A stretch of DNA of 64,000 nucleotides from Kineococcus sp. NBC_00420. GTDB taxonomy: Bacteria > Actinomycetota > Actinomycetes > Actinomycetales > Kineococcaceae. Location of the stretch: positions 3,782,001 to 3,846,000 of the forward strand of contig NZ_CP107930.1 of the NCBI RefSeq assembly GCF_036021035.1, read 5' to 3'. The notes beneath the pieces were generated by a model. It was not told where the DNA came from and did not search any database. It saw only the letters and a program-made list of their open reading frames with translations. The position numbers and the translations under genes were made by a program. Of this stretch, positions 1 through 64,000 are shown one piece after another; within the stretch, counting starts at the first letter, position 1; each line of letters starts with the position of its first letter.

Positions 1-1
1 C

Positions 2-727
2 TTAGGGACGTTGCTCCAGAACCTCCCCGTCGTCGCTGAGCCGGATCAGGGAGTTCTTCCCCTCGAAGGTCTCACCGACCGCGACCCAGGTCCCCGTCAC
101 CGGGTCGTGGAGGACGAGACGGAAGTGCTCAGGCACCCTCGCTCGTTCTCGCCCGTCGGAGTCGAGGATCCGTAGAAACCCGTTGTCGGTGAACGCCAGG
201 TGCTCCCCGTCGCCAGCCGCGAACCAGACCGGACCCGGTCCGGTCGCGATCCGGGGCCCCAGCGGATCCAGCGAACCGTCCAGCAGGCGGCACCAACCAC
301 CACCCACTCCCAGCGAGAGGTCCGAAGTCAGCGCGATCACCCTCAACACCCCTCGCAGGGAACGCACCTCCTCCCCGGTGGCTGCCTCCAGCACGCGGGT
401 GGCCCTGCGGAGGTGAGTGACGACCACACGACCTCCAGCCAGAGCAGTCACGGCCTCCACGTTCGTGCGGCTGCGGTCCTGCCACAGCCGCTGACCCGTC
501 AGGTCGTAGCCGCACACACCGTGGCGTTCCCAGGCGCCGGCGACCACCACGGGGTGCTCACCGGGTACCAGTGCACCCCGCCAACCGCCGTAGTCCCAGA
601 TGGTCTCGAACGTGGCGCAGTGCGCGGCACGTTCCAGCGACCAGACGTCCACGAGCCCCTTGTGGCGGGCGGTGACCAGGAGGTCCTCTTCCCACGGCGC
701 CGCGGCGACCTGGCGCAGGTCGATCAC
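2..727 (-). CDS. beta-propeller (WD40/PQQ-like) hypothetical protein
   Basis: A 241-residue protein of unknown function. It is built from repeated blocks of about 40 residues that end in strand-like motifs (VDVW near residue 30, GYDLTGQRLWQD, VLEAATGEEVRSL, ILDSDGRERARV), the pattern of a beta-propeller of the WD40 or PQQ type. I see no signal peptide or membrane segment, so it is probably cytosolic. The start is GTG at 727 and the TAA stop lies just inside the window edge. The start overlaps the TGA of a weak upstream ORF; I do not trust that ORF. A scaffold or sensor role is possible but not shown. Confidence 0.6.
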   Translation of the reverse strand: MIDLRQVAAAPWEEDLLVTARHKGLVDVWSLERAAHCATFETIWDYGGWRGALVPGEHPVVVAGAWERHGVCGYDLTGQRLWQDRSRTNVEAVTALAGGRVVVTHLRRATRVLEAATGEEVRSLRGVLRVIALTSDLSLGVGGGWCRLLDGSLDPLGPRIATGPGPVWFAAGDGEHLAFTDNGFLRILDSDGRERARVPEHFRLVLHDPVTGTWVAVGETFEGKNSLIRLSDDGEVLEQRP

Positions 728-1052
728 CAGCGTTCACCGTCTGCGAGCCCGTTGAAGATCATGCCAGTGAGTCTGTCCCAGGGGTCCGACAACGAGGTCG
801 CCGCGGGACTCGAAGCTCTTCCTCGACCGTCGAGGTGCGCCGGCGGGACGGGCCGCGGTTCCACCGAGGCAGCGGACTTCAGGGTCGTTCCGCGGTACGG
901 GCGGGCGTCGGAGGCCGGGAACCTCGCGCTCACGCCGAGGAGCACGGAATGCGGGTGAGGGAAGCAGTTCCGTCTGCCAGCCTGGTCACCGTGGTCCACG
1001 ACGACGGAGCAGTCCGACCCGCGACCGCAACGGTCGGCCCGGGGCCGCGTGG
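728..1052. other. 325-bp gap without a convincing gene
   Basis: This gap separates two divergent genes. A minus-strand ORF of 91 codons (724-999) ends in a TGA overlapping the GTG start of the propeller gene, but its composition (low complexity, no domain) does not look like protein. No clear hairpin, riboswitch or tRNA was seen. It presumably holds the promoters of both neighbours. Confidence 0.5.
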
Positions 1053-2009
1053 ATGAGCACCGCCCACGACCTCGGTCCAGTACCGACCCGCCTCAGCGTC
1101 GAGACCGACCTGGTCCACCAGCTCATCGCCGAGCAGTTTCCCCACTGGGCCGACCTGCCGGTGCGCCCGGTGGCCGACGGCGGCTGGGACAACTTCACCT
1201 TCCACCTCGGTTCGGACATGTCGGTGCGCCTGCCCAGTGCCACCGAGTACGCCCTCGCCGTGGACAAGGAGCACCGCTGGTTGCCCCGCCTCGCAACGCA
1301 GCTCCCGTTGCCCATCTCCACTCCGCTGGCACGAGGCCGACCCGGCCACGGCTACCCCTTCGCCTGGTCGGTGTACCGGTGGCTGCCCGGGGACCCGGTG
1401 ACCGCCGACCGCATCGCTGACGGCGGCATCGGCGCTGAGGGCGACCCGGTCCGCTTCGCCCTCGACCTCGCCGACTTCCTCACCGCCTTGCAGCAGATCG
1501 ACCCCACCGACGGGCCGGCTCCCGGCACGCACAACTGGTTCCGCGGCGGCACGCTGCGCACCTACGACGCGACGACCCAGAACGCGCTGCAGACCCTCGA
1601 GGGTCGCCCCGACGTGGACATCGACGTCGAGTTGGCCCGCGCCGTGTGGGCCAGTGCGCTCGACGCACGGTGGAACCGCGTGCCGGTCTGGTTCCACGGC
1701 GACATCGCTGCCGGCAACCTGCTGCTGCGTGAGGGCCGGCTGGGTGCGGTCATCGACTTCGGCACCTGCGGGGTCGGTGACCCCGCCTGCGACCTCGCCG
1801 GGGCGTGGACGTTGCTGGGCACCGCAGCCCGGGTGGCCTTCCGCGACCGGATGGACGTCGACGAAGGTACGTGGGCTCGAGGGCGCGGCTGGGCGCTGTG
1901 GAAGACCCTGGCCACCTACGTCGGAGTCCTCGACGAGGATGCAGGAGCAGCCGCCGGGGCTCAGCGCGTCCTCGACGCGATCCTCACCGAGTACGGGGTC
2001 ACCAGCTGA
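1053..2009 (+). CDS. aminoglycoside phosphotransferase (APH) family kinase
   Basis: A 318-residue kinase of the APH/choline-kinase fold. The catalytic loop reads WFHGDIAAGNLL (about residues 211-222), with the catalytic Asp and Asn. The metal-binding segment IDFGTCGVGDPACDLA follows about 20 residues later. The N-terminal lobe carries the VRLP nucleotide-binding strand typical of the family. The substrate is unknown: members phosphorylate aminoglycosides, macrolides, homoserine or sugars, and sequence alone does not separate these. The ATG at 1053 is not preceded by a clear Shine-Dalgarno site. It stands alone, convergent with the MMPL gene. Confidence 0.85.
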   Translation: MSTAHDLGPVPTRLSVETDLVHQLIAEQFPHWADLPVRPVADGGWDNFTFHLGSDMSVRLPSATEYALAVDKEHRWLPRLATQLPLPISTPLARGRPGHGYPFAWSVYRWLPGDPVTADRIADGGIGAEGDPVRFALDLADFLTALQQIDPTDGPAPGTHNWFRGGTLRTYDATTQNALQTLEGRPDVDIDVELARAVWASALDARWNRVPVWFHGDIAAGNLLLREGRLGAVIDFGTCGVGDPACDLAGAWTLLGTAARVAFRDRMDVDEGTWARGRGWALWKTLATYVGVLDEDAGAAAGAQRVLDAILTEYGVTS

Positions 2010-2127
2010 GCCCTTGCAGGCGCGCATGGGCTGACGACCTCACGGTCATCCCGCGATCTGGGCAGGATCACGGCTGTTCGCGATCCGCCGGGCAGGTCCC
2101 AGGCACAGAGGGGCCGCCAGCGACCGC

Positions 2128-4320
2128 TCACGCAGCCGACCTCGCCGTCAGGGCCGTGCCCTCGACGTCGAGGGTCGGCAACCACCGCAACCACCGCGGC
2201 ATCCACCACGCCGCCCGGCCGAGCAACGACAACGCCGCCGGCACCGCGACCATCCGGACGACCACGGCGTCGGCGAGGATCCCGACGGCCAGCGCGAAGG
2301 CGATGGGTTTGATCGTCGAGTCGCCCTGCGGGACGAACCCCGCGAACACCGCGAACATGATCGCCGCGGCGGCCACCACGACGGGTGCCGCCTGCCGGAA
2401 CCCGGTGCGGACGGCCTGCACGGGATCGGCGCCGTGGGCGTGCGCCTCGTGCATCCGGGAGACCAGGAACACCTGGTAGTCCATCGCGAGGCCGAAGAGG
2501 ATCCCGACGACGATGATCGGCGCGAGGCTCAGCAGGGGGCCGGTGCTCTCGGCCCGCACGATCTGCTTCAGCCAGCCCCACTGGAACACCGCGGTCGTCG
2601 CGCCGAGCGCGGCGCCGATGGTCAGGAGGAACCCCAGGACCCCGACGACGGGCACCAGGATCGAGCGGAAGACCAGCACCAGCAGGACGAACGCGAGCCC
2701 GACGACCAGCACGAGGTACACCGGCAGTGCGTCGGACAGCGTGCTGGAGACGTCGACGCTCACCGCGGTCTGGCCGGTGACGTAGGCGGTGGTTCCCGAG
2801 GGGTCCCCGGCGATGAGGTCGCGCATCCGGTGCACGAGGTCGGTGGTGGCCGTGTCGTCCGGGGCGGTGGTGGGGACGACGGTGACGAGGGCGGCGCTCC
2901 CGTCCCGGTTCGGGGTGGGCGGTGCGGCGAAGGCGACTCCCGGCAGCGCGCGGAGTTCCGTGCTCAGCGCGGTCGCGCGGTCGACCACGCCGGCTCCCTC
3001 CCCGTCGCCGTGGACGAGGACGACGATCGGTCCGCTGACCCCCGCGCCGAAGCGGTCGGAGAGGATCTGCTGCGCCTTCGCCTGGGTGCTGCCGTCGGGC
3101 CACGCGGTGCTCAACGTGGTCTGCATCGAGGTGACCGGGATCGCGACGACCCCGAGGGCCACGACGGCCAGCACCAGGCTGACCCAGCGCCGGGTCGTCA
3201 CGGTCCGACCCCACGTCGCGAACAGCCCCGTGCGTTCGGTGCCGTCCGGGACGTGCGGTGGCGCCACGTGGCGGCCGCCGCTGTGCTCGAGGGCCTTGCG
3301 GGCCGAGCGCGGCAGCGCCCGCAGCCCGACGAACCCGAGCGCCGCGGGGACGAGGGTGAGGGCGATGAGCACCGCGACGACGACCGTCGCGGCGGCGGCG
3401 ATCCCCATCTCGGTGAGGAACGGGATGCCGGCCACGGCGAGACCGGCGAGCGCGATGACCACGGTCACCCCGGCGGTCAGGACCGCCGACCCCGCGGTCC
3501 CCACGGCCAGCGGGACGGCCTCGGCCACGCTGCGCCCGTCGAGGAGTTCCTGCCGGAAGCGGGTGACGATGAACAGCGCGTAGTCGATGCCGACGGCGAG
3601 GCCCAGCATGATCGCGAGGATCGGCGTCGTGGACTGCAGGTCGACGAAACCCGTGAGGGTGGTGATCCCGAGCGCGCCGATCCCGACGCCGACGACGGCC
3701 GTCAGCAGGTTCATCCCCGCGGCGACGAGCGAGCCGTAGGTGATGGCGAGGACGACGAGCGCGACGACGACACCGATGACCTCGGCGGGTCCGCCGAGTT
3801 CGGAGACCCCCTGCGTGACCTCGCCCGTCACCTCCGCGTCCAGGCCCGCGGCCCGGGCGTGCGCGACGGCGGCGAGCAGTTCCTCGCGTTCGGACGCGGT
3901 GACCTCCGACGCCTGCACCGGGTAGCTGACCGTGCTGTAGGCGGCGCGCAGGTCGGGGGAGACGACGGGGTTCGCGGCGTCGAGCGGGTTGCTCGCGCCC
4001 GCGACCCCGTCGAGGCCGTTGAGCTCCTGGATGGCGGCGAGGACCTTCGCCGAGTTCTCCGCCGAGGTGATCTGCTGACCCTCGGGCACCTCGAAGACGA
4101 CCTGGGCCGATCCGCCGTTCGCGGTGTCGCCGAACTCCTCCCCGATGAGGCGCAGCGCGGTCGTCGACTCCTGGCCGGGGATCTCGAAGGAGTTCACCGT
4201 CTTCCCCGACAGGGTGGCGGCGCCGACCCCGGTCAGGGCGAGGAGCAGGACCCAGACGGCCACGACGAGGCCGCGGCGGCGGAACGCGCCGGCTCCGAGG
4301 CGGTGCAGGAAGGTCGCCAT
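2128..4320 (-). CDS. MMPL/RND family transporter
   Basis: A 730-residue inner-membrane protein of the MMPL branch of the RND superfamily, which uses the proton gradient to export lipids or drugs. It has the duplicated layout: one N-terminal helix (about 15-37), a large external loop, five helices (about 183-330), then the same order again. The Asp-Tyr pairs expected for proton relay are visible as GIDYALF in the first half and AMDYQVFL in the second. The gene follows the TetR gene with a 1-bp gap, so the two form an operon and the TetR protein very probably controls this exporter. The cargo cannot be read from sequence. Confidence 0.9.
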   Translation of the reverse strand: MATFLHRLGAGAFRRRGLVVAVWVLLLALTGVGAATLSGKTVNSFEIPGQESTTALRLIGEEFGDTANGGSAQVVFEVPEGQQITSAENSAKVLAAIQELNGLDGVAGASNPLDAANPVVSPDLRAAYSTVSYPVQASEVTASEREELLAAVAHARAAGLDAEVTGEVTQGVSELGGPAEVIGVVVALVVLAITYGSLVAAGMNLLTAVVGVGIGALGITTLTGFVDLQSTTPILAIMLGLAVGIDYALFIVTRFRQELLDGRSVAEAVPLAVGTAGSAVLTAGVTVVIALAGLAVAGIPFLTEMGIAAAATVVVAVLIALTLVPAALGFVGLRALPRSARKALEHSGGRHVAPPHVPDGTERTGLFATWGRTVTTRRWVSLVLAVVALGVVAIPVTSMQTTLSTAWPDGSTQAKAQQILSDRFGAGVSGPIVVLVHGDGEGAGVVDRATALSTELRALPGVAFAAPPTPNRDGSAALVTVVPTTAPDDTATTDLVHRMRDLIAGDPSGTTAYVTGQTAVSVDVSSTLSDALPVYLVLVVGLAFVLLVLVFRSILVPVVGVLGFLLTIGAALGATTAVFQWGWLKQIVRAESTGPLLSLAPIIVVGILFGLAMDYQVFLVSRMHEAHAHGADPVQAVRTGFRQAAPVVVAAAAIMFAVFAGFVPQGDSTIKPIAFALAVGILADAVVVRMVAVPAALSLLGRAAWWMPRWLRWLPTLDVEGTALTARSAA

Positions 4321-4321
4321 C

Positions 4322-4903
4322 TCAGTTCTCCTCGGCGGTGTGCCCGAGCGCGGCGAGCGCAGCGGTGATCAGGTGGGGGCGGACGGTCGCGGCGTCGAGG
4401 TCGCGGAAGGCGAGCGAGGTGACGGCGAGCCCGCTGACGGCGGTGGTGATCCGCACGCCGCGGTCCAGGACGGCGGCGCTGGGCGGTTGCTCGCTCTTGA
4501 CGATCTCCGTGCCGAAGGAGCGGAACAGCACCTCGCCGAGGTGGTCCAACCGGTCGGAGGACAGCGCCCCCTGGCTGATCGTCGTCAGCATGAAGGAGAC
4601 GAGCCCGGGACGTCGCTCGGCGAGGGCGACGAGGGCTTCGACCACGGTCCGGTCGCGCCCGGGACCGGTCGGGAGGTCCGTCACCTGGGTGGCGATGCGC
4701 TCGAAGTGCCCGACCGTGTGCGCCACGGTCGCCTCCTCCAGCGCCTCCTTGCTCGGGAAGCGGTGCAGCAGACCGGTCTTGGAGTAGCCGACCGCGTCGG
4801 CCACCCGCTGCACCGAGGTCTGCTCGATCCCGTGGCGGGCGAACAGCGCCGCCGCCGCCTCGAGGATCTCCTCGTCGATCTGTTCCTTCGTCAACCGGGG
4901 CAC
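4322..4903 (-). CDS. TetR family transcriptional regulator
   Basis: A 193-residue TetR repressor. The N-terminal helix-turn-helix is clear (EILEAAAALFARHGIEQTSV, then VADAVGYSKTGLLHRFPSKEAL, about residues 10-55), followed by a ligand-binding all-helical domain. I chose the GTG at 4903 because the homology begins right there (PRLTKEQ) and a -10-like TACAGT lies 6 nt upstream, which fits a leaderless mRNA. A much longer upstream extension in the same frame is only the antisense of pcrA. It is the first gene of an operon with the MMPL exporter and most likely represses both. Confidence 0.9.
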   Translation of the reverse strand: MPRLTKEQIDEEILEAAAALFARHGIEQTSVQRVADAVGYSKTGLLHRFPSKEALEEATVAHTVGHFERIATQVTDLPTGPGRDRTVVEALVALAERRPGLVSFMLTTISQGALSSDRLDHLGEVLFRSFGTEIVKSEQPPSAAVLDRGVRITTAVSGLAVTSLAFRDLDAATVRPHLITAALAALGHTAEEN

Positions 4904-4924
4904 CCGACCACTGTAGACCGGTGT

Positions 4925-4959
4925 GGACCGAGTCGGTCGCACAAGGACCGGTTCGGTCC
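4925..4959. promoter_or_regulatory. tandem TetR operator-like palindromes
   Basis: Two copies of one 15-bp palindrome, GGACCGAGTCGGTCG (4925-4939) and GGACCGGTTCGGTCC (4945-4959), lie exactly 20 bp apart, two helical turns. The first sits just upstream of the tetR -10 element (4910-4915, minus strand). This is the usual arrangement for an autoregulating TetR protein. Binding is inferred. Confidence 0.7.
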
Positions 4960-5008
4960 ATCGCGGGCGGTGGGTCGTGTCGGAGGTGAGGCCTACCCTT
5001 GACCCACG

Positions 5009-7351
5009 ATGAGCACTCTCTTCGACGACCTCCCGCTGGGCCCCTCCTCGAGCGGCGACCCGAACGGCGGCAGGACCGCGCCGACCCCGCGCCGGGGGGC
5101 GGACCCGGCTGCCCTGCTCGAGGGGCTGAACCCGCAGCAGCACCAGGCCGTCGTGCACGCGGGGTCTCCGCTGCTGATCGTCGCGGGCGCCGGCTCGGGC
5201 AAGACGCGGGTCCTGACCCACCGCATCGCCTACCTGCTCGCCGAGGGCCGTGCCACCGCCGGGCAGGTCCTCGCGATCACCTTCACCAACAAGGCCGCCG
5301 CCGAGATGCGCGAACGCGTGGCCGCCCTGGTGGGCGACCAGGTCGGTGTGAACGTGGGGATGGGGTCCCGCAGCATGTGGGTCTCGACCTTCCACTCCGC
5401 CTGCGTGCGCATCCTGCGCCGCGAGGCCCAGCACCTGGGGATGCGGACGTCGTTCTCGATCTACGACTCCGCCGACTCCCAGCGGCTCATGGCGATGGTC
5501 GGCCGCGAGCTGCAGCTGGACCCGAAGAAGCACGCGCCGCGGGCGATGTCGACGATGGTGTCGAACCTCAAGAACGAGCTCGTCGACGAGGAGACCTTCT
5601 TCGACCGGGCGAACTCCGAGAGCGGCAACGAGACCGAACGCGTCCTCGCGAAGGCCTACCGGATGTACCAGCAGCGGCTGCGCCAGGCCAACGCCATGGA
5701 CTTCGACGACCTGATCATGTCCACGGTGCACCTCCTGCAGGCCTTCCCGGACGTCGCGGAGCACTACCGCCGACGCTTCCGCCACGTGCTGGTCGACGAG
5801 TACCAGGACACCAACCACGCGCAGTACATGCTGGTGAAGGAACTCGTCGGCACCGGTGAGGGCCCCGTCCCGCGCGGGGAGCTGACCGTCGTCGGTGACG
5901 CGGACCAGTCGATCTACGCCTTCCGCGGCGCGACGATCCGCAACATCGTCGAGTTCGAGCAGGACTACCCGGACGCGACGACGGTGCTGCTGGAGCAGAA
6001 CTACCGCTCGACGCAGAACATCCTGACCGCGGCCAACGAGGTCATCAAGCTCAACGACGACCGCCGGCCGAAGAACCTCTGGACGGCCTCGGGCGCGGGG
6101 GAGCAGATCGTCGGGTACGTCGCCGACGACGAGCACGACGAAGCCGCCTTCGTCGCCGAGGAGGTCGACCGCCTCCACGACGCGGGATCGCTGAAGTACA
6201 AGGACGTCGCCGTCTTCTACCGGACGAACGCGCAGTCGCGTTCGCTGGAGGAGGTCTTCATCCGCACCGGGCTGCCCTACAAGGTGGTCGGCGGGACGCG
6301 CTTCTACGAGCGCAGGGAGGTCAAGGACGCCGTCGCCTACCTGCGCGTCCTCGACAACCCCGACGACACGGTGAACATGCGCCGCGTCCTCAACACCCCC
6401 AAGCGCGGGATCGGCGAACGGGCCGAGGCCGCGATCGTGGTGCTGGCCGAACGCGAGCGGATCGGCTTCAACGCCGCGCTGGACCGCGCCGACGAGGCGA
6501 TCGGTCTGGTGTCGCGCTCCCTGAACGCGATCCAGGGTTTCGCCCAGCTGATCCACGACCTGCGCACGCTGGCGGAGTCGGGGGCCGCCCCCTCCGTGGT
6601 GCTCGAGGCGATCCTGGAGCAGAGCGGTTACCTCGCCGAACTCCGGGCGAGCTCGGACCCGCAGGACGAGTCCCGGGTGGAGAACCTCTCCGAACTCGTC
6701 GCGGTGGCCGAGGAGTTCTCCGAGGACAACCCCGAGGGGACCCTCTCGGACTTCCTGGAACGCGTCTCCCTCGTGGCCGACGCCGACCAGATCCCTGCCG
6801 GTGCCGAGGACGACGGTGTCGTGACGCTCATGACGCTGCACACGGCGAAGGGGCTGGAGTTCCCCGTCGTGTTCCTCACCGGCATGGAGGACGGGACCTT
6901 CCCGCACATGCGCTCCCTCGGGGACCCCGACCAGCTGGCCGAGGAACGTCGCCTCGCCTACGTCGGCCTGACCCGGGCGCGCGAACGGCTCTACCTGTCC
7001 CGCTCGGCCGTCCGGAGCGCCTGGGGCGCACCGCAGCAGTACCCGCCGTCACGGTTCCTCGACGAGGTCCCCGCGACGCTGGTCGAGTGGAAGCGTGCGC
7101 AGTCGGCGTTCCAGAACGTCGCCTCCCCGAGCGCCGCGTCGCGGATCTCCCAACGCCCGGGGGTGCGTTCCGCCGGCAACCGGCCGGTCATCACCCTGAA
7201 CCCCGGCGACCGGGTGACGCACGACTCCTTCGGCCTCGGCACCGTCGTGCGCATGGAGGGCGAGGGCGACAAGACCATCGCGCACATCGACTTCCGGTCC
7301 GAGGGGACGAAACGGCTGCTGCTCAGGTACGCGCCGGTCGAGAAGCTCTGA
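5009..7351 (+). CDS. pcrA: ATP-dependent DNA helicase PcrA/UvrD
   Basis: A 780-residue superfamily 1A 3'-5' helicase acting in nucleotide excision repair and replication-fork repair. Motifs occur in order: Walker A AGSGKT (about 61-66), motif Ia TFTNKAA, Walker B VDEYQDTN, motif III GDADQSIYAFRGA, motif IV QNYRS, motif V TAKGLEF and motif VI VGLTRARERL. The C-terminus has the usual small beta domain (PGDRVTHDSFGLGTV). The ATG at 5009 follows a -10-like TACCCT (4994-4999), so the mRNA may be leaderless. Its last 29 bp overlap the convergent hydrolase gene. Confidence 0.97.
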   Translation: MSTLFDDLPLGPSSSGDPNGGRTAPTPRRGADPAALLEGLNPQQHQAVVHAGSPLLIVAGAGSGKTRVLTHRIAYLLAEGRATAGQVLAITFTNKAAAEMRERVAALVGDQVGVNVGMGSRSMWVSTFHSACVRILRREAQHLGMRTSFSIYDSADSQRLMAMVGRELQLDPKKHAPRAMSTMVSNLKNELVDEETFFDRANSESGNETERVLAKAYRMYQQRLRQANAMDFDDLIMSTVHLLQAFPDVAEHYRRRFRHVLVDEYQDTNHAQYMLVKELVGTGEGPVPRGELTVVGDADQSIYAFRGATIRNIVEFEQDYPDATTVLLEQNYRSTQNILTAANEVIKLNDDRRPKNLWTASGAGEQIVGYVADDEHDEAAFVAEEVDRLHDAGSLKYKDVAVFYRTNAQSRSLEEVFIRTGLPYKVVGGTRFYERREVKDAVAYLRVLDNPDDTVNMRRVLNTPKRGIGERAEAAIVVLAERERIGFNAALDRADEAIGLVSRSLNAIQGFAQLIHDLRTLAESGAAPSVVLEAILEQSGYLAELRASSDPQDESRVENLSELVAVAEEFSEDNPEGTLSDFLERVSLVADADQIPAGAEDDGVVTLMTLHTAKGLEFPVVFLTGMEDGTFPHMRSLGDPDQLAEERRLAYVGLTRARERLYLSRSAVRSAWGAPQQYPPSRFLDEVPATLVEWKRAQSAFQNVASPSAASRISQRPGVRSAGNRPVITLNPGDRVTHDSFGLGTVVRMEGEGDKTIAHIDFRSEGTKRLLLRYAPVEKL

Positions 7352-8066
7352 CCACGGACGCCACCTCGCGGGGACGTTCCAGCGGCAGCAGGTGACCCGC
7401 CCCGGGCAACGTCACGAACGTCGCCCGGGGGTAGGCCACCCCGTTCAGCTCCCGCTGGGCGTTCTCGCCCAGGTCACCGTCCGCACCGCCCGCCACGAGG
7501 ACCGCGGGCAGGTCGAGGACCCCGACCCGCTCGGACCAGTCCTCCCGCGACCCGAACTCCAGCCAGTTCCGCCAGGCCAGCGGGGAGGAGCGGAGCAGGT
7601 CGGTGACGGCGCGTTCCGCGGCCGCGAGTTCCAGGGGTCCGCCCACGTTCGTCGCGACGAACTCACTGGCGGCGGCGGCGTCCAGCGGGCCGTCCTGCAC
7701 CCAGGACAGCATGAGCGCCCGGCGTTCCTCCGCCATCGGCTCGGGGACCGGCGGGGAGCCGGCGAGCAGGAGCACCCCCGAAGGGGGTGGGAGTTCCCCG
7801 GCGAGCGCCCGCGCCGCGACGACGGATGCGATCTTCCCGCCCATGCTGTGCCCCAGCAGGATCCAGTCGTCGTCCACCGCCGAGAGCCGCTGCACGACGT
7901 GGTCGGCCATCGCCCGTACCGAGGTCCCGAGTTCCACCGGTGCGTCGCCGAAACCCGGCAGGTCGAGCGCGCGGAGCTCGAACTCCGGACCGAGTTCCGC
8001 GGCCAGCGCGTCGAAGGCGAGGCGGCTCGACCCGAGGGCGTGCAGACAGACGACAGTGGTGCTCAC
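7323..8066 (-). CDS. alpha/beta-fold hydrolase
   Basis: A protein of about 247 residues with the alpha/beta-hydrolase fold. It has the oxyanion motif CLHALGSS near the N-terminus, the nucleophile elbow LGHSMGG (about residue 95) and a C-terminal catalytic His in GAGHLLPLERP. No signal peptide is seen. The substrate is unknown; esterase, lactonase or haloperoxidase-like enzymes share this pattern. I prefer the GTG at 8066 over the ATG at 8075 because GAGG and a GAGGAT hexamer are well placed for the former. The 3' end overlaps pcrA by 29 bp in antisense. Confidence 0.85.
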   Translation of the reverse strand: MSTTVVCLHALGSSRLAFDALAAELGPEFELRALDLPGFGDAPVELGTSVRAMADHVVQRLSAVDDDWILLGHSMGGKIASVVAARALAGELPPPSGVLLLAGSPPVPEPMAEERRALMLSWVQDGPLDAAAASEFVATNVGGPLELAAAERAVTDLLRSSPLAWRNWLEFGSREDWSERVGVLDLPAVLVAGGADGDLGENAQRELNGVAYPRATFVTLPGAGHLLPLERPREVASVVRASRPART

Positions 8067-8121
8067 AGCGCCCATCCTCGGGGCGGAACGGGTGACCGGC
8101 GCGTCGGAGCGGCGCTGCGGG

Positions 8122-8517
8122 CTACTGCCCGAACGTGTACCGCAGGTTCGCGTTGATCAGCTGGTTCACCCGGCGACGCAGGTGCCCCAGCGACGACGGC
8201 TCGGGGAGCTGGTCCTCGACCAGCAGGGTCCACCGCAGGTCCGTCCCCTGGTGAGCCGCGTCCCACGGCAGCTCGAAGCGGAGCCGCGCGTCGGGTCGGA
8301 CGGGCCACAGCGACGACCACACGAGGAGGTGGGGCGCGTCGACGGTCAGGACCTCGGGTCGCTGCTCGTCGTGGAGCAGCTCCAGCCAGGGGCGGTGCGG
8401 GTCGCGGTCCGGAGCGAGCAGCGCCTCGCAGACGACGTGCGGGGGCGCGGGCTGGTTCCTGCGGCGGGATCCGGCCTCGAGCACCCTCCTAGCTGGGGTG
8501 GGTGCGCCGGAGGGCAT
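8122..8517 (-). CDS. conserved hypothetical protein, SRPBCC-like
   Basis: A 131-residue protein (about 120 if the GTG at 8484 is used). The centre (LHDEQRPEVLTVDAPHLLVW, then RLRFELPWDA and LRWTLLVED) resembles the strands of a START/SRPBCC-type lipid- or ligand-binding domain, but this is only a resemblance. The start is uncertain: the ATG at 8517 overlaps the acetamidase gene by 29 bp and lacks a Shine-Dalgarno site. The GTG at 8484 has AGGAGG directly against it with no spacing. It is the likely second gene of an acetamidase operon. Confidence 0.55.
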   Translation of the reverse strand: MPSGAPTPARRVLEAGSRRRNQPAPPHVVCEALLAPDRDPHRPWLELLHDEQRPEVLTVDAPHLLVWSSLWPVRPDARLRFELPWDAAHQGTDLRWTLLVEDQLPEPSSLGHLRRRVNQLINANLRYTFGQ

Positions 8518-9397
8518 CGTGTCGCAGCGCCGCGTGCACGCCCCACGTCTCGTTCGCGACCTGGGTGATGCGCAGGTCCACGCAGGCGCTGAGCAGGGCG
8601 AACGTCGTCGACCGGTCGAGGTCGAGTTCCGCGGCGACCCACGTCACCATGTCGTCGAGCGCCGCGTCCGTCGCGGCGTTGAGGTCCGCGTCGAAGCCGA
8701 AGGTCAGCCGCTCGGTCGGGGTCGTGGCGTGCACGGAGGGTAGGGCGGGCACCGCGACGACGGAGACCGTGAGGTCGGTGGTCGTGCCGCACTCCACGGC
8801 CGTCCCGCAGACCTCGCCGTCGCCCTGGGCCGCGTGCCCGTCGCCGAGGCAGAGCAACGCGCCGGGGACGTGGACGGGCAGGAACAACGTCGAGCCGGCG
8901 ACGAGGGAGCGGCAGTCGATGTTGCCGCCGTGCCCGGGGCGCGGCGGGGTCGTCGAGTGCTGGCCCGGTTCGGCCGGGGTCGTGCCGATGACGCCGAGGA
9001 AGGGGGCGGTGTCCACCGTGAACCCCAGCTGGTTCGTCGCCGTGCGCGCGTCGTCGTCGATGTCCCACAACAGGTCCGCGCGCTCCGTGATGCCCAGGCG
9101 CACGTTCAGCGGGCTGTCCACCGCGCCGGCGGACGTCCACCCCCACCCCGACGTGGTGATCGAGTGCAGGGTGACGGCCAGGACGTCCCCCGGGCGCGCA
9201 CCCCGCACGGAGACCGGCCCGACGAGGCAGTGCCCGCGGGCGCCCTCGAGGCGACGGGGCGTGGGGGCCCCGGGGTGTTCCGGTCGCCGGAGGTAGCCGC
9301 AGGCGTCGAGCGCCTCGACGGTGAAGCGTTCGCCGTCGTCGACGACGAGCGCCGGTTCGAGGGCGGGGTCGAAGACGTCGGTCGGGGTAGCGTCCAC
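8489..9397 (-). CDS. acetamidase/formamidase family protein
   Basis: A 302-residue cytosolic amidase of the FmdA/AmdA family, which hydrolyses formamide, acetamide or similar small amides to release ammonia. Family signatures are RPGDVLAVTLHSI, GHGGNIDCRSLVAGSTLFLPV (metal/active-site region, about residues 153-173) and LCLGDGHAAQGDGEVCGTAVE with its conserved Gly-Asp-His and Glu. The length matches the family. The GTG start lies only 2 bp from the start codon of the divergent PPOX gene, so its promoter must lie inside that gene. A GAAGAT hexamer 6 nt upstream would fit a leaderless transcript. Confidence 0.9.
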   Translation of the reverse strand: MDATPTDVFDPALEPALVVDDGERFTVEALDACGYLRRPEHPGAPTPRRLEGARGHCLVGPVSVRGARPGDVLAVTLHSITTSGWGWTSAGAVDSPLNVRLGITERADLLWDIDDDARTATNQLGFTVDTAPFLGVIGTTPAEPGQHSTTPPRPGHGGNIDCRSLVAGSTLFLPVHVPGALLCLGDGHAAQGDGEVCGTAVECGTTTDLTVSVVAVPALPSVHATTPTERLTFGFDADLNAATDAALDDMVTWVAAELDLDRSTTFALLSACVDLRITQVANETWGVHAALRHDALRRTHPS

Positions 9398-9399
9398 GC

Positions 9400-9792
9400 A
9401 TGGATCTTCCCCCCGAACTGCTCGTCCTGCTCCGTGAACGCGCCACCTGCTACCTCGCGACGACGATGCCCGACGGCTCGCCCCAGCTCACCCAGACCTG
9501 GGTCGACACGGACGGGACGAACATCGTCATCAACACCGTGCAGGGCTTCCAGAAGCTGCGCAACGTCGAGCGGGACGGCCGGGTCGCGGTCACCGTGGCC
9601 GATCCGGCGAACCCGAGTCGCTACTTCTTCGTGCGCGGCCACGTCGTGGCGTCGACCACGGAGGGAGGAGTGGAGAGCATCGAGGCGCTGTCGCAGAAGT
9701 ACCTGGGCGCCCCCTACCCGTGGTTCGGGGGCCGCGACCAGGTGCGCGTCGTCCTGACGATCGCCGCCGACCGGATCCACGCCGTCGGCTGA
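9400..9792 (+). CDS. PPOX-class (F420 or FMN dependent) oxidoreductase
   Basis: A 130-residue split-barrel protein of the pyridoxamine-5'-phosphate-oxidase-like family. Actinobacterial members often use coenzyme F420 or bind flavin or heme. Typical strands are ATCYLATTMPDGSPQLTQTWV (residues 15-35), INTVQGFQKLRNVERDGRVA and the C-terminal RVVLTIAADRIHA. The substrate is not predictable. The ATG at 9400 is preceded at 6 nt by TAGCGT (9388-9393), a good -10 element that lies inside the acetamidase coding region; the transcript is probably leaderless. Confidence 0.85.
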   Translation: MDLPPELLVLLRERATCYLATTMPDGSPQLTQTWVDTDGTNIVINTVQGFQKLRNVERDGRVAVTVADPANPSRYFFVRGHVVASTTEGGVESIEALSQKYLGAPYPWFGGRDQVRVVLTIAADRIHAVG

Positions 9793-9824
9793 CGCGTCGT
9801 CCTCGTCGGGACGGGCGGCCCGGC

Positions 9825-11177
9825 TCAGGCGGTGGTCGTCCGGATCCCCGCCAGGACCGGTCGCGCGCGGAACCGTTCGAGCACCACCTCGACCCGGTCG
9901 GCGAGCACGTCCGGGACGTCGAGGATCCGCAGGTGACCGACGACACCGGCGCCGCCCCGCCACACGACCTGCCCGGACAGCGACAGTTCCACCGTGAACC
10001 CCTCGATGCGCTGACCGTGGTCGAGGTCCTCGGCGAGGTCCACCGAACGCAGCCGCAGCGGGGCGGCGAAGGTCAGCGTGGTCCGGGGCCTCCCGTCGGC
10101 GTCGGAGGTCGAGACCACGGCCTCACCGGAACGGTCGGCGGCCCGGTGGGCGCGGATGAGCTCACCCAGCCCGTGCAGGGACGCCACGTCGGGGACCGCC
10201 AGCACGCCGTCGGCGCGCGGGGGGACGTTGAGCAGGAAACCCGCGTTCCCGCCGACCGCGGCCCGCCACAGGTCGAACAGTTCCGCCGCGCCGCGCACCT
10301 GCCCGTCCTCGCTCGGGTGGTGGAACCAGCCGGGCCGGATGGAGGTGTTCACCTCGGCGGGGTACCAGACGCACTCACCGGCGTAACCCTCCAACGCGGC
10401 GCGGCTGCCGAGGTCGACCTCGTCGGAGCGGACCGCCCGGGAGAACCCGCCGTCGTCGGCCCGCTGCGAGCGGGACGCGACCCGTTCGGCGTCGCGGAGT
10501 TCGTGGGGGACGACGCTCCACTCGTCCGGACGGGTCTGCCCGGCCTCGTTCCCGCACCAGCGGACGTCGGGACCGCAGACGCTGATGACCGCGTCCGGTT
10601 GCAGGGCACGGATCACCCGGTGGTAGCGGTCCCAGTCGTAGGACTGCCTCCGTCCGTCCGGACCCTCGCCGTCGGCGCCGTCGAGCCAGACGCAGAACAC
10701 CTCGCCGTAGCCGGTGAGCAGTTCCGTGAGCTGGGCGACGAAGTAGTCGTCGTAGTCGGTGCCCGTGCCGTACCGGGCGTCGGTGCGGTCCCACGGGGAG
10801 AGGTAGACGCCGAACGCCAGACCGTGCGCGGCGCACGCGGAGGCGACCTCGGCGACCAGATCACCACCACCCCTGCGCCACGGGCTGGCGGCGACGGAGT
10901 GGGCGGTGTGGGCGCTGGGCCACAGGCAGAACCCGTCGTGGTGCTTGGCCGTCAGGACCACCCCGCGCATCCCGGCGGCCGCCATCGCCGTGACCCAGCC
11001 GTCCGCGTCGACGTGGGCGGGGTCGAACAGCGCCGGATCCTCGTGGCCGAGCCCCCACTCGCGGTCGGTCACGGTGTTCATGCCGAAGTGGACGAAGCCG
11101 TAGAACTCCAGTTCCTGCCAGCGCCGCTGCCGGGCGGAGGGACGGACGCCGGCGAGGTAGCGCAGGTCGAGGCTCAT
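9825..11177 (-). CDS. alpha-L-fucosidase, GH29, cytoplasmic
   Basis: A 450-residue glycoside hydrolase of family 29, which removes alpha-L-fucose from glycans. Signatures are FGFVHFGMNT-type start (YGFVHFGMN, about 26-34), TAKHHDGFCLWPS (76-88) and VWLDGADG (163-170), where Asp166 is the expected nucleophile. The carboxy part contains a small beta domain. There is no signal peptide, so it acts on imported oligosaccharides. The ATG overlaps the stop of the RpiR gene by 4 bp (ATGA), so the two are translationally coupled. The overall form (VWLDGA, GNEAG) is closest to the subgroup acting on alpha-1,3/4-linked fucose; that detail is inference. Confidence 0.88.
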   Translation of the reverse strand: MSLDLRYLAGVRPSARQRRWQELEFYGFVHFGMNTVTDREWGLGHEDPALFDPAHVDADGWVTAMAAAGMRGVVLTAKHHDGFCLWPSAHTAHSVAASPWRRGGGDLVAEVASACAAHGLAFGVYLSPWDRTDARYGTGTDYDDYFVAQLTELLTGYGEVFCVWLDGADGEGPDGRRQSYDWDRYHRVIRALQPDAVISVCGPDVRWCGNEAGQTRPDEWSVVPHELRDAERVASRSQRADDGGFSRAVRSDEVDLGSRAALEGYAGECVWYPAEVNTSIRPGWFHHPSEDGQVRGAAELFDLWRAAVGGNAGFLLNVPPRADGVLAVPDVASLHGLGELIRAHRAADRSGEAVVSTSDADGRPRTTLTFAAPLRLRSVDLAEDLDHGQRIEGFTVELSLSGQVVWRGGAGVVGHLRILDVPDVLADRVEVVLERFRARPVLAGIRTTTA

Positions 11178-12079
11178 CCTGTCCGCCGCCGGGGTCGGGC
11201 GGGGCGGACGGCGTGGTCCTCGGGGATGTGGTGGGTCAGCGCCCGGGCGGCGCTCGCCCGGTCGTAGGTGAGTTGCGCGACCCGCACGTAGAGGCAGTCG
11301 ATGACGAACAACTGGGCGTGCCGGGCCGCGAAGGGACCCTCGCGGAAGGTCGTCCCGCCCGGTGCGACGGTGAGCACCACGTCGGCGGAGCGGGCCAGGG
11401 GGGACCCGGGTTCACCGGTGACGGCGATCGTGGTGGCCCCGCGCCGGGCGGCCAGGGCGGCGGGTTCCACGACCTCCCGGGTGGCGCCGGACACCGAGAC
11501 GGCGATGACGACGTCGGCCGGGGTGAGCAGCGCCGCCGACGTGGTCGCCGCGTGGACCTCGGTCCAGTTCCGCACCGGAACGCCGATGCCGAACAACCGC
11601 GAGTCCGTCTCCGCGGCCATCGCCGCGCTACCGCCCACGCCGTACACGTCGACGCGACGTGCCCGGGCCACGGCCTGCGCCGCCCGTTCCAGCGCGACCA
11701 GGTCGAGGCGGCGGGCGGTGTCCTGCAGGCTGCGGACGTCCGCGGCCGCGACGACCGCGACGACCCGTTCGAGGTCGTCGTGGGGGAGGATGTCCGGCCC
11801 CACCTCGGCGCCGCCCCAGACGGGGTCGCCGGCGCGGCGTCCCTGTTCGCGGGCCAGCAGCAGGACGAGTCCCTGGTACCCCTCGAGCCCGATGGTCTGG
11901 CAGAAGCGGGTGACCGCGGCCTGCGAGGTCCCCGCGCGACGCGCGAGTTCCGCCGCGGAGCAGCGCTCGACCGCCTCGGGTTCGGCGAGCACGAAGTCGG
12001 CGACCTTGCGCAACGACGGCGGCAGTTCCGCGTGGACGGCGAGGATGCGCTGGGCCGGGTCGGGACCGTGGGTCGACAC
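11174..12079 (-). CDS. MurR/RpiR family transcriptional regulator
   Basis: A 301-residue regulator with an N-terminal RpiR helix-turn-helix (RKVADFVLAEPEAVERCSAA, then ARRAGTSQAAVTRFCQTIGL, about 20-65) and a C-terminal SIS phosphosugar-binding domain (VYGVGGSAAMAAETDSRLF and AVSVSGATREVVEPAALA). The GTG at 12079 is chosen because GGAGG lies 5 nt upstream; longer in-frame starts lack this. It is divergent from the SIS-importer-kinase genes and cotranscribed with the fucosidase. It most likely senses a phosphorylated amino sugar and controls the cluster through the palindrome at 12250. Confidence 0.9.
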   Translation of the reverse strand: MSTHGPDPAQRILAVHAELPPSLRKVADFVLAEPEAVERCSAAELARRAGTSQAAVTRFCQTIGLEGYQGLVLLLAREQGRRAGDPVWGGAEVGPDILPHDDLERVVAVVAAADVRSLQDTARRLDLVALERAAQAVARARRVDVYGVGGSAAMAAETDSRLFGIGVPVRNWTEVHAATTSAALLTPADVVIAVSVSGATREVVEPAALAARRGATTIAVTGEPGSPLARSADVVLTVAPGGTTFREGPFAARHAQLFVIDCLYVRVAQLTYDRASAARALTHHIPEDHAVRPARPRRRTG

Positions 12080-12232
12080 CGTCACCTCCGGTTCTCCACT
12101 GGTTGACCGATGCACCAGCACGGTCGTGCGACGGAGAGTAGCAGCGGATCCCGGTGCGGCTCGGGATCTCCGGTGTCCGATCACACAGCCTGCCACGCAA
12201 CACGAACGTAACCAGGATGTGACGGGAAGCCC

Positions 12233-12270
12233 TTGACTTCACCACCTCCGTGGATGAAACATTCATCCAC
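12233..12270 (+). promoter_or_regulatory. promoter with 21-bp RpiR operator candidate
   Basis: A TTGACT -35 (12233-12238) is followed at 18 bp by AAACAT (12257-12262) as -10. Overlapping the -10 is a perfect inverted repeat, GTGGATGAA and TTCATCCAC, with a 3-bp spacer (12250-12270). Repressor bound here would block the promoter of the SIS-importer-kinase genes. Confidence 0.7.
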
Positions 12271-12311
12271 CCGATGTCGACTCGCTGAATCACCGACCCA
12301 GGAGTTCCGCT

Positions 12312-13079
12312 GTGGCAGCCTTCCCGCAACACGTCGACGAGTTCCAGCGGGAAGTGGTGTCCCGTCTCGAGACGCTCTCCGCGCTCGCCGGTTCCGGTGG
12401 TCTCGACGCAGCGGTCGACCTGCTCAGCACCTGCATCTCCACCGGCGGGGTGGTCCAGGCCTTCGGCACCGGGCACTCCGAGGGGTTCGCCATGGAGATC
12501 GCCGGCCGGGCGGGCGGGTTGATCCCGACGAACAAGGTCGCCCTGCGCGACGCGGCGCTCGTCGGGAACCACGCGATCGCCGAACTCACGGGGGAACCCC
12601 CGCTGGAACGCGACCCGAACATCGCCCGGGACGTGTTCGCGACCGTGGTCCGCGACCCCCGCGACGTCTTCGTCATCGCCTCCAACTCCGGGGTCAACGG
12701 TTCCGTCGTCGGGCTCGCCCTGCTGGCCCAGGAGCACGGCCACCCGGTGATCGCGGTCACCAGCCTGGCCCACACCCACGCCGTGCAACCCCAGCACCCC
12801 AGCGGGAAGCGCCTCGCCGAGATCGCCGACGTCGTCATCGACAACCTCGCCCCCTTCGGCGACGCGACGCTCGACTCCGTCGGGGACGTCACCGTCGGTG
12901 CGGTGTCCTCGCTCACCTCCGGCTACATCGCCCAACTGCTGACCATCGGCACCGTCGCGACCCTCACCGCCCGCGGCGAGGAGGCCCCCCTCTACGTCTC
13001 GGCCAACGTCCCCGGTGGGCACGACCGCAACCTCACCTTCGAGGCGAGGTACGGAGACCGTCTGCGCCGCAGCGCTTGA
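12312..13079 (+). CDS. SIS domain sugar-phosphate binding protein (UPF0309-like)
   Basis: A 255-residue protein with one SIS (sugar isomerase) domain. The phosphosugar loop is seen as AFGTGHSEGFAMEIAGRAGG (about 50-69), and a second family motif is IASNSGVNGSVVGLAL (about 121-136). Relatives of this UPF0309 type are usually next to amino-sugar transport or PTS genes and probably isomerise or sense phosphorylated sugars; the exact reaction is not known. The GTG at 12312 has AGGAG about 7 nt upstream. It is the first gene of the importer operon, 31 bp before the binding-protein gene. Confidence 0.85.
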   Translation: MAAFPQHVDEFQREVVSRLETLSALAGSGGLDAAVDLLSTCISTGGVVQAFGTGHSEGFAMEIAGRAGGLIPTNKVALRDAALVGNHAIAELTGEPPLERDPNIARDVFATVVRDPRDVFVIASNSGVNGSVVGLALLAQEHGHPVIAVTSLAHTHAVQPQHPSGKRLAEIADVVIDNLAPFGDATLDSVGDVTVGAVSSLTSGYIAQLLTIGTVATLTARGEEAPLYVSANVPGGHDRNLTFEARYGDRLRRSA

Positions 13080-13110
13080 ACCCATCGTCCGCAGTCCGAG
13101 AGGAAGCACC

Positions 13111-14517
13111 GTGAGCGAGTCCCCGTTGTTCCAGCGTCGCCGGTTCCTGGGTCTGGTCCTGGCCGGCACCCTCGTGCCCGTCGGCCTGAGCGCCTGCGCC
13201 GCCGGCGGCGGCAGCGACACCCCCGCCGACTCCGCCCCCACCGGTGAGGTCAGCGACACGAACCCCTTCGGCGTCGGCGAGGGCGCCGCCGTCGAGGCCG
13301 TCATCTTCGACGGCGGGTACGGCACGGACTACGTCAGCGCCGTCGCCGCCGCGTACGCCGACCTGCACAAGGGGGGCAAGCTCACCGTCGCCCCCTCCAC
13401 CCAGATCTCCCAGCAGATGCAGCCGCGCTTCGTCGGCGGCAACCCGCCGGACCTCCTCGACAACTCCGGGGCGAACGCCATCGGCCTCGCGACCATCGCG
13501 AAGCAGCTCGAGGACCTCGCCCCGCTCACCAAGGCCAAGAACACCGAGGGCGACGTCATCGCCGACACCCTCTACCCGGGGATGCTCGACGACGGCTACT
13601 ACGACGGTCGCCTCGTCCAGCTGAACTACGTCCTCACGGTCTACGGCCTCTGGTACTCCAAGTCGCTGTTCGACGCCAACGGCTGGAAGGCCCCGACGAC
13701 GTGGGACGACGTCCTCGCGCTGGGCGCCCAGGCCAAGACGGCGGGCAAGTACCTCTTCTGCTGGGGCAAGGAGGCCGCGTCCTACTACCTCACCCTCGCC
13801 GTCGAGTCGGCGATCAAGGAGGGCGGCGACGAGGTCCGCGTCAAGCTGGGCAACCTCGACGCCGACGCCTGGAGCCACCCCGTCGTGCAGGCGGTGTTCG
13901 CGAAGATGGAGCAGGCCGTGCAGGCCGGGTACTTCCTCCCGGGCGGCGCCGGGACACAGTTCACCGCCGCGCAGGCGCAGTGGACCCAGGGACAGCAGGC
14001 GGTGCTCTACCCCTCCGGGTCCTGGATCGAGAACGAGATGAAGAGCCAGACCGCTGCGGACTTCCAGATGACCGGGTGTCCCGCGCCCGCGGTGTCGAGC
14101 GGGGCGGCGATGCCGGCGGAGTCCTTCCACGCCAGCGCCGGGGAGCCGTTCGTCGTCCCGAGCCAGGCGAAGAACAAGGCCGGCGGCATGGAGACGCTGC
14201 GGCTGATGCTGTCGAAGGAGGGCGCCACCAACTTCGCCAAGGCCAAGCTCTCCTCGACCATCGTCAAGGGCACCGTCCCCGCGGACGCCTTCGGTTCCAC
14301 GGCCCTGGCGTCCCAGATCGCCATGCTCGACGCGGCCGGCGAGAACACCTTCACGTTCAACTTCAACGACATCTACGGCTTCACCAGCCAGAACAACGTC
14401 CTCTGGAACAGCTTCCTCTCGGGTGAGCTCGACGCCGCCGGTCTCACCAGCGGCCTGCAGAAGCAGTTCGACGACACCCGCGCGGACGACTCCGTGGTCA
14501 AGGTCAAGGTCTCGTGA
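13111..14517 (+). CDS. sugar ABC transporter substrate-binding lipoprotein, NgcE-like
   Basis: A 468-residue solute-binding protein of the CUT1 family. The N-terminus has twin arginines (QRRRFLGLVLAG) and a lipobox (GLSAC, Cys near residue 30), so it is exported, probably by Tat, and lipid-anchored. The body (GGNPPDLLDNSGANAIG, GLWYSKSLFDANGWKAPTTW, YPSGSWIENE) resembles the N-acetylglucosamine/diacetylchitobiose binder NgcE; the family match is from memory and moderate. The GTG at 13111 follows GAGAGGAAGC. A longer in-frame extension is an artefact of the SIS gene. The stop overlaps the next start (GTGA). Confidence 0.85.
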   Translation: MSESPLFQRRRFLGLVLAGTLVPVGLSACAAGGGSDTPADSAPTGEVSDTNPFGVGEGAAVEAVIFDGGYGTDYVSAVAAAYADLHKGGKLTVAPSTQISQQMQPRFVGGNPPDLLDNSGANAIGLATIAKQLEDLAPLTKAKNTEGDVIADTLYPGMLDDGYYDGRLVQLNYVLTVYGLWYSKSLFDANGWKAPTTWDDVLALGAQAKTAGKYLFCWGKEAASYYLTLAVESAIKEGGDEVRVKLGNLDADAWSHPVVQAVFAKMEQAVQAGYFLPGGAGTQFTAAQAQWTQGQQAVLYPSGSWIENEMKSQTAADFQMTGCPAPAVSSGAAMPAESFHASAGEPFVVPSQAKNKAGGMETLRLMLSKEGATNFAKAKLSSTIVKGTVPADAFGSTALASQIAMLDAAGENTFTFNFNDIYGFTSQNNVLWNSFLSGELDAAGLTSGLQKQFDDTRADDSVVKVKVS

Positions 14518-15443
14518 GGACCCGCCGCAGGCTGACGTTCGACCGCGTCAGCCTGATGGTGGTGTTCCTCGGGATCCCCGTCGCGCTCTACCTGGCCTTC
14601 GTGCTCTACCCGTTCACCCAGGCCGCCTGGTACTCGCTGACCTCGTGGTCGGGGTTCACCTCGACCCAGCAGTTCATCGGCCTCGACAACTACGTGCACC
14701 TGGCGCAGGACGACCTGTTCCTCAAGGCCGTCGGCAACAGCCTCGTGCTCCTCGTGGTGGTGCCGATCGTCACCCTGGTGCTGAGCTTCGCCCTCGCCTG
14801 CCTGCTGACGTTCGGCGGGTCCTCTACCGGGGCCGTGCGGGGACTGTCGGGGTCGTCGTTCTACCGGATCGTGTCCTTCTTCCCCTACGTCGTGCCCGCG
14901 ATCGTCATCGGCATCATCTGGGGCCGCGTCTACGACCCGAGTGCCGGGTTGCTGAACGGCGTCCTCACCGGACTCGGCCTCGAGCGCTTCGACAAGTTCG
15001 CCTGGCTGGGCCGTTCCTCGACGGCGATGCCCGCCACCGTCGCCGTCATCGTGTGGACGTTCGTCGGCTTCTACATGGTCCTCTTCGTCGCGGCGATCCG
15101 CGGGATCCCGGCCGAGACGTTCGAGGCCGCCCGCCTCGACGGCGCGGGCCGCTTCCGCACGGCGGTGTTCATCGCCGCACCGGGGATCTCGGGCGCGCTG
15201 CGCACGGCCTACGTCTACCTCGGGATCTTCGCCCTCGACGCGTTCGTGTTCCTGGCCGCGCTGAACCCCGACGGCGGTCCGGCGAACTCGACCCTGGTCA
15301 TCACCCAGCAGATCTTCAGCACCGCGTTCAAGGACGGCCGCTTCGGGCTGGCCTGCGCCATGGGCGTCGTCCTGGCGCTGGTGACGTTCGCCTTCACCGG
15401 TCTGGTGTTCGGCGTCGCCCGGTGGCGGGAGAAGCGCGCGTGA
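14514..15443 (+). CDS. sugar ABC transporter permease, NgcF-like
   Basis: A 309-residue MalF-type permease with about six helices (first at 13-37: VSLMVVFLGIPVALYLAFVL). The cytoplasmic EAA loop reads ETFEAARLDGAGRFRTAVFI (about 203-222), the contact point for the ATPase. Its GTG overlaps the binding-protein stop by 4 bp. It works with the next permease as a heterodimer. No ATPase gene is present in the cluster; actinobacterial CUT1 importers commonly share an MsiK-type ATPase encoded elsewhere. Confidence 0.92.
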   Translation: MRTRRRLTFDRVSLMVVFLGIPVALYLAFVLYPFTQAAWYSLTSWSGFTSTQQFIGLDNYVHLAQDDLFLKAVGNSLVLLVVVPIVTLVLSFALACLLTFGGSSTGAVRGLSGSSFYRIVSFFPYVVPAIVIGIIWGRVYDPSAGLLNGVLTGLGLERFDKFAWLGRSSTAMPATVAVIVWTFVGFYMVLFVAAIRGIPAETFEAARLDGAGRFRTAVFIAAPGISGALRTAYVYLGIFALDAFVFLAALNPDGGPANSTLVITQQIFSTAFKDGRFGLACAMGVVLALVTFAFTGLVFGVARWREKRA

Positions 15444-16336
15444 GCGGGGTGACGCAGCGCCCGCGGGTCCAGCCGGCGCCCACGGCCCGACCGGTCCGCG
15501 GGACGGGGCGCGGGGAGCGCGCCGTCGCCGTCAGCTCGCACACCGTGCTGGGGATCTGGTCCCTGCTCGTCCTGGTACCGCTGCTCTGGACCATCGTCTC
15601 CAGCTTCAAGACGACGAACGAGATCTTCGCGTCACCGTTCTCGCTGCCGCAGGAGTGGCAGTTCCAGAACTACGTCAACGCCTGGCGGACCGCGGGTATC
15701 GGGACCTACTTCCTGAACTCCGTGATCGTGGTGTCGTGCGCGCTGGTGCTGACCATGGTCATGGGGTCCATGTCGGCCTACGTGCTGGCCCGGTTCCAGT
15801 TCCGCGGCCGCACGCTGATCCGCTACCTGGTCGTCGCGGGTCTCACCTTCCCGGTGTTCCTCGCGGTCGTCCCGTTGTTCTTCATCCTGCGCCAGCTGGG
15901 TGTCCTCAACACCCTGCCTGGTTTGATCATCAGCTATGCCACCTACGCCTACCCGTTCACGGTGTTCTTCCTCACCAGCTTCTTCGAGGAGCTCCCCGGC
16001 GAGATCGCCGAGGCGGCCTCCATCGACGGGGCGAGCGAGTGGCGCACGTTCTTCCAGGTCATGCTCCCGATGGCCGGGCCCGGCATGGCGTCGGTCGCGA
16101 TCCTCAACTTCGTCGGGCTCTGGAACCAGTACCTGCTGCCGGTGGTGCTGAACTCGGACCGGCAGAACTACGTCCTCACCCAGGGGATGGCGTCCTTCGC
16201 CTCCGCGGCGGGCTACGACGTGGACTTCGGCGCCTTGTTCGCCGGGGCGGTCACGACCATCGTGCCGGTGCTGGTCGTCTACCTGATCTTCCAGCGACGG
16301 TTGCAGGGGGCCGCGTCCGCGGGCGGGCTCAAGTGA
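15440..16336 (+). CDS. sugar ABC transporter permease, NgcG-like
   Basis: A 298-residue MalG-type permease. After a charged N-terminal tail (residues 1-30) come about six helices starting at VLGIWSLLVLVPLLWTIVSS. The signature FKTTNEIFASPFSLP and the EAA loop EIAEAASIDGASEWRTFF (about 188-205) are typical. The GTG overlaps the previous stop by 4 bp and the stop overlaps the kinase start by 4 bp. This strict coupling argues that importer and kinase are made in fixed proportion. Confidence 0.92.
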   Translation: MSGVTQRPRVQPAPTARPVRGTGRGERAVAVSSHTVLGIWSLLVLVPLLWTIVSSFKTTNEIFASPFSLPQEWQFQNYVNAWRTAGIGTYFLNSVIVVSCALVLTMVMGSMSAYVLARFQFRGRTLIRYLVVAGLTFPVFLAVVPLFFILRQLGVLNTLPGLIISYATYAYPFTVFFLTSFFEELPGEIAEAASIDGASEWRTFFQVMLPMAGPGMASVAILNFVGLWNQYLLPVVLNSDRQNYVLTQGMASFASAAGYDVDFGALFAGAVTTIVPVLVVYLIFQRRLQGAASAGGLK

Positions 16337-17295
16337 CGCGGTTCCTGCTCGCGCTCGATGCCGGTGGCAGTTCGACCCGCGCCCTCGTCGCCACCCTCGA
16401 CGGACGTCCCTGCGGGCGGGCGGTGGCAGGGCCGGGGAACCCGACCGCCGTCGGCGCTGCCGCCGCGCTGGCGGCGGTGCGCAGCGCCGCTTCGTCGGCT
16501 CTCGCGCAGGCGGGGCCCGGGGAGGTCGTGTCGGCGGTGCTGGCCGCGGCGGGTTCCGAGCGCGTGGTGGCGTTCGAGGACCTGCGGCGGGTCCTCGACC
16601 TGGCGCCGCACGCGCGGTTCCGCCGGGCCTCCGACCTGCTCGCGATGTACTACTCCGCGGCCGTCGAGGACTCCGGGGCGGGCCTGATCGCCGGGACGGG
16701 TTCCGTCGCGGCGCGGGTCGTCGACGGGGACCTCGGCCGCGTCGTCGGCGGCAACGGCTGGCTGCTGGGGGACGCCGGGTCGGGGTTCTGGATCGGGCGG
16801 CGGGTGGCCCGGGCCGTCGCCGCCGCCCTCGACGGCACCGGACCCGCGACGGAACTACTCGGCGCGACGTTGGAGACGTTCGGGCTCGACGACGACCGCC
16901 GCCCGCGCGAGGGGCGCCCGTACGTGCTCGGCGAACTCGTGGACCTCGTCTACGCCCAGGACCCCGTCGGCCTGGCCCGCCTCGCCCCGGTCTGCTTCGC
17001 GGCCGCCGGGGCGGGGGACCGGGTGGCGGCGGGGATCGTGTCGGGCGCGCAGGGCGAACTGGCCACGCTGCTCGACGCCGTCGCCGGGCCGGGACCCCTC
17101 GTCGTCGGCGGCAGCGTCTGGCGGTTGGGCATCGAGCGCACCGGCCGGTCGGAGGCGTTGCAGCGTGCGCTGGCCGGGCGGCAGGTCGCCGGCGCCGACG
17201 ACGGGCTGCTGGGCGCCGCCGTCCTCGCGCTGCGCGAACTCGGGCACCCCCCGACGCGTTTGCGTGAGCAGCTCACGGCGCTCGCAGCAGGCTGA
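16333..17295 (+). CDS. N-acetylglucosamine kinase-like (BadF/BadG/BcrA/BcrD ATPase family)
   Basis: A 320-residue kinase of the ASKHA fold. The phosphate-1 loop LALDAGGSSTRALVATL lies at residues 5-21, phosphate-2 is LIAGTGSVAARV (about 117-128), and GGNGWLLGDAGSGFWIGRRV (about 138-157) is the hallmark of the GlcNAc-kinase-like group. It probably phosphorylates the imported amino sugar, trapping it in the cell and making the signal for RpiR. The GTG start overlaps the permease stop (GTGA). Its last 23 bp overlap the convergent exporter gene. Confidence 0.85.
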   Translation: MTRFLLALDAGGSSTRALVATLDGRPCGRAVAGPGNPTAVGAAAALAAVRSAASSALAQAGPGEVVSAVLAAAGSERVVAFEDLRRVLDLAPHARFRRASDLLAMYYSAAVEDSGAGLIAGTGSVAARVVDGDLGRVVGGNGWLLGDAGSGFWIGRRVARAVAAALDGTGPATELLGATLETFGLDDDRRPREGRPYVLGELVDLVYAQDPVGLARLAPVCFAAAGAGDRVAAGIVSGAQGELATLLDAVAGPGPLVVGGSVWRLGIERTGRSEALQRALAGRQVAGADDGLLGAAVLALRELGHPPTRLREQLTALAAG

Positions 17296-17875
17296 CCGCG
17301 AGGACCGTCATGATCAGCGCCACCCCGAGGTCCAGTACCCGCCAGGCGGCGGGACGGGCGAAGAGCGGTCGCAGCAGTCTCGCCCCGTGACCCAGGACGG
17401 TGAACCACACCAGGCTCGCGAGCATCGCGCCGGCGGCGAACCACCAGCGCGCCCCGCCGTGGGTGGCGGCGACCGACCCGAGCAGGACCACCGTGTCGAG
17501 GTAGACGTGCGGGTTCAGCCAGGTGAGGGCGGCGGTCGTGGCGAGCACGGTGCTGAGGCGCGCAGGTTCCCCCGTGGTGTCGGCGCGCAGGGCGCCGGGG
17601 CGCCAGGCCCGGCGCAGCGCGAAGGCGGCGTAGGCGAAGAGGAACGCCGCGCCGACCCACCGCACGACCTGGAGGACGTCGGGGGAGCGGGTGAGGAGGG
17701 CCCCGGCGCCGCCGACGCCCGCGGCGATGAGGACGACGTCGCTGGCTACGCAGACCGCGACGACCGCCCCGACGTGCTCCCCGCGGATCCCCTGTTTGAT
17801 CACGAGGGTGTTCTGGGCGCCGATGGCGACGATGAGGGAGAGGCCGAAGAGGGTTCCGGCCAGGAACGTGAGCAC
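17273..17875 (-). CDS. LysE/ArgO family amino-acid exporter
   Basis: A 200-residue membrane protein with about six helices. The family start GLSLIVAIGAQNTLVIKQGIRGEH (residues 11-34) and the WLNPHVYLDTVVLLGS segment (about 138-153) identify LysE-type exporters of lysine and/or arginine. The GTG at 17875 is preceded at 6 nt by TAGCGT (minus strand), so the mRNA is likely leaderless; the GGAGG next to the start is too close to act as a ribosome site. It is divergent from its likely regulator. The last 23 bp overlap the kinase gene. Confidence 0.92.
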   Translation of the reverse strand: MLTFLAGTLFGLSLIVAIGAQNTLVIKQGIRGEHVGAVVAVCVASDVVLIAAGVGGAGALLTRSPDVLQVVRWVGAAFLFAYAAFALRRAWRPGALRADTTGEPARLSTVLATTAALTWLNPHVYLDTVVLLGSVAATHGGARWWFAAGAMLASLVWFTVLGHGARLLRPLFARPAAWRVLDLGVALIMTVLAVSLLRAP

Positions 17876-17946
17876 CCTCCGACGCTAGAGAGCCGAGCCC
17901 GACGACTCCAGCTCAGGATCCTTCACCGGCATTAGCATCGCTGTTC

Positions 17947-18801
17947 GTGGACCTCGACCTCGGACAGCTGCGGGCGCTGGCGGCGGCCGTCGCCGAGGGC
18001 ACGTTCGAAGCCGCCGCCCGTGCGCTGCACGTGACCCCCTCGGCCGTGAGCCAGCGGATCCGGGCGCTGGAGTCCTCGGCCGGCCGGGTGCTGCTCGTGC
18101 GCTCGAAACCCGTCGTCCCGACCGTGGCCGGCCGGACGGTGCTGCGGCTGGCGCGCGAGGTCGAACTGCTCGCCGCGGACGCGGGACGCGAACTCGGCGA
18201 GGCGTCCGGGATGCCCGTGCTGCCCGTCGCGGTCAACGCGGACTCGCTCGCGACCTGGTTCCTCGCGGCCATCGCCCCGCTGGCGGGGGACTTCTGCTTC
18301 GACCTGCGCCGCGAGGACCAGGAACGCACCAGCGAACTGCTGCGCGACGGCAGCGTCGTCGCGGCCGTCACCGCGCAGGCCGAAGCGGTCGCGGGGTGCT
18401 CGGTCACCCGCCTCGGGTCCGTGCACTACCAACCCTGCGCGTCGGTGGACTTCGCCCGCCGGTGGTTCCCCGGCGGGGTCGACCGGGACGCGCTGGCGCG
18501 GGCGCCCGTGGTGGTCTTCGACCGCGACGACGACCTGCAGGACGACTGGTTGCGCGGGTTCGGGTACCCCCTCCCGCCCCGTCACCACGTCCCGGCGACG
18601 GCGGACTTCGGCGAGGCCGTCCGGCGGGGCTTCGGCTGGGGGATGCTGCTCCCGGCGCAGATCGGGGCCGCCGGGGCGGGGGAGCTCGTCGACCTCGCGC
18701 CCGGCGGCGGGGTCGACGTCGTCCTGCACTGGCAGCGGTGGAAAATCCGCTCCCCGTCGCTGGACCGGCTCGGCGACGCCGTCCTCGCTGCCTGGCGCTG
18801 A
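17947..18801 (+). CDS. LysR regulator of the ArgP/LysG group
   Basis: A 284-residue LysR protein. The N-terminal winged helix (LRALAAAVAEGTFEAAARAL, HVTPSAVSQRIRALESSAGR) and the effector domain with WQRWKIRSPSLDRLGDAV at the end match the ArgP/IciA/LysG group, which senses lysine and arginine and activates the divergent LysE/ArgO exporter. The intergenic space is 71 bp. The GTG at 17947 has TAGCAT (17933-17938) 8 nt upstream, fitting a leaderless transcript. The pairing of exporter and regulator is the standard lysEG arrangement. Confidence 0.9.
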   Translation: MDLDLGQLRALAAAVAEGTFEAAARALHVTPSAVSQRIRALESSAGRVLLVRSKPVVPTVAGRTVLRLAREVELLAADAGRELGEASGMPVLPVAVNADSLATWFLAAIAPLAGDFCFDLRREDQERTSELLRDGSVVAAVTAQAEAVAGCSVTRLGSVHYQPCASVDFARRWFPGGVDRDALARAPVVVFDRDDDLQDDWLRGFGYPLPPRHHVPATADFGEAVRRGFGWGMLLPAQIGAAGAGELVDLAPGGGVDVVLHWQRWKIRSPSLDRLGDAVLAAWR

Positions 18802-18827
18802 TCCCGTCCCGGCCGCACGCTGTGCGG

Positions 18828-19310
18828 GTGAGCGAATCCTGCTGGGCCTACCCCCGTCCGCCGCGCCTGGAAGTCGCGACGCGACGGGTGCGGATCCACG
18901 ACCCCGAGGGTCGGCTCCTCGTCGACGTGGCTCCCGAGGAGGGGCGAGCGTGGCGGGTCCTGGAGACCTCGCACCCGCCGACGTACTACGTCGCACGGGA
19001 CGCGGTGCCCGCCGACGCGATCGCCCCCGGGGACGGCAGGTCGTGGTGCGAGTGGAAGGGGCAGGCGTCCTACGTGGACCTGCTCGGCGCGGACGGGCAG
19101 GTGCTGCGACCCCGCGCCGCCTGGACCTACCCGCGGCCGACCCCGGGTTTCGAGGCCCTGACCGGCGCGCTGGCGTTCTACCCCTCCGGGGTGCGCTGCC
19201 TGCTCGACGACGAGGAGGTGCTGGCGCAGGAGGGCGACTTCTACGGCGGGTGGATCAGCTCCGAGGTGACGGGCCCCTTCAAGGGCGCACCGGGCACCAT
19301 GGGCTGGTGA
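18828..19310 (+). CDS. DUF427 domain protein
   Basis: A protein of about 160 residues with one DUF427 domain: YPRPPRLEVATRRVRI at the start, VLETSHPPTYYVARDAV (about 41-57) and SWCEWKGQASYVDL (about 70-83). The function of this family is unknown. Two in-frame GTG codons at 18822 and 18828 are equally possible starts; no Shine-Dalgarno site is seen. It lies 26 bp after the LysR gene on the same strand and may be read through from it. The gap after it (19311-19330) holds imperfect tandem copies of GTGATCG. Confidence 0.85.
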   Translation: MSESCWAYPRPPRLEVATRRVRIHDPEGRLLVDVAPEEGRAWRVLETSHPPTYYVARDAVPADAIAPGDGRSWCEWKGQASYVDLLGADGQVLRPRAAWTYPRPTPGFEALTGALAFYPSGVRCLLDDEEVLAQEGDFYGGWISSEVTGPFKGAPGTMGW

Positions 19311-19330
19311 TCGAGTGATCGGGTGACCCG

Positions 19331-20599
19331 TCAGAGGTGGGTGCCCGCGACGTCCCCGCGGTGGTCGGTGGGGGCGTGGCGGAACCTCGCCGCGTCGAGC
19401 CTGCGCACGATCGGGCCGGCCGTGAGGCCGTGGACGAAGACCGACAGGGCGATGGTGAAACCGACTGCGGCCCAGAGCTCCTCGCCGGGGAACTCGCCCT
19501 CCCCGAGGGCGTAGGCGAGGTAGAACAACGAGCCGATGCCGCGGACCCCGAAGCTCCCGATGACCCAGCGCTCGCGGGGTCCGCCGGCGGTGCGGGCCAG
19601 GCTGAGATACCCCACGACGGGGCGGATCACGACGATGAGCAGCACGCCGACCAGGGCCAGGCGCCACGTGAGGGCAGCCAGCAACCCGTCGGTGAGGGCC
19701 GCCCCGAGCAGCAGCAGCAGCCACGACGTGAGCATCCGCTCGATCTGCTCGACGAACTCGTGCGCCACCTTGTGCGCCCCGTGGGCCCGTTCGGCGGAGC
19801 GGATGGTGCAGGCGGCCACGAAGACCGCGACGAAGCCGTAGCCGTGGACGAGTTCGGTGACCCCGTAGGCCAGGAAGGTCACGGCGAGCGCGGTGAACCC
19901 CTCGGCGTTGTCGGCCAGGCGCAGCGACGGGAGCGGGGAGTGAAAGAACAGCCGCCCCAGGACCCAGCCGATGAGCAGGCCGGAGGCCACGCCGACGACG
20001 CCGCGGAGGGCGACGTCCTCGAGGAACCAGTCGCGCAGCGCCACGACGGACAGTCCCGTGCCCGCGAGGACGACGGCGAGGTGCACGATCGGGAAGGCCG
20101 CACCGTCGTTCAGGCCGGCCTCGCTGGTCAGGGCGAAGCGGACCTCGTCCTCGGTGTTGTCCTCGTCGGCGGGTTCCCCGACCTGGACGTCACTGGCGAG
20201 GACGGGGTCGGTGGGGGCGAGGGCCGCGCCCAGCAGCAGGGCCGCGGCCATCGGCAGACCGGCCAGCCACCCCGCCCACGCGACGGCCGCGATCGTCAGC
20301 GGCATCGCCACGGCGAGGAGCCGCCAGGTGGACGCCCAACGGCGCCACCCGACGGCTCGGTCGAGAGCGAGACCCGCCCCCATCAACGAGATGATCACGA
20401 CCAGCTCGGTGACGTGCTGGGTGGCCTCGCGGTGCTTCAGCGGGTCGACCGACGGCAACCCCGGGACGAGGCCCAGCAGGACCCCGGCCCCGAGGAAGGC
20501 CATCGGCAGGTTGACCGGGAGCCGGTCCACCACCCGCGGCAGCAGGGCCGCAACGAGGGCACTGGCCCCCGCGAGGGTGAAGAGGACCGGCGACAGCAC
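19331..20599 (-). CDS. Na+/H+ antiporter, CPA1 (NhaP) type
   Basis: A 422-residue membrane protein with about 12 helices. The key helix reads LGAALAPTDPVLASDVQVG (about 143-161), with TDP as in CPA1 exchangers, and the second functional motif is FALTSEAGLNDGAAFP (about 175-190), which has the ND pair of electroneutral exchangers. It should exchange Na+ or K+ for H+ across the cytoplasmic membrane. The GTG at 20599 is 5 bp after the stop of the GlsB gene, so both are likely cotranscribed, suggesting a shared pH or osmotic stress role. Confidence 0.9.
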   Translation of the reverse strand: MLSPVLFTLAGASALVAALLPRVVDRLPVNLPMAFLGAGVLLGLVPGLPSVDPLKHREATQHVTELVVIISLMGAGLALDRAVGWRRWASTWRLLAVAMPLTIAAVAWAGWLAGLPMAAALLLGAALAPTDPVLASDVQVGEPADEDNTEDEVRFALTSEAGLNDGAAFPIVHLAVVLAGTGLSVVALRDWFLEDVALRGVVGVASGLLIGWVLGRLFFHSPLPSLRLADNAEGFTALAVTFLAYGVTELVHGYGFVAVFVAACTIRSAERAHGAHKVAHEFVEQIERMLTSWLLLLLGAALTDGLLAALTWRLALVGVLLIVVIRPVVGYLSLARTAGGPRERWVIGSFGVRGIGSLFYLAYALGEGEFPGEELWAAVGFTIALSVFVHGLTAGPIVRRLDAARFRHAPTDHRGDVAGTHL

Positions 20600-20604
20600 C
20601 TGGG

Positions 20605-20871
20605 TCAGCGACGACGGCCGCGGAGCGACCCGACGATCGAGACGCCGATGGCCGCGATGACCACCTGGAAGATCAGTTCGATCCAGTCGAAGCCCTTGGT
20701 GTCGGCCACGCCGGTGCCGCGGGCGATGGCGGTGCCGATCAGGGCGGCGACGATACCGACGACGATCGTCAGCAGGATCGAGATGTTCTGGCGGCCGGGC
20801 AGGACCAGGCGCGCGAGCGCTCCGATGATGAGCCCGACGACGATGGCCGTGATGATGCCGGTGATGGTCAT
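20605..20871 (-). CDS. GlsB/YeaQ/YmgE family stress membrane protein
   Basis: An 88-residue protein with three helices (IITAIVVGLIIGALARLVL, ILLTIVVGIVAALIGTAIA, IFQVVIAAIGVSIVGSLRG), as in the transglycosylase-associated/GlsB family, whose members are often general-stress induced. The ATG at 20871 has GAGGA 5 nt upstream and is preferred over an ATG four codons earlier. The 189-bp region upstream (20872-21060) contains no gene; I saw a GCGGAA/TTCCGC inverted repeat there but no clear alternative sigma-factor site. Confidence 0.88.
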   Translation of the reverse strand: MTITGIITAIVVGLIIGALARLVLPGRQNISILLTIVVGIVAALIGTAIARGTGVADTKGFDWIELIFQVVIAAIGVSIVGSLRGRRR

Positions 20872-21060
20872 GTGTTCCTCCAAGATCAGTTCAGCCCACG
20901 GGATGCTGTGGACCCGACGCGGAAACGGTCTTCGCTTCCGCGGCGCGGCCGAACCGTGTCACGAATTGGCCGTGATCGCCCGCCGGACCGGCGTTCGTTC
21001 CACCTGGGACACACTCGGTCACGAGCCGAACACAGCTGAAGGGAGCAGTGGGAAGCGCCC

Positions 21061-21681
21061 TCAGGAGAAGCGGTCGGGGTCGCCGGCTCCGACCCGGACG
21101 ACCTCGGGATATCCCTCCGACCAGTCCACGACGGTCGTCGGCGACGTCCCGCACTCACCGGCGTCGACCACCGCGTCGACGACGTGGTCGAGTTCCTCCT
21201 TGATCGTCCAGCCGTCGGTCAGGGGTTCCTCGTGGCCGGGCAGCAGCAGGGTGCTGGAGAGCAGGGGTTCGCCGAGTTCCGTGAGCAGCGCCCGCACGAA
21301 CCGGTGGTCCGGGATCCGGACGCCCACGGTCTTCTTCTTGGGGTGCGCGAACCGCCGGGGGACCTCCTTGGTCGCCGGCAGGATGAACGTGTACGGGTTC
21401 GGCGTCGCGGCCTTGATGGCGCGGAACTGCGCGTTGTCGAGGTGCACGAACTGCCCGAGCTGGGCGAAGTCCGAGCAGATCAGCGTGAAGTGGTGCTTGT
21501 CGTCCAGCTGCCGGATGCGACGGATGCGGTCGGCGCCGGTGTGGCTGTCGAGGCGGCAACCCAGCGCGTAGCAGGAGTCCGTCGGGTAGGCGATGAGGCC
21601 GTCCTCCCGCAGCACCGCCGCGAGTTGCGCGATCGACCGGGGTTGCGGGTTCTCGGGGTGGACCTCCACGAAACGCGCCAT
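21061..21681 (-). CDS. YciO/YrdC/Sua5-family protein (L-threonylcarbamoyladenylate synthase-like)
   Basis: A 206-residue protein with the YrdC fold. GLIAYPTDSCYALGCRLDS (about 28-46), KHHFTLICSDF (about 62-72) and the KKKTVGVRIPDH stretch (about 114-125) match the YciO subgroup, which resembles TsaC but whose role in t6A synthesis is unproven. TsaC-type lysine and serine residues (KxR-like, SST) are partly present. The ATG at 21681 has TAGAGT 6 nt upstream on the minus strand, so the mRNA is probably leaderless. Confidence 0.88.
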   Translation of the reverse strand: MARFVEVHPENPQPRSIAQLAAVLREDGLIAYPTDSCYALGCRLDSHTGADRIRRIRQLDDKHHFTLICSDFAQLGQFVHLDNAQFRAIKAATPNPYTFILPATKEVPRRFAHPKKKTVGVRIPDHRFVRALLTELGEPLLSSTLLLPGHEEPLTDGWTIKEELDHVVDAVVDAGECGTSPTTVVDWSEGYPEVVRVGAGDPDRFS

Positions 21682-21765
21682 GACCCGACTCTAGAGGAGT
21701 GCGGTCCGGGTCACCGCCGTGCCGTGGTGGACACGGGCCTGCACCCACCGCCGCCTCCCGCTCGT

Positions 21766-22464
21766 TCAGGGAGCGGGCGTCCCGGGGGTGCGGACGGTGG
21801 CGAAGTCGAGCGTCCGTCGCAGGGCGAAACCCAGGCTCTCGTAGAGCCGGATCGCGCCGGTGTTGTGCGCGGCGGCGTGCAGGAAGGGGAGCTCGCCGCG
21901 GTCGCGGACGCCCTGGGCGACGGCCCGGACCAGCGACGTCGCCAGCCCGCGGCCGCGGGCGCTCGGATCGGTGCAGACGGCGCTGATCTCGGTCGCCCCG
22001 GTGGGGTGCAGGCGTTCGCCGGCCAGGGCCAGCAGCCGGCCGTCCTCCCGGATCCCGAGGTAGCGGCCCAGCAGTCGGGTCCGCCGCCCGAACGGGCCGG
22101 GTTGCGTGCGCGAGACCAGGTCGAGCATGTCGTCGACGTCCTGGTCGCCCAGTTCCACGGCGTGCGGCGAGGGTTCGGTCCGCAGCGCGTCGGTCGCCAC
22201 CAGCTGCACGCCCGGGAGGCGGGCCGTCACCGTGAAACCCTCCGGCGGCGTCACGGCCAGGGCGGGGACGAGGAGCAGGACGCCCGGACCGGCGACGTCG
22301 GCGAGGTCGTGCCAGCCCCGGGGGTCGCCCTGGTCGGCGACCCCGGAGAAGGGGGACACGTCCACCGGGAACCGCCGGCCGTCGCCCGTCCCCTCGGCGA
22401 GGTGGGCGTGGGTCGTCGCCAACGACGACCAGACGGGGTTGTCGAGGGGGTGGTGCTGCGTCAC
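21766..22464 (-). CDS. GNAT family N-acetyltransferase
   Basis: A 232-residue acetyltransferase. The acetyl-CoA loop is in EISAVCTDPSARGRGLATSL (about 169-188), followed by HAAAHNTGAIRLYESLGFALRR, the canonical end of the fold. The N-terminal half matches the FR47-like proteins only weakly, so the substrate is unknown. The GTG at 22464 overlaps the stop of the membrane protein gene by 4 bp (GTGA), making it the last gene of the amine oxidase operon. Confidence 0.85.
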   Translation of the reverse strand: MTQHHPLDNPVWSSLATTHAHLAEGTGDGRRFPVDVSPFSGVADQGDPRGWHDLADVAGPGVLLLVPALAVTPPEGFTVTARLPGVQLVATDALRTEPSPHAVELGDQDVDDMLDLVSRTQPGPFGRRTRLLGRYLGIREDGRLLALAGERLHPTGATEISAVCTDPSARGRGLATSLVRAVAQGVRDRGELPFLHAAAHNTGAIRLYESLGFALRRTLDFATVRTPGTPAP

Positions 22465-22937
22465 CCAAGCATCGTTCCACGCCCCCGCAGGAGGTGGGGC
22501 CGGCCGGTCAGGAGGTGGAGGCACGTCGCGACCTGGGCCAGCGTGAGGACCGACACCAGCGCGAGCAGGACGGGCGAGTGCCAGGGATCGGCGAGGGTCG
22601 TGGTGTGGCCGGCGTGCCCGCGGAGGGAGAGGACCGACGCGGAGCCGCCGGCGGGGGTCACCAGCAGGGCCGCGTGGGTCAGCAGCACCACCGTGCCGAC
22701 AGCGGCGACCAGGGCCCACGTCCGGGGGGACGGGCTGCGCCACAGGTGGCCCGCGCACGGCAGGCAGACCAGCGACATCACCAGCAGCACCCCCGCCAGG
22801 GGGAGGGAGGCTCCCGCGTGGGCGATCGCCAGCGGCACGTGCAGGACCGCTGCGACCACCCCGGTCACCGCGACCCACCGGGAGGCGTGGGCCTCCCGGT
22901 GGGTCGCGGAGCGTGGACGGTTCACGAGGTGCAGCAT
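22461..22937 (-). CDS. small four-helix membrane protein, unknown function
   Basis: A 158-residue protein with four predicted helices (WVAVTGVVAAVLHVPLAIAH, PLAGVLLVMSLVCLPCAGHL, WALVAAVGTVVLLTHAALLV, SPVLLALVSVLTLAQVATCL). His residues occur near helix ends (LHVPLAIAHAG, CAGHLW, RGHAGHTTTL), which could bind metal, but this is speculation. The ATG at 22937 lies inside the last codons of the amine oxidase gene and GGAGGGGG stands just before it. It may serve the oxidase, for example in copper supply; there is no direct evidence. Confidence 0.7.
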   Translation of the reverse strand: MLHLVNRPRSATHREAHASRWVAVTGVVAAVLHVPLAIAHAGASLPLAGVLLVMSLVCLPCAGHLWRSPSPRTWALVAAVGTVVLLTHAALLVTPAGGSASVLSLRGHAGHTTTLADPWHSPVLLALVSVLTLAQVATCLHLLTGRPHLLRGRGTMLG

Positions 22938-24904
22938 CCCCCTCCGCCCGACCCGTGGGAGGGCTTCGCCACCGGCACGCCGAGCGCGGGGTTGCGGTCG
23001 AAGAACCCGACCGGCTTCAGGGTGAACCCCGCGTAGTCGACCGGCATGATCGGCCAGTCCTCCGGGCGGGGGAAGTGCGTCAACCCGAACGTGTGCCACA
23101 GGACCAGGTCCTGGCCGTCGAGGTCGCGGTCACCCGCGACGAACGCGGGCAACCCGGCCCCGCCCGGGTTCTGGTTCACCAGGTCCCCCGCCGGGTAGCG
23201 CTCCTCCGGGTCGTACTGCGTCACCCACAGGTGCTTCGTGCCGAACGTCGCCCGGTCGTGGACCGAACTCGTCTCGTCGGCCAGCAGCAGCGGCTGGTGC
23301 TCGGGGTGCAGGGCGTAGCCGGTGGGCTGTCCCAGCGCGTTCTTCCGCTCGGTGTTCAGCACGTGCCACACCCGGCCCGCGGCGCCGTTGGCCTCGCGCT
23401 GGGCGTGGGCCTCGCTCGTCAGCCGGGTCGCCTTGCGGGCGAACGCGTTGCCGTAGGGGTTCCCCTCGCCGCGGGGGACCCGCACCGCGTCGACCTCCTC
23501 GACGGCGTTCGCGAGGCCGTCGACCATCATGTCGAGCCGGGCCGAGAAGAGGTGCTGGTGGAACGGTGCGGCCAGACCGGGGGCGATCTCGGTGGAGAAC
23601 TCCAACCCCTCCTCGGGGTAGGCGGCGGTGAACACGACCCCGGTGGCCTTGGCCTCGAGCTCGATGGTGCCGTCGAGGTAGAGGTACCAGTAGAACCCGT
23701 AGTCGTAGTTCCCGATGGTGGTGAAGAAGGAGATCACCAACCGGCGCTGACGGCGGGTCTCGTTCATGCCGTTGAACATGTCGGAGTGCTTCCAGAGCAC
23801 CCCGTAGTCCTCCTCGTGCAGGCAGATCGCGTTCTGCACGTCCTTCGGGTGACCGGTCTCGTCGGCCATCACGGCGTCGAAGTAGTGGATCTCGCCGAGG
23901 CAGTCGCAGCCCAGCGCGAGGGAGTTCACGAACCGGCCGAAGAGGTACTCGCCGGTGTCGAAGTAGTTCTGCCAGAACCGCACCGGCGACGGGTCGGCGT
24001 AGGGCACGACCATCTCCGCGATCGAGGCCCGGTACACCACGTCGCGACGGGCCTCCGGGTCCGGTCCGGTGACGTCGGCGACGGAGAGCTGGTGCAGGGT
24101 CAGCCCCTCCCGCGGGTCGAAACCGACCCGGACCTTCCAGCCCTGCCAGGTGACGACGTCGCCGTCGACGGAGAAGCTCGGACCCTCGGGTTGGGTGATC
24201 GAGATGGGTTTGAGGTCGGTGCGTTCCGGCTGGGCGTGCGGGGCCTCGTTCCAGTTCCCCGTCTGCTGCGGGACGGTGAACCGCTGGTGGTCCAGGACGT
24301 GCAGGACCTTCTGGGCGGAGAGGTCGACGTAGGCGACGACCCCGTCGACGGGGTGCGCCCAGGGCAGCGCCTGCGCGTCCGGCTGCTGGAACGCGAACAC
24401 CCGCATGATGCGGGAGGCGCCCGGGTCGGTCGCGGGGATGTCGTCGTAGTGACCGGCCGAGAGCGGGACGGTCACGACGTCGGAGACGGTGAGGCCACGG
24501 GCGGCGAGGGCGGCGACCCAGCGTTCGTCGACCGCGACGATCGGGTCGATCGCCGCGAACTCCTCCTCGAGGATCGGGACGTGTCCCTGCGTCGGGCCGT
24601 CGACGGTGTGGTCGGAGAGGACCCGGTGCTCCGACAGCGAGATCCGCACGTCGCGCCCGACGCCGGTCGCGGTGTCCAGCAGCAGCGCTCGGACGGTCCG
24701 CGAGATCGGGTCGCCGGGGGAGAACGCGAGGACCTCGGCCTTGGGGGGTTCCAGCAGCCCGAGGTAGGCGAACCGCGTCGTCGGGGTCAGGGTGTCGGCC
24801 AGCAGTTCGCGGGTCGCGTCGATCTCGCCCGCGCTCAGGCGGTCGAGGGGGTGGTCCGGACCCGAGGTCAGCGAGAGGTCGGTGGGGGTGTCGAGCAGGC
24901 TCAT
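22922..24904 (-). CDS. copper-containing primary-amine oxidase
   Basis: A 660-residue copper amine oxidase, which converts primary amines to aldehydes with release of H2O2 and ammonia. Visible catalytic features: the topaquinone precursor Tyr400 in GNYD, the catalytic base Asp316 in YFDTGEY, and copper ligands His449 and His451 (HQH) and His610 (LTHFPRPEDWP). There is no signal peptide, as in cytosolic actinobacterial enzymes. An unusual tail GGGGCCTS ends the protein. The ATG overlaps the permease stop (ATGA), so uptake and oxidation are coupled. The amine substrate is not predictable. Confidence 0.96.
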   Translation of the reverse strand: MSLLDTPTDLSLTSGPDHPLDRLSAGEIDATRELLADTLTPTTRFAYLGLLEPPKAEVLAFSPGDPISRTVRALLLDTATGVGRDVRISLSEHRVLSDHTVDGPTQGHVPILEEEFAAIDPIVAVDERWVAALAARGLTVSDVVTVPLSAGHYDDIPATDPGASRIMRVFAFQQPDAQALPWAHPVDGVVAYVDLSAQKVLHVLDHQRFTVPQQTGNWNEAPHAQPERTDLKPISITQPEGPSFSVDGDVVTWQGWKVRVGFDPREGLTLHQLSVADVTGPDPEARRDVVYRASIAEMVVPYADPSPVRFWQNYFDTGEYLFGRFVNSLALGCDCLGEIHYFDAVMADETGHPKDVQNAICLHEEDYGVLWKHSDMFNGMNETRRQRRLVISFFTTIGNYDYGFYWYLYLDGTIELEAKATGVVFTAAYPEEGLEFSTEIAPGLAAPFHQHLFSARLDMMVDGLANAVEEVDAVRVPRGEGNPYGNAFARKATRLTSEAHAQREANGAAGRVWHVLNTERKNALGQPTGYALHPEHQPLLLADETSSVHDRATFGTKHLWVTQYDPEERYPAGDLVNQNPGGAGLPAFVAGDRDLDGQDLVLWHTFGLTHFPRPEDWPIMPVDYAGFTLKPVGFFDRNPALGVPVAKPSHGSGGGGCCTS

Positions 24905-26412
24905 GCGTGGTCCTCCGTGGCGGACGTGGAACGGATCTGCGCGGGCACCTCGGCACCCGCGTCGAGGGCGGCTTCGAACTCGGAGACGGCCATCGGGTCG
25001 GCGCTGGGTTTGAGCGCTCCGACGAGCGGGCCCACGAGGTAGGAGGCGATCGTCAGGACGAGGAAGACGGCGCCGACGGTCCACCCGCCGACGAGCAACC
25101 CGAAGTTCGTCGCCGTGAGGTAGGCGGTGAAACCGAGCCCCACGACCCCGACGGCCGGGGCGACCCTGGTGTTCCAGACGCGGTTGTCGACGCGGTTGCG
25201 CGCGAAGAACACCAGGACGGCGACGCAGGTCAGCAGCATCAGCAGGATGAACCCGAGCGTCGCGACGCCCGACATCCACGTGTAGACCTGCAGGATCGGG
25301 TCCAGGCCGGCCGCGACGAAGACCGCGACGAGGACGACCGAGGCCCCCGTCTGCAGCAGCGAGGCGACGTGCGGGGAGTGGTGGCGGTGGTGGCTGCGCC
25401 CCCACGAGCGCGGCAGGACGCCCGTGTTGGCCATGGAGAACACGTAGCGGTTGATGACGTTGTGGAAGGACAGCACGCAGGCGAAGAGGCTGGTCAGCAG
25501 CAGCGCCTGGACCACGTCGCCGGCGACCCTACCCACGTAGTCGGTCGCGGTCCGCACGACCATGCCCTCGGGGTCGCTGCCCGCCTCCGCGACCGCCCCC
25601 TGGTCGCCCCAGGCCGAGACGATCGACCACGCGGACAGCGTGTAGAAGACCCCGATGAGGGCCAGCGAGGCGTAGGTCGCGCGGGGGATGGTCTTGTCGG
25701 GGTCGCGCGCCTCGTCGCGGAAGACCGCGGTGCACTCGAACCCGATGAACCCGGCGAGGGCGAACATCAGGCCGATGCCGGGGGCGCCGGACGCGATCCC
25801 GGACGGGGTGATCGACGCGGTCGAGAAACCCTCGTCCCCGCCGCCGGAGAGGACGACGCCCGCGTCGACCACGAGGACGATCCCGATCTCCGCGACGAGC
25901 AGGACGCCGAGGACCTTGCTGGAGAGGTCGATGTGGCGGAACCCGAGCAACCCGACGACGGCGATCGAGAGACCCGCCCACACCCACCAGGGGAGGTCGG
26001 GCCCGCCGAGGTCGTCGTGCACGACCCCACCCAGCGCCGCACCGAGGTAGCCGTACACCGCGGCCTGGATGGTCTGGTAGGTCAGCAGGGCGAGGAACGA
26101 ACCGCCGAGGCCGTGCAGCCGGCCGAGGCCGGCGCCGATGTAGGTGTAGAACGCACCGGCGTTCGGGACGTAGCGGGTCATCGCCACGAAACCCACGGCG
26201 AAGAAGAACAGGATGACCGCGCCGATCGCGTACATCGCGGGGTACCCGGCGCCGTTGCCGATGCTGATGCCGATCGGGACGCTGCCGCCGACGACGGTCA
26301 GCGGGGCCGCCGCCGCGACGACCATGAAGACGATCGAGCCGACGCCGAGCTTCCCGCTCAGCCGACGTTCCTCGACCGGGGGCGCAACGGTGCTGTTCGT
26401 CGTGGACGCCAT
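24901..26412 (-). CDS. APC family amino acid/amine permease
   Basis: A 503-residue transporter with about 12 helices of the amino acid-polyamine-organocation superfamily. The first helix contains FMVVAAAAPLTVVGGSVPIG (about 29-48) with the broken-helix substrate region, and helix 6 contains ALAGFIGFECTAVFRDEARDP (about 237-257), a typical APC motif. It probably brings in the amine used by the oxidase, with which it shares a 4-bp overlap. The ATG at 26412 has GAGGAG 5 nt upstream. It is the first gene of a four-gene operon (permease, oxidase, membrane protein, GNAT). Confidence 0.92.
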   Translation of the reverse strand: MASTTNSTVAPPVEERRLSGKLGVGSIVFMVVAAAAPLTVVGGSVPIGISIGNGAGYPAMYAIGAVILFFFAVGFVAMTRYVPNAGAFYTYIGAGLGRLHGLGGSFLALLTYQTIQAAVYGYLGAALGGVVHDDLGGPDLPWWVWAGLSIAVVGLLGFRHIDLSSKVLGVLLVAEIGIVLVVDAGVVLSGGGDEGFSTASITPSGIASGAPGIGLMFALAGFIGFECTAVFRDEARDPDKTIPRATYASLALIGVFYTLSAWSIVSAWGDQGAVAEAGSDPEGMVVRTATDYVGRVAGDVVQALLLTSLFACVLSFHNVINRYVFSMANTGVLPRSWGRSHHRHHSPHVASLLQTGASVVLVAVFVAAGLDPILQVYTWMSGVATLGFILLMLLTCVAVLVFFARNRVDNRVWNTRVAPAVGVVGLGFTAYLTATNFGLLVGGWTVGAVFLVLTIASYLVGPLVGALKPSADPMAVSEFEAALDAGAEVPAQIRSTSATEDHA

Positions 26413-26432
26413 GACGCTCCTCAGGAGGGCCT

Positions 26433-26456
26433 GCGGGCGGTCGGCCGACCGCCCGC
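26433..26456. promoter_or_regulatory. 24-bp perfect palindrome
   Basis: An uninterrupted palindrome with arms GCGGGCGGTCGG and CCGACCGCCCGC lies 20 bp upstream of the permease-oxidase operon. It could be a binding site for the nearby IclR-type regulator, or a hairpin in the mRNA leader. No function is shown. Confidence 0.55.
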
Positions 26457-26552
26457 ACCGATCCTCGCGGGCTCCGGTTTCCACGACGTTGCCCGCGTGT
26501 GACGAGGGGTTCCACCGATCGGGACGGGATCTCGCCCGCCGTCCCGTTCGCC

Positions 26553-26590
26553 GCGCACGAGGCGAAACACCCGCGCAACACCGACGAAAC
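26553..26590 (+). promoter_or_regulatory. possible GlnR nitrogen-regulator box
   Basis: GAAAC occurs at 26564-26568 and again at 26586-26590, exactly 22 bp apart. GCAAC stands 6 nt before the second copy. This fits the GlnR pattern GTNAC-n6-GAAAC repeated every 22 bp, with one mismatch in one half and a poor first GTNAC. It is between the two divergent permease genes. Confidence 0.35.
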
Positions 26591-26623
26591 ACGGGCCGGG
26601 CACGGTGCCCTCGTGAGGTCCTC

Positions 26624-28066
26624 GTGACGGTACCGGTGCTGCGTCCCACCTCCCCGGTCACCGGGTTGCGCCGTCGACGCCTCGGCCCGCTCGAGGTGCT
26701 CGCGCAGTCCGTCGCAGCCACCGCACCCGCCGCCGCGATGGCCACCTCGCCGGGGCAGGCGTTCGCCCTCGCCGGTGCCCCGCCCTCGGCCCTGGCCTAC
26801 CTCGCGGCCACCGTCGTCGTGCTCCTCGTGAGTTCCTCCGTCGGGCAGTTCAGCCGGCGGATGGTCGCCCCGGGTTCGCTGTACTCCTTCACCGCCAAGG
26901 GGCTCGGCGGGACGGCGGCCACCATCGCGGGAGGTGCCCTCGTCGTGGGGTACGGGTTCCTCGTCGCGGGGGCGTTGACGGGGGCGGCGACCTCCGGCGT
27001 CGCGCTCATGGAGAAGGTGGCGCCCGGGGTTTCCGGACCGGTTCCCGTCGTTCTCACGATCACGCTGCTCGGAGTTCTCGTCGCGGGTTTCTCGGTCCGG
27101 GGGGCGGGGGTCTCGGCCCGGCTGGGACTGGCCCTGGAGGTCGTCTCGATCTCGATCGTCGTCGTGGTCCTGGGGATCGCACTCGCCGCGGCGTTCTCCC
27201 GGTACGGCGTCCCGCACCCCTCCGTCGTCCTCGACGGCGGGGGACACCCGTTCGGTCCCGGCGGACAGGGTCTGCTGCTGGCGGTCACGGCCTTCGTCGG
27301 TTTCGAGAGCGCCGGGTCGCTGGCCAGCGAGAGCCGTCGACCGCTCTCCGTCGTGCCCCGGGTGGTCCGCTGGACCGCGCTGACCTCCGGCCTGCTCTAC
27401 GTCCTCGCCGCCGCCGCGCAGGCCGTCGTCTTCGCGGGCACCCCGGGGCTCGGCGGGGTACCGCTCCCGCTGGCCGCCGCAGTGTCGGTGCTCGCCGACC
27501 CGACGCTCGCCGCCGTCCTCGAACTCGGGATCCTCGCCTCCTTCGTCGGGTGCGCCTCCGGGTCGCTCACCGCCCTGGTGCGACTCGTGTTCACGATGAG
27601 CCGCGAAGGGGTCGTCCCCCGTGCGCTCGGGCGCACGGGACCGCGCGGGACCCCTGCCCTCGCCGTGGTCGTCGCGACGGCCCTCGCCGTGGCGGTCCCC
27701 GCAGGGGTCCTGCTGCTCGGGGTCTCCCCGGCCGACACGCTGCGGGGTCTGCTCGTCGTCGGCACCTGCGGCTACGTCGGCGGCTACGTCCTGGTCTGCC
27801 TCGCGGCACCGTTCTTCCTGCACCGCATCGGGGAACTGACCGCGCCGCCGGTGGTGGTCGCCGTCGTCGCCTCGCTCGCGCTGGTCGCGGTCCTCGGGGC
27901 CTGCACGGCGTGGGCCGTGTCCGCCGGGGGCGGGTGGGTGCTCACCGCGTCCGCGCTGCTGGGCCTCGGCGTCGTGCGGGCCGTCGTGCTGCGGGTGCGG
28001 CGGCCGTCGCTGGTCGCCGGGATCGGCCTCTACGACGAGACCGTCCGGCGGGACGTGCTGTCGTGA
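26624..28066 (+). CDS. APC family permease
   Basis: A 480-residue transporter with about 12 helices of the APC superfamily, distinct from the one in the divergent operon. VLAQSVAATAPAAAMATSPG (about 25-44) replaces the usual helix-1 glycine motif, and TAFVGFESAGSLASESRRP (about 223-241) is the helix-6 motif. The GTG at 26624 has GAGG 7 nt upstream. Its stop overlaps the start of the regulator gene (GTGA). It is probably an amine or amino-acid importer working with the divergent amine oxidase operon. Confidence 0.88.
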   Translation: MTVPVLRPTSPVTGLRRRRLGPLEVLAQSVAATAPAAAMATSPGQAFALAGAPPSALAYLAATVVVLLVSSSVGQFSRRMVAPGSLYSFTAKGLGGTAATIAGGALVVGYGFLVAGALTGAATSGVALMEKVAPGVSGPVPVVLTITLLGVLVAGFSVRGAGVSARLGLALEVVSISIVVVVLGIALAAAFSRYGVPHPSVVLDGGGHPFGPGGQGLLLAVTAFVGFESAGSLASESRRPLSVVPRVVRWTALTSGLLYVLAAAAQAVVFAGTPGLGGVPLPLAAAVSVLADPTLAAVLELGILASFVGCASGSLTALVRLVFTMSREGVVPRALGRTGPRGTPALAVVVATALAVAVPAGVLLLGVSPADTLRGLLVVGTCGYVGGYVLVCLAAPFFLHRIGELTAPPVVVAVVASLALVAVLGACTAWAVSAGGGWVLTASALLGLGVVRAVVLRVRRPSLVAGIGLYDETVRRDVLS

Positions 28067-28689
28067 GCGACCTCACCGGACGCCAGCCGAAGGCGATCAC
28101 CTCGGCCGTGCACCTGCTCGAGGCCGTCGCCCACGCCGGACCGGGGGTCAGCGCCGCGGAACTGGCCGCGGCGACCGGGATCCCCCGGGCGACGGCCTAC
28201 CGGCTGCTGAACCTCCTGGTGGCCGAGGAACTGCTCGTCCGGATGCCCGACCTCTCGGGCTTCGCCCTGGGAGCGCGGGTCGGCGCGCTCGTCGACGCGG
28301 CCGCCCCGGTCGCTCTGGTGAGCGCCGTCCGCGAGGAACTCCGTCACCTGCGCAGCGGGGTCCGGGCGGCCGTGCACCTGCTCGTCGTCCGCGGCGGCCT
28401 CGTCCGGGTGGCCGACGCCGACCCCGACGTGGGCCTGCCCGTCGGCCACGGCGGTCCCGCCCCGCTCGGGTCGGCCGTGGCCGAGGTCCTCGCCGGCTGC
28501 GCCGAGTGCCGGTACGACGACGACCCCGTCCGCGGGCTCACGGCGCTCGCCGTCGCGGTGCGCAACCCCGACGACGAACTCGTCGCCGTCCTGCTCGCGA
28601 CCTGCCCGACGACCGCGACGATCGGGGTCGCCGGCTACGCCTCGCGCCTGCACGGGGTCGCGAAGGCGCTCGGACCGCTGCTGGGTTGA
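28063..28689 (+). CDS. IclR-type transcriptional regulator
   Basis: A 208-residue protein with an N-terminal winged helix-turn-helix of the IclR type (AVHLLEAVAHAGPGVSAAEL, AAATGIPRATAYRLLNLLVA, about 13-52) and a short effector-like domain ending AGYASRLHGVAKALGPLLG. The effector domain is shorter than in typical IclR proteins (about 250 residues). The start overlaps the permease stop by 4 bp. It is the best candidate to control the two divergent amine operons, perhaps through the palindrome at 26433. Confidence 0.85.
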   Translation: MSDLTGRQPKAITSAVHLLEAVAHAGPGVSAAELAAATGIPRATAYRLLNLLVAEELLVRMPDLSGFALGARVGALVDAAAPVALVSAVREELRHLRSGVRAAVHLLVVRGGLVRVADADPDVGLPVGHGGPAPLGSAVAEVLAGCAECRYDDDPVRGLTALAVAVRNPDDELVAVLLATCPTTATIGVAGYASRLHGVAKALGPLLG

Positions 28690-28698
28690 GACCGGGGC

Positions 28699-29628
28699 TC
28701 AGCCGGGCAGCAGACCCATCGCCTCCACCGCCGAGCGGGCCGTCTCCAGCGAGCTGAACCCGGGGGAGTAGCCGAGGAGGCGCCGGGCCTTCCCGGTGCT
28801 GGCGGAGTGGCTGCGGGACAGGTGCTCCCAGCTCGCGTCGGCGTGCTCGCCGTAGGCCCCGCGGAACTCCTCCCAGCTCACGAACCGCAGGTTCGCGCTC
28901 CGGCCCCACCACCCCGCGGCGGCCTCGGCGAAACCGCGCGCCGTCAGCGCCCGGTCGGAGACGACGTGGAAGCTCTCACCGACGGCGGCCTCCGGGTTCG
29001 CCACGGCGAGCTCGAACCCCTGGGCCACGTCGTCGGCGTGGACGTGGTGCATGGTCTCCAGCCCGAGTCCGGGGACGAGGAGTTCCCCGCCGCTCGACAG
29101 CTGCTCCCACACGGCGGGGTCGAGGTTGCCCAGCGGGGTGATGACGGGCCAGCCCGGGCCGCTGATGTGGCCGGGGTGCAGGACGGTGCTCCGCAGCCCG
29201 CCGGAACGGGTCTCGGCGAGCAGCAGTTCCTCGATCGCGTTCTTCTGCGTCCCGTACTCCCCGAACGGCTCGCGGGGGTCGTCCTCGCGCAACGGCGAGA
29301 ACGCCGCCCGGCCGTGGACCCAGATCGTGCCGCAGTGGGCCAGGAACGCGCCGGTCGGGCGCAACGCCTCGACCAGCCGGCGCGCGGAGTCCGGGGTGAA
29401 GCAGACCAGGTCGACGACGGCGTCGGGTCGCAGGTCCACGAGGTCCGCGCCGAAGGTGTCGGCGTCGCGGTCGAGGACGACCCGGTCGACCTGTTCCCAG
29501 GCCGGGTCGGGGTGGTAGGGCTCGCGGGTTCCGCGGGTCACCGCGCTCACCCGGTGCCCGGCCCGCACCAGGCGCGGGACGAGGTAGCTGCCGATGTGGC
29601 CGGTGGCCCCGGTGACGACGACGTGCAC
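28699..29628 (-). CDS. NAD-dependent epimerase/dehydratase family protein
   Basis: A 309-residue extended short-chain dehydrogenase. The NAD(P) loop is VVTGATGHIGSYLVPRLV at the N-terminus (4-21). The usual YxxxK is seen as YGTQK (about 124-128), with a Ser/Thr partner region CGTIWVHG. The protein is in the same operon as the dihydroxyacetone kinase (9-bp gap) and aldehyde dehydrogenase genes. It may act on a sugar acid or ketose of the same pathway; the substrate is unknown. The GTG start has GAGGAG 5 nt upstream. Confidence 0.85.
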   Translation of the reverse strand: MHVVVTGATGHIGSYLVPRLVRAGHRVSAVTRGTREPYHPDPAWEQVDRVVLDRDADTFGADLVDLRPDAVVDLVCFTPDSARRLVEALRPTGAFLAHCGTIWVHGRAAFSPLREDDPREPFGEYGTQKNAIEELLLAETRSGGLRSTVLHPGHISGPGWPVITPLGNLDPAVWEQLSSGGELLVPGLGLETMHHVHADDVAQGFELAVANPEAAVGESFHVVSDRALTARGFAEAAAGWWGRSANLRFVSWEEFRGAYGEHADASWEHLSRSHSASTGKARRLLGYSPGFSSLETARSAVEAMGLLPG

Positions 29629-29637
29629 GGTTGCTCC

Positions 29638-31305
29638 TCAGGTCCAGGGGTTGACGAGTGCGGCCGCGTCGACCGTCGGGTCGATGACCTCGACGAGCGC
29701 GGCGAGCACGATCGCGACCCCGACGGCGCCGGGGTCGGGGGTTCCGAGGGCACGTTCGCCCAGGTAGCTCGCGCGGCCCCGGCGGGGCAGCAGGTCGGCC
29801 GTCGCGGCCGCCCCCTCCACCGCGGCCCGCAGCAGGTCCGCGGCGTCACCGCTCGAGTTCGCGGCCGCGTGCAGGGTGTCCGCCATCGTCCGGTCGCCCG
29901 GGCGGGCACCACCGACGCGCTGCACGGCCTCGAGCGCGGAACGCAGCCCGGCGCGCACGGCGTCCACGCCCGAACCGTCGGTCAGCGCGGTGCGCAGGTT
30001 CTGGAAGAGCAACCCGTAGAGCGGGCCGCTGGAACCCCCGACGTGGTCGAGGAACGCCTGCTCCACCGCGCGCAGCCCCGGTTGCGGTTCGTCCTCGGCC
30101 ACGCGCGAGGCGAGGGCCGTGCGGGTCCCGCCGTCGAGGTTGTCGCCGAAGTCGCCGTCGCCGGTGACCTGGTCCAGGCGGGTCAGTTCGGGTTTCGCCG
30201 CGCTCACGAGACGGCCGAGCGCGGTGAGGAACGGGTCGTCGCGGACCTCGCGTCCACCGGTGTCGGCCTGCGCCGCCGCCGCGACCACGGTGCCCACGGG
30301 TTCGGTGCTGGGCAGCGCGGGGGTGGCCGTGGGGGCGGCCAGGTGCTCGACCCACCCGGGTTCCAGGGCCGTCAGGGTGATCGAGAAACCCCGCATGTCC
30401 AGGGCCGCCACGTAGGTCCCGGCCAGTGCCGCCGCCAGCGTGAGACCCCGCTCGTCCAGTCCCCGCGCCACCCGGTCCAGCACCGAGTAGACCTCCAGCC
30501 CGGTCGCGGCGCCGAGACCGTTCACCAGGACCGCGTACCCGGTGGGGGTGGCGGGGACCGCGGCGAGGAGTTCCTGCAGCATGCGGTCCACGACCTCCTC
30601 GCTGCCGGGCCGGTCGATGGTGGAGACCGCCCGTTCGCCGTGGATCCCGACCCCGTACTCCAACTGCCCGGCGGGCAGGTCGAACGCGGGTCCGGTCCCG
30701 CCGGGAGCGGTGTGCGCCCGGGAGGCGACGGCGAGGCTGCGGGAGGCCGCGACGACGCGGCGGCCGAGGTCGGCGAGGTCGGCGAGCGACGCCCCGGAAT
30801 CGGCCGCGGCGGCGAGGACCTTCTCGACGAGGACCGTCGCCCCGGTTCCCCGCCGGCCGGTCTCCGCCGCCTCGTTCTCGGTCGCGAGGTCGTCGTCGAC
30901 GAGGACCGTCTCGACGTCGATCCCCTCGGCGCGCAGTCGTTCCGCGGCGATGCGGAAGTTGATGACGTCCCCGGTGTAGTTCTTCACGACCAGCAGGACA
31001 CCGCCGGGCAGGGCGGCCGCGCGGGCACCGGCGAAGATCTGCTGGTTGTGCGGGGAGGCGAACACCTGACCGGGGATCGCGGCGTCCAACCCGCCCCGGC
31101 CCACGAAACCCGTGTGCAGCGGTTCGTGGCCCGAACCCCCGCCCGAGACGAGCGCCACCCGACGGGTCGGTGCGGGGTCGGCGGCGACCACGTAGGCCGG
31201 GTCGAGGCTGACCCGGACGGTGGCGCCGTGGGCGCGGGCGAAACCGGCGAGCGCCGAGGCGATCGGGTCGTCGCCGGTGCTGAACTGGTCGGGGCGGGTG
31301 CTCAC
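29638..31305 (-). CDS. dihydroxyacetone kinase, fused DhaK-DhaL type
   Basis: A 555-residue ATP-dependent kinase. The DhaK half (1 to about 330) shows GGGSGHEPLHTGFVG (about 53-67) and GVGIHGERAV (about 215), whose His binds the ketone covalently. The DhaL half (about 360-555) shows GDGDFGDNLDGG, the Mg-ATP site. It phosphorylates dihydroxyacetone or another short ketose such as erythrulose in the cytosol. The GTG overlaps the aldehyde dehydrogenase stop (GTGA). The context with a semialdehyde dehydrogenase suggests a sugar-acid or tetrose pathway rather than simple glycerol use. Confidence 0.92.
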   Translation of the reverse strand: MSTRPDQFSTGDDPIASALAGFARAHGATVRVSLDPAYVVAADPAPTRRVALVSGGGSGHEPLHTGFVGRGGLDAAIPGQVFASPHNQQIFAGARAAALPGGVLLVVKNYTGDVINFRIAAERLRAEGIDVETVLVDDDLATENEAAETGRRGTGATVLVEKVLAAAADSGASLADLADLGRRVVAASRSLAVASRAHTAPGGTGPAFDLPAGQLEYGVGIHGERAVSTIDRPGSEEVVDRMLQELLAAVPATPTGYAVLVNGLGAATGLEVYSVLDRVARGLDERGLTLAAALAGTYVAALDMRGFSITLTALEPGWVEHLAAPTATPALPSTEPVGTVVAAAAQADTGGREVRDDPFLTALGRLVSAAKPELTRLDQVTGDGDFGDNLDGGTRTALASRVAEDEPQPGLRAVEQAFLDHVGGSSGPLYGLLFQNLRTALTDGSGVDAVRAGLRSALEAVQRVGGARPGDRTMADTLHAAANSSGDAADLLRAAVEGAAATADLLPRRGRASYLGERALGTPDPGAVGVAIVLAALVEVIDPTVDAAALVNPWT

Positions 31306-32720
31306 GGGTTCCTCCGGTCCTCGGTCTGTTCCCCGTCGCGCAGCTGCGCGGGGAGGGCGGCGGTGGGAACCCCCTGGAAGGCCACGGGACGCTGCCACCG
31401 CTCGATCGCGGCCGTACCCACCGACGTCGACAACGGCGCGGTCGTGGCGGGGTAGGGACCGCCGTGCTGCTGGGCGGCGGCGACGGTGACGCCGGTCGGC
31501 CAGTCGTTCCAGACCACCCGGCCGACGTGGTCGGCGAGGACCAGGGCCACCTCGGCGGCGAGCTGGTCGTCGTCCGCGGCGTGCACGGACCCCGTGAGCT
31601 GGCCGGGGAAGACGTCGAGGACCTGCAGGAGTTCCTCCGGCGAGGAGTACCCGACGACGAGGCCGGCGGGGCCGAACGCCTCGATGTCGAGGACGTGGGG
31701 GTTCTCGAGGACCTCCGCCGCCGAGGTGGTGAGGACCTCGGCCCGGACGCCTTCGGCGCTGGGCTCGCCCTGCAGGGCCGTGCCGACCCCGGGCTGGGAG
31801 CGCAGTTCGTCCGTGCTGCGGGCGAAACCCTCGACGATGGCGGGGTTGAGCATCGGGCCGGGGACCGGGAGTTCGACCGCGGCGGTGAAGGCGTCGACGT
31901 CGGGGACCAGGACGACGCCGGGGTTGGTGCAGAACTGCCCGGCACCCAGGGTGAGCGAACCCGCCCACCCCTGCGCGATGTCGGCGGGCCGTTGCGCCCA
32001 GGCCGACGGGGTGACGACGACGGGGTTGACGCTGCCGAGTTCGCCGTAGAAGGGGATGGGGTCGGGCCGGGAGGTCGCGATGTCGAACAACGCCCGCCCG
32101 CCGCGCAGCGACCCGGTAAAACCCGCAGCCTTGACGCGCGGGTCGCGCAACGCCGCGACGGAGGCGTCGACCCCCTCGACGAGGGCGAAGGAACCGTCCG
32201 GGGCACCGGCCGCCCGCAGGGCCCCGACGACGAGGTCCGCCGTGCGGCGGGACAGCTCGGGGTGACCGGGGTGCACCTTCACGACGACGGGACAACCCGC
32301 CGCGAACGCCGAGGCGGAGTCGCCGCCGAAGACGCTGAACGCGAACGGGAAGTTGCTGGCGGCGAAGACGAGGACGGGACCGATCGGCACGACCGTCCGC
32401 CGGATGTCGGGACGCGGGCCCATGCCCCAGTCCGGGTCGGCGTGGTCGACGGTGGCGGGGACGAGCGAGCCGTCGCGCAGGCCGGAGGCGAAGAGCCGGG
32501 CCTGGAAGGCGGTGCGGGTCAGTTCCCCGTTCAGCCGGGGTTGCGGCAGGTGCGACTCGGCGGCGGCGAGCGCCACCAGTTCGGTCCGGGCGTCCTCCAG
32601 GGCCCGGGCGACGGCGTCGAGCGCGTCGGCGCGCCAGGCGGGGGTGGTGCGGGCCAGCGGACGTCGTGCGGCGGCGGCGGTGGCGAGCACGGTTTCGAGG
32701 TCGGCAGCTGTGGTGTCCAT
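31302..32720 (-). CDS. aldehyde dehydrogenase, 2,5-dioxovalerate dehydrogenase type
   Basis: A 472-residue NAD(P)-dependent aldehyde dehydrogenase. The catalytic Cys is in GAGQFCTNPGVV (about residue 270) and the general base Glu in YGELGSVNPVVV (about 235). VPIGPVLVFAASNFPFAFSVFGGD (about 112-135) is typical of the alpha-ketoglutaric semialdehyde (2,5-dioxovalerate) group in pentose and hexaric acid breakdown. It is the first gene of an operon with dihydroxyacetone kinase and an epimerase. The ATG at 32720 has AGGA about 9 nt upstream. Confidence 0.9.
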   Translation of the reverse strand: MDTTAADLETVLATAAAARRPLARTTPAWRADALDAVARALEDARTELVALAAAESHLPQPRLNGELTRTAFQARLFASGLRDGSLVPATVDHADPDWGMGPRPDIRRTVVPIGPVLVFAASNFPFAFSVFGGDSASAFAAGCPVVVKVHPGHPELSRRTADLVVGALRAAGAPDGSFALVEGVDASVAALRDPRVKAAGFTGSLRGGRALFDIATSRPDPIPFYGELGSVNPVVVTPSAWAQRPADIAQGWAGSLTLGAGQFCTNPGVVLVPDVDAFTAAVELPVPGPMLNPAIVEGFARSTDELRSQPGVGTALQGEPSAEGVRAEVLTTSAAEVLENPHVLDIEAFGPAGLVVGYSSPEELLQVLDVFPGQLTGSVHAADDDQLAAEVALVLADHVGRVVWNDWPTGVTVAAAQQHGGPYPATTAPLSTSVGTAAIERWQRPVAFQGVPTAALPAQLRDGEQTEDRRNP

Positions 32721-32841
32721 GGTGTCGCCATCCTGGCGCGGTCGTCGGAGCGCCGCGAACGGGGTCCGTAGCCGACACGGTCGCGGCGACACCGCGCTGG
32801 ACGACGTGGTGCACTGCCCGCCGACGGGAAGGGGTACCGAC

Positions 32842-33464
32842 GTGGACGACGTCGTCGAACTGGAACTGGTCGTCGAGGCGCCTGCGGGCTGGGTCGCGAT
32901 CAACCTCGACGAGGACTTCGACGCCCGGGAGTACGCCCTGGCCGTCCACCGCTTCCTCGCGGAGGACCTCGAACTCGCCGGGGAGACCGTGGACCGCGCC
33001 GCGGTCGACGCCGCCGCAGCGCCGCTCGCCGCCGTCACCCGCTGGGCCCGCGACCTCATCCGCGACCGGGGCGGGGTGGCCTTCGCCCACGTGGGCCACC
33101 CCGAGGACCCGACCCCGGTGTGGCTCGACGTCCTGGCCCGGCCCGAGGACGACTTCACGGCCTGGGCCGAGGAACGGTTCGGCGTCGGGATCCCCGGCGT
33201 CGACCCGCGCGCCGACGTCCGCGAGGTCGTGCTGCCCGCGGGGCCGGCGCTGCGGGTCCGCTCCGTCGTCGTCCCGCAGGAGGGGGAGTCCCCGGTCACC
33301 GAGGGGGTCGACGTGCTGGTGCGCCCGACGGGGTCCCCGGCCGGGTGGTGCTGAGCTCCACCTGGATCGCCCTCGCCCACGGGAACCAGCTCGCCACGCT
33401 CGTCGACGAGTTCGCGGGCACGGTCCGGGTGCGGGTCGTCCCGCCGGGCGAGCACCGGGAGTGA
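32842..33464 (+). pseudogene. frameshifted conserved hypothetical gene
   Basis: The reading frame from the GTG at 32842 (GGAAGGGG 7 nt upstream) codes 170 residues of normal-looking protein, then ends in TGA at 33352-33354 after the odd tail GSPAGWC. In the -1 frame the code continues sensibly as GRVVLSSTWIALAHGNQLA and on to a stop at 33462-33464. A single missing base near the GGGGTCCCC run (about 33330-33338) explains this. It could be a true inactivation, a sequencing error or, less likely, programmed -1 frameshifting. The product is unknown, with no recognised domain. Confidence 0.65.
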
Positions 33465-33626
33465 CCCTGCGGCTCGGGCCGTGGCCCTCGTCGGCTTCTC
33501 GCTCCTGTGGCTGCCCCGCCGCCCGCGCGACGGCGTCGGGGGCGTCCGCGTCCTGCCCGGCGGAGGTTGATCACCGCTGTGACGGGGGTCTCCCGCCCTG
33601 GTCGCGAGCGCTGCCGGCCCCGGGGC

Positions 33627-33632
33627 TAGGGT
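33627..33632 (+). promoter_or_regulatory. probable -10 element of sucCD
   Basis: TAGGGT lies about 115 bp before the sucC start in a 282-bp gap (33465-33746). No convincing -35 is seen. It would give a leader of roughly 105 nt, in which I saw no known riboswitch. Confidence 0.35.
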
Positions 33633-33746
33633 GCTGAACGCCCGGTGCCGGCCGACGAAGGACGCCCGACCAGTGACCCTGGAGAGGTGCCCGTCCGGCA
33701 CGTCAGTTCAACTTCCGACCGAAGACGAGGAAGACGGAGAACACTG

Positions 33747-34919
33747 GTGGACCTCTTCGAGTACCAGGCGCGCGACCTCTTCGCGGCGCACGGCGTACCC
33801 GTGCTGGACGGCAAGGTCGCCACCACCCCCGAGGAGGCCCGGGCGGCCGCCGAGGCGATGGGTGGCGGCACGGTCGTGGTGAAGGCGCAGGTGAAGGTCG
33901 GCGGCCGCGGCAAGGCCGGCGGCGTCAAGCTCGCCCACAGCCCCGAGGAGACGGCCGAGAAGGCCGGCGAGATCCTCGGGATGGACATCAAGGGACACAC
34001 CGTCCACCAGGTGATGATCGCCGAGGGCGCGAAGATCGCCGAGGAGTTCTACTTCTCGGTGCTGCTCGACCGCTCCAACCGCACCTACCTGGCGATGGCC
34101 AGCGTCGAGGGCGGCGTGGAGATCGAGCAGCTCGCGGTGGAGCGCCCCGAGGCGCTGGCCCGGGTCGCCGTCGACGCGCTGACCGGCATCGACGCCGCGA
34201 AGGCCGCCGAGATCGCGGAGGCCGCCGGGTTCCCGGAGGAGCTGCGGGAGAAGGTCGCCGACGTGTTCGTGAAGCTCTGGGCGGTCTTCACCGCCGAGGA
34301 CGCCACGCTCGTCGAGGTGAACCCGCTGGTGCGCACCGAGTCCGGCGACATCGTCGCCCTCGACGGCAAGGTGACGCTGGACGAGAACGCCGACTTCCGC
34401 CACCCCGCCCACCTCGAACTGGTCGACGCCGCCGCGGCGGACCCGTTGGAGGCCAAGGCGAAGGCGCTCAACCTCAACTACGTCAAGCTCGACGGTGCGG
34501 TCGGCATCATCGGCAACGGCGCCGGGCTGGTCATGTCGACCCTCGACGTCGTCGCCTACGCGGGGGAGAAGCACGGCGGGGTGAAGCCGGCGAACTTCCT
34601 CGACATCGGCGGCGGTGCCTCCGCCCAGGTCATGGCCAACGGCCTCGACGTCATCCTCAACGACACGCAGGTCAAGAGCGTGTTCGTCAACGTCTTCGGC
34701 GGCATCACGGCCTGCGACGAGGTCGCCAAGGGCATCGTCTCGGCGCTGGGGATCCTCGGCGACGAGGCCACCAAACCCCTCGTCGTCCGCCTCGACGGCA
34801 ACAACGTCGAGGAGGGGCGCCGCATCCTCGCGGAGGCGGCCCACCCCCTCGTGACGGTCGTGGACACGATGGACGGTGCGGCCGACAAGGCCGCCGAGCT
34901 GGCGAACGTGGGGGCCTGA
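33747..34919 (+). CDS. sucC: succinyl-CoA synthetase beta subunit (ADP-forming)
   Basis: A 390-residue subunit with an N-terminal ATP-grasp domain ([16 protein letters not shown] at the start, [18 protein letters not shown] about 45-62) and a C-terminal CoA-ligase domain ([14 protein letters not shown] and [15 protein letters not shown]). It joins succinate to CoA, or the reverse, in the TCA cycle. I chose the GTG at 33747 because the family begins with xDLFEYQ; GGAGA lies about 8 nt upstream. A longer upstream frame is noise. sucD follows after 3 bp. Confidence 0.97.
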
Positions 34920-34922
34920 ACG

Positions 34923-35822
34923 ATGTCGATCTTCATCAACTCCGACTCCAAGGTCCTCGTGCAGGGGATGACCGGGTCCGAGGGACGCAAGCACACCCAG
35001 CGGATGCTGACCTCCGGCACGCAGATCGTCGGCGGGGTGACCCCCGGCAAGGGCGGTCAGTCCGTCGAGTTCACCGGGGCGGACGGCTCGCCCGTCCAGG
35101 TCCCGGTGTTCTCCTCCGTCGGTGAGGCCCGTGAGGCCACCGGCGCCGACGTCACCGTCATCTTCGTCCCGGCGAAGTTCACCAAGGGCGCCGTGGTCGA
35201 GGCCATCGAGGCCGAGACCCCCCTCGTCGTCGTCATCACCGAGGGTGTCCCGGTGCACGACTCGGCGGAGTTCTACGCGCTCGCGGCCGCCTCGGGCACG
35301 ACGCGGCTGATCGGGCCGAACTGCCCCGGCCTCATCAGCCCCGGCAAGTCGAACGTCGGCATCATCCCGGCCGACATCACCCCGCCCGGACGCATCGGGC
35401 TGGTCTCGAAGTCGGGGACGCTGACCTACCAGATGATGTACGAGCTGCGCGACATCGGCTTCTCCTCCGCCGTCGGCATCGGGGGCGACCCGGTCATCGG
35501 GACCACGCACATCGACGCCCTCCAGGCGTTCCAGGACGACCCGGACACCGACGTCATCGTGATGATCGGTGAGATCGGTGGCGACGCCGAGGAACGCGCC
35601 GCGAAGTTCATCGAGGCCAACGTGACGAAGCCGGTCGTCGGCTACGTCGCCGGCTTCACCGCCCCCGAGGGCAAGACGATGGGCCACGCCGGCGCCATCG
35701 TCTCCGGCTCCGCGGGCACCGCCCAGGCCAAGCAGGACGCCCTCGAGGCGGCCGGGGTGAAGGTCGGGAAGACCCCGTCCGAGACCGCCAACCTGGCCCG
35801 GGAGATCTTCAAGGCCCTCTGA
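34923..35822 (+). CDS. sucD: succinyl-CoA synthetase alpha subunit
   Basis: A 299-residue subunit. The CoA-binding Rossmann domain begins [19 protein letters not shown] (about 11-29). [11 protein letters not shown] (about 123-133) and [16 protein letters not shown] follow. The phosphohistidine is in [12 protein letters not shown] (about residue 245). It forms the catalytic heterodimer with SucC. A 12-bp hairpin follows the stop. Length and order are standard. Confidence 0.98.
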
Positions 35823-35837
35823 GGCCTCCCGCACGGA

Positions 35838-35880
35838 CGTCGGCTCCACCCTCCGCCCGATCGGGGGCGTGGAGCCGACG
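35838..35880 (+). terminator. hairpin after sucD
   Basis: Perfect 12-bp arms CGTCGGCTCCAC (35838-35849) and GTGGAGCCGACG (35869-35880) enclose a further small GC stem. There is no T-run, which is common for terminators in very GC-rich actinobacteria. Confidence 0.65.
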
Positions 35881-35936
35881 GTCTCGACCCCGCGGGTGTC
35901 GGTCCCGCGGTTCGACCCCCCGCCGGGGGAGCATCG

Positions 35937-37190
35937 GTGGTGATGTCCACGCCCACCGACACCTCCGCCGCTCGCCGCTCCGCCAAGGTCCCCAGGACCA
36001 CCCCGGCGGACCTGCTGCCCCTGCTCACCGCGTCCGTGCGCGCGGTGCTGACCCTGCTCGTGCCGATGGTGGTGCTGTGCGTCCTGGGGTGGATCGCCTC
36101 GGTGCGCTCCACCTCCTCCCTGGCCGCCGTGGCCCGGGTCGGGGCCGACCTCTGGCTGCTCGCGCACGGCAGTTCCGTCGCGATCGTCGGGGGCAGCGTC
36201 GGGATCGCCCCGCTGGGGCTCACCGTGCTCGCGGTCCTCTCCTCCCGGCGTGCGGTCCGGATGTGGCTGCGCGACCAGCTCGAGGCCGAACGTGACGTCC
36301 CGTTCTGGCGGGGTCTCGGGGTCTTCGCCGGCGGCTACGCCGTGTTCGCCGTCCTGCTGGCCCTGGTCTCGCGCAGCGGGGTCGGGGCGGCGTCGCTGTC
36401 GATGTCGCTGCTCGGTGGGTTCCTCGTCGCCGCGCTCGGCGCGCTCGTGGCCCTCTGGGCGCACCGTCCCGCCCTGCCCGCGGCCGTCCCCGCCGTCGTG
36501 GTGGCCGCCCTGCGTCCGGCCGTGGCCGCCTGCGCGGGACTCGTCGGGACCGGTGCGCTGCTCGTCGCCGTGGCCCTCGTGCACGGTCGCAGCGAGGTCC
36601 TCGCCCTGCACGAGGCGCTGGACCCGGGGGTGTTCGGCGGGCTGCTCCTGACCCTCGCACAGGCCCTGCTGTTGCCCACGTTCGCGGTCTGGGGCCTGTC
36701 CTGGGCCACCGGCGTCGGCTTCGCCGTCGGGACCGGGACGTCGGTCGCGCCCGGGGGGACGACGCTCGACACCCTGCCGACCGTGCCCGTCCTCGGCGCC
36801 CTGCCGACCCCCGGCGTCACCCCGGCGTGGGCGTGGGCCGTCGTCGCGGTGCCGGTCCTCGTCGGTGCTGTCGCCTGGGTGCTGCAGAGCCGTCGCGGGC
36901 GTCCCGTCCACGGGCTCCTGACGCGCTGCGGCGCCGCGCTGCTGACCGGTGCGGGGACCGGGGTCCTGGTCGCCGGCCTGGGCTTCTTCGCCGGGGGAGC
37001 GCTCGGTCACGGCCGCATGGCCGACCTCGGACCCGACGCCCTGCTCACCGGAGCCGCGGCCGGCGGAGAGGTCGCCGCCGGAGCCCTGATCGCCGTCCTG
37101 CTCGGCCGCGCCTGGACGGCCTGGCGCGGGACGAAGGTCGTCGTGACGATGCCCGACGCCGGCGGTGGAGCACCCCGCAAGCTGCTCTGA
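35937..37190 (+). CDS. DUF6350 (PerM-like) membrane protein
   Basis: A 417-residue protein with about ten helices, of the DUF6350 family, which includes the mycobacterial cell-division membrane protein PerM. Placement between sucD and purN is the conserved actinobacterial order and supports the call. The N-terminal 25 residues are basic and cytosolic. The GTG at 35937 is 5 nt after GGGGAG; an ATG at 35943 is the alternative. The stop codon directly abuts the stop of the convergent VOC gene. Confidence 0.85.
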   Translation: MVMSTPTDTSAARRSAKVPRTTPADLLPLLTASVRAVLTLLVPMVVLCVLGWIASVRSTSSLAAVARVGADLWLLAHGSSVAIVGGSVGIAPLGLTVLAVLSSRRAVRMWLRDQLEAERDVPFWRGLGVFAGGYAVFAVLLALVSRSGVGAASLSMSLLGGFLVAALGALVALWAHRPALPAAVPAVVVAALRPAVAACAGLVGTGALLVAVALVHGRSEVLALHEALDPGVFGGLLLTLAQALLLPTFAVWGLSWATGVGFAVGTGTSVAPGGTTLDTLPTVPVLGALPTPGVTPAWAWAVVAVPVLVGAVAWVLQSRRGRPVHGLLTRCGAALLTGAGTGVLVAGLGFFAGGALGHGRMADLGPDALLTGAAAGGEVAAGALIAVLLGRAWTAWRGTKVVVTMPDAGGGAPRKLL

Positions 37191-37946
37191 TCAGCGGTCC
37201 GGCTGCGGCGCACCGGGGAGCGGGGTGAAGACGGCGAACCCCGCACCCCACGGGTCGCGCACCTGCGCCATCCGGCCGAAGTCGCTGTCGTGGGCCGCGT
37301 GCACGACCTCACCGCCCCCCGCGAGCGCGGCCCGCACGGCGGCGTCGACGTCGGGGACGCCGAAGTACACCAGCCACCCGGGCGCCGAACCCCAGAGCGG
37401 GCCGACGCCACCGATCGGGTGCGGCGCGTCGACGTTGGCCGCGATGGCGTAGCCGTCGAAGAGCTCCCGGAAGGTCCAGCCGAACACGGCGGCGTAGAAC
37501 TCCCGGGAGAGCGCCGGGTCGGACGAGCGCAGGTCCTCCCAGTTCAGACCGCCCGGGGCGTTGACCCAGCTCGCGCCGATGCGGGTCCCGGCCTCCCACA
37601 ACCCGACGACGGCCCCGGTGGGATCGGCGACCACCGCCGAGCGTCCCGCGTCGTCGACGTCGCCCGGCCCGCTCAGGACCGACCCGCCCGCGGCCGTGAC
37701 GGCGGCCACGGTCGCGTCGAGGTCCGTGGTCGCGATGGACAGCGTCCAGCCGGAGGTGGTGGCCGGGCCGGCTTCCGCGGCGACGGCGCCGTCCACCCCG
37801 AGCAGCGGGGAGCCGTCGGGACGGTGCCCGACGACGGTCCACCCGAGGACCGCCCCGTAGAAGGTCGCCGCCGCCCCGGGGTCGTCGGTCGCGAGGTCCG
37901 CCCGGGCCGGGACGCCGGCGGGCCAGGGGTGCGTGCGCAGGGTCAT
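37191..37946 (-). CDS. VOC family protein with two glyoxalase-like domains
   Basis: A 251-residue protein of two VOC modules. The first is residues 10-120 (ADLATDDPGAAATFYGAVLGW to VADPTGAVVGLWEA) and the second 132-245 (NWEDLRSSDPALSREFYAAVFGW to VRDPWGAGFAVFTP). Such two-module proteins in actinobacteria are linked to antibiotic or small-molecule binding (hydroxylase CarC-like), but no function is proven here. It lies antisense between perM and purN, interrupting the usual order. The start is ATG at 37946, 47 bp from the divergent purN. Confidence 0.88.
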   Translation of the reverse strand: MTLRTHPWPAGVPARADLATDDPGAAATFYGAVLGWTVVGHRPDGSPLLGVDGAVAAEAGPATTSGWTLSIATTDLDATVAAVTAAGGSVLSGPGDVDDAGRSAVVADPTGAVVGLWEAGTRIGASWVNAPGGLNWEDLRSSDPALSREFYAAVFGWTFRELFDGYAIAANVDAPHPIGGVGPLWGSAPGWLVYFGVPDVDAAVRAALAGGGEVVHAAHDSDFGRMAQVRDPWGAGFAVFTPLPGAPQPDR

Positions 37947-37993
37947 GCCACGAGTTTCTTCCCCGGCGACCGCGACGGCTAGAGTCTCGCCAC

Positions 37994-38569
37994 GTGCCCG
38001 TACGAGTGGTCGTCCTCGCCTCCGGATCGGGCTCGACCCTGCAGGCGCTCCTCGACGCCGGCGACCCCGCCTACGAGATCGTCGCCGTGGGCTCGGACAA
38101 GCTCGGGGTGCCCGCGCTGGAGCGGGCCGCCGCCGCCGGGGCCGACACGTTCACCGTCGCCCCCGCCGACTTCGCCGACCGCCCCGCCTGGGACGCGGCG
38201 CTGACCGCCGAGGTCGCCCGTCGCGCCCCCGACCTCGTCGTGCTCGCCGGGTTCATGCGCATCCTCGGAGCGCCCATGGTCGAGGCGTTCGGCGGGCGCA
38301 TGGTCAACACCCACCCCGCGCTGCTGCCGTCCTTCCCCGGTGCCCACGGCGTCCGCGACGCGCTCGCGCACGGGGTGAAGGTCACCGGGTGCACCGTGCA
38401 CCTCGTCGACTCCGGCGTGGACACCGGCCCCATCCTCGACCAGGTCGCGGTCCGCGTCCTGGACGGCGACAACGAGCACTCCCTGCACGAACGCATCAAG
38501 AGCCACGAGCGCGAGCTGCTCGTCGACGTCGTGGGCCGACTGGCCCGCACGCTCACCACCCACCCCTGA
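37994..38569 (+). CDS. purN: phosphoribosylglycinamide formyltransferase
   Basis: A 191-residue GAR transformylase, step 3 of purine synthesis, using 10-formyl-THF. Visible residues: the glycinamide loop LASGSGSTLQALLD (8-21), the catalytic Asn and His in NTHPALLPSFPGAHG (about 103-117) and the catalytic Asp in VDSGVDTGPIL (about 136-146). The GTG at 37994 has TAGAGT (37980-37985) 8 nt upstream and no Shine-Dalgarno site; it is probably leaderless. purH follows after 18 bp. Confidence 0.97.
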   Translation: MPVRVVVLASGSGSTLQALLDAGDPAYEIVAVGSDKLGVPALERAAAAGADTFTVAPADFADRPAWDAALTAEVARRAPDLVVLAGFMRILGAPMVEAFGGRMVNTHPALLPSFPGAHGVRDALAHGVKVTGCTVHLVDSGVDTGPILDQVAVRVLDGDNEHSLHERIKSHERELLVDVVGRLARTLTTHP

Positions 38570-38587
38570 GAGGACGGCATCCCGCCG

Positions 38588-40168
38588 ATGGCACCGGAAA
38601 CCCGCGAGGCACGCCAGGTCCCCGTCAAGCGCGCGCTGGTCAGCGTCTACGACAAGAGCGGCCTGGAGGAACTCGCCCAGGGGCTGCACGCCGCGGGTGT
38701 CGCGATCGTCTCCACCGGTTCGACGGCCTCGCGCATCGCCGCCGCCGGCGTGCCCGTCACCCCCGTCGAGGAGCTCACCGGGTTCCCCGAGTGCCTCGAC
38801 GGCCGGGTCAAGACCCTGCACCCGCGGGTGCACGCGGGGATCCTCGCCGACCGCCGGCTGCCCGACCACGTGCGCCAGCTGGCCGAGCTCGACGTCGAAC
38901 CCTTCGACCTCGTCGTCGTGAACCTCTACCCCTTCGCCGCGACCGTCGCCTCGGGCGCCGGCTACGACGAGGTCGTCGAGCAGATCGACATCGGCGGGCC
39001 GTCGATGGTCCGTGCGGCCGCGAAGAACCACCCGAGTGTCGCCGTCGTCGTCGACCCCGCCCGCTACGCCGACGTGCTGAAGGCCGTCGCCGACGGGGGG
39101 TTCGACCTGAGCGACCGCAAGCGCCTGGCCGCGGCCGCGTTCGCGCACACCGCCGCCTACGACACGGCCGTGGCCGGCTGGTTCGCGCAGCAGACGCTGG
39201 CCGCCGACGACGAGGGCTGGCCCGCGGTGACGGGGATGGCGCTGGAACGCAGCGCCGTCCTGCGCTACGGCGAGAACCCGCACCAGCAGGCCGCCGTCTA
39301 CGCCGACCCGACCGCCGGACCGGGCATCGCGCAGGCCGTCCAGCTGCACGGCAAGGCCATGTCCTACAACAACTACGTCGACGCCGACGCCGCCCTGCGC
39401 GCCGCGTTCGACCTCGCCGGCCCCGCCGTCGCGGTGATCAAGCACGCCAACCCGTGCGGCATCGCGACCGGTTCCGACGTCGCCGACGCCCACGCCAAGG
39501 CGCACGCCTGCGACCCGGTCTCCGCCTACGGCGGGGTCATCGCCGCCAACCGCGTCGTGACCGCGGCCATGGCCGCCCAGGTCGCGCCGGTGTTCACCGA
39601 GGTCGTCATCGCCCCGGGCTTCGAGCCCGAGGCGCTGGAGGTGCTGCAGGCCAAGAAGAACGTCCGGCTGCTGCAGCTGCCGGAGGGCTACGGCCGCCGC
39701 CCGCAGGAGTGGCGCATGGTGTCCGGCGGGGTGCTCGTGCAGAGCCTCGACCTCATCGACGCCGAGGGCGACGCCCCCGCGAACTGGACCCTCGCCGCCG
39801 GCGAGGCCGCCTCGCCCGAGGTCCTGGCCGACCTCGAGTTCGCCTGGCGCGCAGTGCGTTCGGTGCGCTCGAACGCGATCCTGCTGGCCAAGGACGGCGC
39901 CTCCGTCGGTGTCGGCATGGGTCAGGTCAACCGCGTCGACTCCTGCAAGCTGGCCGTGGAACGCGCCGGCGTGGAGCGGGCCACCGGTTCCGTCGCCGCC
40001 TCCGACGCGTTCTTCCCCTTCGCTGACGGGGCGCAGATCCTCATCGACGCCGGGGTGCGCGCCATCGTGCAGCCCGGCGGGTCGATCCGGGACGCCGAGG
40101 TCGTCGAGGCCGCCACGAAGGCCGGGATCACCATGTACTTCACCGGCGCGCGCCACTTCGCGCACTGA
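38588..40168 (+). CDS. purH: bifunctional AICAR formyltransferase/IMP cyclohydrolase
   Basis: A 526-residue enzyme for the last two purine steps. The N-terminal cyclohydrolase (about 12-210) shows [25 protein letters not shown] and VNLYPF. The C-terminal transformylase (about 215-526) shows [22 protein letters not shown] (with the catalytic Lys-His) and [10 protein letters not shown]. It consumes AICAR (ZMP), the ligand of the ZTP riboswitch found at 60.9 kb. It is cotranscribed with purN. Confidence 0.98.
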
Positions 40169-40190
40169 GCGACCCCGGTAGCGTCGATCC

Positions 40191-40475
40191 ATGACCCAGG
40201 CTCCCGAGCGGGTTCCCACCCCGGGCAACGCGGTCCTGCTGACCCTCGTCGGCGGGGTCGTGCTGGCCCTGGGGCTGACCCTGCTCGCGGGGCCGACGTC
40301 GGGCGGGGTGCTGCTCGGCGCCGACCTCGCGGTCGCCGCCGTGCTGCGCCTCGTCCTGCCGGTGCGGGTGGCCGGATCGCTCGCGGTCCGCTCCCGCCCG
40401 GTGGACGTCGCCATCCTGCTGGTGCTGGCGGTGGCCTGCCTCGTGCTGGCCGGGCTGGTGCCGACCCCGCAGTAG
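40191..40475 (+). CDS. DUF3017 small membrane protein
   Basis: A 94-residue protein with three helices (AVLLTLVGGVVLALGLTLLA, GVLLGADLAVAAVLRLVLPV, VAILLVLAVACLVLAGLVPT), matching the actinobacterial DUF3017 family usually found next to purH or folD. Function unknown. The ATG has TAGCGT (40179-40184) 6 nt upstream, a leaderless pattern, so it can be transcribed apart from purH. Confidence 0.85.
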   Translation: MTQAPERVPTPGNAVLLTLVGGVVLALGLTLLAGPTSGGVLLGADLAVAAVLRLVLPVRVAGSLAVRSRPVDVAILLVLAVACLVLAGLVPTPQ

Positions 40476-40487
40476 TTCTGCAGCCTC

Positions 40488-40534
40488 GCGTCGACACGCC
40501 GACGTCCAGGCGGTGGCCGCCGGCGTGTCGACGC
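40488..40534. terminator. bidirectional hairpin between convergent genes
   Basis: Perfect 14-bp arms GCGTCGACACGCCG (40488-40501) and CGGCGTGTCGACGC (40521-40534) with a 19-nt loop sit in the 89-bp gap between DUF3017 and metQ, which converge. There is no T-run. Confidence 0.65.
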
Positions 40535-40564
40535 AAGGGTGCATCACTGCTGTGGGCGCCTGGC

Positions 40565-41479
40565 TCAGGTGGCGTCGAGGGGCAGCAGGACACCCTTCAC
40601 GTCGGCGTCGTTCGAGAGGTACTCCTGGACCTTCGGGTCCTGGAACGTCGCGATGAGCGCCTTGACGTTCTCGGTGTCGATCCACTTCGTGCCCACCGTG
40701 AGCTGGCCCGCGAACTCGTCCGGGGCGGCGGGCGCGAAGATCTGCTGCTCGATCGGGATCTTGGCCGCGAGGTAGTACTCGGTGTAGCCGACGGCGGCGT
40801 CGAGGTCGGGCAGGGCGCGGGACTGCGCGCCGAAGTCCAGCAGCGTGAACTGCAGGCCCTTGGGGTTCTCGGCGATGTCGTCGACGGTCGCCGTCCCGAT
40901 GTCCGTCCCCGGTTCGAGGGTGATGAGCCCCGCCTTCTCCAGGACGAACAACCCCTGCGACTCGTTCGCCGGGTCGGAGTACAGCGAGATCGTGCCGCCC
41001 TGCGGGATCTCCGCCGGCGTCTTCCACTTCGAGGACCACAGGCCGAAACCCCACCGGAAGACCGGCGTCGCCGCGGTCTCCTGGAACCCCGGGTTGGCCT
41101 GCAGGACCTGACCCAGCCACAGCTTGTGCTGGTAGATCGTGCCCGCGACCTCGCCGTCGTTCACCGCGCGGTTGATGGTGTTGCTGTCGGCCAGGGCCTT
41201 GAACTCGACGTGGATGCCGTGCGCGGGGGCGACGTCCTTCGCGATGTAGTCGATGAGGGCCTCCTCGCGGGCGTTGCCCTCGGCGGTCGCGACGTAGAGG
41301 GTGGCGCCCGCCTGGGTGTTGGCGCTGTCCTCGCCGCCGAGACGGGGCACGACGACCGCGGCGGCGATCCCGAGCAGGACGACGGCACCGCCGGCCACGA
41401 ACGGCCACAGTCGTCGGCGGCGGACCTCGAAACCGTGGTCGTCGGCGGGCTTGGCGTCGGGGCGGGTCTCAGTGGACAA
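40565..41479 (-). CDS. metQ: methionine ABC transporter substrate-binding protein (NlpA family)
   Basis: A 304-residue NlpA/MetQ-type protein. The binding domain starts ATLYVATAEGNAREEALIDY (about 59-78), with HGIHVEFKALADSNTINRAV and TIYQHKLWL following as in MetQ. The N-terminus has a membrane helix (LWPFVAGGAVVLLGIAAAVV, about 24-43) but no lipobox cysteine, so it seems to be helix-anchored rather than a lipoprotein. The start is TTG at 41479 with GGAGA about 9 nt upstream. It overlaps metI by 11 bp. Confidence 0.88.
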   Translation of the reverse strand: MSTETRPDAKPADDHGFEVRRRRLWPFVAGGAVVLLGIAAAVVVPRLGGEDSANTQAGATLYVATAEGNAREEALIDYIAKDVAPAHGIHVEFKALADSNTINRAVNDGEVAGTIYQHKLWLGQVLQANPGFQETAATPVFRWGFGLWSSKWKTPAEIPQGGTISLYSDPANESQGLFVLEKAGLITLEPGTDIGTATVDDIAENPKGLQFTLLDFGAQSRALPDLDAAVGYTEYYLAAKIPIEQQIFAPAAPDEFAGQLTVGTKWIDTENVKALIATFQDPKVQEYLSNDADVKGVLLPLDAT

Positions 41480-42230
41480 GGGAGTTCTCCAGGTCTGCGG
41501 TGGGGGAGTTCGTGGGGGCGGCGCTGCGGCGACGGGCGCGCGGGTCCGCGAGGCGGGCCAGGGCGTCGCCGAGGAGTTGCACGGAGGCGACCAGGGCGAC
41601 GAGGACGACGATGGTCGCGATCATCACGGCGTGGTCGAAGCGCTGGTACCCGTAGGTGATGGCGAGGTAGCCGACCCCGGGGGCGCCGATCGTCCCGGCG
41701 ATGGCCGAGTACTCGATCATCGCGATGGTGTTGATGGTGAGGCCGCCGATGATCGAGGGCAGCGCCTCGGACAGTTGCACACTCGTGATGACCTGCAGCG
41801 GAGAGGCTCCCGAGGCCTTCGCGACGGCGACCACCGACGGGGGCACCGAGCGCAGCGAGTTCTCCACGATGCGGGCGAAGAACGCGGTGCCGGCCAGGAC
41901 CATCGGCACGACGGCCGCCCGGATGCCGATGTTCGTACCCGTGACGAACCGGGTGAACGGCACGAGCGCCGCCATCAGCACCAGGAACGGCAGGGACCGC
42001 CCGGTGCTGACCACCCAGCCGAGGACGCGGTGGGCCGGGCGGTTCTCCAGCAACCCGTCCGGGGCGAGGTTGTGCAGCAGGACCCCCAGCGGGACCCCGA
42101 GCAGCACGACCAGGGCCATGACGATGCCGACCATCAGCAGGGTGTCGCCGAGGGCGGGCAGGACGAGCGCCGGGATCTGCGGCAGGGGCGTGTCCAGGTT
42201 CGAGGCCAGCGGGAGGGCGGCGGGGCTCAC
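41469..42230 (-). CDS. metI: methionine ABC transporter permease
   Basis: A 253-residue permease with five to six helices. The first is LGDTLLMVGIVMALVVLLGVP (about 27-47). The EAA-type loop VAKASGASPLQVITSVQLSEALP (about 144-166) contacts the ATPase. It forms the MetI dimer of the methionine importer. The GTG start overlaps the metN stop by 4 bp. A long upstream frame is noise from metN. Confidence 0.93.
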   Translation of the reverse strand: MSPAALPLASNLDTPLPQIPALVLPALGDTLLMVGIVMALVVLLGVPLGVLLHNLAPDGLLENRPAHRVLGWVVSTGRSLPFLVLMAALVPFTRFVTGTNIGIRAAVVPMVLAGTAFFARIVENSLRSVPPSVVAVAKASGASPLQVITSVQLSEALPSIIGGLTINTIAMIEYSAIAGTIGAPGVGYLAITYGYQRFDHAVMIATIVVLVALVASVQLLGDALARLADPRARRRSAAPTNSPTADLENSLVH

Positions 42231-43222
42231 GGGACCAGCTCCAGGGTCGAGGGCGCCTCGGTGGCGCGGGTGTGCAGTCCCCGTCGCTCGAGGGCGGCGA
42301 TCAGCCGCGCGGGGTCCACCGAGTCCGGCACCCCGAGGGTGGCGTGCCCGACGGTCCGCCCGGTGACGGCACTCACGGAGGCGCCGAGCAGGGCGAGGTC
42401 GTGACCGAGTTCGCGGGCCGTGCTGGTCAGCCAGTCCGCCGGCACGTCGTCGCCGCGGTAGTGCACCGTCCAGGTGACGAGCCGGGGATCGGTGGCGACC
42501 GCCCGTCGGGGCAGCAGCGCGGCCCCGACGGGCGACCCCGGGTCGCGCAGGACGTCCAGCAGGGGCGCCGACTCGACGATGCGGCCGTGCTCGAGTCGGG
42601 CCACGGAGTCCGCGACCTCGACGACCGTGTCCATCTCGTGGGTGATGAACAGGATGGACAGCCCGAGGTCGTCGCGCAGTTCGCGCAGCAGCGCCACGAT
42701 CGAGGCCGTCGAGCGCGGGTCCAGCCCGGAGGTCGCCTCGTCGGAGAGCAGCACGCTCGGGCGCAGGGCCAGGGCGCGGGCGATCCCGACGCGCTGGCGC
42801 TGACCGCCGGAGAGCTCGTGCGGGTAGCGGCCGGCCAGGTCGGCCAGACCCACCCGCTCCAGCAGCTCGGCGACCCGGGCACGCCGCTCGCGGGGGACGA
42901 CCCCGAGGTAGCGCAACGGGAGTTCCACGTTCTGGGCGGCGGTGCGCCGGGTCTGCAGCCCGTCGGACTGGAAGATCGTGCCGATGCGGCGACGGGCTTC
43001 GCGCAGCCGTCCCTCCCCGAGGTGGGTCAGGTCCTGGCCGCCGACGAGCACGGAACCCGACGTGGGCCGGGTCAGCAGCGTCACGCACTGGGCGAGGGTG
43101 CTCTTGCCGGCCCCGCTCGGCCCGACGACGGCGGTGATGCTGCCGGCGGGGACGAGCAGGTCGAGGCGGTCGAGGACGGTGGTGCTCCCGTAGGTCTTGG
43201 TGAGCTGTCTCAGCTCGATCAT
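42227..43222 (-). CDS. metN: methionine ABC transporter ATP-binding protein
   Basis: A 331-residue ATPase. Walker A is GPSGAGKS (34-41), the signature LSGGQRQRVGIARAL (about 135-149), Walker B VLLSDEATSGLD and the switch His in FITHEMD. The C-terminal part (about 245-331) is the NIL domain that senses methionine and inhibits uptake. The ATG at 43222 is 16 nt from the nearest GGAG; a 4-codon ORF lies in between. Expression should fall when SAM is high because of the SAM-IV riboswitch upstream. Confidence 0.94.
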   Translation of the reverse strand: MIELRQLTKTYGSTTVLDRLDLLVPAGSITAVVGPSGAGKSTLAQCVTLLTRPTSGSVLVGGQDLTHLGEGRLREARRRIGTIFQSDGLQTRRTAAQNVELPLRYLGVVPRERRARVAELLERVGLADLAGRYPHELSGGQRQRVGIARALALRPSVLLSDEATSGLDPRSTASIVALLRELRDDLGLSILFITHEMDTVVEVADSVARLEHGRIVESAPLLDVLRDPGSPVGAALLPRRAVATDPRLVTWTVHYRGDDVPADWLTSTARELGHDLALLGASVSAVTGRTVGHATLGVPDSVDPARLIAALERRGLHTRATEAPSTLELVP

Positions 43223-43233
43223 GGCTCGATCAC
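43219..43233 (-). CDS. 4-codon upstream ORF overlapping the metN start
   Basis: GTG-ATC-GAG-CCA-TGA: its TGA overlaps the metN ATG (ATGA). GGAG is 5 nt before this GTG, the ideal distance, but 16 nt before the metN ATG. Ribosomes may start here and re-initiate at metN. TGATCGAGC is repeated at both starts. Confidence 0.4.
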   Translation of the reverse strand: MIEP

Positions 43234-43351
43234 GTCGTCTCCAGGGCGGCGTGGGGCGCGCGAGGGCGCGGCGGGGGAGCGTCGGGCGGACCGGCGCAGG
43301 GGGGACCGCCGGACGGGGTGGCCCGGGGTGTTCAGCGGGGAGTGCGGACGC

Positions 43352-43378
43352 TCAGCGTCGACAGGTCTGGTGGGACAC
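43352..43378 (-). CDS. 8-residue leader peptide candidate (VSHQTCRR)
   Basis: A GTG start with AAGGAG 6 nt upstream encodes eight residues, then TGA. It lies downstream of the SAM-IV riboswitch and 130 bp before metN. The stop sits in a small palindrome, GACGCTGAGCGTC. The strong ribosome site makes translation likely. Its Cys codon suggests a sulfur-amino-acid sensor, but this is inference. Confidence 0.45.
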   Translation of the reverse strand: MSHQTCRR

Positions 43379-43421
43379 GTGCGTCTCCTTCAACGTCCTT
43401 ACCCGCGACACCCGCGGGTCG

Positions 43422-43500
43422 GGTCATCACCCGGAGCACCCCACGACGGAAGGAGGGTTGCCGACCAGCGAGCCGGGGCTTCGCGCTGGTACTCATGACC
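43422..43500 (-). ncRNA. SAM-IV riboswitch, metNIQ leader
   Basis: On the minus strand the P1 arms GGTCAT and ATGACC enclose the conserved core: GAGTACCAGCG, AGCCCCGGCTCGCTGG, GGCAACCCTCC and GTGGGGTGCTCCGGGTG, in the order of the actinobacterial SAM-IV aptamer. It binds S-adenosylmethionine and should turn metNIQ off. A 7-bp stem (ACCCGCG/CGCGGGT, 43401-43419) lies just downstream and may be part of the expression platform. Confidence 0.9.
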
Positions 43501-43507
43501 TGATTCG

Positions 43508-43536
43508 ACAGTGACAGCCGAACCGGGGTCCGTCAA
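43508..43536 (-). promoter_or_regulatory. promoter of metNIQ
   Basis: TTGACG as -35 (43531-43536) and CACTGT as -10 (43508-43513) are 17 bp apart on the minus strand. The predicted start of transcription is just before the riboswitch. Confidence 0.6.
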
Positions 43537-43658
43537 GCGGTTCGGGAAGGTACCGGATATCCGCACCCGGCTTCGAAATCGTTCGTGCGCAACGGCTTGC
43601 GCCGGACCCCTCCGGTGCCGGGCCGGCCCGAGTCGCTGCGGGGCCGCCGACGAGGCGT

Positions 43659-43664
43659 TACAGT
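43659..43664 (+). promoter_or_regulatory. -10 element of sfnG
   Basis: TACAGT ends 8 nt before the first base of the SAM-I aptamer, so transcription would begin at the riboswitch. The -35 region is weak. Confidence 0.45.
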
Positions 43665-43672
43665 TCGCAGGA

Positions 43673-43750
43673 CCATCCAGAGCGGCCGAGAGATCTGGCT
43701 CGACGACGCCGCAGCAACCCGAACCCGGGTGCTACCGCCAGGACCGATGG
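43673..43750 (+). ncRNA. SAM-I (S-box) riboswitch, sfnG leader
   Basis: The P1 arms CCATC and GATGG enclose AGAGCGGCCGAGAGATCTGG, GCCGCAGCAACC and GGGTGCTACCGCCAGG, matching the S-box core in order. The 3' arm of P1 (GATGG) runs directly into the AGGAG of the sfnG ribosome site. SAM binding, by closing P1, should therefore hide the ribosome site: translational control. Confidence 0.9.
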
Positions 43751-43762
43751 AGGAGCACCACC

Positions 43763-44908
43763 ATGTCCGTCAACGAGCCGCTGAAGTTCGCCTACTGGGT
43801 CCCGAACGTGTCGGGCGGCCTGGTCGTCTCCACGATCGAGCAGCGCACCAGCCACGACCCGGCCTACAACGTCGCCGTCGCCCAGGCCGCCGAACGCGTC
43901 GGTTTCGAGTACGCCCTGACCCAGGTCCGCTACCTCGCCTCCTACGGGGCGGACGCGCAGCACGAGTCGACGTCGTTCTCCCTCGCCCTGCTGCTGGCGA
44001 CGCAGAAGCTCAAGGTCATCGCCGCGGTGCACCCCTTCTTCTGGCACCCCGGGGTCCTCGCGAAGTTCGCAGCGACCACCCAGGAACTCACCGACAACCG
44101 CCTCGCGCTGAACGTCGTCTCCGGCTGGTTCAAGAACGAGGCGACCCAGCTCGGGGTCACCTGGCACGAGCACGACGACCGCTACCGCCAGTCCGAGGAG
44201 TTCATCGCCCTGCTGCGCGGGGTGTGGACCGAGGACGGTTACAGCCAGCAGGGTGAGTTCTTCAACGCCGAGGACATCACCTTCCGCCCGCAGCCCAAGG
44301 TGCAGCCGGAACTGTTCCAGGGAGGCAACTCGACTGCCGCGCAGGCGATGGCCGGCCGGGTCAGCGACTGGTACTTCATGAACGGCAAGTCGATCGCCGC
44401 CGCCGCCGCCGGGGTGCGCGAGGTCAGCGCCCTCGCCGCCGGCAACGGCCGCTCGGTGCGGTTCGGGCTCAACGGTTTCGCCGTCGTCCGCGACACCCGC
44501 GACGAGGCCGAGGCCGTCCTCGAGGAGATCATCGCCAAGGCCGACCGCACCAAGGTCGAAGGTTTCGGCGCCGCCGTCCAGGAGGCCGGGAACTCCACCA
44601 GGGACGGCAAGGGCATGTGGGCCGACAGCGAGTTCCGCGACCTCGTCCAGTACAACGACGGTTTCCGCACCGGTCTGGTCGGGACGCCCGACGAGGTCGC
44701 CCGCCGCATCCTGGCCTACCGCCTCGTCGGGGTGGACCTGCTGCTGCTCGGCTTCCTGCACGTCAAGGAGGAGGTCGAGGCGTTCGGCGAGCTCGTCATC
44801 CCGAAGGTGCGCGAACTCGAGGCCCGCCTCGTCGCGGGTGAGGACCTGGACCTCGGCGCGGAACTCGACGAGGCCGTCGTCGCGGCGACCACCCCGGTCC
44901 CCGCCTGA
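43763..44908 (+). CDS. sfnG: dimethyl sulfone monooxygenase SfnG
   Basis: A 381-residue flavin-dependent (LLM-class, FMNH2) monooxygenase. FAYWVPNVSGGLVVS at the start, QVRYLASYGAD, ESTSFSLALLLAT, NVVSGWFKNEATQLG, FQGGNSTAAQAMAGRVSDW and VQYNDGFRTGLVGTPDEVA match SfnG closely. It converts dimethyl sulfone to methanesulfinate so that its sulfur can be used. The ATG at 43763 follows GGAGGAG. Longer frames upstream run through the riboswitch and are not real. Placement under a SAM riboswitch and next to a methionine importer fits sulfur starvation. A flavin reductase partner is not in the window. Confidence 0.95.
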   Translation: MSVNEPLKFAYWVPNVSGGLVVSTIEQRTSHDPAYNVAVAQAAERVGFEYALTQVRYLASYGADAQHESTSFSLALLLATQKLKVIAAVHPFFWHPGVLAKFAATTQELTDNRLALNVVSGWFKNEATQLGVTWHEHDDRYRQSEEFIALLRGVWTEDGYSQQGEFFNAEDITFRPQPKVQPELFQGGNSTAAQAMAGRVSDWYFMNGKSIAAAAAGVREVSALAAGNGRSVRFGLNGFAVVRDTRDEAEAVLEEIIAKADRTKVEGFGAAVQEAGNSTRDGKGMWADSEFRDLVQYNDGFRTGLVGTPDEVARRILAYRLVGVDLLLLGFLHVKEEVEAFGELVIPKVRELEARLVAGEDLDLGAELDEAVVAATTPVPA

Positions 44909-44912
44909 CGCT

Positions 44913-44931
44913 GCGCCCCGGAGCCGGGCGC
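44913..44931 (+). terminator. hairpin after sfnG
   Basis: GCGCCCCG and CGGGCGC can pair with one bulge around a 4-nt loop, 4 bp after the sfnG stop. Confidence 0.45.
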
Positions 44932-45054
44932 CTCAGAGCTGCGCCACCAGGAAGGCGGTGATGCCGTCGCTGCGACCACTCGCGGGAGTGGAAGCTCACC
45001 TCGTGCACCGCCGTGGCTGAAGACCACCCAGGCCGTCCGTGACACGCTGGGGCC

Positions 45055-45861
45055 GTGCGGTGCCGACCGGGACTCCTCGCGACCACCGTCGCGGTGCTGG
45101 TGAGCGCGTGTTCCGCGCCGCCTGCGCCCGCACCCGCACCCACCGCGAGCGCGGAGGTCCGAGTGGCGGCCCCCTCGCCGAGCACCCCTGCACCCGTCGT
45201 CGTGCTCGACCCCGGCCACAACGGCGGGAACGCCGCGAACCCCGCAGCGATCGACGCGCTGGTGCCCGCGGGCGGCTTCGAGAAGCCCTGCAACACGACC
45301 GGGACCAGCACCGACGCCGGCTACCCCGAGCACGCCTACGCCTTCGACGTCGCCCTGCGCACCGCCCACCTGCTGCGGGCCCGGGGCGTCACCGTCGTGC
45401 TGACCCGCGACGACGACACCGGCGTCGGGCCCTGCGTCGACGCCCGTGCCGCCATCGCCACCGCCGCCGGTGCGGCGCTCACGGTCTCCATCCACGCCGA
45501 CGGGGCCGCGGCGAGCGCCCGCGGGTTCCACGTCGTCGAGCCCGCGCTCGCCCCCGACGGCGGCAACGCGGCCGTGCTGGCCGCCTCCGACGTCGCGGCG
45601 CGGGACCTGCTCGCGTCCTTCGGGACGGCCACCGGCCTGCCCCGGGCCGACTACCTCGGCGACCTCGTCGAACCGGGGCTGACCCGGCGTTCCGACCTCG
45701 CCGGGCTCAACCTCGCGCGGACGCCGTCGGCGCTGCTGGAGTCGGCCAACATGCGCAACGCCGAGGAGGCCACCCTCGTCTCGGACCCGGACTTCCGGGC
45801 CACCGCAGCCCGGGGAATCGCCGACGGTGTCACGGCCTTCCTTGCTCGCAACGGGTCCTGA
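45055..45861 (+). CDS. N-acetylmuramoyl-L-alanine amidase, Amidase_3, lipoprotein
   Basis: A 268-residue zinc amidase that cuts the peptide from muramic acid in peptidoglycan. The N-terminus is a lipoprotein signal (LLATTVAVLVSACSAPP, Cys near 19) and a Pro/Ala linker. Zn ligands are His in LDPGHNGG (about 51-58), Glu in GGFEKPC and His in VSIHADG; the catalytic Glu is in LLESANMRN. It acts outside the membrane. The GTG has CACGCT 6 nt upstream, so the mRNA may be leaderless. Confidence 0.92.
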   Translation: MRCRPGLLATTVAVLVSACSAPPAPAPAPTASAEVRVAAPSPSTPAPVVVLDPGHNGGNAANPAAIDALVPAGGFEKPCNTTGTSTDAGYPEHAYAFDVALRTAHLLRARGVTVVLTRDDDTGVGPCVDARAAIATAAGAALTVSIHADGAAASARGFHVVEPALAPDGGNAAVLAASDVAARDLLASFGTATGLPRADYLGDLVEPGLTRRSDLAGLNLARTPSALLESANMRNAEEATLVSDPDFRATAARGIADGVTAFLARNGS

Positions 45862-45880
45862 GACCGTTTACCGTTCGGGG

Positions 45881-46426
45881 GTGACCCTCGCACCGACCGC
45901 CGATCTGACCGAACTCGTGGTCCTGCTGACCGAGGACGGCACACCGTGCGGGACCGCGCTGAAGTCCCAGGTCCACCACACCTCGACGCCGCTGCACCTG
46001 GCCTTCTCGTGCTGGCTGCTCGACGACGCCGGGCGCACCCTGCTGACCCGGCGGGCAGCGACGAAGCGCACCTGGCCGGGGGTCTGGACCAACTCCTTCT
46101 GCGGTCACCCCGGTCCGGGGGAGGAGCCCGCGGACGCCGTGGTCCGCCGCTCCGTCCAGGAGCTCGGGATCGAGGTGGAGGGCGTGACGTCGCTGCTGCC
46201 GAGCTTCCGCTACCGCGCGGTCATGGCGGACGGCACCGTCGAGAACGAGGTCTGCCCCGTCTTCACCGCGCGCATCGCCACCGGGTCGGGGGACCTGGTC
46301 CCTGACCCGGACGAGGTCGACGAGTTCCGCTGGGTCCACCTCGACGAGCTCCGCGAGCAGATCGCCGCGGACCCCTCGCCGTTCAGCCCGTGGATGCTGT
46401 GGCAGTGGGAGCAGTTCCCCCGCTGA
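45881..46426 (+). CDS. idi: isopentenyl-diphosphate delta-isomerase, type 1
   Basis: A 181-residue Nudix-fold enzyme interconverting IPP and DMAPP for isoprenoid synthesis. HTSTPLHLAFSCWLLDDAGR (about 31-50), TWPGVWTNSFCGHPGPGE (catalytic Cys in SFCGHP, about 72) and ENEVCPVFTA with the catalytic Glu identify type 1. The GTG at 45881 is chosen because the family length is about 180; TACCGT (45869-45874) is 6 nt upstream, a leaderless pattern. The 3' end overlaps the ATPase gene by 44 bp in antisense. Confidence 0.95.
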   Translation: MTLAPTADLTELVVLLTEDGTPCGTALKSQVHHTSTPLHLAFSCWLLDDAGRTLLTRRAATKRTWPGVWTNSFCGHPGPGEEPADAVVRRSVQELGIEVEGVTSLLPSFRYRAVMADGTVENEVCPVFTARIATGSGDLVPDPDEVDEFRWVHLDELREQIAADPSPFSPWMLWQWEQFPR

Positions 46427-49037
46427 CCTCCGGGTCCAGGCGGATGACGGTCGCCCCCGCGATGGACGTGTGCACCCCCGGGCCGGGGGTGAGCAGCAGG
46501 ACCTGGGTCGAGGGTGCGACCCGTTCGAAGACCACCCCGAGCCGTTGCAGCCGCAGCGGATCGGAGTGGCCGAGGGCGTCGTCGAGGACGACGGGAACCC
46601 CGTCGGCGGGGTCGACGAGCGTCGCGCACGCCAACCGGGTCAGCACGGCGAGCTGTTCGCGCGCACCCGTCGACAACTGCTCGTAGGGGACGGTGCAACC
46701 CTCCAGCGTGCGGTCGAGGATGCGCAGTTCGTCGTCGAGGCCGATGCGGAAGCTCTCGCCGTAGACGGTGCGGCCGAGTTCCTCGAGCCGGTCGGCGAAC
46801 GGTGACACGTAGCGGCGCCGCAACACCCCGCGGTGACGTTCCAGGGTGTCGCGCAGCAACCGGGCCGCGGCCGCCCGCCGGGTGAGGCTCTCGAGTTCCC
46901 CCTCGAGGCGGGCGACGCGGGACTCCGCCTCGTCCCAGACCTCCTGGCGGGCCTCACCGCCCATGACGGAGAGCCGGGCCTCCAGCCGCAGCAGGTCGCT
47001 GGTGAGCACGTCGCGCCGTCCCACCAGGTCGGTGAGCCTGGACTGGACCTGCTGCGCCCGCCGCAGGGTCGCGTCGGCGTCGCGGGCCGCGAGGTCGGCC
47101 TCGAGGTCCGCGACCTCCGCCGCCGTGGTGTCCGCGGCGGTGTCCGCGGCGGTCAGGGCCCGGGCCAGCGCGTCGTCGTCCTGCTCGGCGCGGGACTGCT
47201 CGAGCCGGAGCGCGGCCCCCTCGACCTCGGTGCGGGCGACCTCGAGAGCGGCCGTGCGGGTGGCGAGCTCACCGGCCAGGGCGTCGGCGTGCCGGGCGGC
47301 CGCGGCCGCCGTCGTGGCGGCCTCTCGGGCCGCGCGGCGGCTGCGCAGCGACGTCTCCCGGGTCTCGGCCTCCAGCGTCCGGGCCGCAGCCAGGTCGGGG
47401 ACCTCACCGTCGCCGGTCACCAGGACGGCCGCGAGCCGGTCGACCTCGGCGCGCAGCTCGTCCGCACCGGCCTCCGCGCTCAGCTGGGTCAGGTGCGCGC
47501 GGGCCAGGTCGAGGGCGCTCTGCGCGCTGCGGCGCTCCTCGTGGGCGGCCCGGGCGGCGGCGACGTCCTCGACGCCGACGTCGTCCAGCCGCGCCGCGAG
47601 GTCCCGCTCGGCGCGTTCCAGGTCCTCGGCCAGGGGACCGGTGTCCGCACCGGGCAGCACCCGGACGGCGGCGAAACCCGCGACGTCGATCTCCAGCGGC
47701 CGTGTCGCGGAGAGCTCGGCCACGGTGCCGGCCGGGACGGGGACGCCGTCCACGAGGACCTCGACGGCGGTGGCCTCGACGACGACCCGGGCGGCGACGG
47801 CCTCGGCGCGGGCGCGCAACCCGCCGGCCGTGTCGGCGGCGACCTCGAGAGCGCGCACCGCGGCGGCGTCCACCCGGTGCCGGGCGAGCGCCTCCGTGGC
47901 CGCCCGGACCTCCTCCGCGGCGGTGGTGACGGCGGCGAGCCGCCGGCGCACCTGCCGCAGCGTCGCGCCGTCCTGACTGCGGCGCAGCGTGTCCTGGGCC
48001 GTGTCGGCGGCGTCCTGGGCGTCGTCGGCGGCCTGCGCGGCCTCGGTGGCGGTGCTCACGGCGGTGGTCGCGACCGCCCGGGCGCGCTCGGCCTCCTGGG
48101 TCAGGGTGGCGAGACGGGTGGTCTCCTGCTCGACCGCGAGCGCCCGGGCGTGCACGTCCGCGACCGCACGCGAGCGACGCTCCTGCGCGCCGGCGACCTC
48201 GGCCCGGGCGCGAGCGGTGTGCTCGGCGCGGGTGCGGGCCCCGAGGAGCTTCGAGCGCCGCTCGCCGAGGTCGGCGACGAGCTGCACCAGCGACTCCGCC
48301 TCCGCGGTCGTGGCCTCCACCTCGGTCTGGAGCGTCCGGCGGGCGGCGCTGAGTTCGGCGTGCTCGCGCGAGTCCTCGGCGACGAGGTCGAGGGCTTCCC
48401 GGGCGTGCGTGGCCGCGACGCGCGCCTCGGCGAGTTCGTTCGCGCACGTGCGGTGCCGGGAGGTCGGACGCCCCGTGCTCGTCCAGAACTCCGCGTAGCG
48501 CTCGCCGACGGCGTCGAGCAGGGTCTGCGCCCCGTCCCCGTCGTGGTCCTCGCCGGAACCGGCGGCCGCGTCGAGGGCGGCGGCGAGCGCGGAACTGCCG
48601 CTGAGGCTCGCGTCGAGGGAGGCGCCCTGCAGCATCCGCAGCGCGTCCCAGAGCCGCGTGTCCAGGGTCTCGGTGAGGATGTCGCGGACGCGGCGGTGCG
48701 CGTCGTCCCCCGTCAGCTGCTCCAGCCGCGGGCGGTGGACGGTGAGCGTGGTCGCGGGCCGGCTGTGCCACTGCTTGCGCAGCGTGAAGCGGTAGGGGCC
48801 GGTGCTGATCTCGGCCTCGACGGCGCTCGGGGCGTCGCGGTGCACGGGTTTCACCGCGAGGACGGACGCCTTCTTCGAGGAGTGCTTCTCGGTGAGCAGC
48901 ATGTCGAGCGCCTCGAGCATCGAGGACTTCCCGACCTCGTTCGCGCCCTCGAGGACGACGATCCCGGTGTCGGGCAGGGTCAGCTCGCGGTGCCCGACCC
49001 CGCGGAAGTCGTCGAGCACCAGGCGGTGGAGCCTCAC
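46383..49037 (-). CDS. AAA/SMC-like ATPase of the YhaN/SbcC type
   Basis: An 884-residue ATPase with Rad50-like layout. Walker A is GANEVGKS (31-38), about 500 residues of Ala/Glu/Arg-rich coiled coil follow (about 190-740), then the signature LSTGAREQLAVLTRLA and Walker B VPVVLDDALGHSD near the C-terminus. It pairs with the upstream metallophosphoesterase (4-bp overlap), as YhaO-YhaN or SbcD-SbcC do, and probably processes DNA ends. It is shorter than SbcC (about 1050) and lacks an obvious zinc-hook CxxC. Its 3' end overlaps idi by 44 bp. Confidence 0.85.
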   Translation of the reverse strand: MRLHRLVLDDFRGVGHRELTLPDTGIVVLEGANEVGKSSMLEALDMLLTEKHSSKKASVLAVKPVHRDAPSAVEAEISTGPYRFTLRKQWHSRPATTLTVHRPRLEQLTGDDAHRRVRDILTETLDTRLWDALRMLQGASLDASLSGSSALAAALDAAAGSGEDHDGDGAQTLLDAVGERYAEFWTSTGRPTSRHRTCANELAEARVAATHAREALDLVAEDSREHAELSAARRTLQTEVEATTAEAESLVQLVADLGERRSKLLGARTRAEHTARARAEVAGAQERRSRAVADVHARALAVEQETTRLATLTQEAERARAVATTAVSTATEAAQAADDAQDAADTAQDTLRRSQDGATLRQVRRRLAAVTTAAEEVRAATEALARHRVDAAAVRALEVAADTAGGLRARAEAVAARVVVEATAVEVLVDGVPVPAGTVAELSATRPLEIDVAGFAAVRVLPGADTGPLAEDLERAERDLAARLDDVGVEDVAAARAAHEERRSAQSALDLARAHLTQLSAEAGADELRAEVDRLAAVLVTGDGEVPDLAAARTLEAETRETSLRSRRAAREAATTAAAAARHADALAGELATRTAALEVARTEVEGAALRLEQSRAEQDDDALARALTAADTAADTTAAEVADLEADLAARDADATLRRAQQVQSRLTDLVGRRDVLTSDLLRLEARLSVMGGEARQEVWDEAESRVARLEGELESLTRRAAAARLLRDTLERHRGVLRRRYVSPFADRLEELGRTVYGESFRIGLDDELRILDRTLEGCTVPYEQLSTGAREQLAVLTRLACATLVDPADGVPVVLDDALGHSDPLRLQRLGVVFERVAPSTQVLLLTPGPGVHTSIAGATVIRLDPEVSGGTAPTATASTG

Positions 49038-50227
49038 GCGCGGGTCCCTCCGCCGGCCAGGCGGAACACCAGCGACAGCGCGTCGCGCGCGGCCTCGGCG
49101 TCCGGGCCGTCGCCCTGGGCGAGCGCGGAGAGCTCCGCGACCGCCGCGTCGGCGAACCCGCCGATGCCGAGGTCGGCGAGCTCGTCGGCGTCGGCGCGCA
49201 CGACGAGGTCGCTGTGGCGCTCCCAGTGCTGCACCCCGGCCAGCAGGTCACCCTGCACGGCCAGCAGGTCGTCCAGCGTCGCCTTCGCCCCCACGGTGAG
49301 GGTGCCCGTGAGGCTGAGGGTGACGACGGTGCGGTCCTTGGCGGGCAAAGCCTCCAGCTGCCGGCGCAGGGCCTCGACGTCGTTCGAGGAGTCCAGTTCG
49401 GCGCGGACGTGGGGGAACGCCCAGCGCCCCACCCGGACGGGTTCGACCTTCGGCGGGGAGGCGTCGCCGACCTCGACGACGAGGACGTTGCCCGGGTCGG
49501 TCTCCAGCCGGTCGGTGACCTCCTGGGTGCCCGCGTACCAGACCGCCCCGGACCGTCCGACCTGCGTCGTGGAGTGCCGGTCGCCCAGGGCGACGTAGTG
49601 GATGCGCCCGTCGGCGATCGCCTCCTCGAGGGGGGCCAGCGCGATGCGCGCCGGGTCGTCGCGGTCGGGGGAGAGCTCGTCGACCGCGCCGTGCCCGACG
49701 ACGATGCGCAGGGTGCCGTCGGCGACGAGGCCCTCGGTGGCCTGCGCGAGCAGGTCCCCGGTCGGGTGCTTGGAGGTCCAGGGGGCCGCGACGAGCTCGA
49801 CGCCCGGGCGGACCTCGAGCGGGCCGGCGGTGTCGAGGACGTGCACGCCGGGGGTGTCGCGGACGGCGGGGGAGGCGAGCAGCGAGCTCGCGTCGAGCGG
49901 GTCGTGGTTGCCGGGGAGGAGGTAGACGGGGACCCCGACGTCGCTGAACGCGCGCAGGGCCTCCAGCGTGCGGGACAGGACCCGCGGCCCGACGGCGTTG
50001 GACTCCAGGACGTCACCGCAGACGACGACGAACTCGGCCCCGTGCTCACGGGCCACCTCGGCGATGCGGTGCAGGGCGTCGATGCGGGCGGCGGTGTAGC
50101 GGGGCTGGGCGTCGGCGTCGAGGAAGTGCCGGGTCATGCCCAGCTGCCAGTCCGCGGTGTGCACGAAGCGCACCTCACGCACCGCGCCCACCCTGACCGC
50201 GCTGTCGGAGTTCCCGTTCGACGCCAT
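49034..50227 (-). CDS. metallophosphoesterase, YhaO/SbcD-like DNA exonuclease
   Basis: A 397-residue calcineurin-like phosphoesterase. Motifs are HTADWQLGM (Asp, His), CGDVLESNAVGPR (Asp), LPGNHDPLD (Asn, His), VVGHGAVDE and ALGDRHSTTQV. The last usually reads GHxH; here DRHS stands in that place, so one metal ligand differs. I chose the ATG at 50227 because TACCGT lies 7 nt upstream; a GTG at 50233 overlaps that spacing. It forms an operon with the ATPase and would be the nuclease of the pair. Confidence 0.87.
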   Translation of the reverse strand: MASNGNSDSAVRVGAVREVRFVHTADWQLGMTRHFLDADAQPRYTAARIDALHRIAEVAREHGAEFVVVCGDVLESNAVGPRVLSRTLEALRAFSDVGVPVYLLPGNHDPLDASSLLASPAVRDTPGVHVLDTAGPLEVRPGVELVAAPWTSKHPTGDLLAQATEGLVADGTLRIVVGHGAVDELSPDRDDPARIALAPLEEAIADGRIHYVALGDRHSTTQVGRSGAVWYAGTQEVTDRLETDPGNVLVVEVGDASPPKVEPVRVGRWAFPHVRAELDSSNDVEALRRQLEALPAKDRTVVTLSLTGTLTVGAKATLDDLLAVQGDLLAGVQHWERHSDLVVRADADELADLGIGGFADAAVAELSALAQGDGPDAEAARDALSLVFRLAGGGTRA

Positions 50228-50282
50228 GGGCACGACGGTAGGTCAGGGCTCCGACACGACCCCGCAGACGCGCCGCCACCCC

Positions 50283-50534
50283 TCAGCGGGGGAGGGCGCT
50301 GGCCCGCCAGCTGCCCCGGCCGGGCACCGGCGGCAGGCCGAGCACGTGACGCGGGTCGGCCCAGCGCGAGCGCGGCGCCGGGACCGGGGGAAACCCCTCC
50401 GGTGCGGACGGCTGCGACAACCGCGACGTCAGGACGACGGTCAGCGCCGCGAGTTCCTCCGGCTCTGGGTGGCCGCGCTCGATGCGCAGCGCGGTCAGCA
50501 GTTCCCGGACGGCCTGCGGGTCGTTGTCGGTCAC
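50283..50534 (-). CDS. acyl-CoA carboxylase epsilon subunit
   Basis: An 83-residue protein typical of actinobacterial AccE/PccE: a helical start ([30 protein letters not shown]) and a C-terminal SRWADP...[14 protein letters not shown] tail. It stabilises the carboxyltransferase complex. The GTG at 50534 overlaps the pccB stop by 4 bp. A long frame upstream of this start is noise. Confidence 0.88.
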
Positions 50535-52135
50535 AGCGGGATGTTCCCGTGCTTCTTGGCCGGCAGCGTCGCGCGCTTCGTGGCCAGCGCCCGCAGGGCC
50601 CGGACGACCTGGACCCGCGTCTCGCTCGGTGCGATCACCCCGTCGACGTAGCCGCGTTCGGCGGCGACGTAGGGGTTGGCCAGCTGCAGCTCGTAGTCGT
50701 CGACGAGTTCGCGGCGCTTCGCCTCGACGTCCCCACCGGCCTCCGCGGTCTCCTTCAACGTGCTGCGGTGCAGGATGTTCACCGCCCCCTGGGCGCCCAT
50801 GACGGCGATCTGCGCGCTCGGCCAGGCCAGGCACACGTCGGCGCCCATCTCCTTGCTGCCCATGACGATGTACGCGCCGCCGTAGGCCTTGCGGGTGATG
50901 ACCGTGACCAGCGGGACCGTCGCCTCGGCGTAGGCGTAGAGGAGTTTCGCACCGCGGCGGATGATGCCGTTCCACTCCTGGTCGGTGCCGGGCAGGAAGC
51001 CAGGGACGTCGACGAAGGTGAGGACGGGGACGTTGAACGCGTCGCACAACCGGACGAACCGGGCGGCCTTCTCGGAGGCGTCGATGTCCAGGGTCCCCGC
51101 GAGCTGGGAGGGCTGGTTCGCGACGATGCCGACGGGACGGCCCTCGACCCGGCCGAAACCGGTGAGGACGTTGGGGGCGAAGAGTTCGTGGACCTGGAGG
51201 AACTCGCCGTCGTCGAGGACGGCGGCCAGCACCGCCGTCATGTCGTAGGGCTGGTTGGGGGAGTTCGGGACGATCTCGTCCAGGAACAGGTCCTCCTCGT
51301 CGACCTGCAGGCCGCGGACGTGCTCGGCCGGCAGCAGCGGCGCCTCTGAGAGGTTGTTCGAGGGCAGGAAGGACAGGAGCTCGCGCACGTAGGCGATCGC
51401 GTCGTCCTCGGACTCCGCCAGGTGGTGCGCGACGCCGGAACGGGTCGCGTGGGTGCGCCCGCCGCCGAGCTCCTCGAAGCCGACGTCCTCGCCGGTGACC
51501 GTGCGGATCACGTCCGGGCCGGTCACGAACATGTGCGAGGTCTCCTCGACCATCACGGTGATGTCGGTGAGGGCGGGGGAGTAGACGGCGCCGCCGGCCG
51601 AGGGGCCGAGGATGAGCGAGATCTGCGGGACGACGCCCGAGGCGTGCACGTTGCGGCGGAAGATCCGGGCGTACTGCACGAGGGAGGCGACCCCCTCCTG
51701 GATGCGCGCGCCGCCGCCGTCGTTGATGCCGATGACGGGGCAGCCCGTCGTCGCGGCGAAGTCCTGCAGCTCCGCGATCTTGGCGCCGTGCTCCTCGCCC
51801 AGCGACCCGCCGAAGGCCGTGAAGTCCTGGGCGTAGACGCAGACGGGACGACCGTCGACCGTCGCGTAGCCGGTCACGACCCCGTCGCCGTCGACGTGCT
51901 TGGCCGCCATCCCGAAGGCCGTCGAGCGGCTGCGGACGAAGCCGCCGCGCTCGACGAAGGAGTCCTCGTCCACCAGCGCCGCGATGCGCTCGCGGGCGGT
52001 CTTCTTGCCCCGCGGGTGCTGCTTCGCGGCGGCACGTTCGTCGGCGGCGTGCACGGCCGCGTCGGTCCGGTCGTGCAGCGCCGCGACCTGACCCGCCGTC
52101 GTCCGCAGGTCGTGGGGGGTCTCGAGACTGCTCAC
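50531..52135 (-). CDS. pccB: acyl-CoA carboxylase beta (carboxyltransferase) subunit
   Basis: A 534-residue carboxyltransferase that moves CO2 from biotin to acetyl- or propionyl-CoA, giving malonyl- or methylmalonyl-CoA. [17 protein letters not shown] (about 45-61), [33 protein letters not shown] and the second-half [24 protein letters not shown] show both crotonase-like domains. Exact acyl preference is not determined, so the symbol is tentative. The biotinylated alpha subunit is not in the window. The GTG has TACGCT 8 nt upstream on the minus strand (leaderless pattern). It is divergent from icd. Confidence 0.93.
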
Positions 52136-52251
52136 GGGGCGGCAGCGTACGGGACCGCGGGGGTGCCGTGGCAGGGACGCGGGCGGGGACCGGTAGCTTG
52201 ACGTCGAGAAAGAGCTCCATGCAGCCGGGTGAAGTCGGAGGGGACAGCACA

Positions 52252-53466
52252 GTGGCCAAGATCAAGGTTCAGGGACCGGTCGTCGAGCTCGACGGCGACG
52301 AGATGACCCGGATCATCTGGCAGTTCATCAAGGACCGCCTGATCCACCCGTACCTCGACGTCGACCTGGAGTACTACGACCTCGGCGTCGAGCACCGCGA
52401 CGCGACCGACGACCAGGTGACGATCGACGCGGCCCACGCCATCCAGAAGGCGGGCGTCGGCGTGAAGTGCGCGACGATCACGCCGGACGAGGCGCGCGTG
52501 GAGGAGTTTGGCCTCAAGAAGATGTGGCGGTCCCCGAACGGGACGATCCGCAACATCCTCGGCGGGGTCATCTTCCGCGAGCCGATCATCATCTCCAACA
52601 TCCCGCGCCTGGTGCCGGGCTGGACGAAGCCGATCATCATCGGCCGTCACGCCTACGGCGACCAGTACCGCGCCACCGACTTCACGTTCCCGAGCGCGGG
52701 CACCCTCACGGTGACCTTCACGCCCACGGACGGCTCGGAGCCCATCGAGCACGAGGTCTTCCAGGCCCCCGGGGCCGGCGTCTCGCTCTCGATGTACAAC
52801 CTCGACGCCTCGATCGTCGACTTCGCCCGCGCGTCCCTGAACTACGGGCTCTCGCGCAACTACCCGGTGTACCTGTCGACGAAGAACACGATCCTCAAGG
52901 CCTACGACGGCCGGTTCAAGGACATCTTCGAAGAGGTCTTCCAGAACGAGTTCAAGGACAAGTTCGCCGAGGCCGGCATCACCTACGAGCACCGCCTCAT
53001 CGACGACATGGTCGCCGCGTCCCTGAAGTGGGAGGGCGGCTACGTCTGGGCCTGCAAGAACTACGACGGCGACGTCCAGTCCGACACCGTCGCACAGGGT
53101 TTCGGTTCGCTCGGGCTCATGACGTCGGTCCTCTCGACCCCGGACGGCTCCGTCGTCGAGGCCGAAGCGGCGCACGGCACCGTGACCCGTCACTACCGCC
53201 AGCACCAGCAGGGCAAGCCGACGTCGACGAACCCGATCGCGTCGATCTACGCCTGGACCCGGGGCCTCGCCCACCGCGGTCTGCTGGACTCGACCCCCGA
53301 GCTCATCGGGTTCTCCGAGACCCTCGAGGACGTCGTCATCAAGACCGTCGAGAGCGGCAAGATGACCAAGGACCTCGCGGCCCTCGTCGGCCCCGAGCAG
53401 GCCTGGCAGACGACCGAGGAGTTCCTCGGTTCGCTCGACGAGAACCTCGCGTCCCGCCTCGCCTGA
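52252..53466 (+). CDS. icd: NADP-dependent isocitrate dehydrogenase, homodimeric eukaryote-like type
   Basis: A 404-residue enzyme oxidising isocitrate to 2-oxoglutarate with [22 protein letters not shown] (about 10-27), [17 protein letters not shown] (substrate Ser/Arg, about 88-104), [13 protein letters not shown] and [17 protein letters not shown] match the short dimeric type also found in mitochondria and many actinobacteria. The GTG at 52252 follows GGAGGGG at about 8 nt. A repeated hairpin lies after the stop. Confidence 0.97.
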
Positions 53467-53479
53467 GTCCCGCCTCTCA

Positions 53480-53539
53480 ACTTCTGGGGAGCTTTCCACC
53501 TTTCCGCACCGCGGGAAGGGTGGGAATCTCCCCAGAAGT
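53480..53539. repeat. long intergenic hairpin, repeat copy A
   Basis: Arms of about 26 bp (53480-53505 and 53514-53539) pair with one mismatch and two G-T pairs around an 8-nt loop. The outer 12 bp, ACTTCTGGGGAG with CTCCCCAGAAGT, pair perfectly. The sequence is nearly the same as copy B at 63201. It probably acts as terminator of icd. Confidence 0.75.
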
Positions 53540-53559
53540 CGTTCTGGGAGACTCGGCCG

Positions 53560-54552
53560 GTGACCGAGACCCCCGAACGTCGCCAGGTGATCGTCGACAC
53601 CGACACAGGCCTCGACGACGCCCTGGCCCTGCTGCACCTCGCGGGGTCACCGCGGGCCGACATCGCCGCGGTCACGACCGTCTACGGCAACTGCCACGTC
53701 GAGGACTCGCTGCGCAACGCCGCCCACGTCCTGCGGCTGGCGGGCCTGGCGGACGTCCCGCTCTCCCGGGGCGCCGCGGGACCGTTGCGGGGCGAGGCGC
53801 ACATCGCCGGCTACGTCCACGGCGACGACGGCCTCGGCGACCTGGGGTTCGAGCGTCCCGACCCGCGGACCACGCAACGCACTGCGGCGCAGCAGATCGT
53901 GGCGCTCGCCGACGAGGCGCCCGGCCGCTACGACGTCCTCGCCCTCGGGCCGCTGACCAACCTCGCCCTCGCCCTGCGCGAGGACCCCGACCTGCTGTTC
54001 AAGGTCCGCAGCGTCACGATCATGGGCGGTTCCGGTCCGTACCAGCCGCTCGGCCGCTCGCTGATGATCGACGCGAACATCCAGAACGACGGCGACGCCG
54101 CGCACGTCCTGTTCAGCGCCGCCCGTCCCGCCGACGACACCGTCACGATGGTCGGCGTCGACGTCACCGGCACGGTCGTCCTCGACGAGGCGATGACCTC
54201 GTCGCTGCGGCACGCCGGTACCGCGTGGGGCACCTTCGCGGCCGACGTCCTCGACGCCTACTACCGCTTCTACGTCCACGAGTGGGGCCGTCGCGTCGCC
54301 CCCGTCCACGACCCGCTCGCCGCCGCGGTCCTGATCCACCCCGAGCTCGTCACCCGTCGGGTGAGCGCCCCCGCGGCCGTCACCAGCAACGGCTTCGCGA
54401 CCCGGGCCCGACTGCTCGAACTCCCGGACGGCACGCCGCCGGCCCTGCCCCGCGAGATCGCCCTCGCGCCGGCCACGGCGGTCACCGACGTGGACCGCGA
54501 CGCCTTCCTGGCCGAGTTCGTCACCGGGCTGGCGCACGGGGTCGCCCGGTGA
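53560..54552 (+). CDS. inosine-uridine preferring nucleoside hydrolase family protein
   Basis: A 330-residue ribonucleoside hydrolase. The Ca-binding DTDTGLDDALAL (about 13-24) is canonical. TTVYGNCHVEDSLRNAA, GPLTNLALALRE and the second aspartate site in PVHDPLAAAVL (about 247-257) follow. It splits purine or pyrimidine ribonucleosides for salvage. Substrate preference is not clear. The GTG has GAGACT 6 nt upstream, just after the hairpin repeat. The stop overlaps the phosphatase start. Confidence 0.92.
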   Translation: MTETPERRQVIVDTDTGLDDALALLHLAGSPRADIAAVTTVYGNCHVEDSLRNAAHVLRLAGLADVPLSRGAAGPLRGEAHIAGYVHGDDGLGDLGFERPDPRTTQRTAAQQIVALADEAPGRYDVLALGPLTNLALALREDPDLLFKVRSVTIMGGSGPYQPLGRSLMIDANIQNDGDAAHVLFSAARPADDTVTMVGVDVTGTVVLDEAMTSSLRHAGTAWGTFAADVLDAYYRFYVHEWGRRVAPVHDPLAAAVLIHPELVTRRVSAPAAVTSNGFATRARLLELPDGTPPALPREIALAPATAVTDVDRDAFLAEFVTGLAHGVAR

Positions 54553-55238
54553 GCGAGCAGGTTGCGAACCTGCGCGACGTCGCCCACGCCGACGCGCGGC
54601 TGCGCCCGGACGTGCTGTGGCGCAGCGCCCAGCCCCTGGCGGGGGACGGTCCGCCGCGCGAGGTGACGAGCTGGCCGCCGGCGACCGTGCTCGACCTGCG
54701 CTCGGCCGCGGAGATCCCCGCCGGCCCGCACCCGCTGCCCGGGGCGGGGGTGCACCACGTCGCGCTGCTCGACCACGCGGGGGACCCGGGCGCCAACGCG
54801 CAGCGCCGTCGTCCCCTGGTCGAGGTCTACCACTCGATGCTGGAACCCGGGACCGGGCTGCTGCGGGCCGTGGCGCTCGTCGCCGCCGAGCCCGCTCCGG
54901 TGCTCGTGCACTGCGCCGCGGGCAAGGACCGCACCGGACTGGTGGTCGCGCTGGTGCTGCGGTTGCTCGACGTGCCCCGCGAGGCCGTGCTGGCCGACTT
55001 CGCCCTGACCACCCAGGCGATGCCCGAGGTGATGCGCCGGCTGCTGGCGAGCTCGCCGCTGCCCGCGGGGGCCGACCTCTCGACGCTGCCGGCGGAGTAC
55101 TTCACGGCCCCCGTGGAGGCGCTGGCGGCGGTCCTCGACGTGTGGGACGCGCACGCGGGCGGCACCGCGGGCTGGGCCCTGGCCCACGGCGCGGCCGGCG
55201 ACCTGCTCGACCGGCTGCGAGAACGGCTGCTGGCCTGA
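54549..55238 (+). CDS. tyrosine-protein phosphatase (Y_phosphatase3 type)
   Basis: A 229-residue cysteine phosphatase. The P-loop HCAAGKDRTG has Cys122 and Arg128. The N-terminal WRSAQPL and VLDLRSAAEI match the PtpB-like Y_phosphatase3 family, members of which also take phosphoinositides. The GTG overlaps the hydrolase stop by 4 bp (GTGA), so both are cotranscribed. There is no export signal. Why it is coupled to a nucleoside hydrolase is unknown. Confidence 0.9.
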   Translation: MSEQVANLRDVAHADARLRPDVLWRSAQPLAGDGPPREVTSWPPATVLDLRSAAEIPAGPHPLPGAGVHHVALLDHAGDPGANAQRRRPLVEVYHSMLEPGTGLLRAVALVAAEPAPVLVHCAAGKDRTGLVVALVLRLLDVPREAVLADFALTTQAMPEVMRRLLASSPLPAGADLSTLPAEYFTAPVEALAAVLDVWDAHAGGTAGWALAHGAAGDLLDRLRERLLA

Positions 55239-55241
55239 GGG

Positions 55242-56291
55242 TCACGCCGGGAGCGTGGCCTCGAGCTCGTCCAGCACCAGCCGCGCGGCCGTGGGGCCGG
55301 TGTTGAGGTAGAACGCGTCGTCGTCGACCTCGACGGCCCTCCCGGCGGTCACGACGGGCAGCGGGTCCCACAACGGCAGCGAGGTCAGTTCCGTCGCGTC
55401 GCCGCCCTGCACGCCGAAGAACAACCAGTCCGCGTCGGCGAGGGGCAACTGCTCGGGACTGAGGTCGCGGGACGTGTCGTCGGTGAAGCTCTGCGTCGGC
55501 GGCCGGCCCAGGCCCGCGTCCTCGGCCACCGAACCGCTGAACGAGGCGACGCCGAACACCCGGGTCCGGTCACCGTTCCTGCGCAGGAAGGAGACGGTGG
55601 GGACGGGGGAGAGGCGGGCCCCGAGACCGGCGGCCCGGTCCTGGTGGTCGGTGAGCCAGCGCTGCGCCTGCTGCCGCCGGCCGAGGGCGTCGGCGAGCAG
55701 CTGGAAGTCCTGCTTCCAGTACAGCCCCGTGCCCCGGGTGACGACCGTCGGGGCGATCGCCGACAGCGTGCCCAGGAGCTGCTCGGCGTCCTTGGCCGCG
55801 GAGTTCACGAGGATCAGGTCCGGGGCGAGGACCGCCAGCGCCTCCAGGCTCGGTTCGGTGCGGACGCCCAGGTCCGCGACCTGCTCGAGCACGGCCCGGT
55901 CCTCCGGGAACGCGTCGAAGAGGTAGTCCGGGACCCGGTCCGCACCGTCGCCCGCGGTGGAGCCGGCGGGGACGACCCCGAGGGTCAGCGCCGCGTCCAC
56001 CTGCCCGGTCGAGAGGACGGCGACCCGGGTGGGGGCGGTCGCGATGACGGTCGAACCCAGGGCGTGGACGACGGTGCGCGGGAACACCCCGTCGTCCTCG
56101 CCGCTGCCCCAGCCGTCGGGCAGGGCGCGGGGCGTCACCCAGGTCCCCGTCACCCCGGAGGCGGTGGACGCGGGGGCGGGGGCGCCGGCGGTCGACTCGT
56201 CGGTGCTGCAGCCCGCGAGCGCCCACAGTCCGGCGACCCCGCCGCCGGCACCCAGCAGGGTTCGACGGCTGAGGGAGGAGGGGAGCGTCAT
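55242..56291 (-). CDS. iron-siderophore ABC transporter substrate-binding lipoprotein
   Basis: A 349-residue periplasmic-binding protein of the FecB/FepB class. The signal has twin arginines (SRRTLLGAGGG) and a lipobox (ALAGC, Cys near 28). The core shows VAVLSTGQVDAALTLGVVPAG (about 88-108), LEALAVLAPDLILVN and the C-terminal WDPLPVVTAGRAVEVDDDAF. No permease or ATPase gene is near, so it is an orphan receptor or shares a permease. A DtxR/IdeR-like iron box overlaps the -10 element, so it should be made only when iron is low. Confidence 0.92.
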   Translation of the reverse strand: MTLPSSLSRRTLLGAGGGVAGLWALAGCSTDESTAGAPAPASTASGVTGTWVTPRALPDGWGSGEDDGVFPRTVVHALGSTVIATAPTRVAVLSTGQVDAALTLGVVPAGSTAGDGADRVPDYLFDAFPEDRAVLEQVADLGVRTEPSLEALAVLAPDLILVNSAAKDAEQLLGTLSAIAPTVVTRGTGLYWKQDFQLLADALGRRQQAQRWLTDHQDRAAGLGARLSPVPTVSFLRRNGDRTRVFGVASFSGSVAEDAGLGRPPTQSFTDDTSRDLSPEQLPLADADWLFFGVQGGDATELTSLPLWDPLPVVTAGRAVEVDDDAFYLNTGPTAARLVLDELEATLPA

Positions 56292-56296
56292 GTCCT

Positions 56297-56315
56297 GGAG
56301 GTTAGCCTCACCACA
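56297..56315 (-). promoter_or_regulatory. DtxR/IdeR iron box
   Basis: On the minus strand TGTGGTGAGGCTAACCTCC matches the consensus TTAGGTTAGGCTAACCTAA at 14 of 19 positions. TAACCT within it (56299-56304) is a good -10, 7 nt before the ATG of the siderophore-binding protein. Iron-bound regulator would block transcription. Confidence 0.75.
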
Positions 56316-56425
56316 GTCTGACCCCGGTCAGGGCCCGGGACCGTGGGGAGCCCGGGGGCGGCACACTGGCTGCTGCTGCACCACACGTCCCGGTCGCGAG
56401 GCCGGGGGAACGCCGGAGGTCCGCC

Positions 56426-57556
56426 ATGGCCAAGCGCCGACTGTCGTTGCCGTCGATGGGACGTCGTGGGATGGCCCCTCCCTCACGCAACCTCTCCCTC
56501 GACGGGGCGATCCCCGCGAAGGCCGAGACCCGGGGCAGCAGCCTCGTCGACAGCGGCGTCTACCTCCACGGCGAGCGGGTGGCCTCGCCGCGCGACCTCG
56601 CCGGCACCCTGACCTCGTTGCGCGAGGAGGAGGGTCGCATCGCGTGGATGGGGCTCTACCGCCCCGCCGAGGAGGAGCTGAACACCCTCGCCGCGGAGTT
56701 CGACCTGCACGAACTCGCCGTCGAGGACGCCGTCCTGGCCCACCAGCGGCCCAAGCTGGAGCGCTACGGCGCGACGTTGTTCGTCGTGCTGCGGGCCGCC
56801 CGCTACCTCGACGAGCGCGAGGAGGTGGAGTTCGGCGAGCTGCACCTCTTCATCGGCCGCGACTTCCTCATCACCGTGCGCCACAGCGAGTCCCCGAGCC
56901 TCTCCGACGTGCGCCGCCGCATGGAGGCCGACCCGGAACTGCTGGGCCGGGGGACCGAGGCGATCCTCTACGCGATCCTCGACGCCGTCGTCGACGGGTA
57001 CGGGCCGGTGCTGCACGGCCTGGAGAACGACATCGACGAGATCGAGACCCAGGTCTTCACGGGCGACCCGACGGTGTCCCGGCGCATCTACGAGCTCTCC
57101 CAGGAGGTCTCGGACTTCCAGCGCGCGGTCACCCCGTTGCCGGCGATCCTGGCCGGGCTCAGCGGCGGGTTCCAGAAGTACCGCGTCGACGAGGAGCTGC
57201 AGCGCTACCTGCGCGACGTGGCCGACCACGTGACCGTCGCCGTGGAACGGCTGGAGAACTACCGCAGCCAGTTGCGCGACATCCTCACCGTGAACGCGAC
57301 CCTCGTCGGACAGCGCCAGAACGAGGAGATGCGCTCGCTGACGGAGGCCAGCTACGCCCAGAGCGAGGAGGTCAAGAAGATCTCGTCCTGGGCGGCGATC
57401 CTGTTCGCGCCCAGTCTCGTCGGCGGCGTCTACGGCATGAACTTCACGCACATGCCGGAGCTGAACTGGGTCCTCGGCTACCCCTTGGCGCTGCTGCTGA
57501 TGCTGGCGCTCAGCGTTACCCTCTACACGATCTTCAAGCGGCGCGGCTGGCTGTGA
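56426..57556 (+). CDS. corA: magnesium/cobalt transporter CorA family
   Basis: A 376-residue CorA channel. The cytosolic domain is residues 1 to about 310, and two C-terminal helices flank the selectivity motif GVYGMNF (about 333-339). LYRPAEEELNTLAAEF and LHELAVEDAVLAHQRPKLERY are family signatures; the C-terminal KRRGWL is typical. It forms a pentameric Mg2+ channel. The ATG has GGAGG 6 nt upstream. I saw no M-box in the 110 bp before it. Its last 23 bp overlap prsW. Confidence 0.95.
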   Translation: MAKRRLSLPSMGRRGMAPPSRNLSLDGAIPAKAETRGSSLVDSGVYLHGERVASPRDLAGTLTSLREEEGRIAWMGLYRPAEEELNTLAAEFDLHELAVEDAVLAHQRPKLERYGATLFVVLRAARYLDEREEVEFGELHLFIGRDFLITVRHSESPSLSDVRRRMEADPELLGRGTEAILYAILDAVVDGYGPVLHGLENDIDEIETQVFTGDPTVSRRIYELSQEVSDFQRAVTPLPAILAGLSGGFQKYRVDEELQRYLRDVADHVTVAVERLENYRSQLRDILTVNATLVGQRQNEEMRSLTEASYAQSEEVKKISSWAAILFAPSLVGGVYGMNFTHMPELNWVLGYPLALLLMLALSVTLYTIFKRRGWL

Positions 57557-58349
57557 GGCGGTCCCGCGGGGCCCGGTCGACGTGGGCCCGGTGGGTGAGG
57601 ACCAGCAGCACGGTGACGCTCACCACCACGACGACGACGTGGACGGACAGGGCGCTGGAGTCGTCCCAGACGGTGTGCAGGACGACGGCCGCGAGGTAGG
57701 CCCCGACGAACTTCACGAGGGCCCGGCCCCGGTGCGCCGCCGTCGGCACGCGCCACAGCATCGCGACCGTGAGCCCGGTCCAGGCCACGTGCCCGGCGGG
57801 GGAGAGCAGGGCCCGCAGCAGCAGGGTGTCCTCGACGGCGGCGAGGTTCCCGGCCCGCAGCAGTTCCTGGAACCCGTACCCCATGGTCTCCAGCGCGGCG
57901 AAGCCCATCCCGGAGGCCACGCCCACCACGATCCCGCCGCGGGGGTCGCGCGGGCGGGTCACCAGCAGCACGAGGAGGGGGACGACGAGCTTCGCGGCCT
58001 CCTCGATGAAGCCCACCAGGAGCATCGCCCCCGCGCCGAGCTCGCGCTCCGCCCGGTACTCCAGGACCCCGGCTGCCACCGTGCCCACGATGCCGCCGGC
58101 GATCGCGGTCGCCGCGACGACCCCGCCGCGGACGGGGATCCGCCGGCCCCCGCTCTCGGCGAAGACGAGCACCGTCATGGGGACGGTGATCGCGCCGACG
58201 AGCAGCAGCGACGGGAAGTAGTTCAGGTTCTGCGTGCGGACCATGACGTCGAGCAGGACGACGTAGGCCACGACCCCGCCCACGAGGACCCCGAGCCAGG
58301 CCGCGCGGCGCACTCGGGAGGACGGCGGGGAGGTGGTGGTTCCGCTCAC
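57534..58349 (-). CDS. PrsW family intramembrane metalloprotease
   Basis: A 271-residue protein with about eight helices. The metal-site motifs are present: GFIEEAAK (about 113-120), GFAALETMGYGF (about 148-159), LLSPAGHVAWTGL (about 181-193) and VLHTVWDDS (about 226-234). PrsW enzymes cut membrane-bound anti-sigma factors. No anti-sigma gene lies nearby. The GTG has CACCGT 6 nt upstream. Its 3' end overlaps corA by 23 bp in antisense. Confidence 0.9.
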   Translation of the reverse strand: MSGTTTSPPSSRVRRAAWLGVLVGGVVAYVVLLDVMVRTQNLNYFPSLLLVGAITVPMTVLVFAESGGRRIPVRGGVVAATAIAGGIVGTVAAGVLEYRAERELGAGAMLLVGFIEEAAKLVVPLLVLLVTRPRDPRGGIVVGVASGMGFAALETMGYGFQELLRAGNLAAVEDTLLLRALLSPAGHVAWTGLTVAMLWRVPTAAHRGRALVKFVGAYLAAVVLHTVWDDSSALSVHVVVVVVSVTVLLVLTHRAHVDRAPRDRLTASRAA

Positions 58350-58429
58350 GGACCCACGGTGGCGCAGGTCGCCCGGAACCGCCTCCCGGTGGACGCGCCG
58401 CCCGCGGCGAACCGTCCTAGCGTGGCGCC

Positions 58430-58732
58430 GTGGAGCTGCTGAGCGTCCCCCGACGACTCGTCGAGACCGCCATCGTGGGGTACCAGCGCAGCCTGTCGCC
58501 GCGCAAGGGCTACTCCTGCGCGCACCGCCTCGTCCACGGCGGGGCCTCCTGCTCGGTGGCCGTGCGCGAGCACGTGCACCGCGACGGGGTGCTGCGGTCG
58601 GTCCTGCCGAGCGCGGTCCGCTTCCTCGCCTGCTACCGCGCCGTGGCGCTGCTCGCCCCGATGGAGACCAGCGGCGTCTGCTGCATCGGCCCGATCCCCA
58701 TCCCCTTCCGCTTCGGCGGCCGGGGGCGCTGA
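58430..58732 (+). CDS. YidD-like membrane protein insertion factor
   Basis: A 100-residue protein resembling YidD. IVGYQRSLSPRKGYSCAHRL (about 15-34) parallels the IxxYQxxISP and Cys motif of YidD, and GGASCSVAVREHVHRDG (about 37-53) the second Cys motif. It belongs to the variant with CAH in place of the usual YPTCS. YidD normally sits by rnpA/yidC at the origin; this copy does not. The GTG has TAGCGT (58418-58423) 6 nt upstream, a leaderless pattern. Confidence 0.7.
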   Translation: MELLSVPRRLVETAIVGYQRSLSPRKGYSCAHRLVHGGASCSVAVREHVHRDGVLRSVLPSAVRFLACYRAVALLAPMETSGVCCIGPIPIPFRFGGRGR

Positions 58733-58751
58733 CCCGGCGGTCCCCGCAGTC

Positions 58752-59609
58752 CTAGCGGAAGACCACGGTCCGGTTGCCGTCCATCAGCACGCGGTGCTCG
58801 GCGTGCCAGCGCACCGCGCGGGCCAGCGTCCGCGCCTCGACGTCCTGCCCCTGGCGCACCAGCTCGTTCGCGGAGTGGCGGTGGTCGACGCGCTCGATCT
58901 CCTGCTCGATGATCGGGCCCTCGTCGAGGTCGGCCGTCACGTAGTGCGCCGTCGCCCCGATGATCTTCACGCCGCGGGCGTGCGCCTGGTGGTACGGCCT
59001 GGCGCCCTTGAAGCTCGGCAGGAACGAGTGGTGGATGTTGATGGCCTTGCCGGAGAGGTTGCGGCACAGGTTGTCCGACAGGATCTGCATGTACCGGGCC
59101 AGCACGACGAGTTCCACGTCGAGTTCCTCGACGAGCTCCAGCAGCCGCGCCTCGCCCGCCTCCTTCGAGGCCGGGTCGCCCGTGGTGACCGGGACGTGCA
59201 CGAACGGGATCCCGTAGAACTCCGCCAGCGGGGCCAGGTCGGTGTGGTTGGAGACGACCGCCGCGATCTCGATGGGCAGACCGCCCGAACGGTGGCGGAA
59301 GAGCAGGTCGTTGAGGCAGTGGCCCTGCTTGGAGCACATCACCAGCGTGCGCATGGGCTCGTCGGCGGCCGAGAGCTTCCAGGTCAGCCCGAACCGCGCC
59401 GCGACCACCTCGAGGTTGGCGCGCAGCGCCTCCTCGCCGGCGGCGGCGTCGAAGGCGACCCGCATGTTGAACAGGCCCGTGTCGGGGTCCCCGTACTGCT
59501 GGCTCTCGGTGATGTTGGCGTCGAGGGCGACGAGGGCTCCCGTCACGGCGTGGACGATGCCGGGGCGGTCGGGACAGGACAGGGTCAGGACCCTCGGGCG
59601 CGTGCTCAC
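58752..59609 (-). CDS. purU: formyltetrahydrofolate deformylase
   Basis: A 285-residue enzyme that hydrolyses 10-formyl-THF to THF and formate, balancing the one-carbon pool. An N-terminal ACT domain (LTLSCPDRPGIVHAVTGAL, 8-26) is followed by the formyltransferase-fold domain with NIHHSFLPSFKGARPYHQA (about 193-211) and the Asp of DLDEGPIIEQ. The GTG has TAGGCT 8 nt upstream on the minus strand; this -10 overlaps that of the divergent isochorismate synthase gene. Confidence 0.96.
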   Translation of the reverse strand: MSTRPRVLTLSCPDRPGIVHAVTGALVALDANITESQQYGDPDTGLFNMRVAFDAAAGEEALRANLEVVAARFGLTWKLSAADEPMRTLVMCSKQGHCLNDLLFRHRSGGLPIEIAAVVSNHTDLAPLAEFYGIPFVHVPVTTGDPASKEAGEARLLELVEELDVELVVLARYMQILSDNLCRNLSGKAINIHHSFLPSFKGARPYHQAHARGVKIIGATAHYVTADLDEGPIIEQEIERVDHRHSANELVRQGQDVEARTLARAVRWHAEHRVLMDGNRTVVFR

Positions 59610-59617
59610 GACACGTG

Positions 59618-59627
59618 AGCCTAGGCT
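59618..59627. promoter_or_regulatory. palindromic bidirectional -10 element
   Basis: AGCCTAGGCT reads TAGGCT on each strand (59622-59627 plus, 59618-59623 minus). Each copy lies 6-8 nt before a start codon, for menF-like and purU respectively. Only 24 bp separate the two start codons. Confidence 0.65.
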
Positions 59628-59633
59628 GCAGAC

Positions 59634-60767
59634 GTGTCAGAACCCGAGGCGGCAGCTCTCGCGGTGCGCGCAGGGGCCACCGTCTTCTCCGGCGAGAAGT
59701 CCACCCTGGTCCAGAGCGGACCCCGGCCGCTCGTCCCCGGCGTCAGCGGACTGGAACAGCTCCGGCGCACCGTCGCGGCCCTCGAGGGCGCTCCCGCCGG
59801 GGTCATCGTCGCCGGCGCCGTCCCCTTCGACCTGCGCACGCCCGGGGCCCTGCGCCTCGGCGTCGGGGAGACGACCCCGGGCCCGCTGCAACTGCCGCTC
59901 GCCGGTGGCCGCCGGAAGGTCACCGTCGCGCGCAGCCGTCCCCGCCCCTCACCCTCCGGCTACGCCGACGCCGTGCGGACCGCCCTGGGGCGCATCGCCG
60001 AGGGCGAGGTCGACAAGGTCGTGCTGGCCCGGACCCTCGAACTCGAAGCCCTCGACGACTGGTCGGTGCCCGAGCTCGTCGCCGAGCTCGTCGCCCGCAA
60101 CCCCGCCGCCACGACGCTCGCCGTCCCCCTCGACGACCCCGCCGACAGCCAGGCCCGGTGGCTCGTCGGCGCCAGTCCGGAGCTGCTGCTGCGGCGCCGG
60201 GGCCCGAGCGTGCTGCTGCGCCCGCTGGCGGGGTCGATCCCGCGCTCCCCGGAACCCGACGAGGACGTGCGCCGGGCCGACGCCCTGATGGTCTCCGACA
60301 AGGACCGCCGCGAGCACGCCTTCGTCGTCGACGCCATCGTCGAGGCGCTGACGCCGTTCTGCCGCACCATCACCACCCCCGAGCCGGAGCTCATGGCCAC
60401 CCCGGCCGTGTGGCACCTCGCGACCCGGATCAGCGCGCTGCTCAACGACACCGCCACCACCTCCGTGGACCTCGTCTCGGCCCTGCACCCCACCCCCGCG
60501 GTGGGTGGTTCCCCGCGGGCGGCGGCCATGCGGGTGATCGACGAGGTCGAGGGTCTGGACCGCGGGTGCTACGCCGGGGCCGTCGGCTGGCAGGACGTGC
60601 ACGGGGACGGCGAGTGGGTCGTCGCCGTGCGCTGCGCCGAGGTCAGCGGCCGTCGGCTGCGGGTCTTCGGCGGCGCCGGGATCGTGCAGGGCTCCGACCC
60701 CGACCTCGAGGTCGCGGAGACCGCCGCCAAGATGCGCACCGTCCTCGACTCCGCCATCCCGCGCTGA
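59634..60767 (+). CDS. isochorismate synthase (MenF/DhbC type)
   Basis: A 377-residue chorismate-binding enzyme that makes isochorismate for menaquinone or catechol siderophores. VDKVVLARTLELEA (about 124-137), PLAGSIPRSPEPDEDV (about 199-214), SALHPTPAVGGSPR (about 284-297) and the end YAGAVGWQDVHGDGEW with IVQGSDPDLEVAET are diagnostic. No men or dhb gene is adjacent, so menF and dhbC cannot be separated. It is leaderless by pattern (TAGGCT 6 nt before the GTG). Confidence 0.93.
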   Translation: MSEPEAAALAVRAGATVFSGEKSTLVQSGPRPLVPGVSGLEQLRRTVAALEGAPAGVIVAGAVPFDLRTPGALRLGVGETTPGPLQLPLAGGRRKVTVARSRPRPSPSGYADAVRTALGRIAEGEVDKVVLARTLELEALDDWSVPELVAELVARNPAATTLAVPLDDPADSQARWLVGASPELLLRRRGPSVLLRPLAGSIPRSPEPDEDVRRADALMVSDKDRREHAFVVDAIVEALTPFCRTITTPEPELMATPAVWHLATRISALLNDTATTSVDLVSALHPTPAVGGSPRAAAMRVIDEVEGLDRGCYAGAVGWQDVHGDGEWVVAVRCAEVSGRRLRVFGGAGIVQGSDPDLEVAETAAKMRTVLDSAIPR

Positions 60768-60778
60768 CCGACCTCCCT

Positions 60779-60840
60779 GCGGAAACAACACTTTCCGCCC
60801 TCGAGACAGGCCCGTGAGGGGCGGAGAGTGTTGTTTCCGC
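60779..60840. terminator. 23-bp hairpin after isochorismate synthase
   Basis: Arms at 60779-60801 and 60818-60840 pair over 23 positions with two G-T pairs; the outer 14 bp (GCGGAAACAACACT with its complement) are exact. It ends 38 bp before the ZTP riboswitch, insulating glyA from the upstream gene. The sequence differs from the icd/folD repeat. Confidence 0.6.
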
Positions 60841-60865
60841 GGCCCATGCACCGCCCGTCCTGGGC

Positions 60866-60977
60866 TAACCTGAGCACGGCCGCGACTGGCGCTGGGTGGG
60901 TCACCACCGGGGAGCGGCCACGGGCACCGTCCGAACGGGCGGGTCCCGCCGTTCACGGGGTCGTCCGCCTGGGCCTC
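60866..60977 (+). ncRNA. ZTP (pfl) riboswitch with -10 element, glyA-folD leader
   Basis: TAACCT (60866-60871) is a likely -10. From about 60878 the RNA carries CGCGACTGGCGC, GGGTGGGTCACCACCGGGGA and, after a variable hairpin, CCGCCTGGGC (60965-60974). These are the two conserved halves of the pfl/ZTP aptamer, which binds ZMP/ZTP when 10-formyl-THF is short and turns on folate one-carbon genes. The glyA ribosome site (GAGGAG) is 25 nt downstream. Confidence 0.88.
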
Positions 60978-61012
60978 GCGTCGCGACCACCGCCGCCGTA
61001 CGAGGAGCGAAC

Positions 61013-62311
61013 GTGACCGACGTCCAGCCCATCACCAGCCAGGGTGTGACCGACCGCCCCCTCTCCGAGGTCGACCCGGAGATCGCCGCCGTGCTCGACG
61101 CCGAACTCGGCCGTCAGCGCGACACCCTCGAGATGATCGCCAGCGAGAACTTCGCCCCGCGCTCCGTCCTCGAGGCACAGGGGTCCGTCCTCACCAACAA
61201 GTACGCCGAGGGCTACCCCGGCAAGCGCTACTACGGCGGCTGCGAGCACGTCGACGTCGCCGAGGACCTCGCGCGCGACCGCGCCAAGGCCCTCTTCGGC
61301 GCCGAGCACGCCAACGTCCAGCCGCACTCCGGCGCCACCGCCAACGCGGCCGCCATGCACGCCTTCATCCGCGGCGGCGACGGCATCCTCGGCCTCGAGC
61401 TGGCCCACGGCGGCCACCTCACGCACGGCATGAAGATCAACTTCTCGGGCCGCATGTACGACGTCTCCTCCTACGGGGTGGACCCGACGACGTTCCGCGT
61501 CGACATGGACGTCGTGCGCGCCACGGCGCTGCAGGCCCGGCCCAAGCTGATCATCGCGGGCTGGTCGGCCTACCCCCGCCAGCTCGACTTCGCAGCCTTC
61601 CGCTCCATCGCCGACGAGGTCGGCGCCCACCTCATGGTCGACATGGCGCACTTCGCCGGCCTCGTCGCGGCCGGTCTGCACCCCTCGCCCGTCCCGTACG
61701 CCGACGTCGTGACCACCACGGTCCACAAGACCCTCGCCGGCCCCCGCTCGGGTCTCATCCTGACCAAGCAGGAGTTCGCGAAGAAGATCGACTCCGCGGT
61801 CTTCCCGGGCCAGCAGGGTGGCCCGCTGATGCACGTCATCGCCGCGAAGGCCGTCGCCTTCAAGGTCGCGGGCTCCGAGGAGTTCGCCGAGCGTCAGCGC
61901 CGCACCCTCGAGGGCGCCAAGATCGTCGCCGAGCGCCTCACCGCGGCCGACGCGAAGGAGGCCGGCGTGTCCGTCCTCACCGGCGGCACCGACGTCCACC
62001 TCGTGCTCGTCGACCTGCGCGACTCCCAGCTCGACGGCCAGCAGGCCGAGGACCGTCTCCACGAGGTCGGCATCACCGTCAACCGCAACGCGGTGCCCTT
62101 CGACCCGCGTCCGCCGATGGTCACCTCCGGCCTGCGGATCGGCACCCCGGCGCTCGCGACCCGTGGTTTCGGGGCGGCGGAGTTCACCGAGGTGGCCGAC
62201 GTCATCGCGCTCGCGCTCAAGCCGGAGTTCGACGCGGACGCCCTGCGCGCCCGGGTCGCGAAGCTGACCGCCGAGTTCCCGCTCTACCCGTCGAACAAGG
62301 GCTTCCTGTGA
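61013..62311 (+). CDS. glyA: serine hydroxymethyltransferase
   Basis: A 432-residue PLP enzyme that makes glycine and methylene-THF from serine. [20 protein letters not shown] (about 32-51), [35 protein letters not shown] and the PLP lysine in [14 protein letters not shown] are plain. The GTG at 61013 has GAGGAG 6 nt upstream and fits the family; a longer frame runs through the riboswitch and is not real. folD overlaps its stop by 4 bp. Confidence 0.98.
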
Positions 62312-63195
62312 CGGCGACGGTCCTCGACGGCAAGGCCGCCGCGGCGGCGGTGAAGGCGGACCTCGCCGAACGCGTCGCCGTGCTGCGCGAGCACGGCATC
62401 GTCCCCGGCCTGGGCACGGTCCTGGTCGGCGACGACCCGGGGTCGGCCAGCTACGTCCGCGGCAAGCACCGCGACTGCGCCGAGGTCGGCATCGCCTCGA
62501 TCCAGGTCCAGCTGCCGGCCACGGCGACGCAGGCCGAGATCGAGTCCGAGATCGCCCAGCTGAACGCGAACCCGGAGTGCACGGGGTTCATCGTCCAACT
62601 GCCGCTCCCCGACGGCATCGACGCCAACCGCGTGCTCGAGATGGTCGACCCCGACAAGGACGCCGACGGGCTGCACCCCACGAACCTCGGTCGTCTGGTG
62701 CTGCGGGTGCGCGAGGAGATCACCTCCCCGCTGCCCTGCACCCCGCGCGGGGTCATCGACCTGCTGCTGCGCCACGACGTCCCGCTCGACGGGGCCGAGG
62801 TCGTCGTCGTCGGTCGCGGGGTCACGGTCGGTCGCCCCATCGGGCTGCTGCTGACCCGTCGCCACCCCAACGCGACGGTCACGTTGTGCCACACCGGGAC
62901 CAGGGACCTGGCGAGCCACCTGAAGCGGGCCGACGTCATCGTCGCCGCGGCCGGGGTCCCGGGCCTGGTCACGAAGGAGGACGTCAAGCCGGGGGCCGCG
63001 GTGCTCGACGTCGGCGTCTCCCGCGTGCTCGACCCCGAGACGGGCAAGAACCGGCTGACCGGCGACATCGCCCTGGACGTCGCCGAGGTCGCGGGGTTCA
63101 TGGCCCCCAACCCCGGTGGGGTCGGTCCGATGACCCGCGCGCTGCTGCTGACGAACGTGGTCGAGTCCGCCGAACGCGCCGCCGGCCTCCGCTGA
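62308..63195 (+). CDS. folD: methylene-THF dehydrogenase/methenyl-THF cyclohydrolase
   Basis: A 295-residue bifunctional enzyme that turns methylene-THF into 10-formyl-THF. [15 protein letters not shown] (catalytic Lys, about 50-64), [27 protein letters not shown] and the NADP loop [16 protein letters not shown] (about 168-183) are standard. The GTG overlaps the glyA stop (GTGA); together with GlyA it supplies formyl groups to PurN and PurH under ZTP control. A repeated hairpin follows at 5 bp. Confidence 0.98.
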
Positions 63196-63200
63196 CCGCC

Positions 63201-63260
63201 ACTCCTGGGAGCCTTTCCACCCTTCCTGGCCTTCGGAAGGGTGGAAAGCTCCCCAGGAGT
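63201..63260. repeat. long intergenic hairpin, repeat copy B
   Basis: Arms of about 26 nt (63201-63226 and 63235-63260) pair nearly fully, with one bulged base on each side and an 8-nt loop. Outer bases ACTCCTGGG pair with CCCAGGAGT, and the inner CTTTCCACCCTTCC pairs with its complement. Same family as copy A at 53480. It probably ends the glyA-folD transcript. Confidence 0.75.
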
Positions 63261-63292
63261 TGGTGTCGGAGGGGGCGGGTAGGGTCCGCGGC

Positions 63293-64000
63293 GTGCCTCG
63301 GAAGAAGAAGTCGATCACCGTCGCGACGATCAACGTCAACGGTGTCCGCGCCGCCGTCCGGCGCGGGATGCACCCCTGGCTGGAGGGTCGCGACCCGGAC
63401 GTCGTGCTGCTGCAGGAGGTCCGCGCCCCCGACGACGAACTGCGCAAGGCCCTGCCGGGCTACGCGCACGTCGCCCACACCGAGGCCGCCGCGAAGGGCC
63501 GCGCCGGGGTGGCGATCGCGTCGAGGGCGAAGTTCACCGCTGTCCGCATCGGGTTCGCCCACGACCCGCACTTCGAGACCTCCGGCCGCTGGATCGAGGT
63601 CGACGTCGACACCGCCGTCGGGCCGATGACCTTCGTCAGCGCCTACGTGCACTCCGGCGAGGTCGGAACCCCCCAGCAGGACGACAAGTACCGCTTCCTC
63701 GACGCCATGGACGTCCGCTTCGCCGAACTCGGCCGGATCGCGCAGGAGACTGGCCGGGAGGCTCTCGTCGCGGGTGACCTGAACGTCGGGCACACCGCAC
63801 GCGACATCAAGAACTGGAAGGGCAACCGGAACAAGGCCGGGTTCCTCGAGGACGAGCGCGCCCACTTCGACCACTGGTTCGACACCCTCGGCTGGGTCGA
63901 CACCCAGCGCAGCGTCGCCGGTGACGTCGACGGCCCGTACGCCTGGTGGTCCTGGCGCGGGCAGGCCTTCGACAACGACACCGGCTGGCGCATCGACTAC
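63293..64000 (+). CDS. xthA: exodeoxyribonuclease III (partial, runs off the window)
   Basis: The first 236 residues of an AP endonuclease/3'-5' exonuclease of base-excision repair. ATINVNGVRAAVRRGM (Asn, about 11-26), VVLLQEVRAPDDEL (catalytic Glu, about 38-51), YVHSGEV and LVAGDLNVGHTARDIKN (Asp, Asn) are visible. The final SDH motif lies beyond the window edge. The GTG at 63293 has TAGGGT (63280-63285) 7 nt upstream, a leaderless pattern. It follows folD, with the hairpin repeat between. Confidence 0.93.
   Translation, partial: MPRKKKSITVATINVNGVRAAVRRGMHPWLEGRDPDVVLLQEVRAPDDELRKALPGYAHVAHTEAAAKGRAGVAIASRAKFTAVRIGFAHDPHFETSGRWIEVDVDTAVGPMTFVSAYVHSGEVGTPQQDDKYRFLDAMDVRFAELGRIAQETGREALVAGDLNVGHTARDIKNWKGNRNKAGFLEDERAHFDHWFDTLGWVDTQRSVAGDVDGPYAWWSWRGQAFDNDTGWRIDY

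Follow-up and report, generated by a model that had tools for sequence, protein, structure and literature searches.

Divergent SAM-I and SAM-IV aptamers between sfnG and metNIQ-like genes of Kineococcus, with a candidate cysteine leader ORF behind SAM-IV

SAM-I and SAM-IV riboswitches share the Rfam clan CL00012 and are described as having similar cores in the available part of PMC6890682, and their presence together in one actinomycete has already been reported for Streptomyces lividans (PMC8079986, available in part). Contiguous riboswitches are the subject of PMC12452182, the accessible portion of which mentions no divergent or opposite-strand arrangement. Short ORFs ahead of regulated genes are described from other actinobacterial leaders. 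The mycobacterial cys operons are without conserved terminator hairpins, and Rho was suggested for them in 2005 (PMC1262725, in the part available), while the accessible portions of two other reports describe Rho-dependent termination at an Mbox-controlled uORF (PMC12810186) and re-initiation at the uORF of ppe2, which has a B12 riboswitch (PMC11260477).

The locus described here lies in a 64,000-nucleotide stretch of the Kineococcus sp. NBC_00420 chromosome ("the window", whose numbering is used below unless a contig is named). Searched with Rfam at curated gathering thresholds, the window yields two matches in total. A SAM-IV aptamer (RF00634) runs on the minus strand from 43500 to 43390 (90.6 bits, cut-off 38, E 5.1e-15 in the whole window) and leads the metNIQ side; a SAM-I, or S-box, aptamer (RF00162) occupies 43670-43753 on the plus strand (49.2 bits, 4.8 above the cut-off of 44.4, E 2.9e-8) and leads sfnG. 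Both alignments are full length, covering model positions 1-116 and 1-108, respectively. The original prediction, made by eye from the sequence, had placed the aptamers at 43422-43500 and 43673-43750; the covariance search confirms both, with those coordinates marking the cores and the Rfam ends lying wider. It was right, too, that the two are read outward from a common centre, which measures 169 bp by the Rfam ends (43501-43669) rather than 172 bp, but its view of the two sensors as unrelated-looking fails on the shared clan and the similar cores. Both promoters are presumably located in this centre, in which a consensus scan found no strict sigma-70 promoter match. Judged from sequence, both aptamers would bind SAM and act as SAM-OFF switches.

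The SAM-I aptamer of the window has a peculiarity of its own. Its cmscan alignment omits most P4 positions, and most of the P4 helix is apparently missing in it and in 24 aligned relatives; in the genus alignment about 15 nt separate GGTGC from P1 in the relatives. A 2-bp remnant of P4 may persist, and the near-absence of this helix may be why the Rfam score stands just above the cut-off. Minimum free energy folds of the full leaders miss the native aptamer, which contains pseudoknots, and were left unused.

On the plus strand the layout is simple. The sfnG gene (43763-44908) encodes a dimethylsulfone monooxygenase that scores 594 bits with TIGR04021, against an equivalog cut-off of 382.95. 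P1 of the aptamer pairs CCATC (43673-43677) with GATGG (43746-43750), the Shine-Dalgarno sequence GGAGGAG (43749-43755) overlaps P1 by two bases in a layout similar to that of relatives, and the ATG follows at 43763. In all eight genus genomes in which a SAM-I-sfnG unit was read, sfnG starts 8-11 nt past P1 with no leader ORF. The overlap and this spacing support direct translational control of sfnG, the mode that had been predicted from the position of the S-box on the ribosome site: bound SAM would shut P1, the 3' strand of P1 would enter the Shine-Dalgarno sequence, and translation of sfnG would stop at high SAM. The aptamer RNA with the start region folds better than its shuffles (z -2.2), but the fold is not that of the native aptamer.

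The association of sfnG with a SAM aptamer is not unique to this locus. The nearest named SfnG relatives are those of Kineococcus vitellinus (89% identity), K. indalonis (88%) and K. siccus (83%), followed by Quadrisphaera, and a SAM-I match lies within 170 nt upstream in 13 of the best 80 SfnG loci (three Kineococcus, three Quadrisphaera-like and seven Specibacter/Arthrobacter). The model used for these loci, R1, rests on 24 SAM-I sequences, two of the Quadrisphaera ones included. In a further eight Arthrobacter/Pseudarthrobacter loci the SAM-I match lies farther off, at 2.0-2.4 kb upstream, and at one of these loci it is weak (34 bits). Rfam, applied to 15 of the 80, confirmed the sfnG-proximal SAM-I of two (L115 and L117). 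At the locus of Arthrobacter sp. 131MFCol6.1 (L145, 1319-2231), it confirmed the minus-strand SAM-I, which stands at a metN-like gene; the distant, divergent plus-strand R1 match (78.7 bits) faces sfnG and a sulfhydrylase-like gene and is not over the Rfam cut-off.

The minus strand is arranged otherwise. The genes there are MetNIQ homologues, for which the best family names are the Met ones, all at scores below curated cut-offs: a metN-like ABC ATPase (42227-43222; TIGR02314, 236.7 bits, cut-off 499.7), a metI-like permease whose start codon is not settled (41469-42227; NF008049, 163.5 bits, cut-off 212) and a metQ-like lipoprotein (40565-41479; PF03180, Lipoprotein_9, 130 bits; MetQ equivalog 85.9 bits, cut-off 228.85). 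The predicted gene names thus survive on both sides, that of sfnG over its cut-off and those of metNIQ under theirs. The first ribosome site 3' of SAM-IV opens not metN but an ORF of eight codons (43352-43378, minus strand), GTG TCC CAC CAG ACC TGT CGA CGC TGA, or VSHQTCRR* with M at the start. Its Shine-Dalgarno sequence, AAGGAG (43385-43390, minus strand), adjoins the 3' end of the aptamer. The start of metN comes 168 nt past the Rfam end of SAM-IV in the window and 128-175 nt past it across the five genomes that carry a sfnG/metN pair; the predicted distance of about 200 nt was sound, but the cysteine ORF in between had been overlooked. All five genomes have GGAG or GGGAG at the place of the leader Shine-Dalgarno sequence and keep a leader ORF with a UGU cysteine codon, the other four peptides being VTKACRRSR, VSKACPRSR, VSKDCRRSR and VPKACRRSR. 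Several points speak against reading these as leader peptides: with eight or nine codons and one cysteine they fall below the 20 residues needed for profile (HMM) comparison, their conservation could reflect RNA structure, and in two genomes (G006 and G002) mechanical rules for choosing starts led as well to overlapping starts in other frames.

Between the leader ORF and the metN Shine-Dalgarno sequence lies a C-rich, G-poor stretch (43237-43351, minus strand; C 0.57, G 0.27). The distance from leader stop to metN ribosome site is 73-120 nt, and in all five metN gaps the C/G ratio is 1.88-2.21. A consensus scan found no intrinsic terminator between the leader ORF and metN. This composition and the lack of a detected terminator favour Rho, and 43237-43351 is a possible Rho loading region. 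Comparable gaps behind SAM-I cysteine leaders have more C than G in all 36 that could be measured (mean C 0.517, G 0.283), against 27 of 45 other 5' flanks of the window's own genome (C 0.384, G 0.348). The hint is only partly specific, since SAM-IV leaders coupled directly to a gene are C-rich as well (C 0.457, G 0.322; C above G in 29 of 29). Hairpins near the window's leader ORF are no better than those of shuffled sequences (z 0.08 and -0.81); hairpins picked by eye in the five leaders vary in place, and a hairpin attenuator is not claimed. Nor is a PK-2 duplex in which the P3 loop of SAM-IV would pair with the 3' tail and the leader Shine-Dalgarno sequence; the pairing extends 4-6 nt past the aptamer in three of the five metN-type sequences, and duplexes are predicted in all five but beat shuffled tails (<5%) in one.

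The reading preferred here, at evenly balanced confidence, is that SAM-I blocks translation of sfnG, that SAM-IV gates a cysteine leader peptide before metNIQ, and that this metN block has been joined to a SAM-I/sfnG unit. Two separate SAM-OFF leaders would be transcribed outward from the one 169-bp region. SAM-IV would control the ribosome site of the eight-codon ORF, in which the UGU cysteine codon is followed by Arg-Arg, and not metN directly. At high SAM the leader ORF would go untranslated, the C-rich stretch would be left bare, and transcription of metNIQ would end, probably by Rho; at low SAM the leader ORF would be translated, and slow decoding of cysteine during cysteine shortage would keep metNIQ on. 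SAM and cysteine may thus be read together at metNIQ. SAM binding and the OFF direction of both leaders and, at metN, translation of the leader, the part of Rho and the response to cysteine with its sign are all predictions from sequence.

A plainer account is possible, though rather unlikely: sulfur operons cluster, the aptamers are two standard SAM-OFF switches of one clan, SAM-IV regulates metN, and the short ORF is incidental. Both aptamers are indeed ordinary members of their Rfam families, and the failure of the leader hairpins to beat shuffles fits such an account. It also draws support from 136 surveyed SAM-IV loci, of which the family supplied 46 and the class 90 (about 23 further class matches lie outside the survey), and for which the first start led by a Shine-Dalgarno sequence 5-75 nt past the aptamer was recorded. 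A long ORF is opened, the gene thus directly, in 83 loci and a short ORF in 40, and neither was found in 13. By this rule a short ORF follows only 10 of the 46 family SAM-IV aptamers, and 6 of the 10 SAM aptamers in the window's own genome open a gene directly, both of which weigh against a leader-peptide reading. In the 34 distinct short ORFs, a few of them as doubtful as M and MGP, cysteine accounts for 6.0% of the residues; the opening 25 residues of long genes contain 0.9%. Seventeen of the 34 have a cysteine within the last nine residues, compared with 4 of 82 long genes (P 7e-8). The enrichment is not specific to the frame, however: cysteine makes up 6.3% in frame +1 and 0.9% in frame +2, so that frame +1 is equally cysteine-rich, the use of this enrichment as proof of translation is weakened, and the plainer account gains. 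What tells against that account is the retention of the Shine-Dalgarno sequence and UGU-containing ORF in five of five genomes, with metN displaced behind them, and the association of NF042934 leader peptides with SAM aptamers across the genus (11 of 16).

The short ORFs of the SAM-IV survey are varied. Besides MCCCRMQQVTGA, MCIRRMCCR and MNHHRMRR before sulfhydrylase-like genes, and peptides of the type RRHVDL..S..C, they include MSKRMR, MNQRMR and MSQRMR before a desulfurase-like gene of family f22. In ten f22 loci (L182, L184, L186, L188, L191, L192, L200, L203, L219 and L221) with this desulfurase-like gene behind SAM-IV, one of these six-residue ORFs stands where relatives start the gene. 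In the window's own genome another SAM-IV aptamer (L017, C1:1360686) leads an SfnB/DszC-like oxidoreductase (SfnB 229.8 bits, cut-off 430.9), likely another organosulfur gene.

NF042934 is the NCBIfam "putative leader peptide" family, and its matches, found independently of the aptamers, can be placed against them in whole genomes. The 11 whole Kineococcus genomes contain 16 matches over the cut-off, of which 11 have a SAM-I or SAM-IV aptamer 20-58 nt ahead of them on their own strand. With the limit relaxed to E<=1e-3, the count directly behind a SAM aptamer is 19 of 37; chance would give about 0.01. None of 14 control genomes has a match over the cut-off. For the family sample of 12 genomes (the window's own, ten of the genus and one of a sister genus), 88 of the 90 SAM-I matches were read, taking as start the first ATG or GTG that lies no more than 30 nt past P1. 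This start belongs to a short ORF in 51 cases and to a long ORF in 34; three have no such start. A VDL-type motif together with cysteine occurs in 38 of the 50 distinct SAM-I short ORFs. Compared with NF042934 at E<=0.01, 26 of the 39 tested match; the 11 left out were eight without cysteine, mostly of the metF type, one cysteine-containing ORF of 18 residues and two ORFs of 14 residues. Of the SAM-IV leader ORFs tested, six of seven score over the cut-off. Genes behind NF042934-type leader peptides include those for solute-binding proteins, luciferase-like monooxygenases and rhodanese. The window's own genome has two such leaders, both behind SAM-I and both below the cut-off of 27 (15.7 and 15.4 bits): MISRTRSTLTRRFHVDF... 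and MPEHRLTRRLVIDLLRSAGMTCRA. These cysteine leader peptides, of the HVDF/VIDL type, follow the SAM-I aptamers at C1:4533126 (L013) and C1:1058379 (L015), and the genes behind them are for a solute-binding protein and a sulfhydrylase-like protein.

A wider proposal, held tentatively and at a little under even confidence, is that in Kineococcus both aptamer classes, and in other actinobacteria SAM-IV, are fused to sulfur-amino-acid leaders, the riboswitch deciding whether a leader ORF that senses cysteine (or methionine) is translated. Such a leader would be a two-input gate, answering when SAM is low and Cys-tRNA is low, with Rho as effector, and the leader in the window would be its minimal, eight-codon form.

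The leader ORF might instead serve as a re-initiation device or a spacer that carries ribosomes toward metN, with no sensing of cysteine. Termination-reinitiation is described for PPE2 in the available part of PMC11260477, and the metF-type SAM-I leaders, mostly cysteine-less ORFs of 18-20 codons, lend the idea some weight, as do the 4-nt stop/start overlaps in three genomes (one of which, G011, does have a cysteine). In this type (L011 of the own genome, L083, L084 and L065) the ORF begins 2-4 nt past P1, and it is in the last three that stop and next start share 4 nt, which hints at translational coupling. The metN leader ORF, by contrast, leaves 73-120 nt between its stop and the ribosome site of metN, and its cysteine codon is UGU in five of five genomes although UGC dominates in the long ORFs of the survey (150 UGC to 34 UGU). 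A leader ORF at metN that acts only in this way is judged unlikely.

The divergent arrangement itself recurs. The 12 family genomes contain 46 SAM-IV and 90 SAM-I matches, 87 of the latter over the cut-off, and among these are 15 divergent SAM-I/SAM-IV neighbour pairs with gaps of 65-169 bp, in seven genomes: five sfnG/metN, six metF/desulfurase and four others. In one pair the SAM-I falls just below the cut-off (G003, 42.1 bits). Tandem or convergent SAM matches within 200 bp were absent from the 12 genomes. Uniform placement would give about 0.008 divergent pairs in the 11 genus genomes, and a cruder null that assumes some 1500 upstream regions per genome gives 0.13. Searched under stricter filters and read by eye, 147 other genomes of the class gave a single SAM-I/SAM-IV pair, in G042 with a gap of 164, and a single SAM-IV/SAM-IV pair, in G057; the SAM-I/SAM-IV arrangement is thus frequent in Kineococcus and rare in this class sample. 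The own genome, 5.43 Mb in one contig, has six SAM-I and four SAM-IV aptamers over the cut-offs, two of each in back-to-back pairs. Its second pair (L011, C1:1705719-1706085) has arms at 1705719-1705810 (minus) and 1705971-1706085 (plus), with SAM-I before metF-metE and SAM-IV leading a cysteine-desulfurase-like gene that has FMN monooxygenase genes behind it. Paralogy of the two own-genome loci was considered and rejected, the genes of this pair differing from sfnG and metNIQ. Divergent SAM-IV/SAM-IV pairs stand at L082 (G007, C31:54637-55046) and L227 (G057, C16). The two arms of L227 differ: behind one comes the cysteine leader peptide RRHVDLVRVASCTCR, behind the other a gene of the desulfurase-like kind.

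Such recurrence would suit a selected device in which sensors of different class give the two operons different SAM thresholds, as the original prediction had suggested: 15 pairs in 7 of 12 genomes far exceed the uniform expectation, they involve several kinds of locus, and one similar pair occurs in another family (G042). Yet other Kineococcus have the SAM-I/sfnG unit by itself, G007 and G057 each have a pair in which both members are SAM-IV, and L145 has SAM-I at metN with a divergent SAM-I-like R1 match toward sfnG. By these SAM-IV/SAM-IV pairs and the L145 arrangement, mixed classes are not required, and a device of this kind is quite improbable.

The surroundings of the pair point to how it may have arisen. 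The window and two relatives (G002 and G004) share a gene order that runs purH, a 94-residue ORF, metQ-metI-metN (reversed) and sfnG, and both aptamers lie in the space separating metN from sfnG. The 94-residue ORF is also present in K. vitellinus, K. indalonis, K. siccus and G007, but there SAM-I and sfnG come immediately after it, and those four stretches gave no match to metN, metI or metQ. At three Quadrisphaera-like loci purH and SAM-I-sfnG are present, metNIQ gave no match, and the 94-residue ORF went undetected. Given the four other Kineococcus loci with SAM-I-sfnG and without metNIQ, the pair in the window looks assembled, and a purpose-built pair is not needed there. A block of metNIQ, leader and SAM-IV would have been joined onto a pre-existing SAM-I/sfnG unit, gain of the block at this locus rather than its loss elsewhere being the simplest reading. 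As a whole, the observation in the original prediction is confirmed and its interpretation partly supported.

If the proposal is true, it would show how a cell separates "SAM is low" from "sulfur is low". The composite regulator that it describes is open to test: an aptamer for a metabolite would sit on a leader peptide that senses a codon of the same pathway, at many loci in one genus and with two aptamer classes, and the bare sfnG riboswitch is a built-in control for the composite leader. Annotation of SAM-IV targets by the nearest large gene may miss the real first target, a leader ORF. In the own genome, organosulfur scavenging stands under SAM aptamers, with SfnG and with SfnB-like and DmoA-like genes (scores under or near cut-offs). 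Searches of the open-access literature by title found no report of divergent SAM-I/SAM-IV pairs or of SAM-controlled sfnG, and among the open-access matches listed there was none of a SAM riboswitch gating a cysteine leader peptide. Each element is known, namely two SAM classes in one actinomycete, cysteine leader peptides and riboswitch-linked uORFs; the combination is unreported among the matches listed.

Set beside the known systems, the aptamers of the window are both over curated cut-offs, as known members of the SAM-I and SAM-IV classes. What differs is their divergent pairing and the leader ORF behind an aptamer, features absent from the available parts of the sources. The B12 riboswitches of metE and ppe2 and the Mbox of pe20 are alike in that a riboswitch is tied to a short ORF upstream of a gene in an actinobacterium; their ligands are others, and in the parts of the sources available their uORFs are not described as cysteine sensors, whereas here SAM and the cysteine codon belong to one pathway. 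The S. lividans metL ORF (MSTTSDRTPATEATTTPGARCMCRRMCAF) also precedes metNIQ as a short ORF with cysteine and CRR, but the accessible portion of PMC8079986 describes it as leaderless and describes no SAM-IV before it, while the ORF in the window stands behind SAM-IV. The closest likeness among leader peptides is to the NF042934 cis_reg_atten family, the Ms4527A/Ms5788A families and the cys leaders of Seliverstov 2005, in the cysteine leader ORFs found behind SAM aptamers; what sets these leaders apart from the known actinobacterial cysteine leader peptides is a ribosome site that forms part of a SAM riboswitch.
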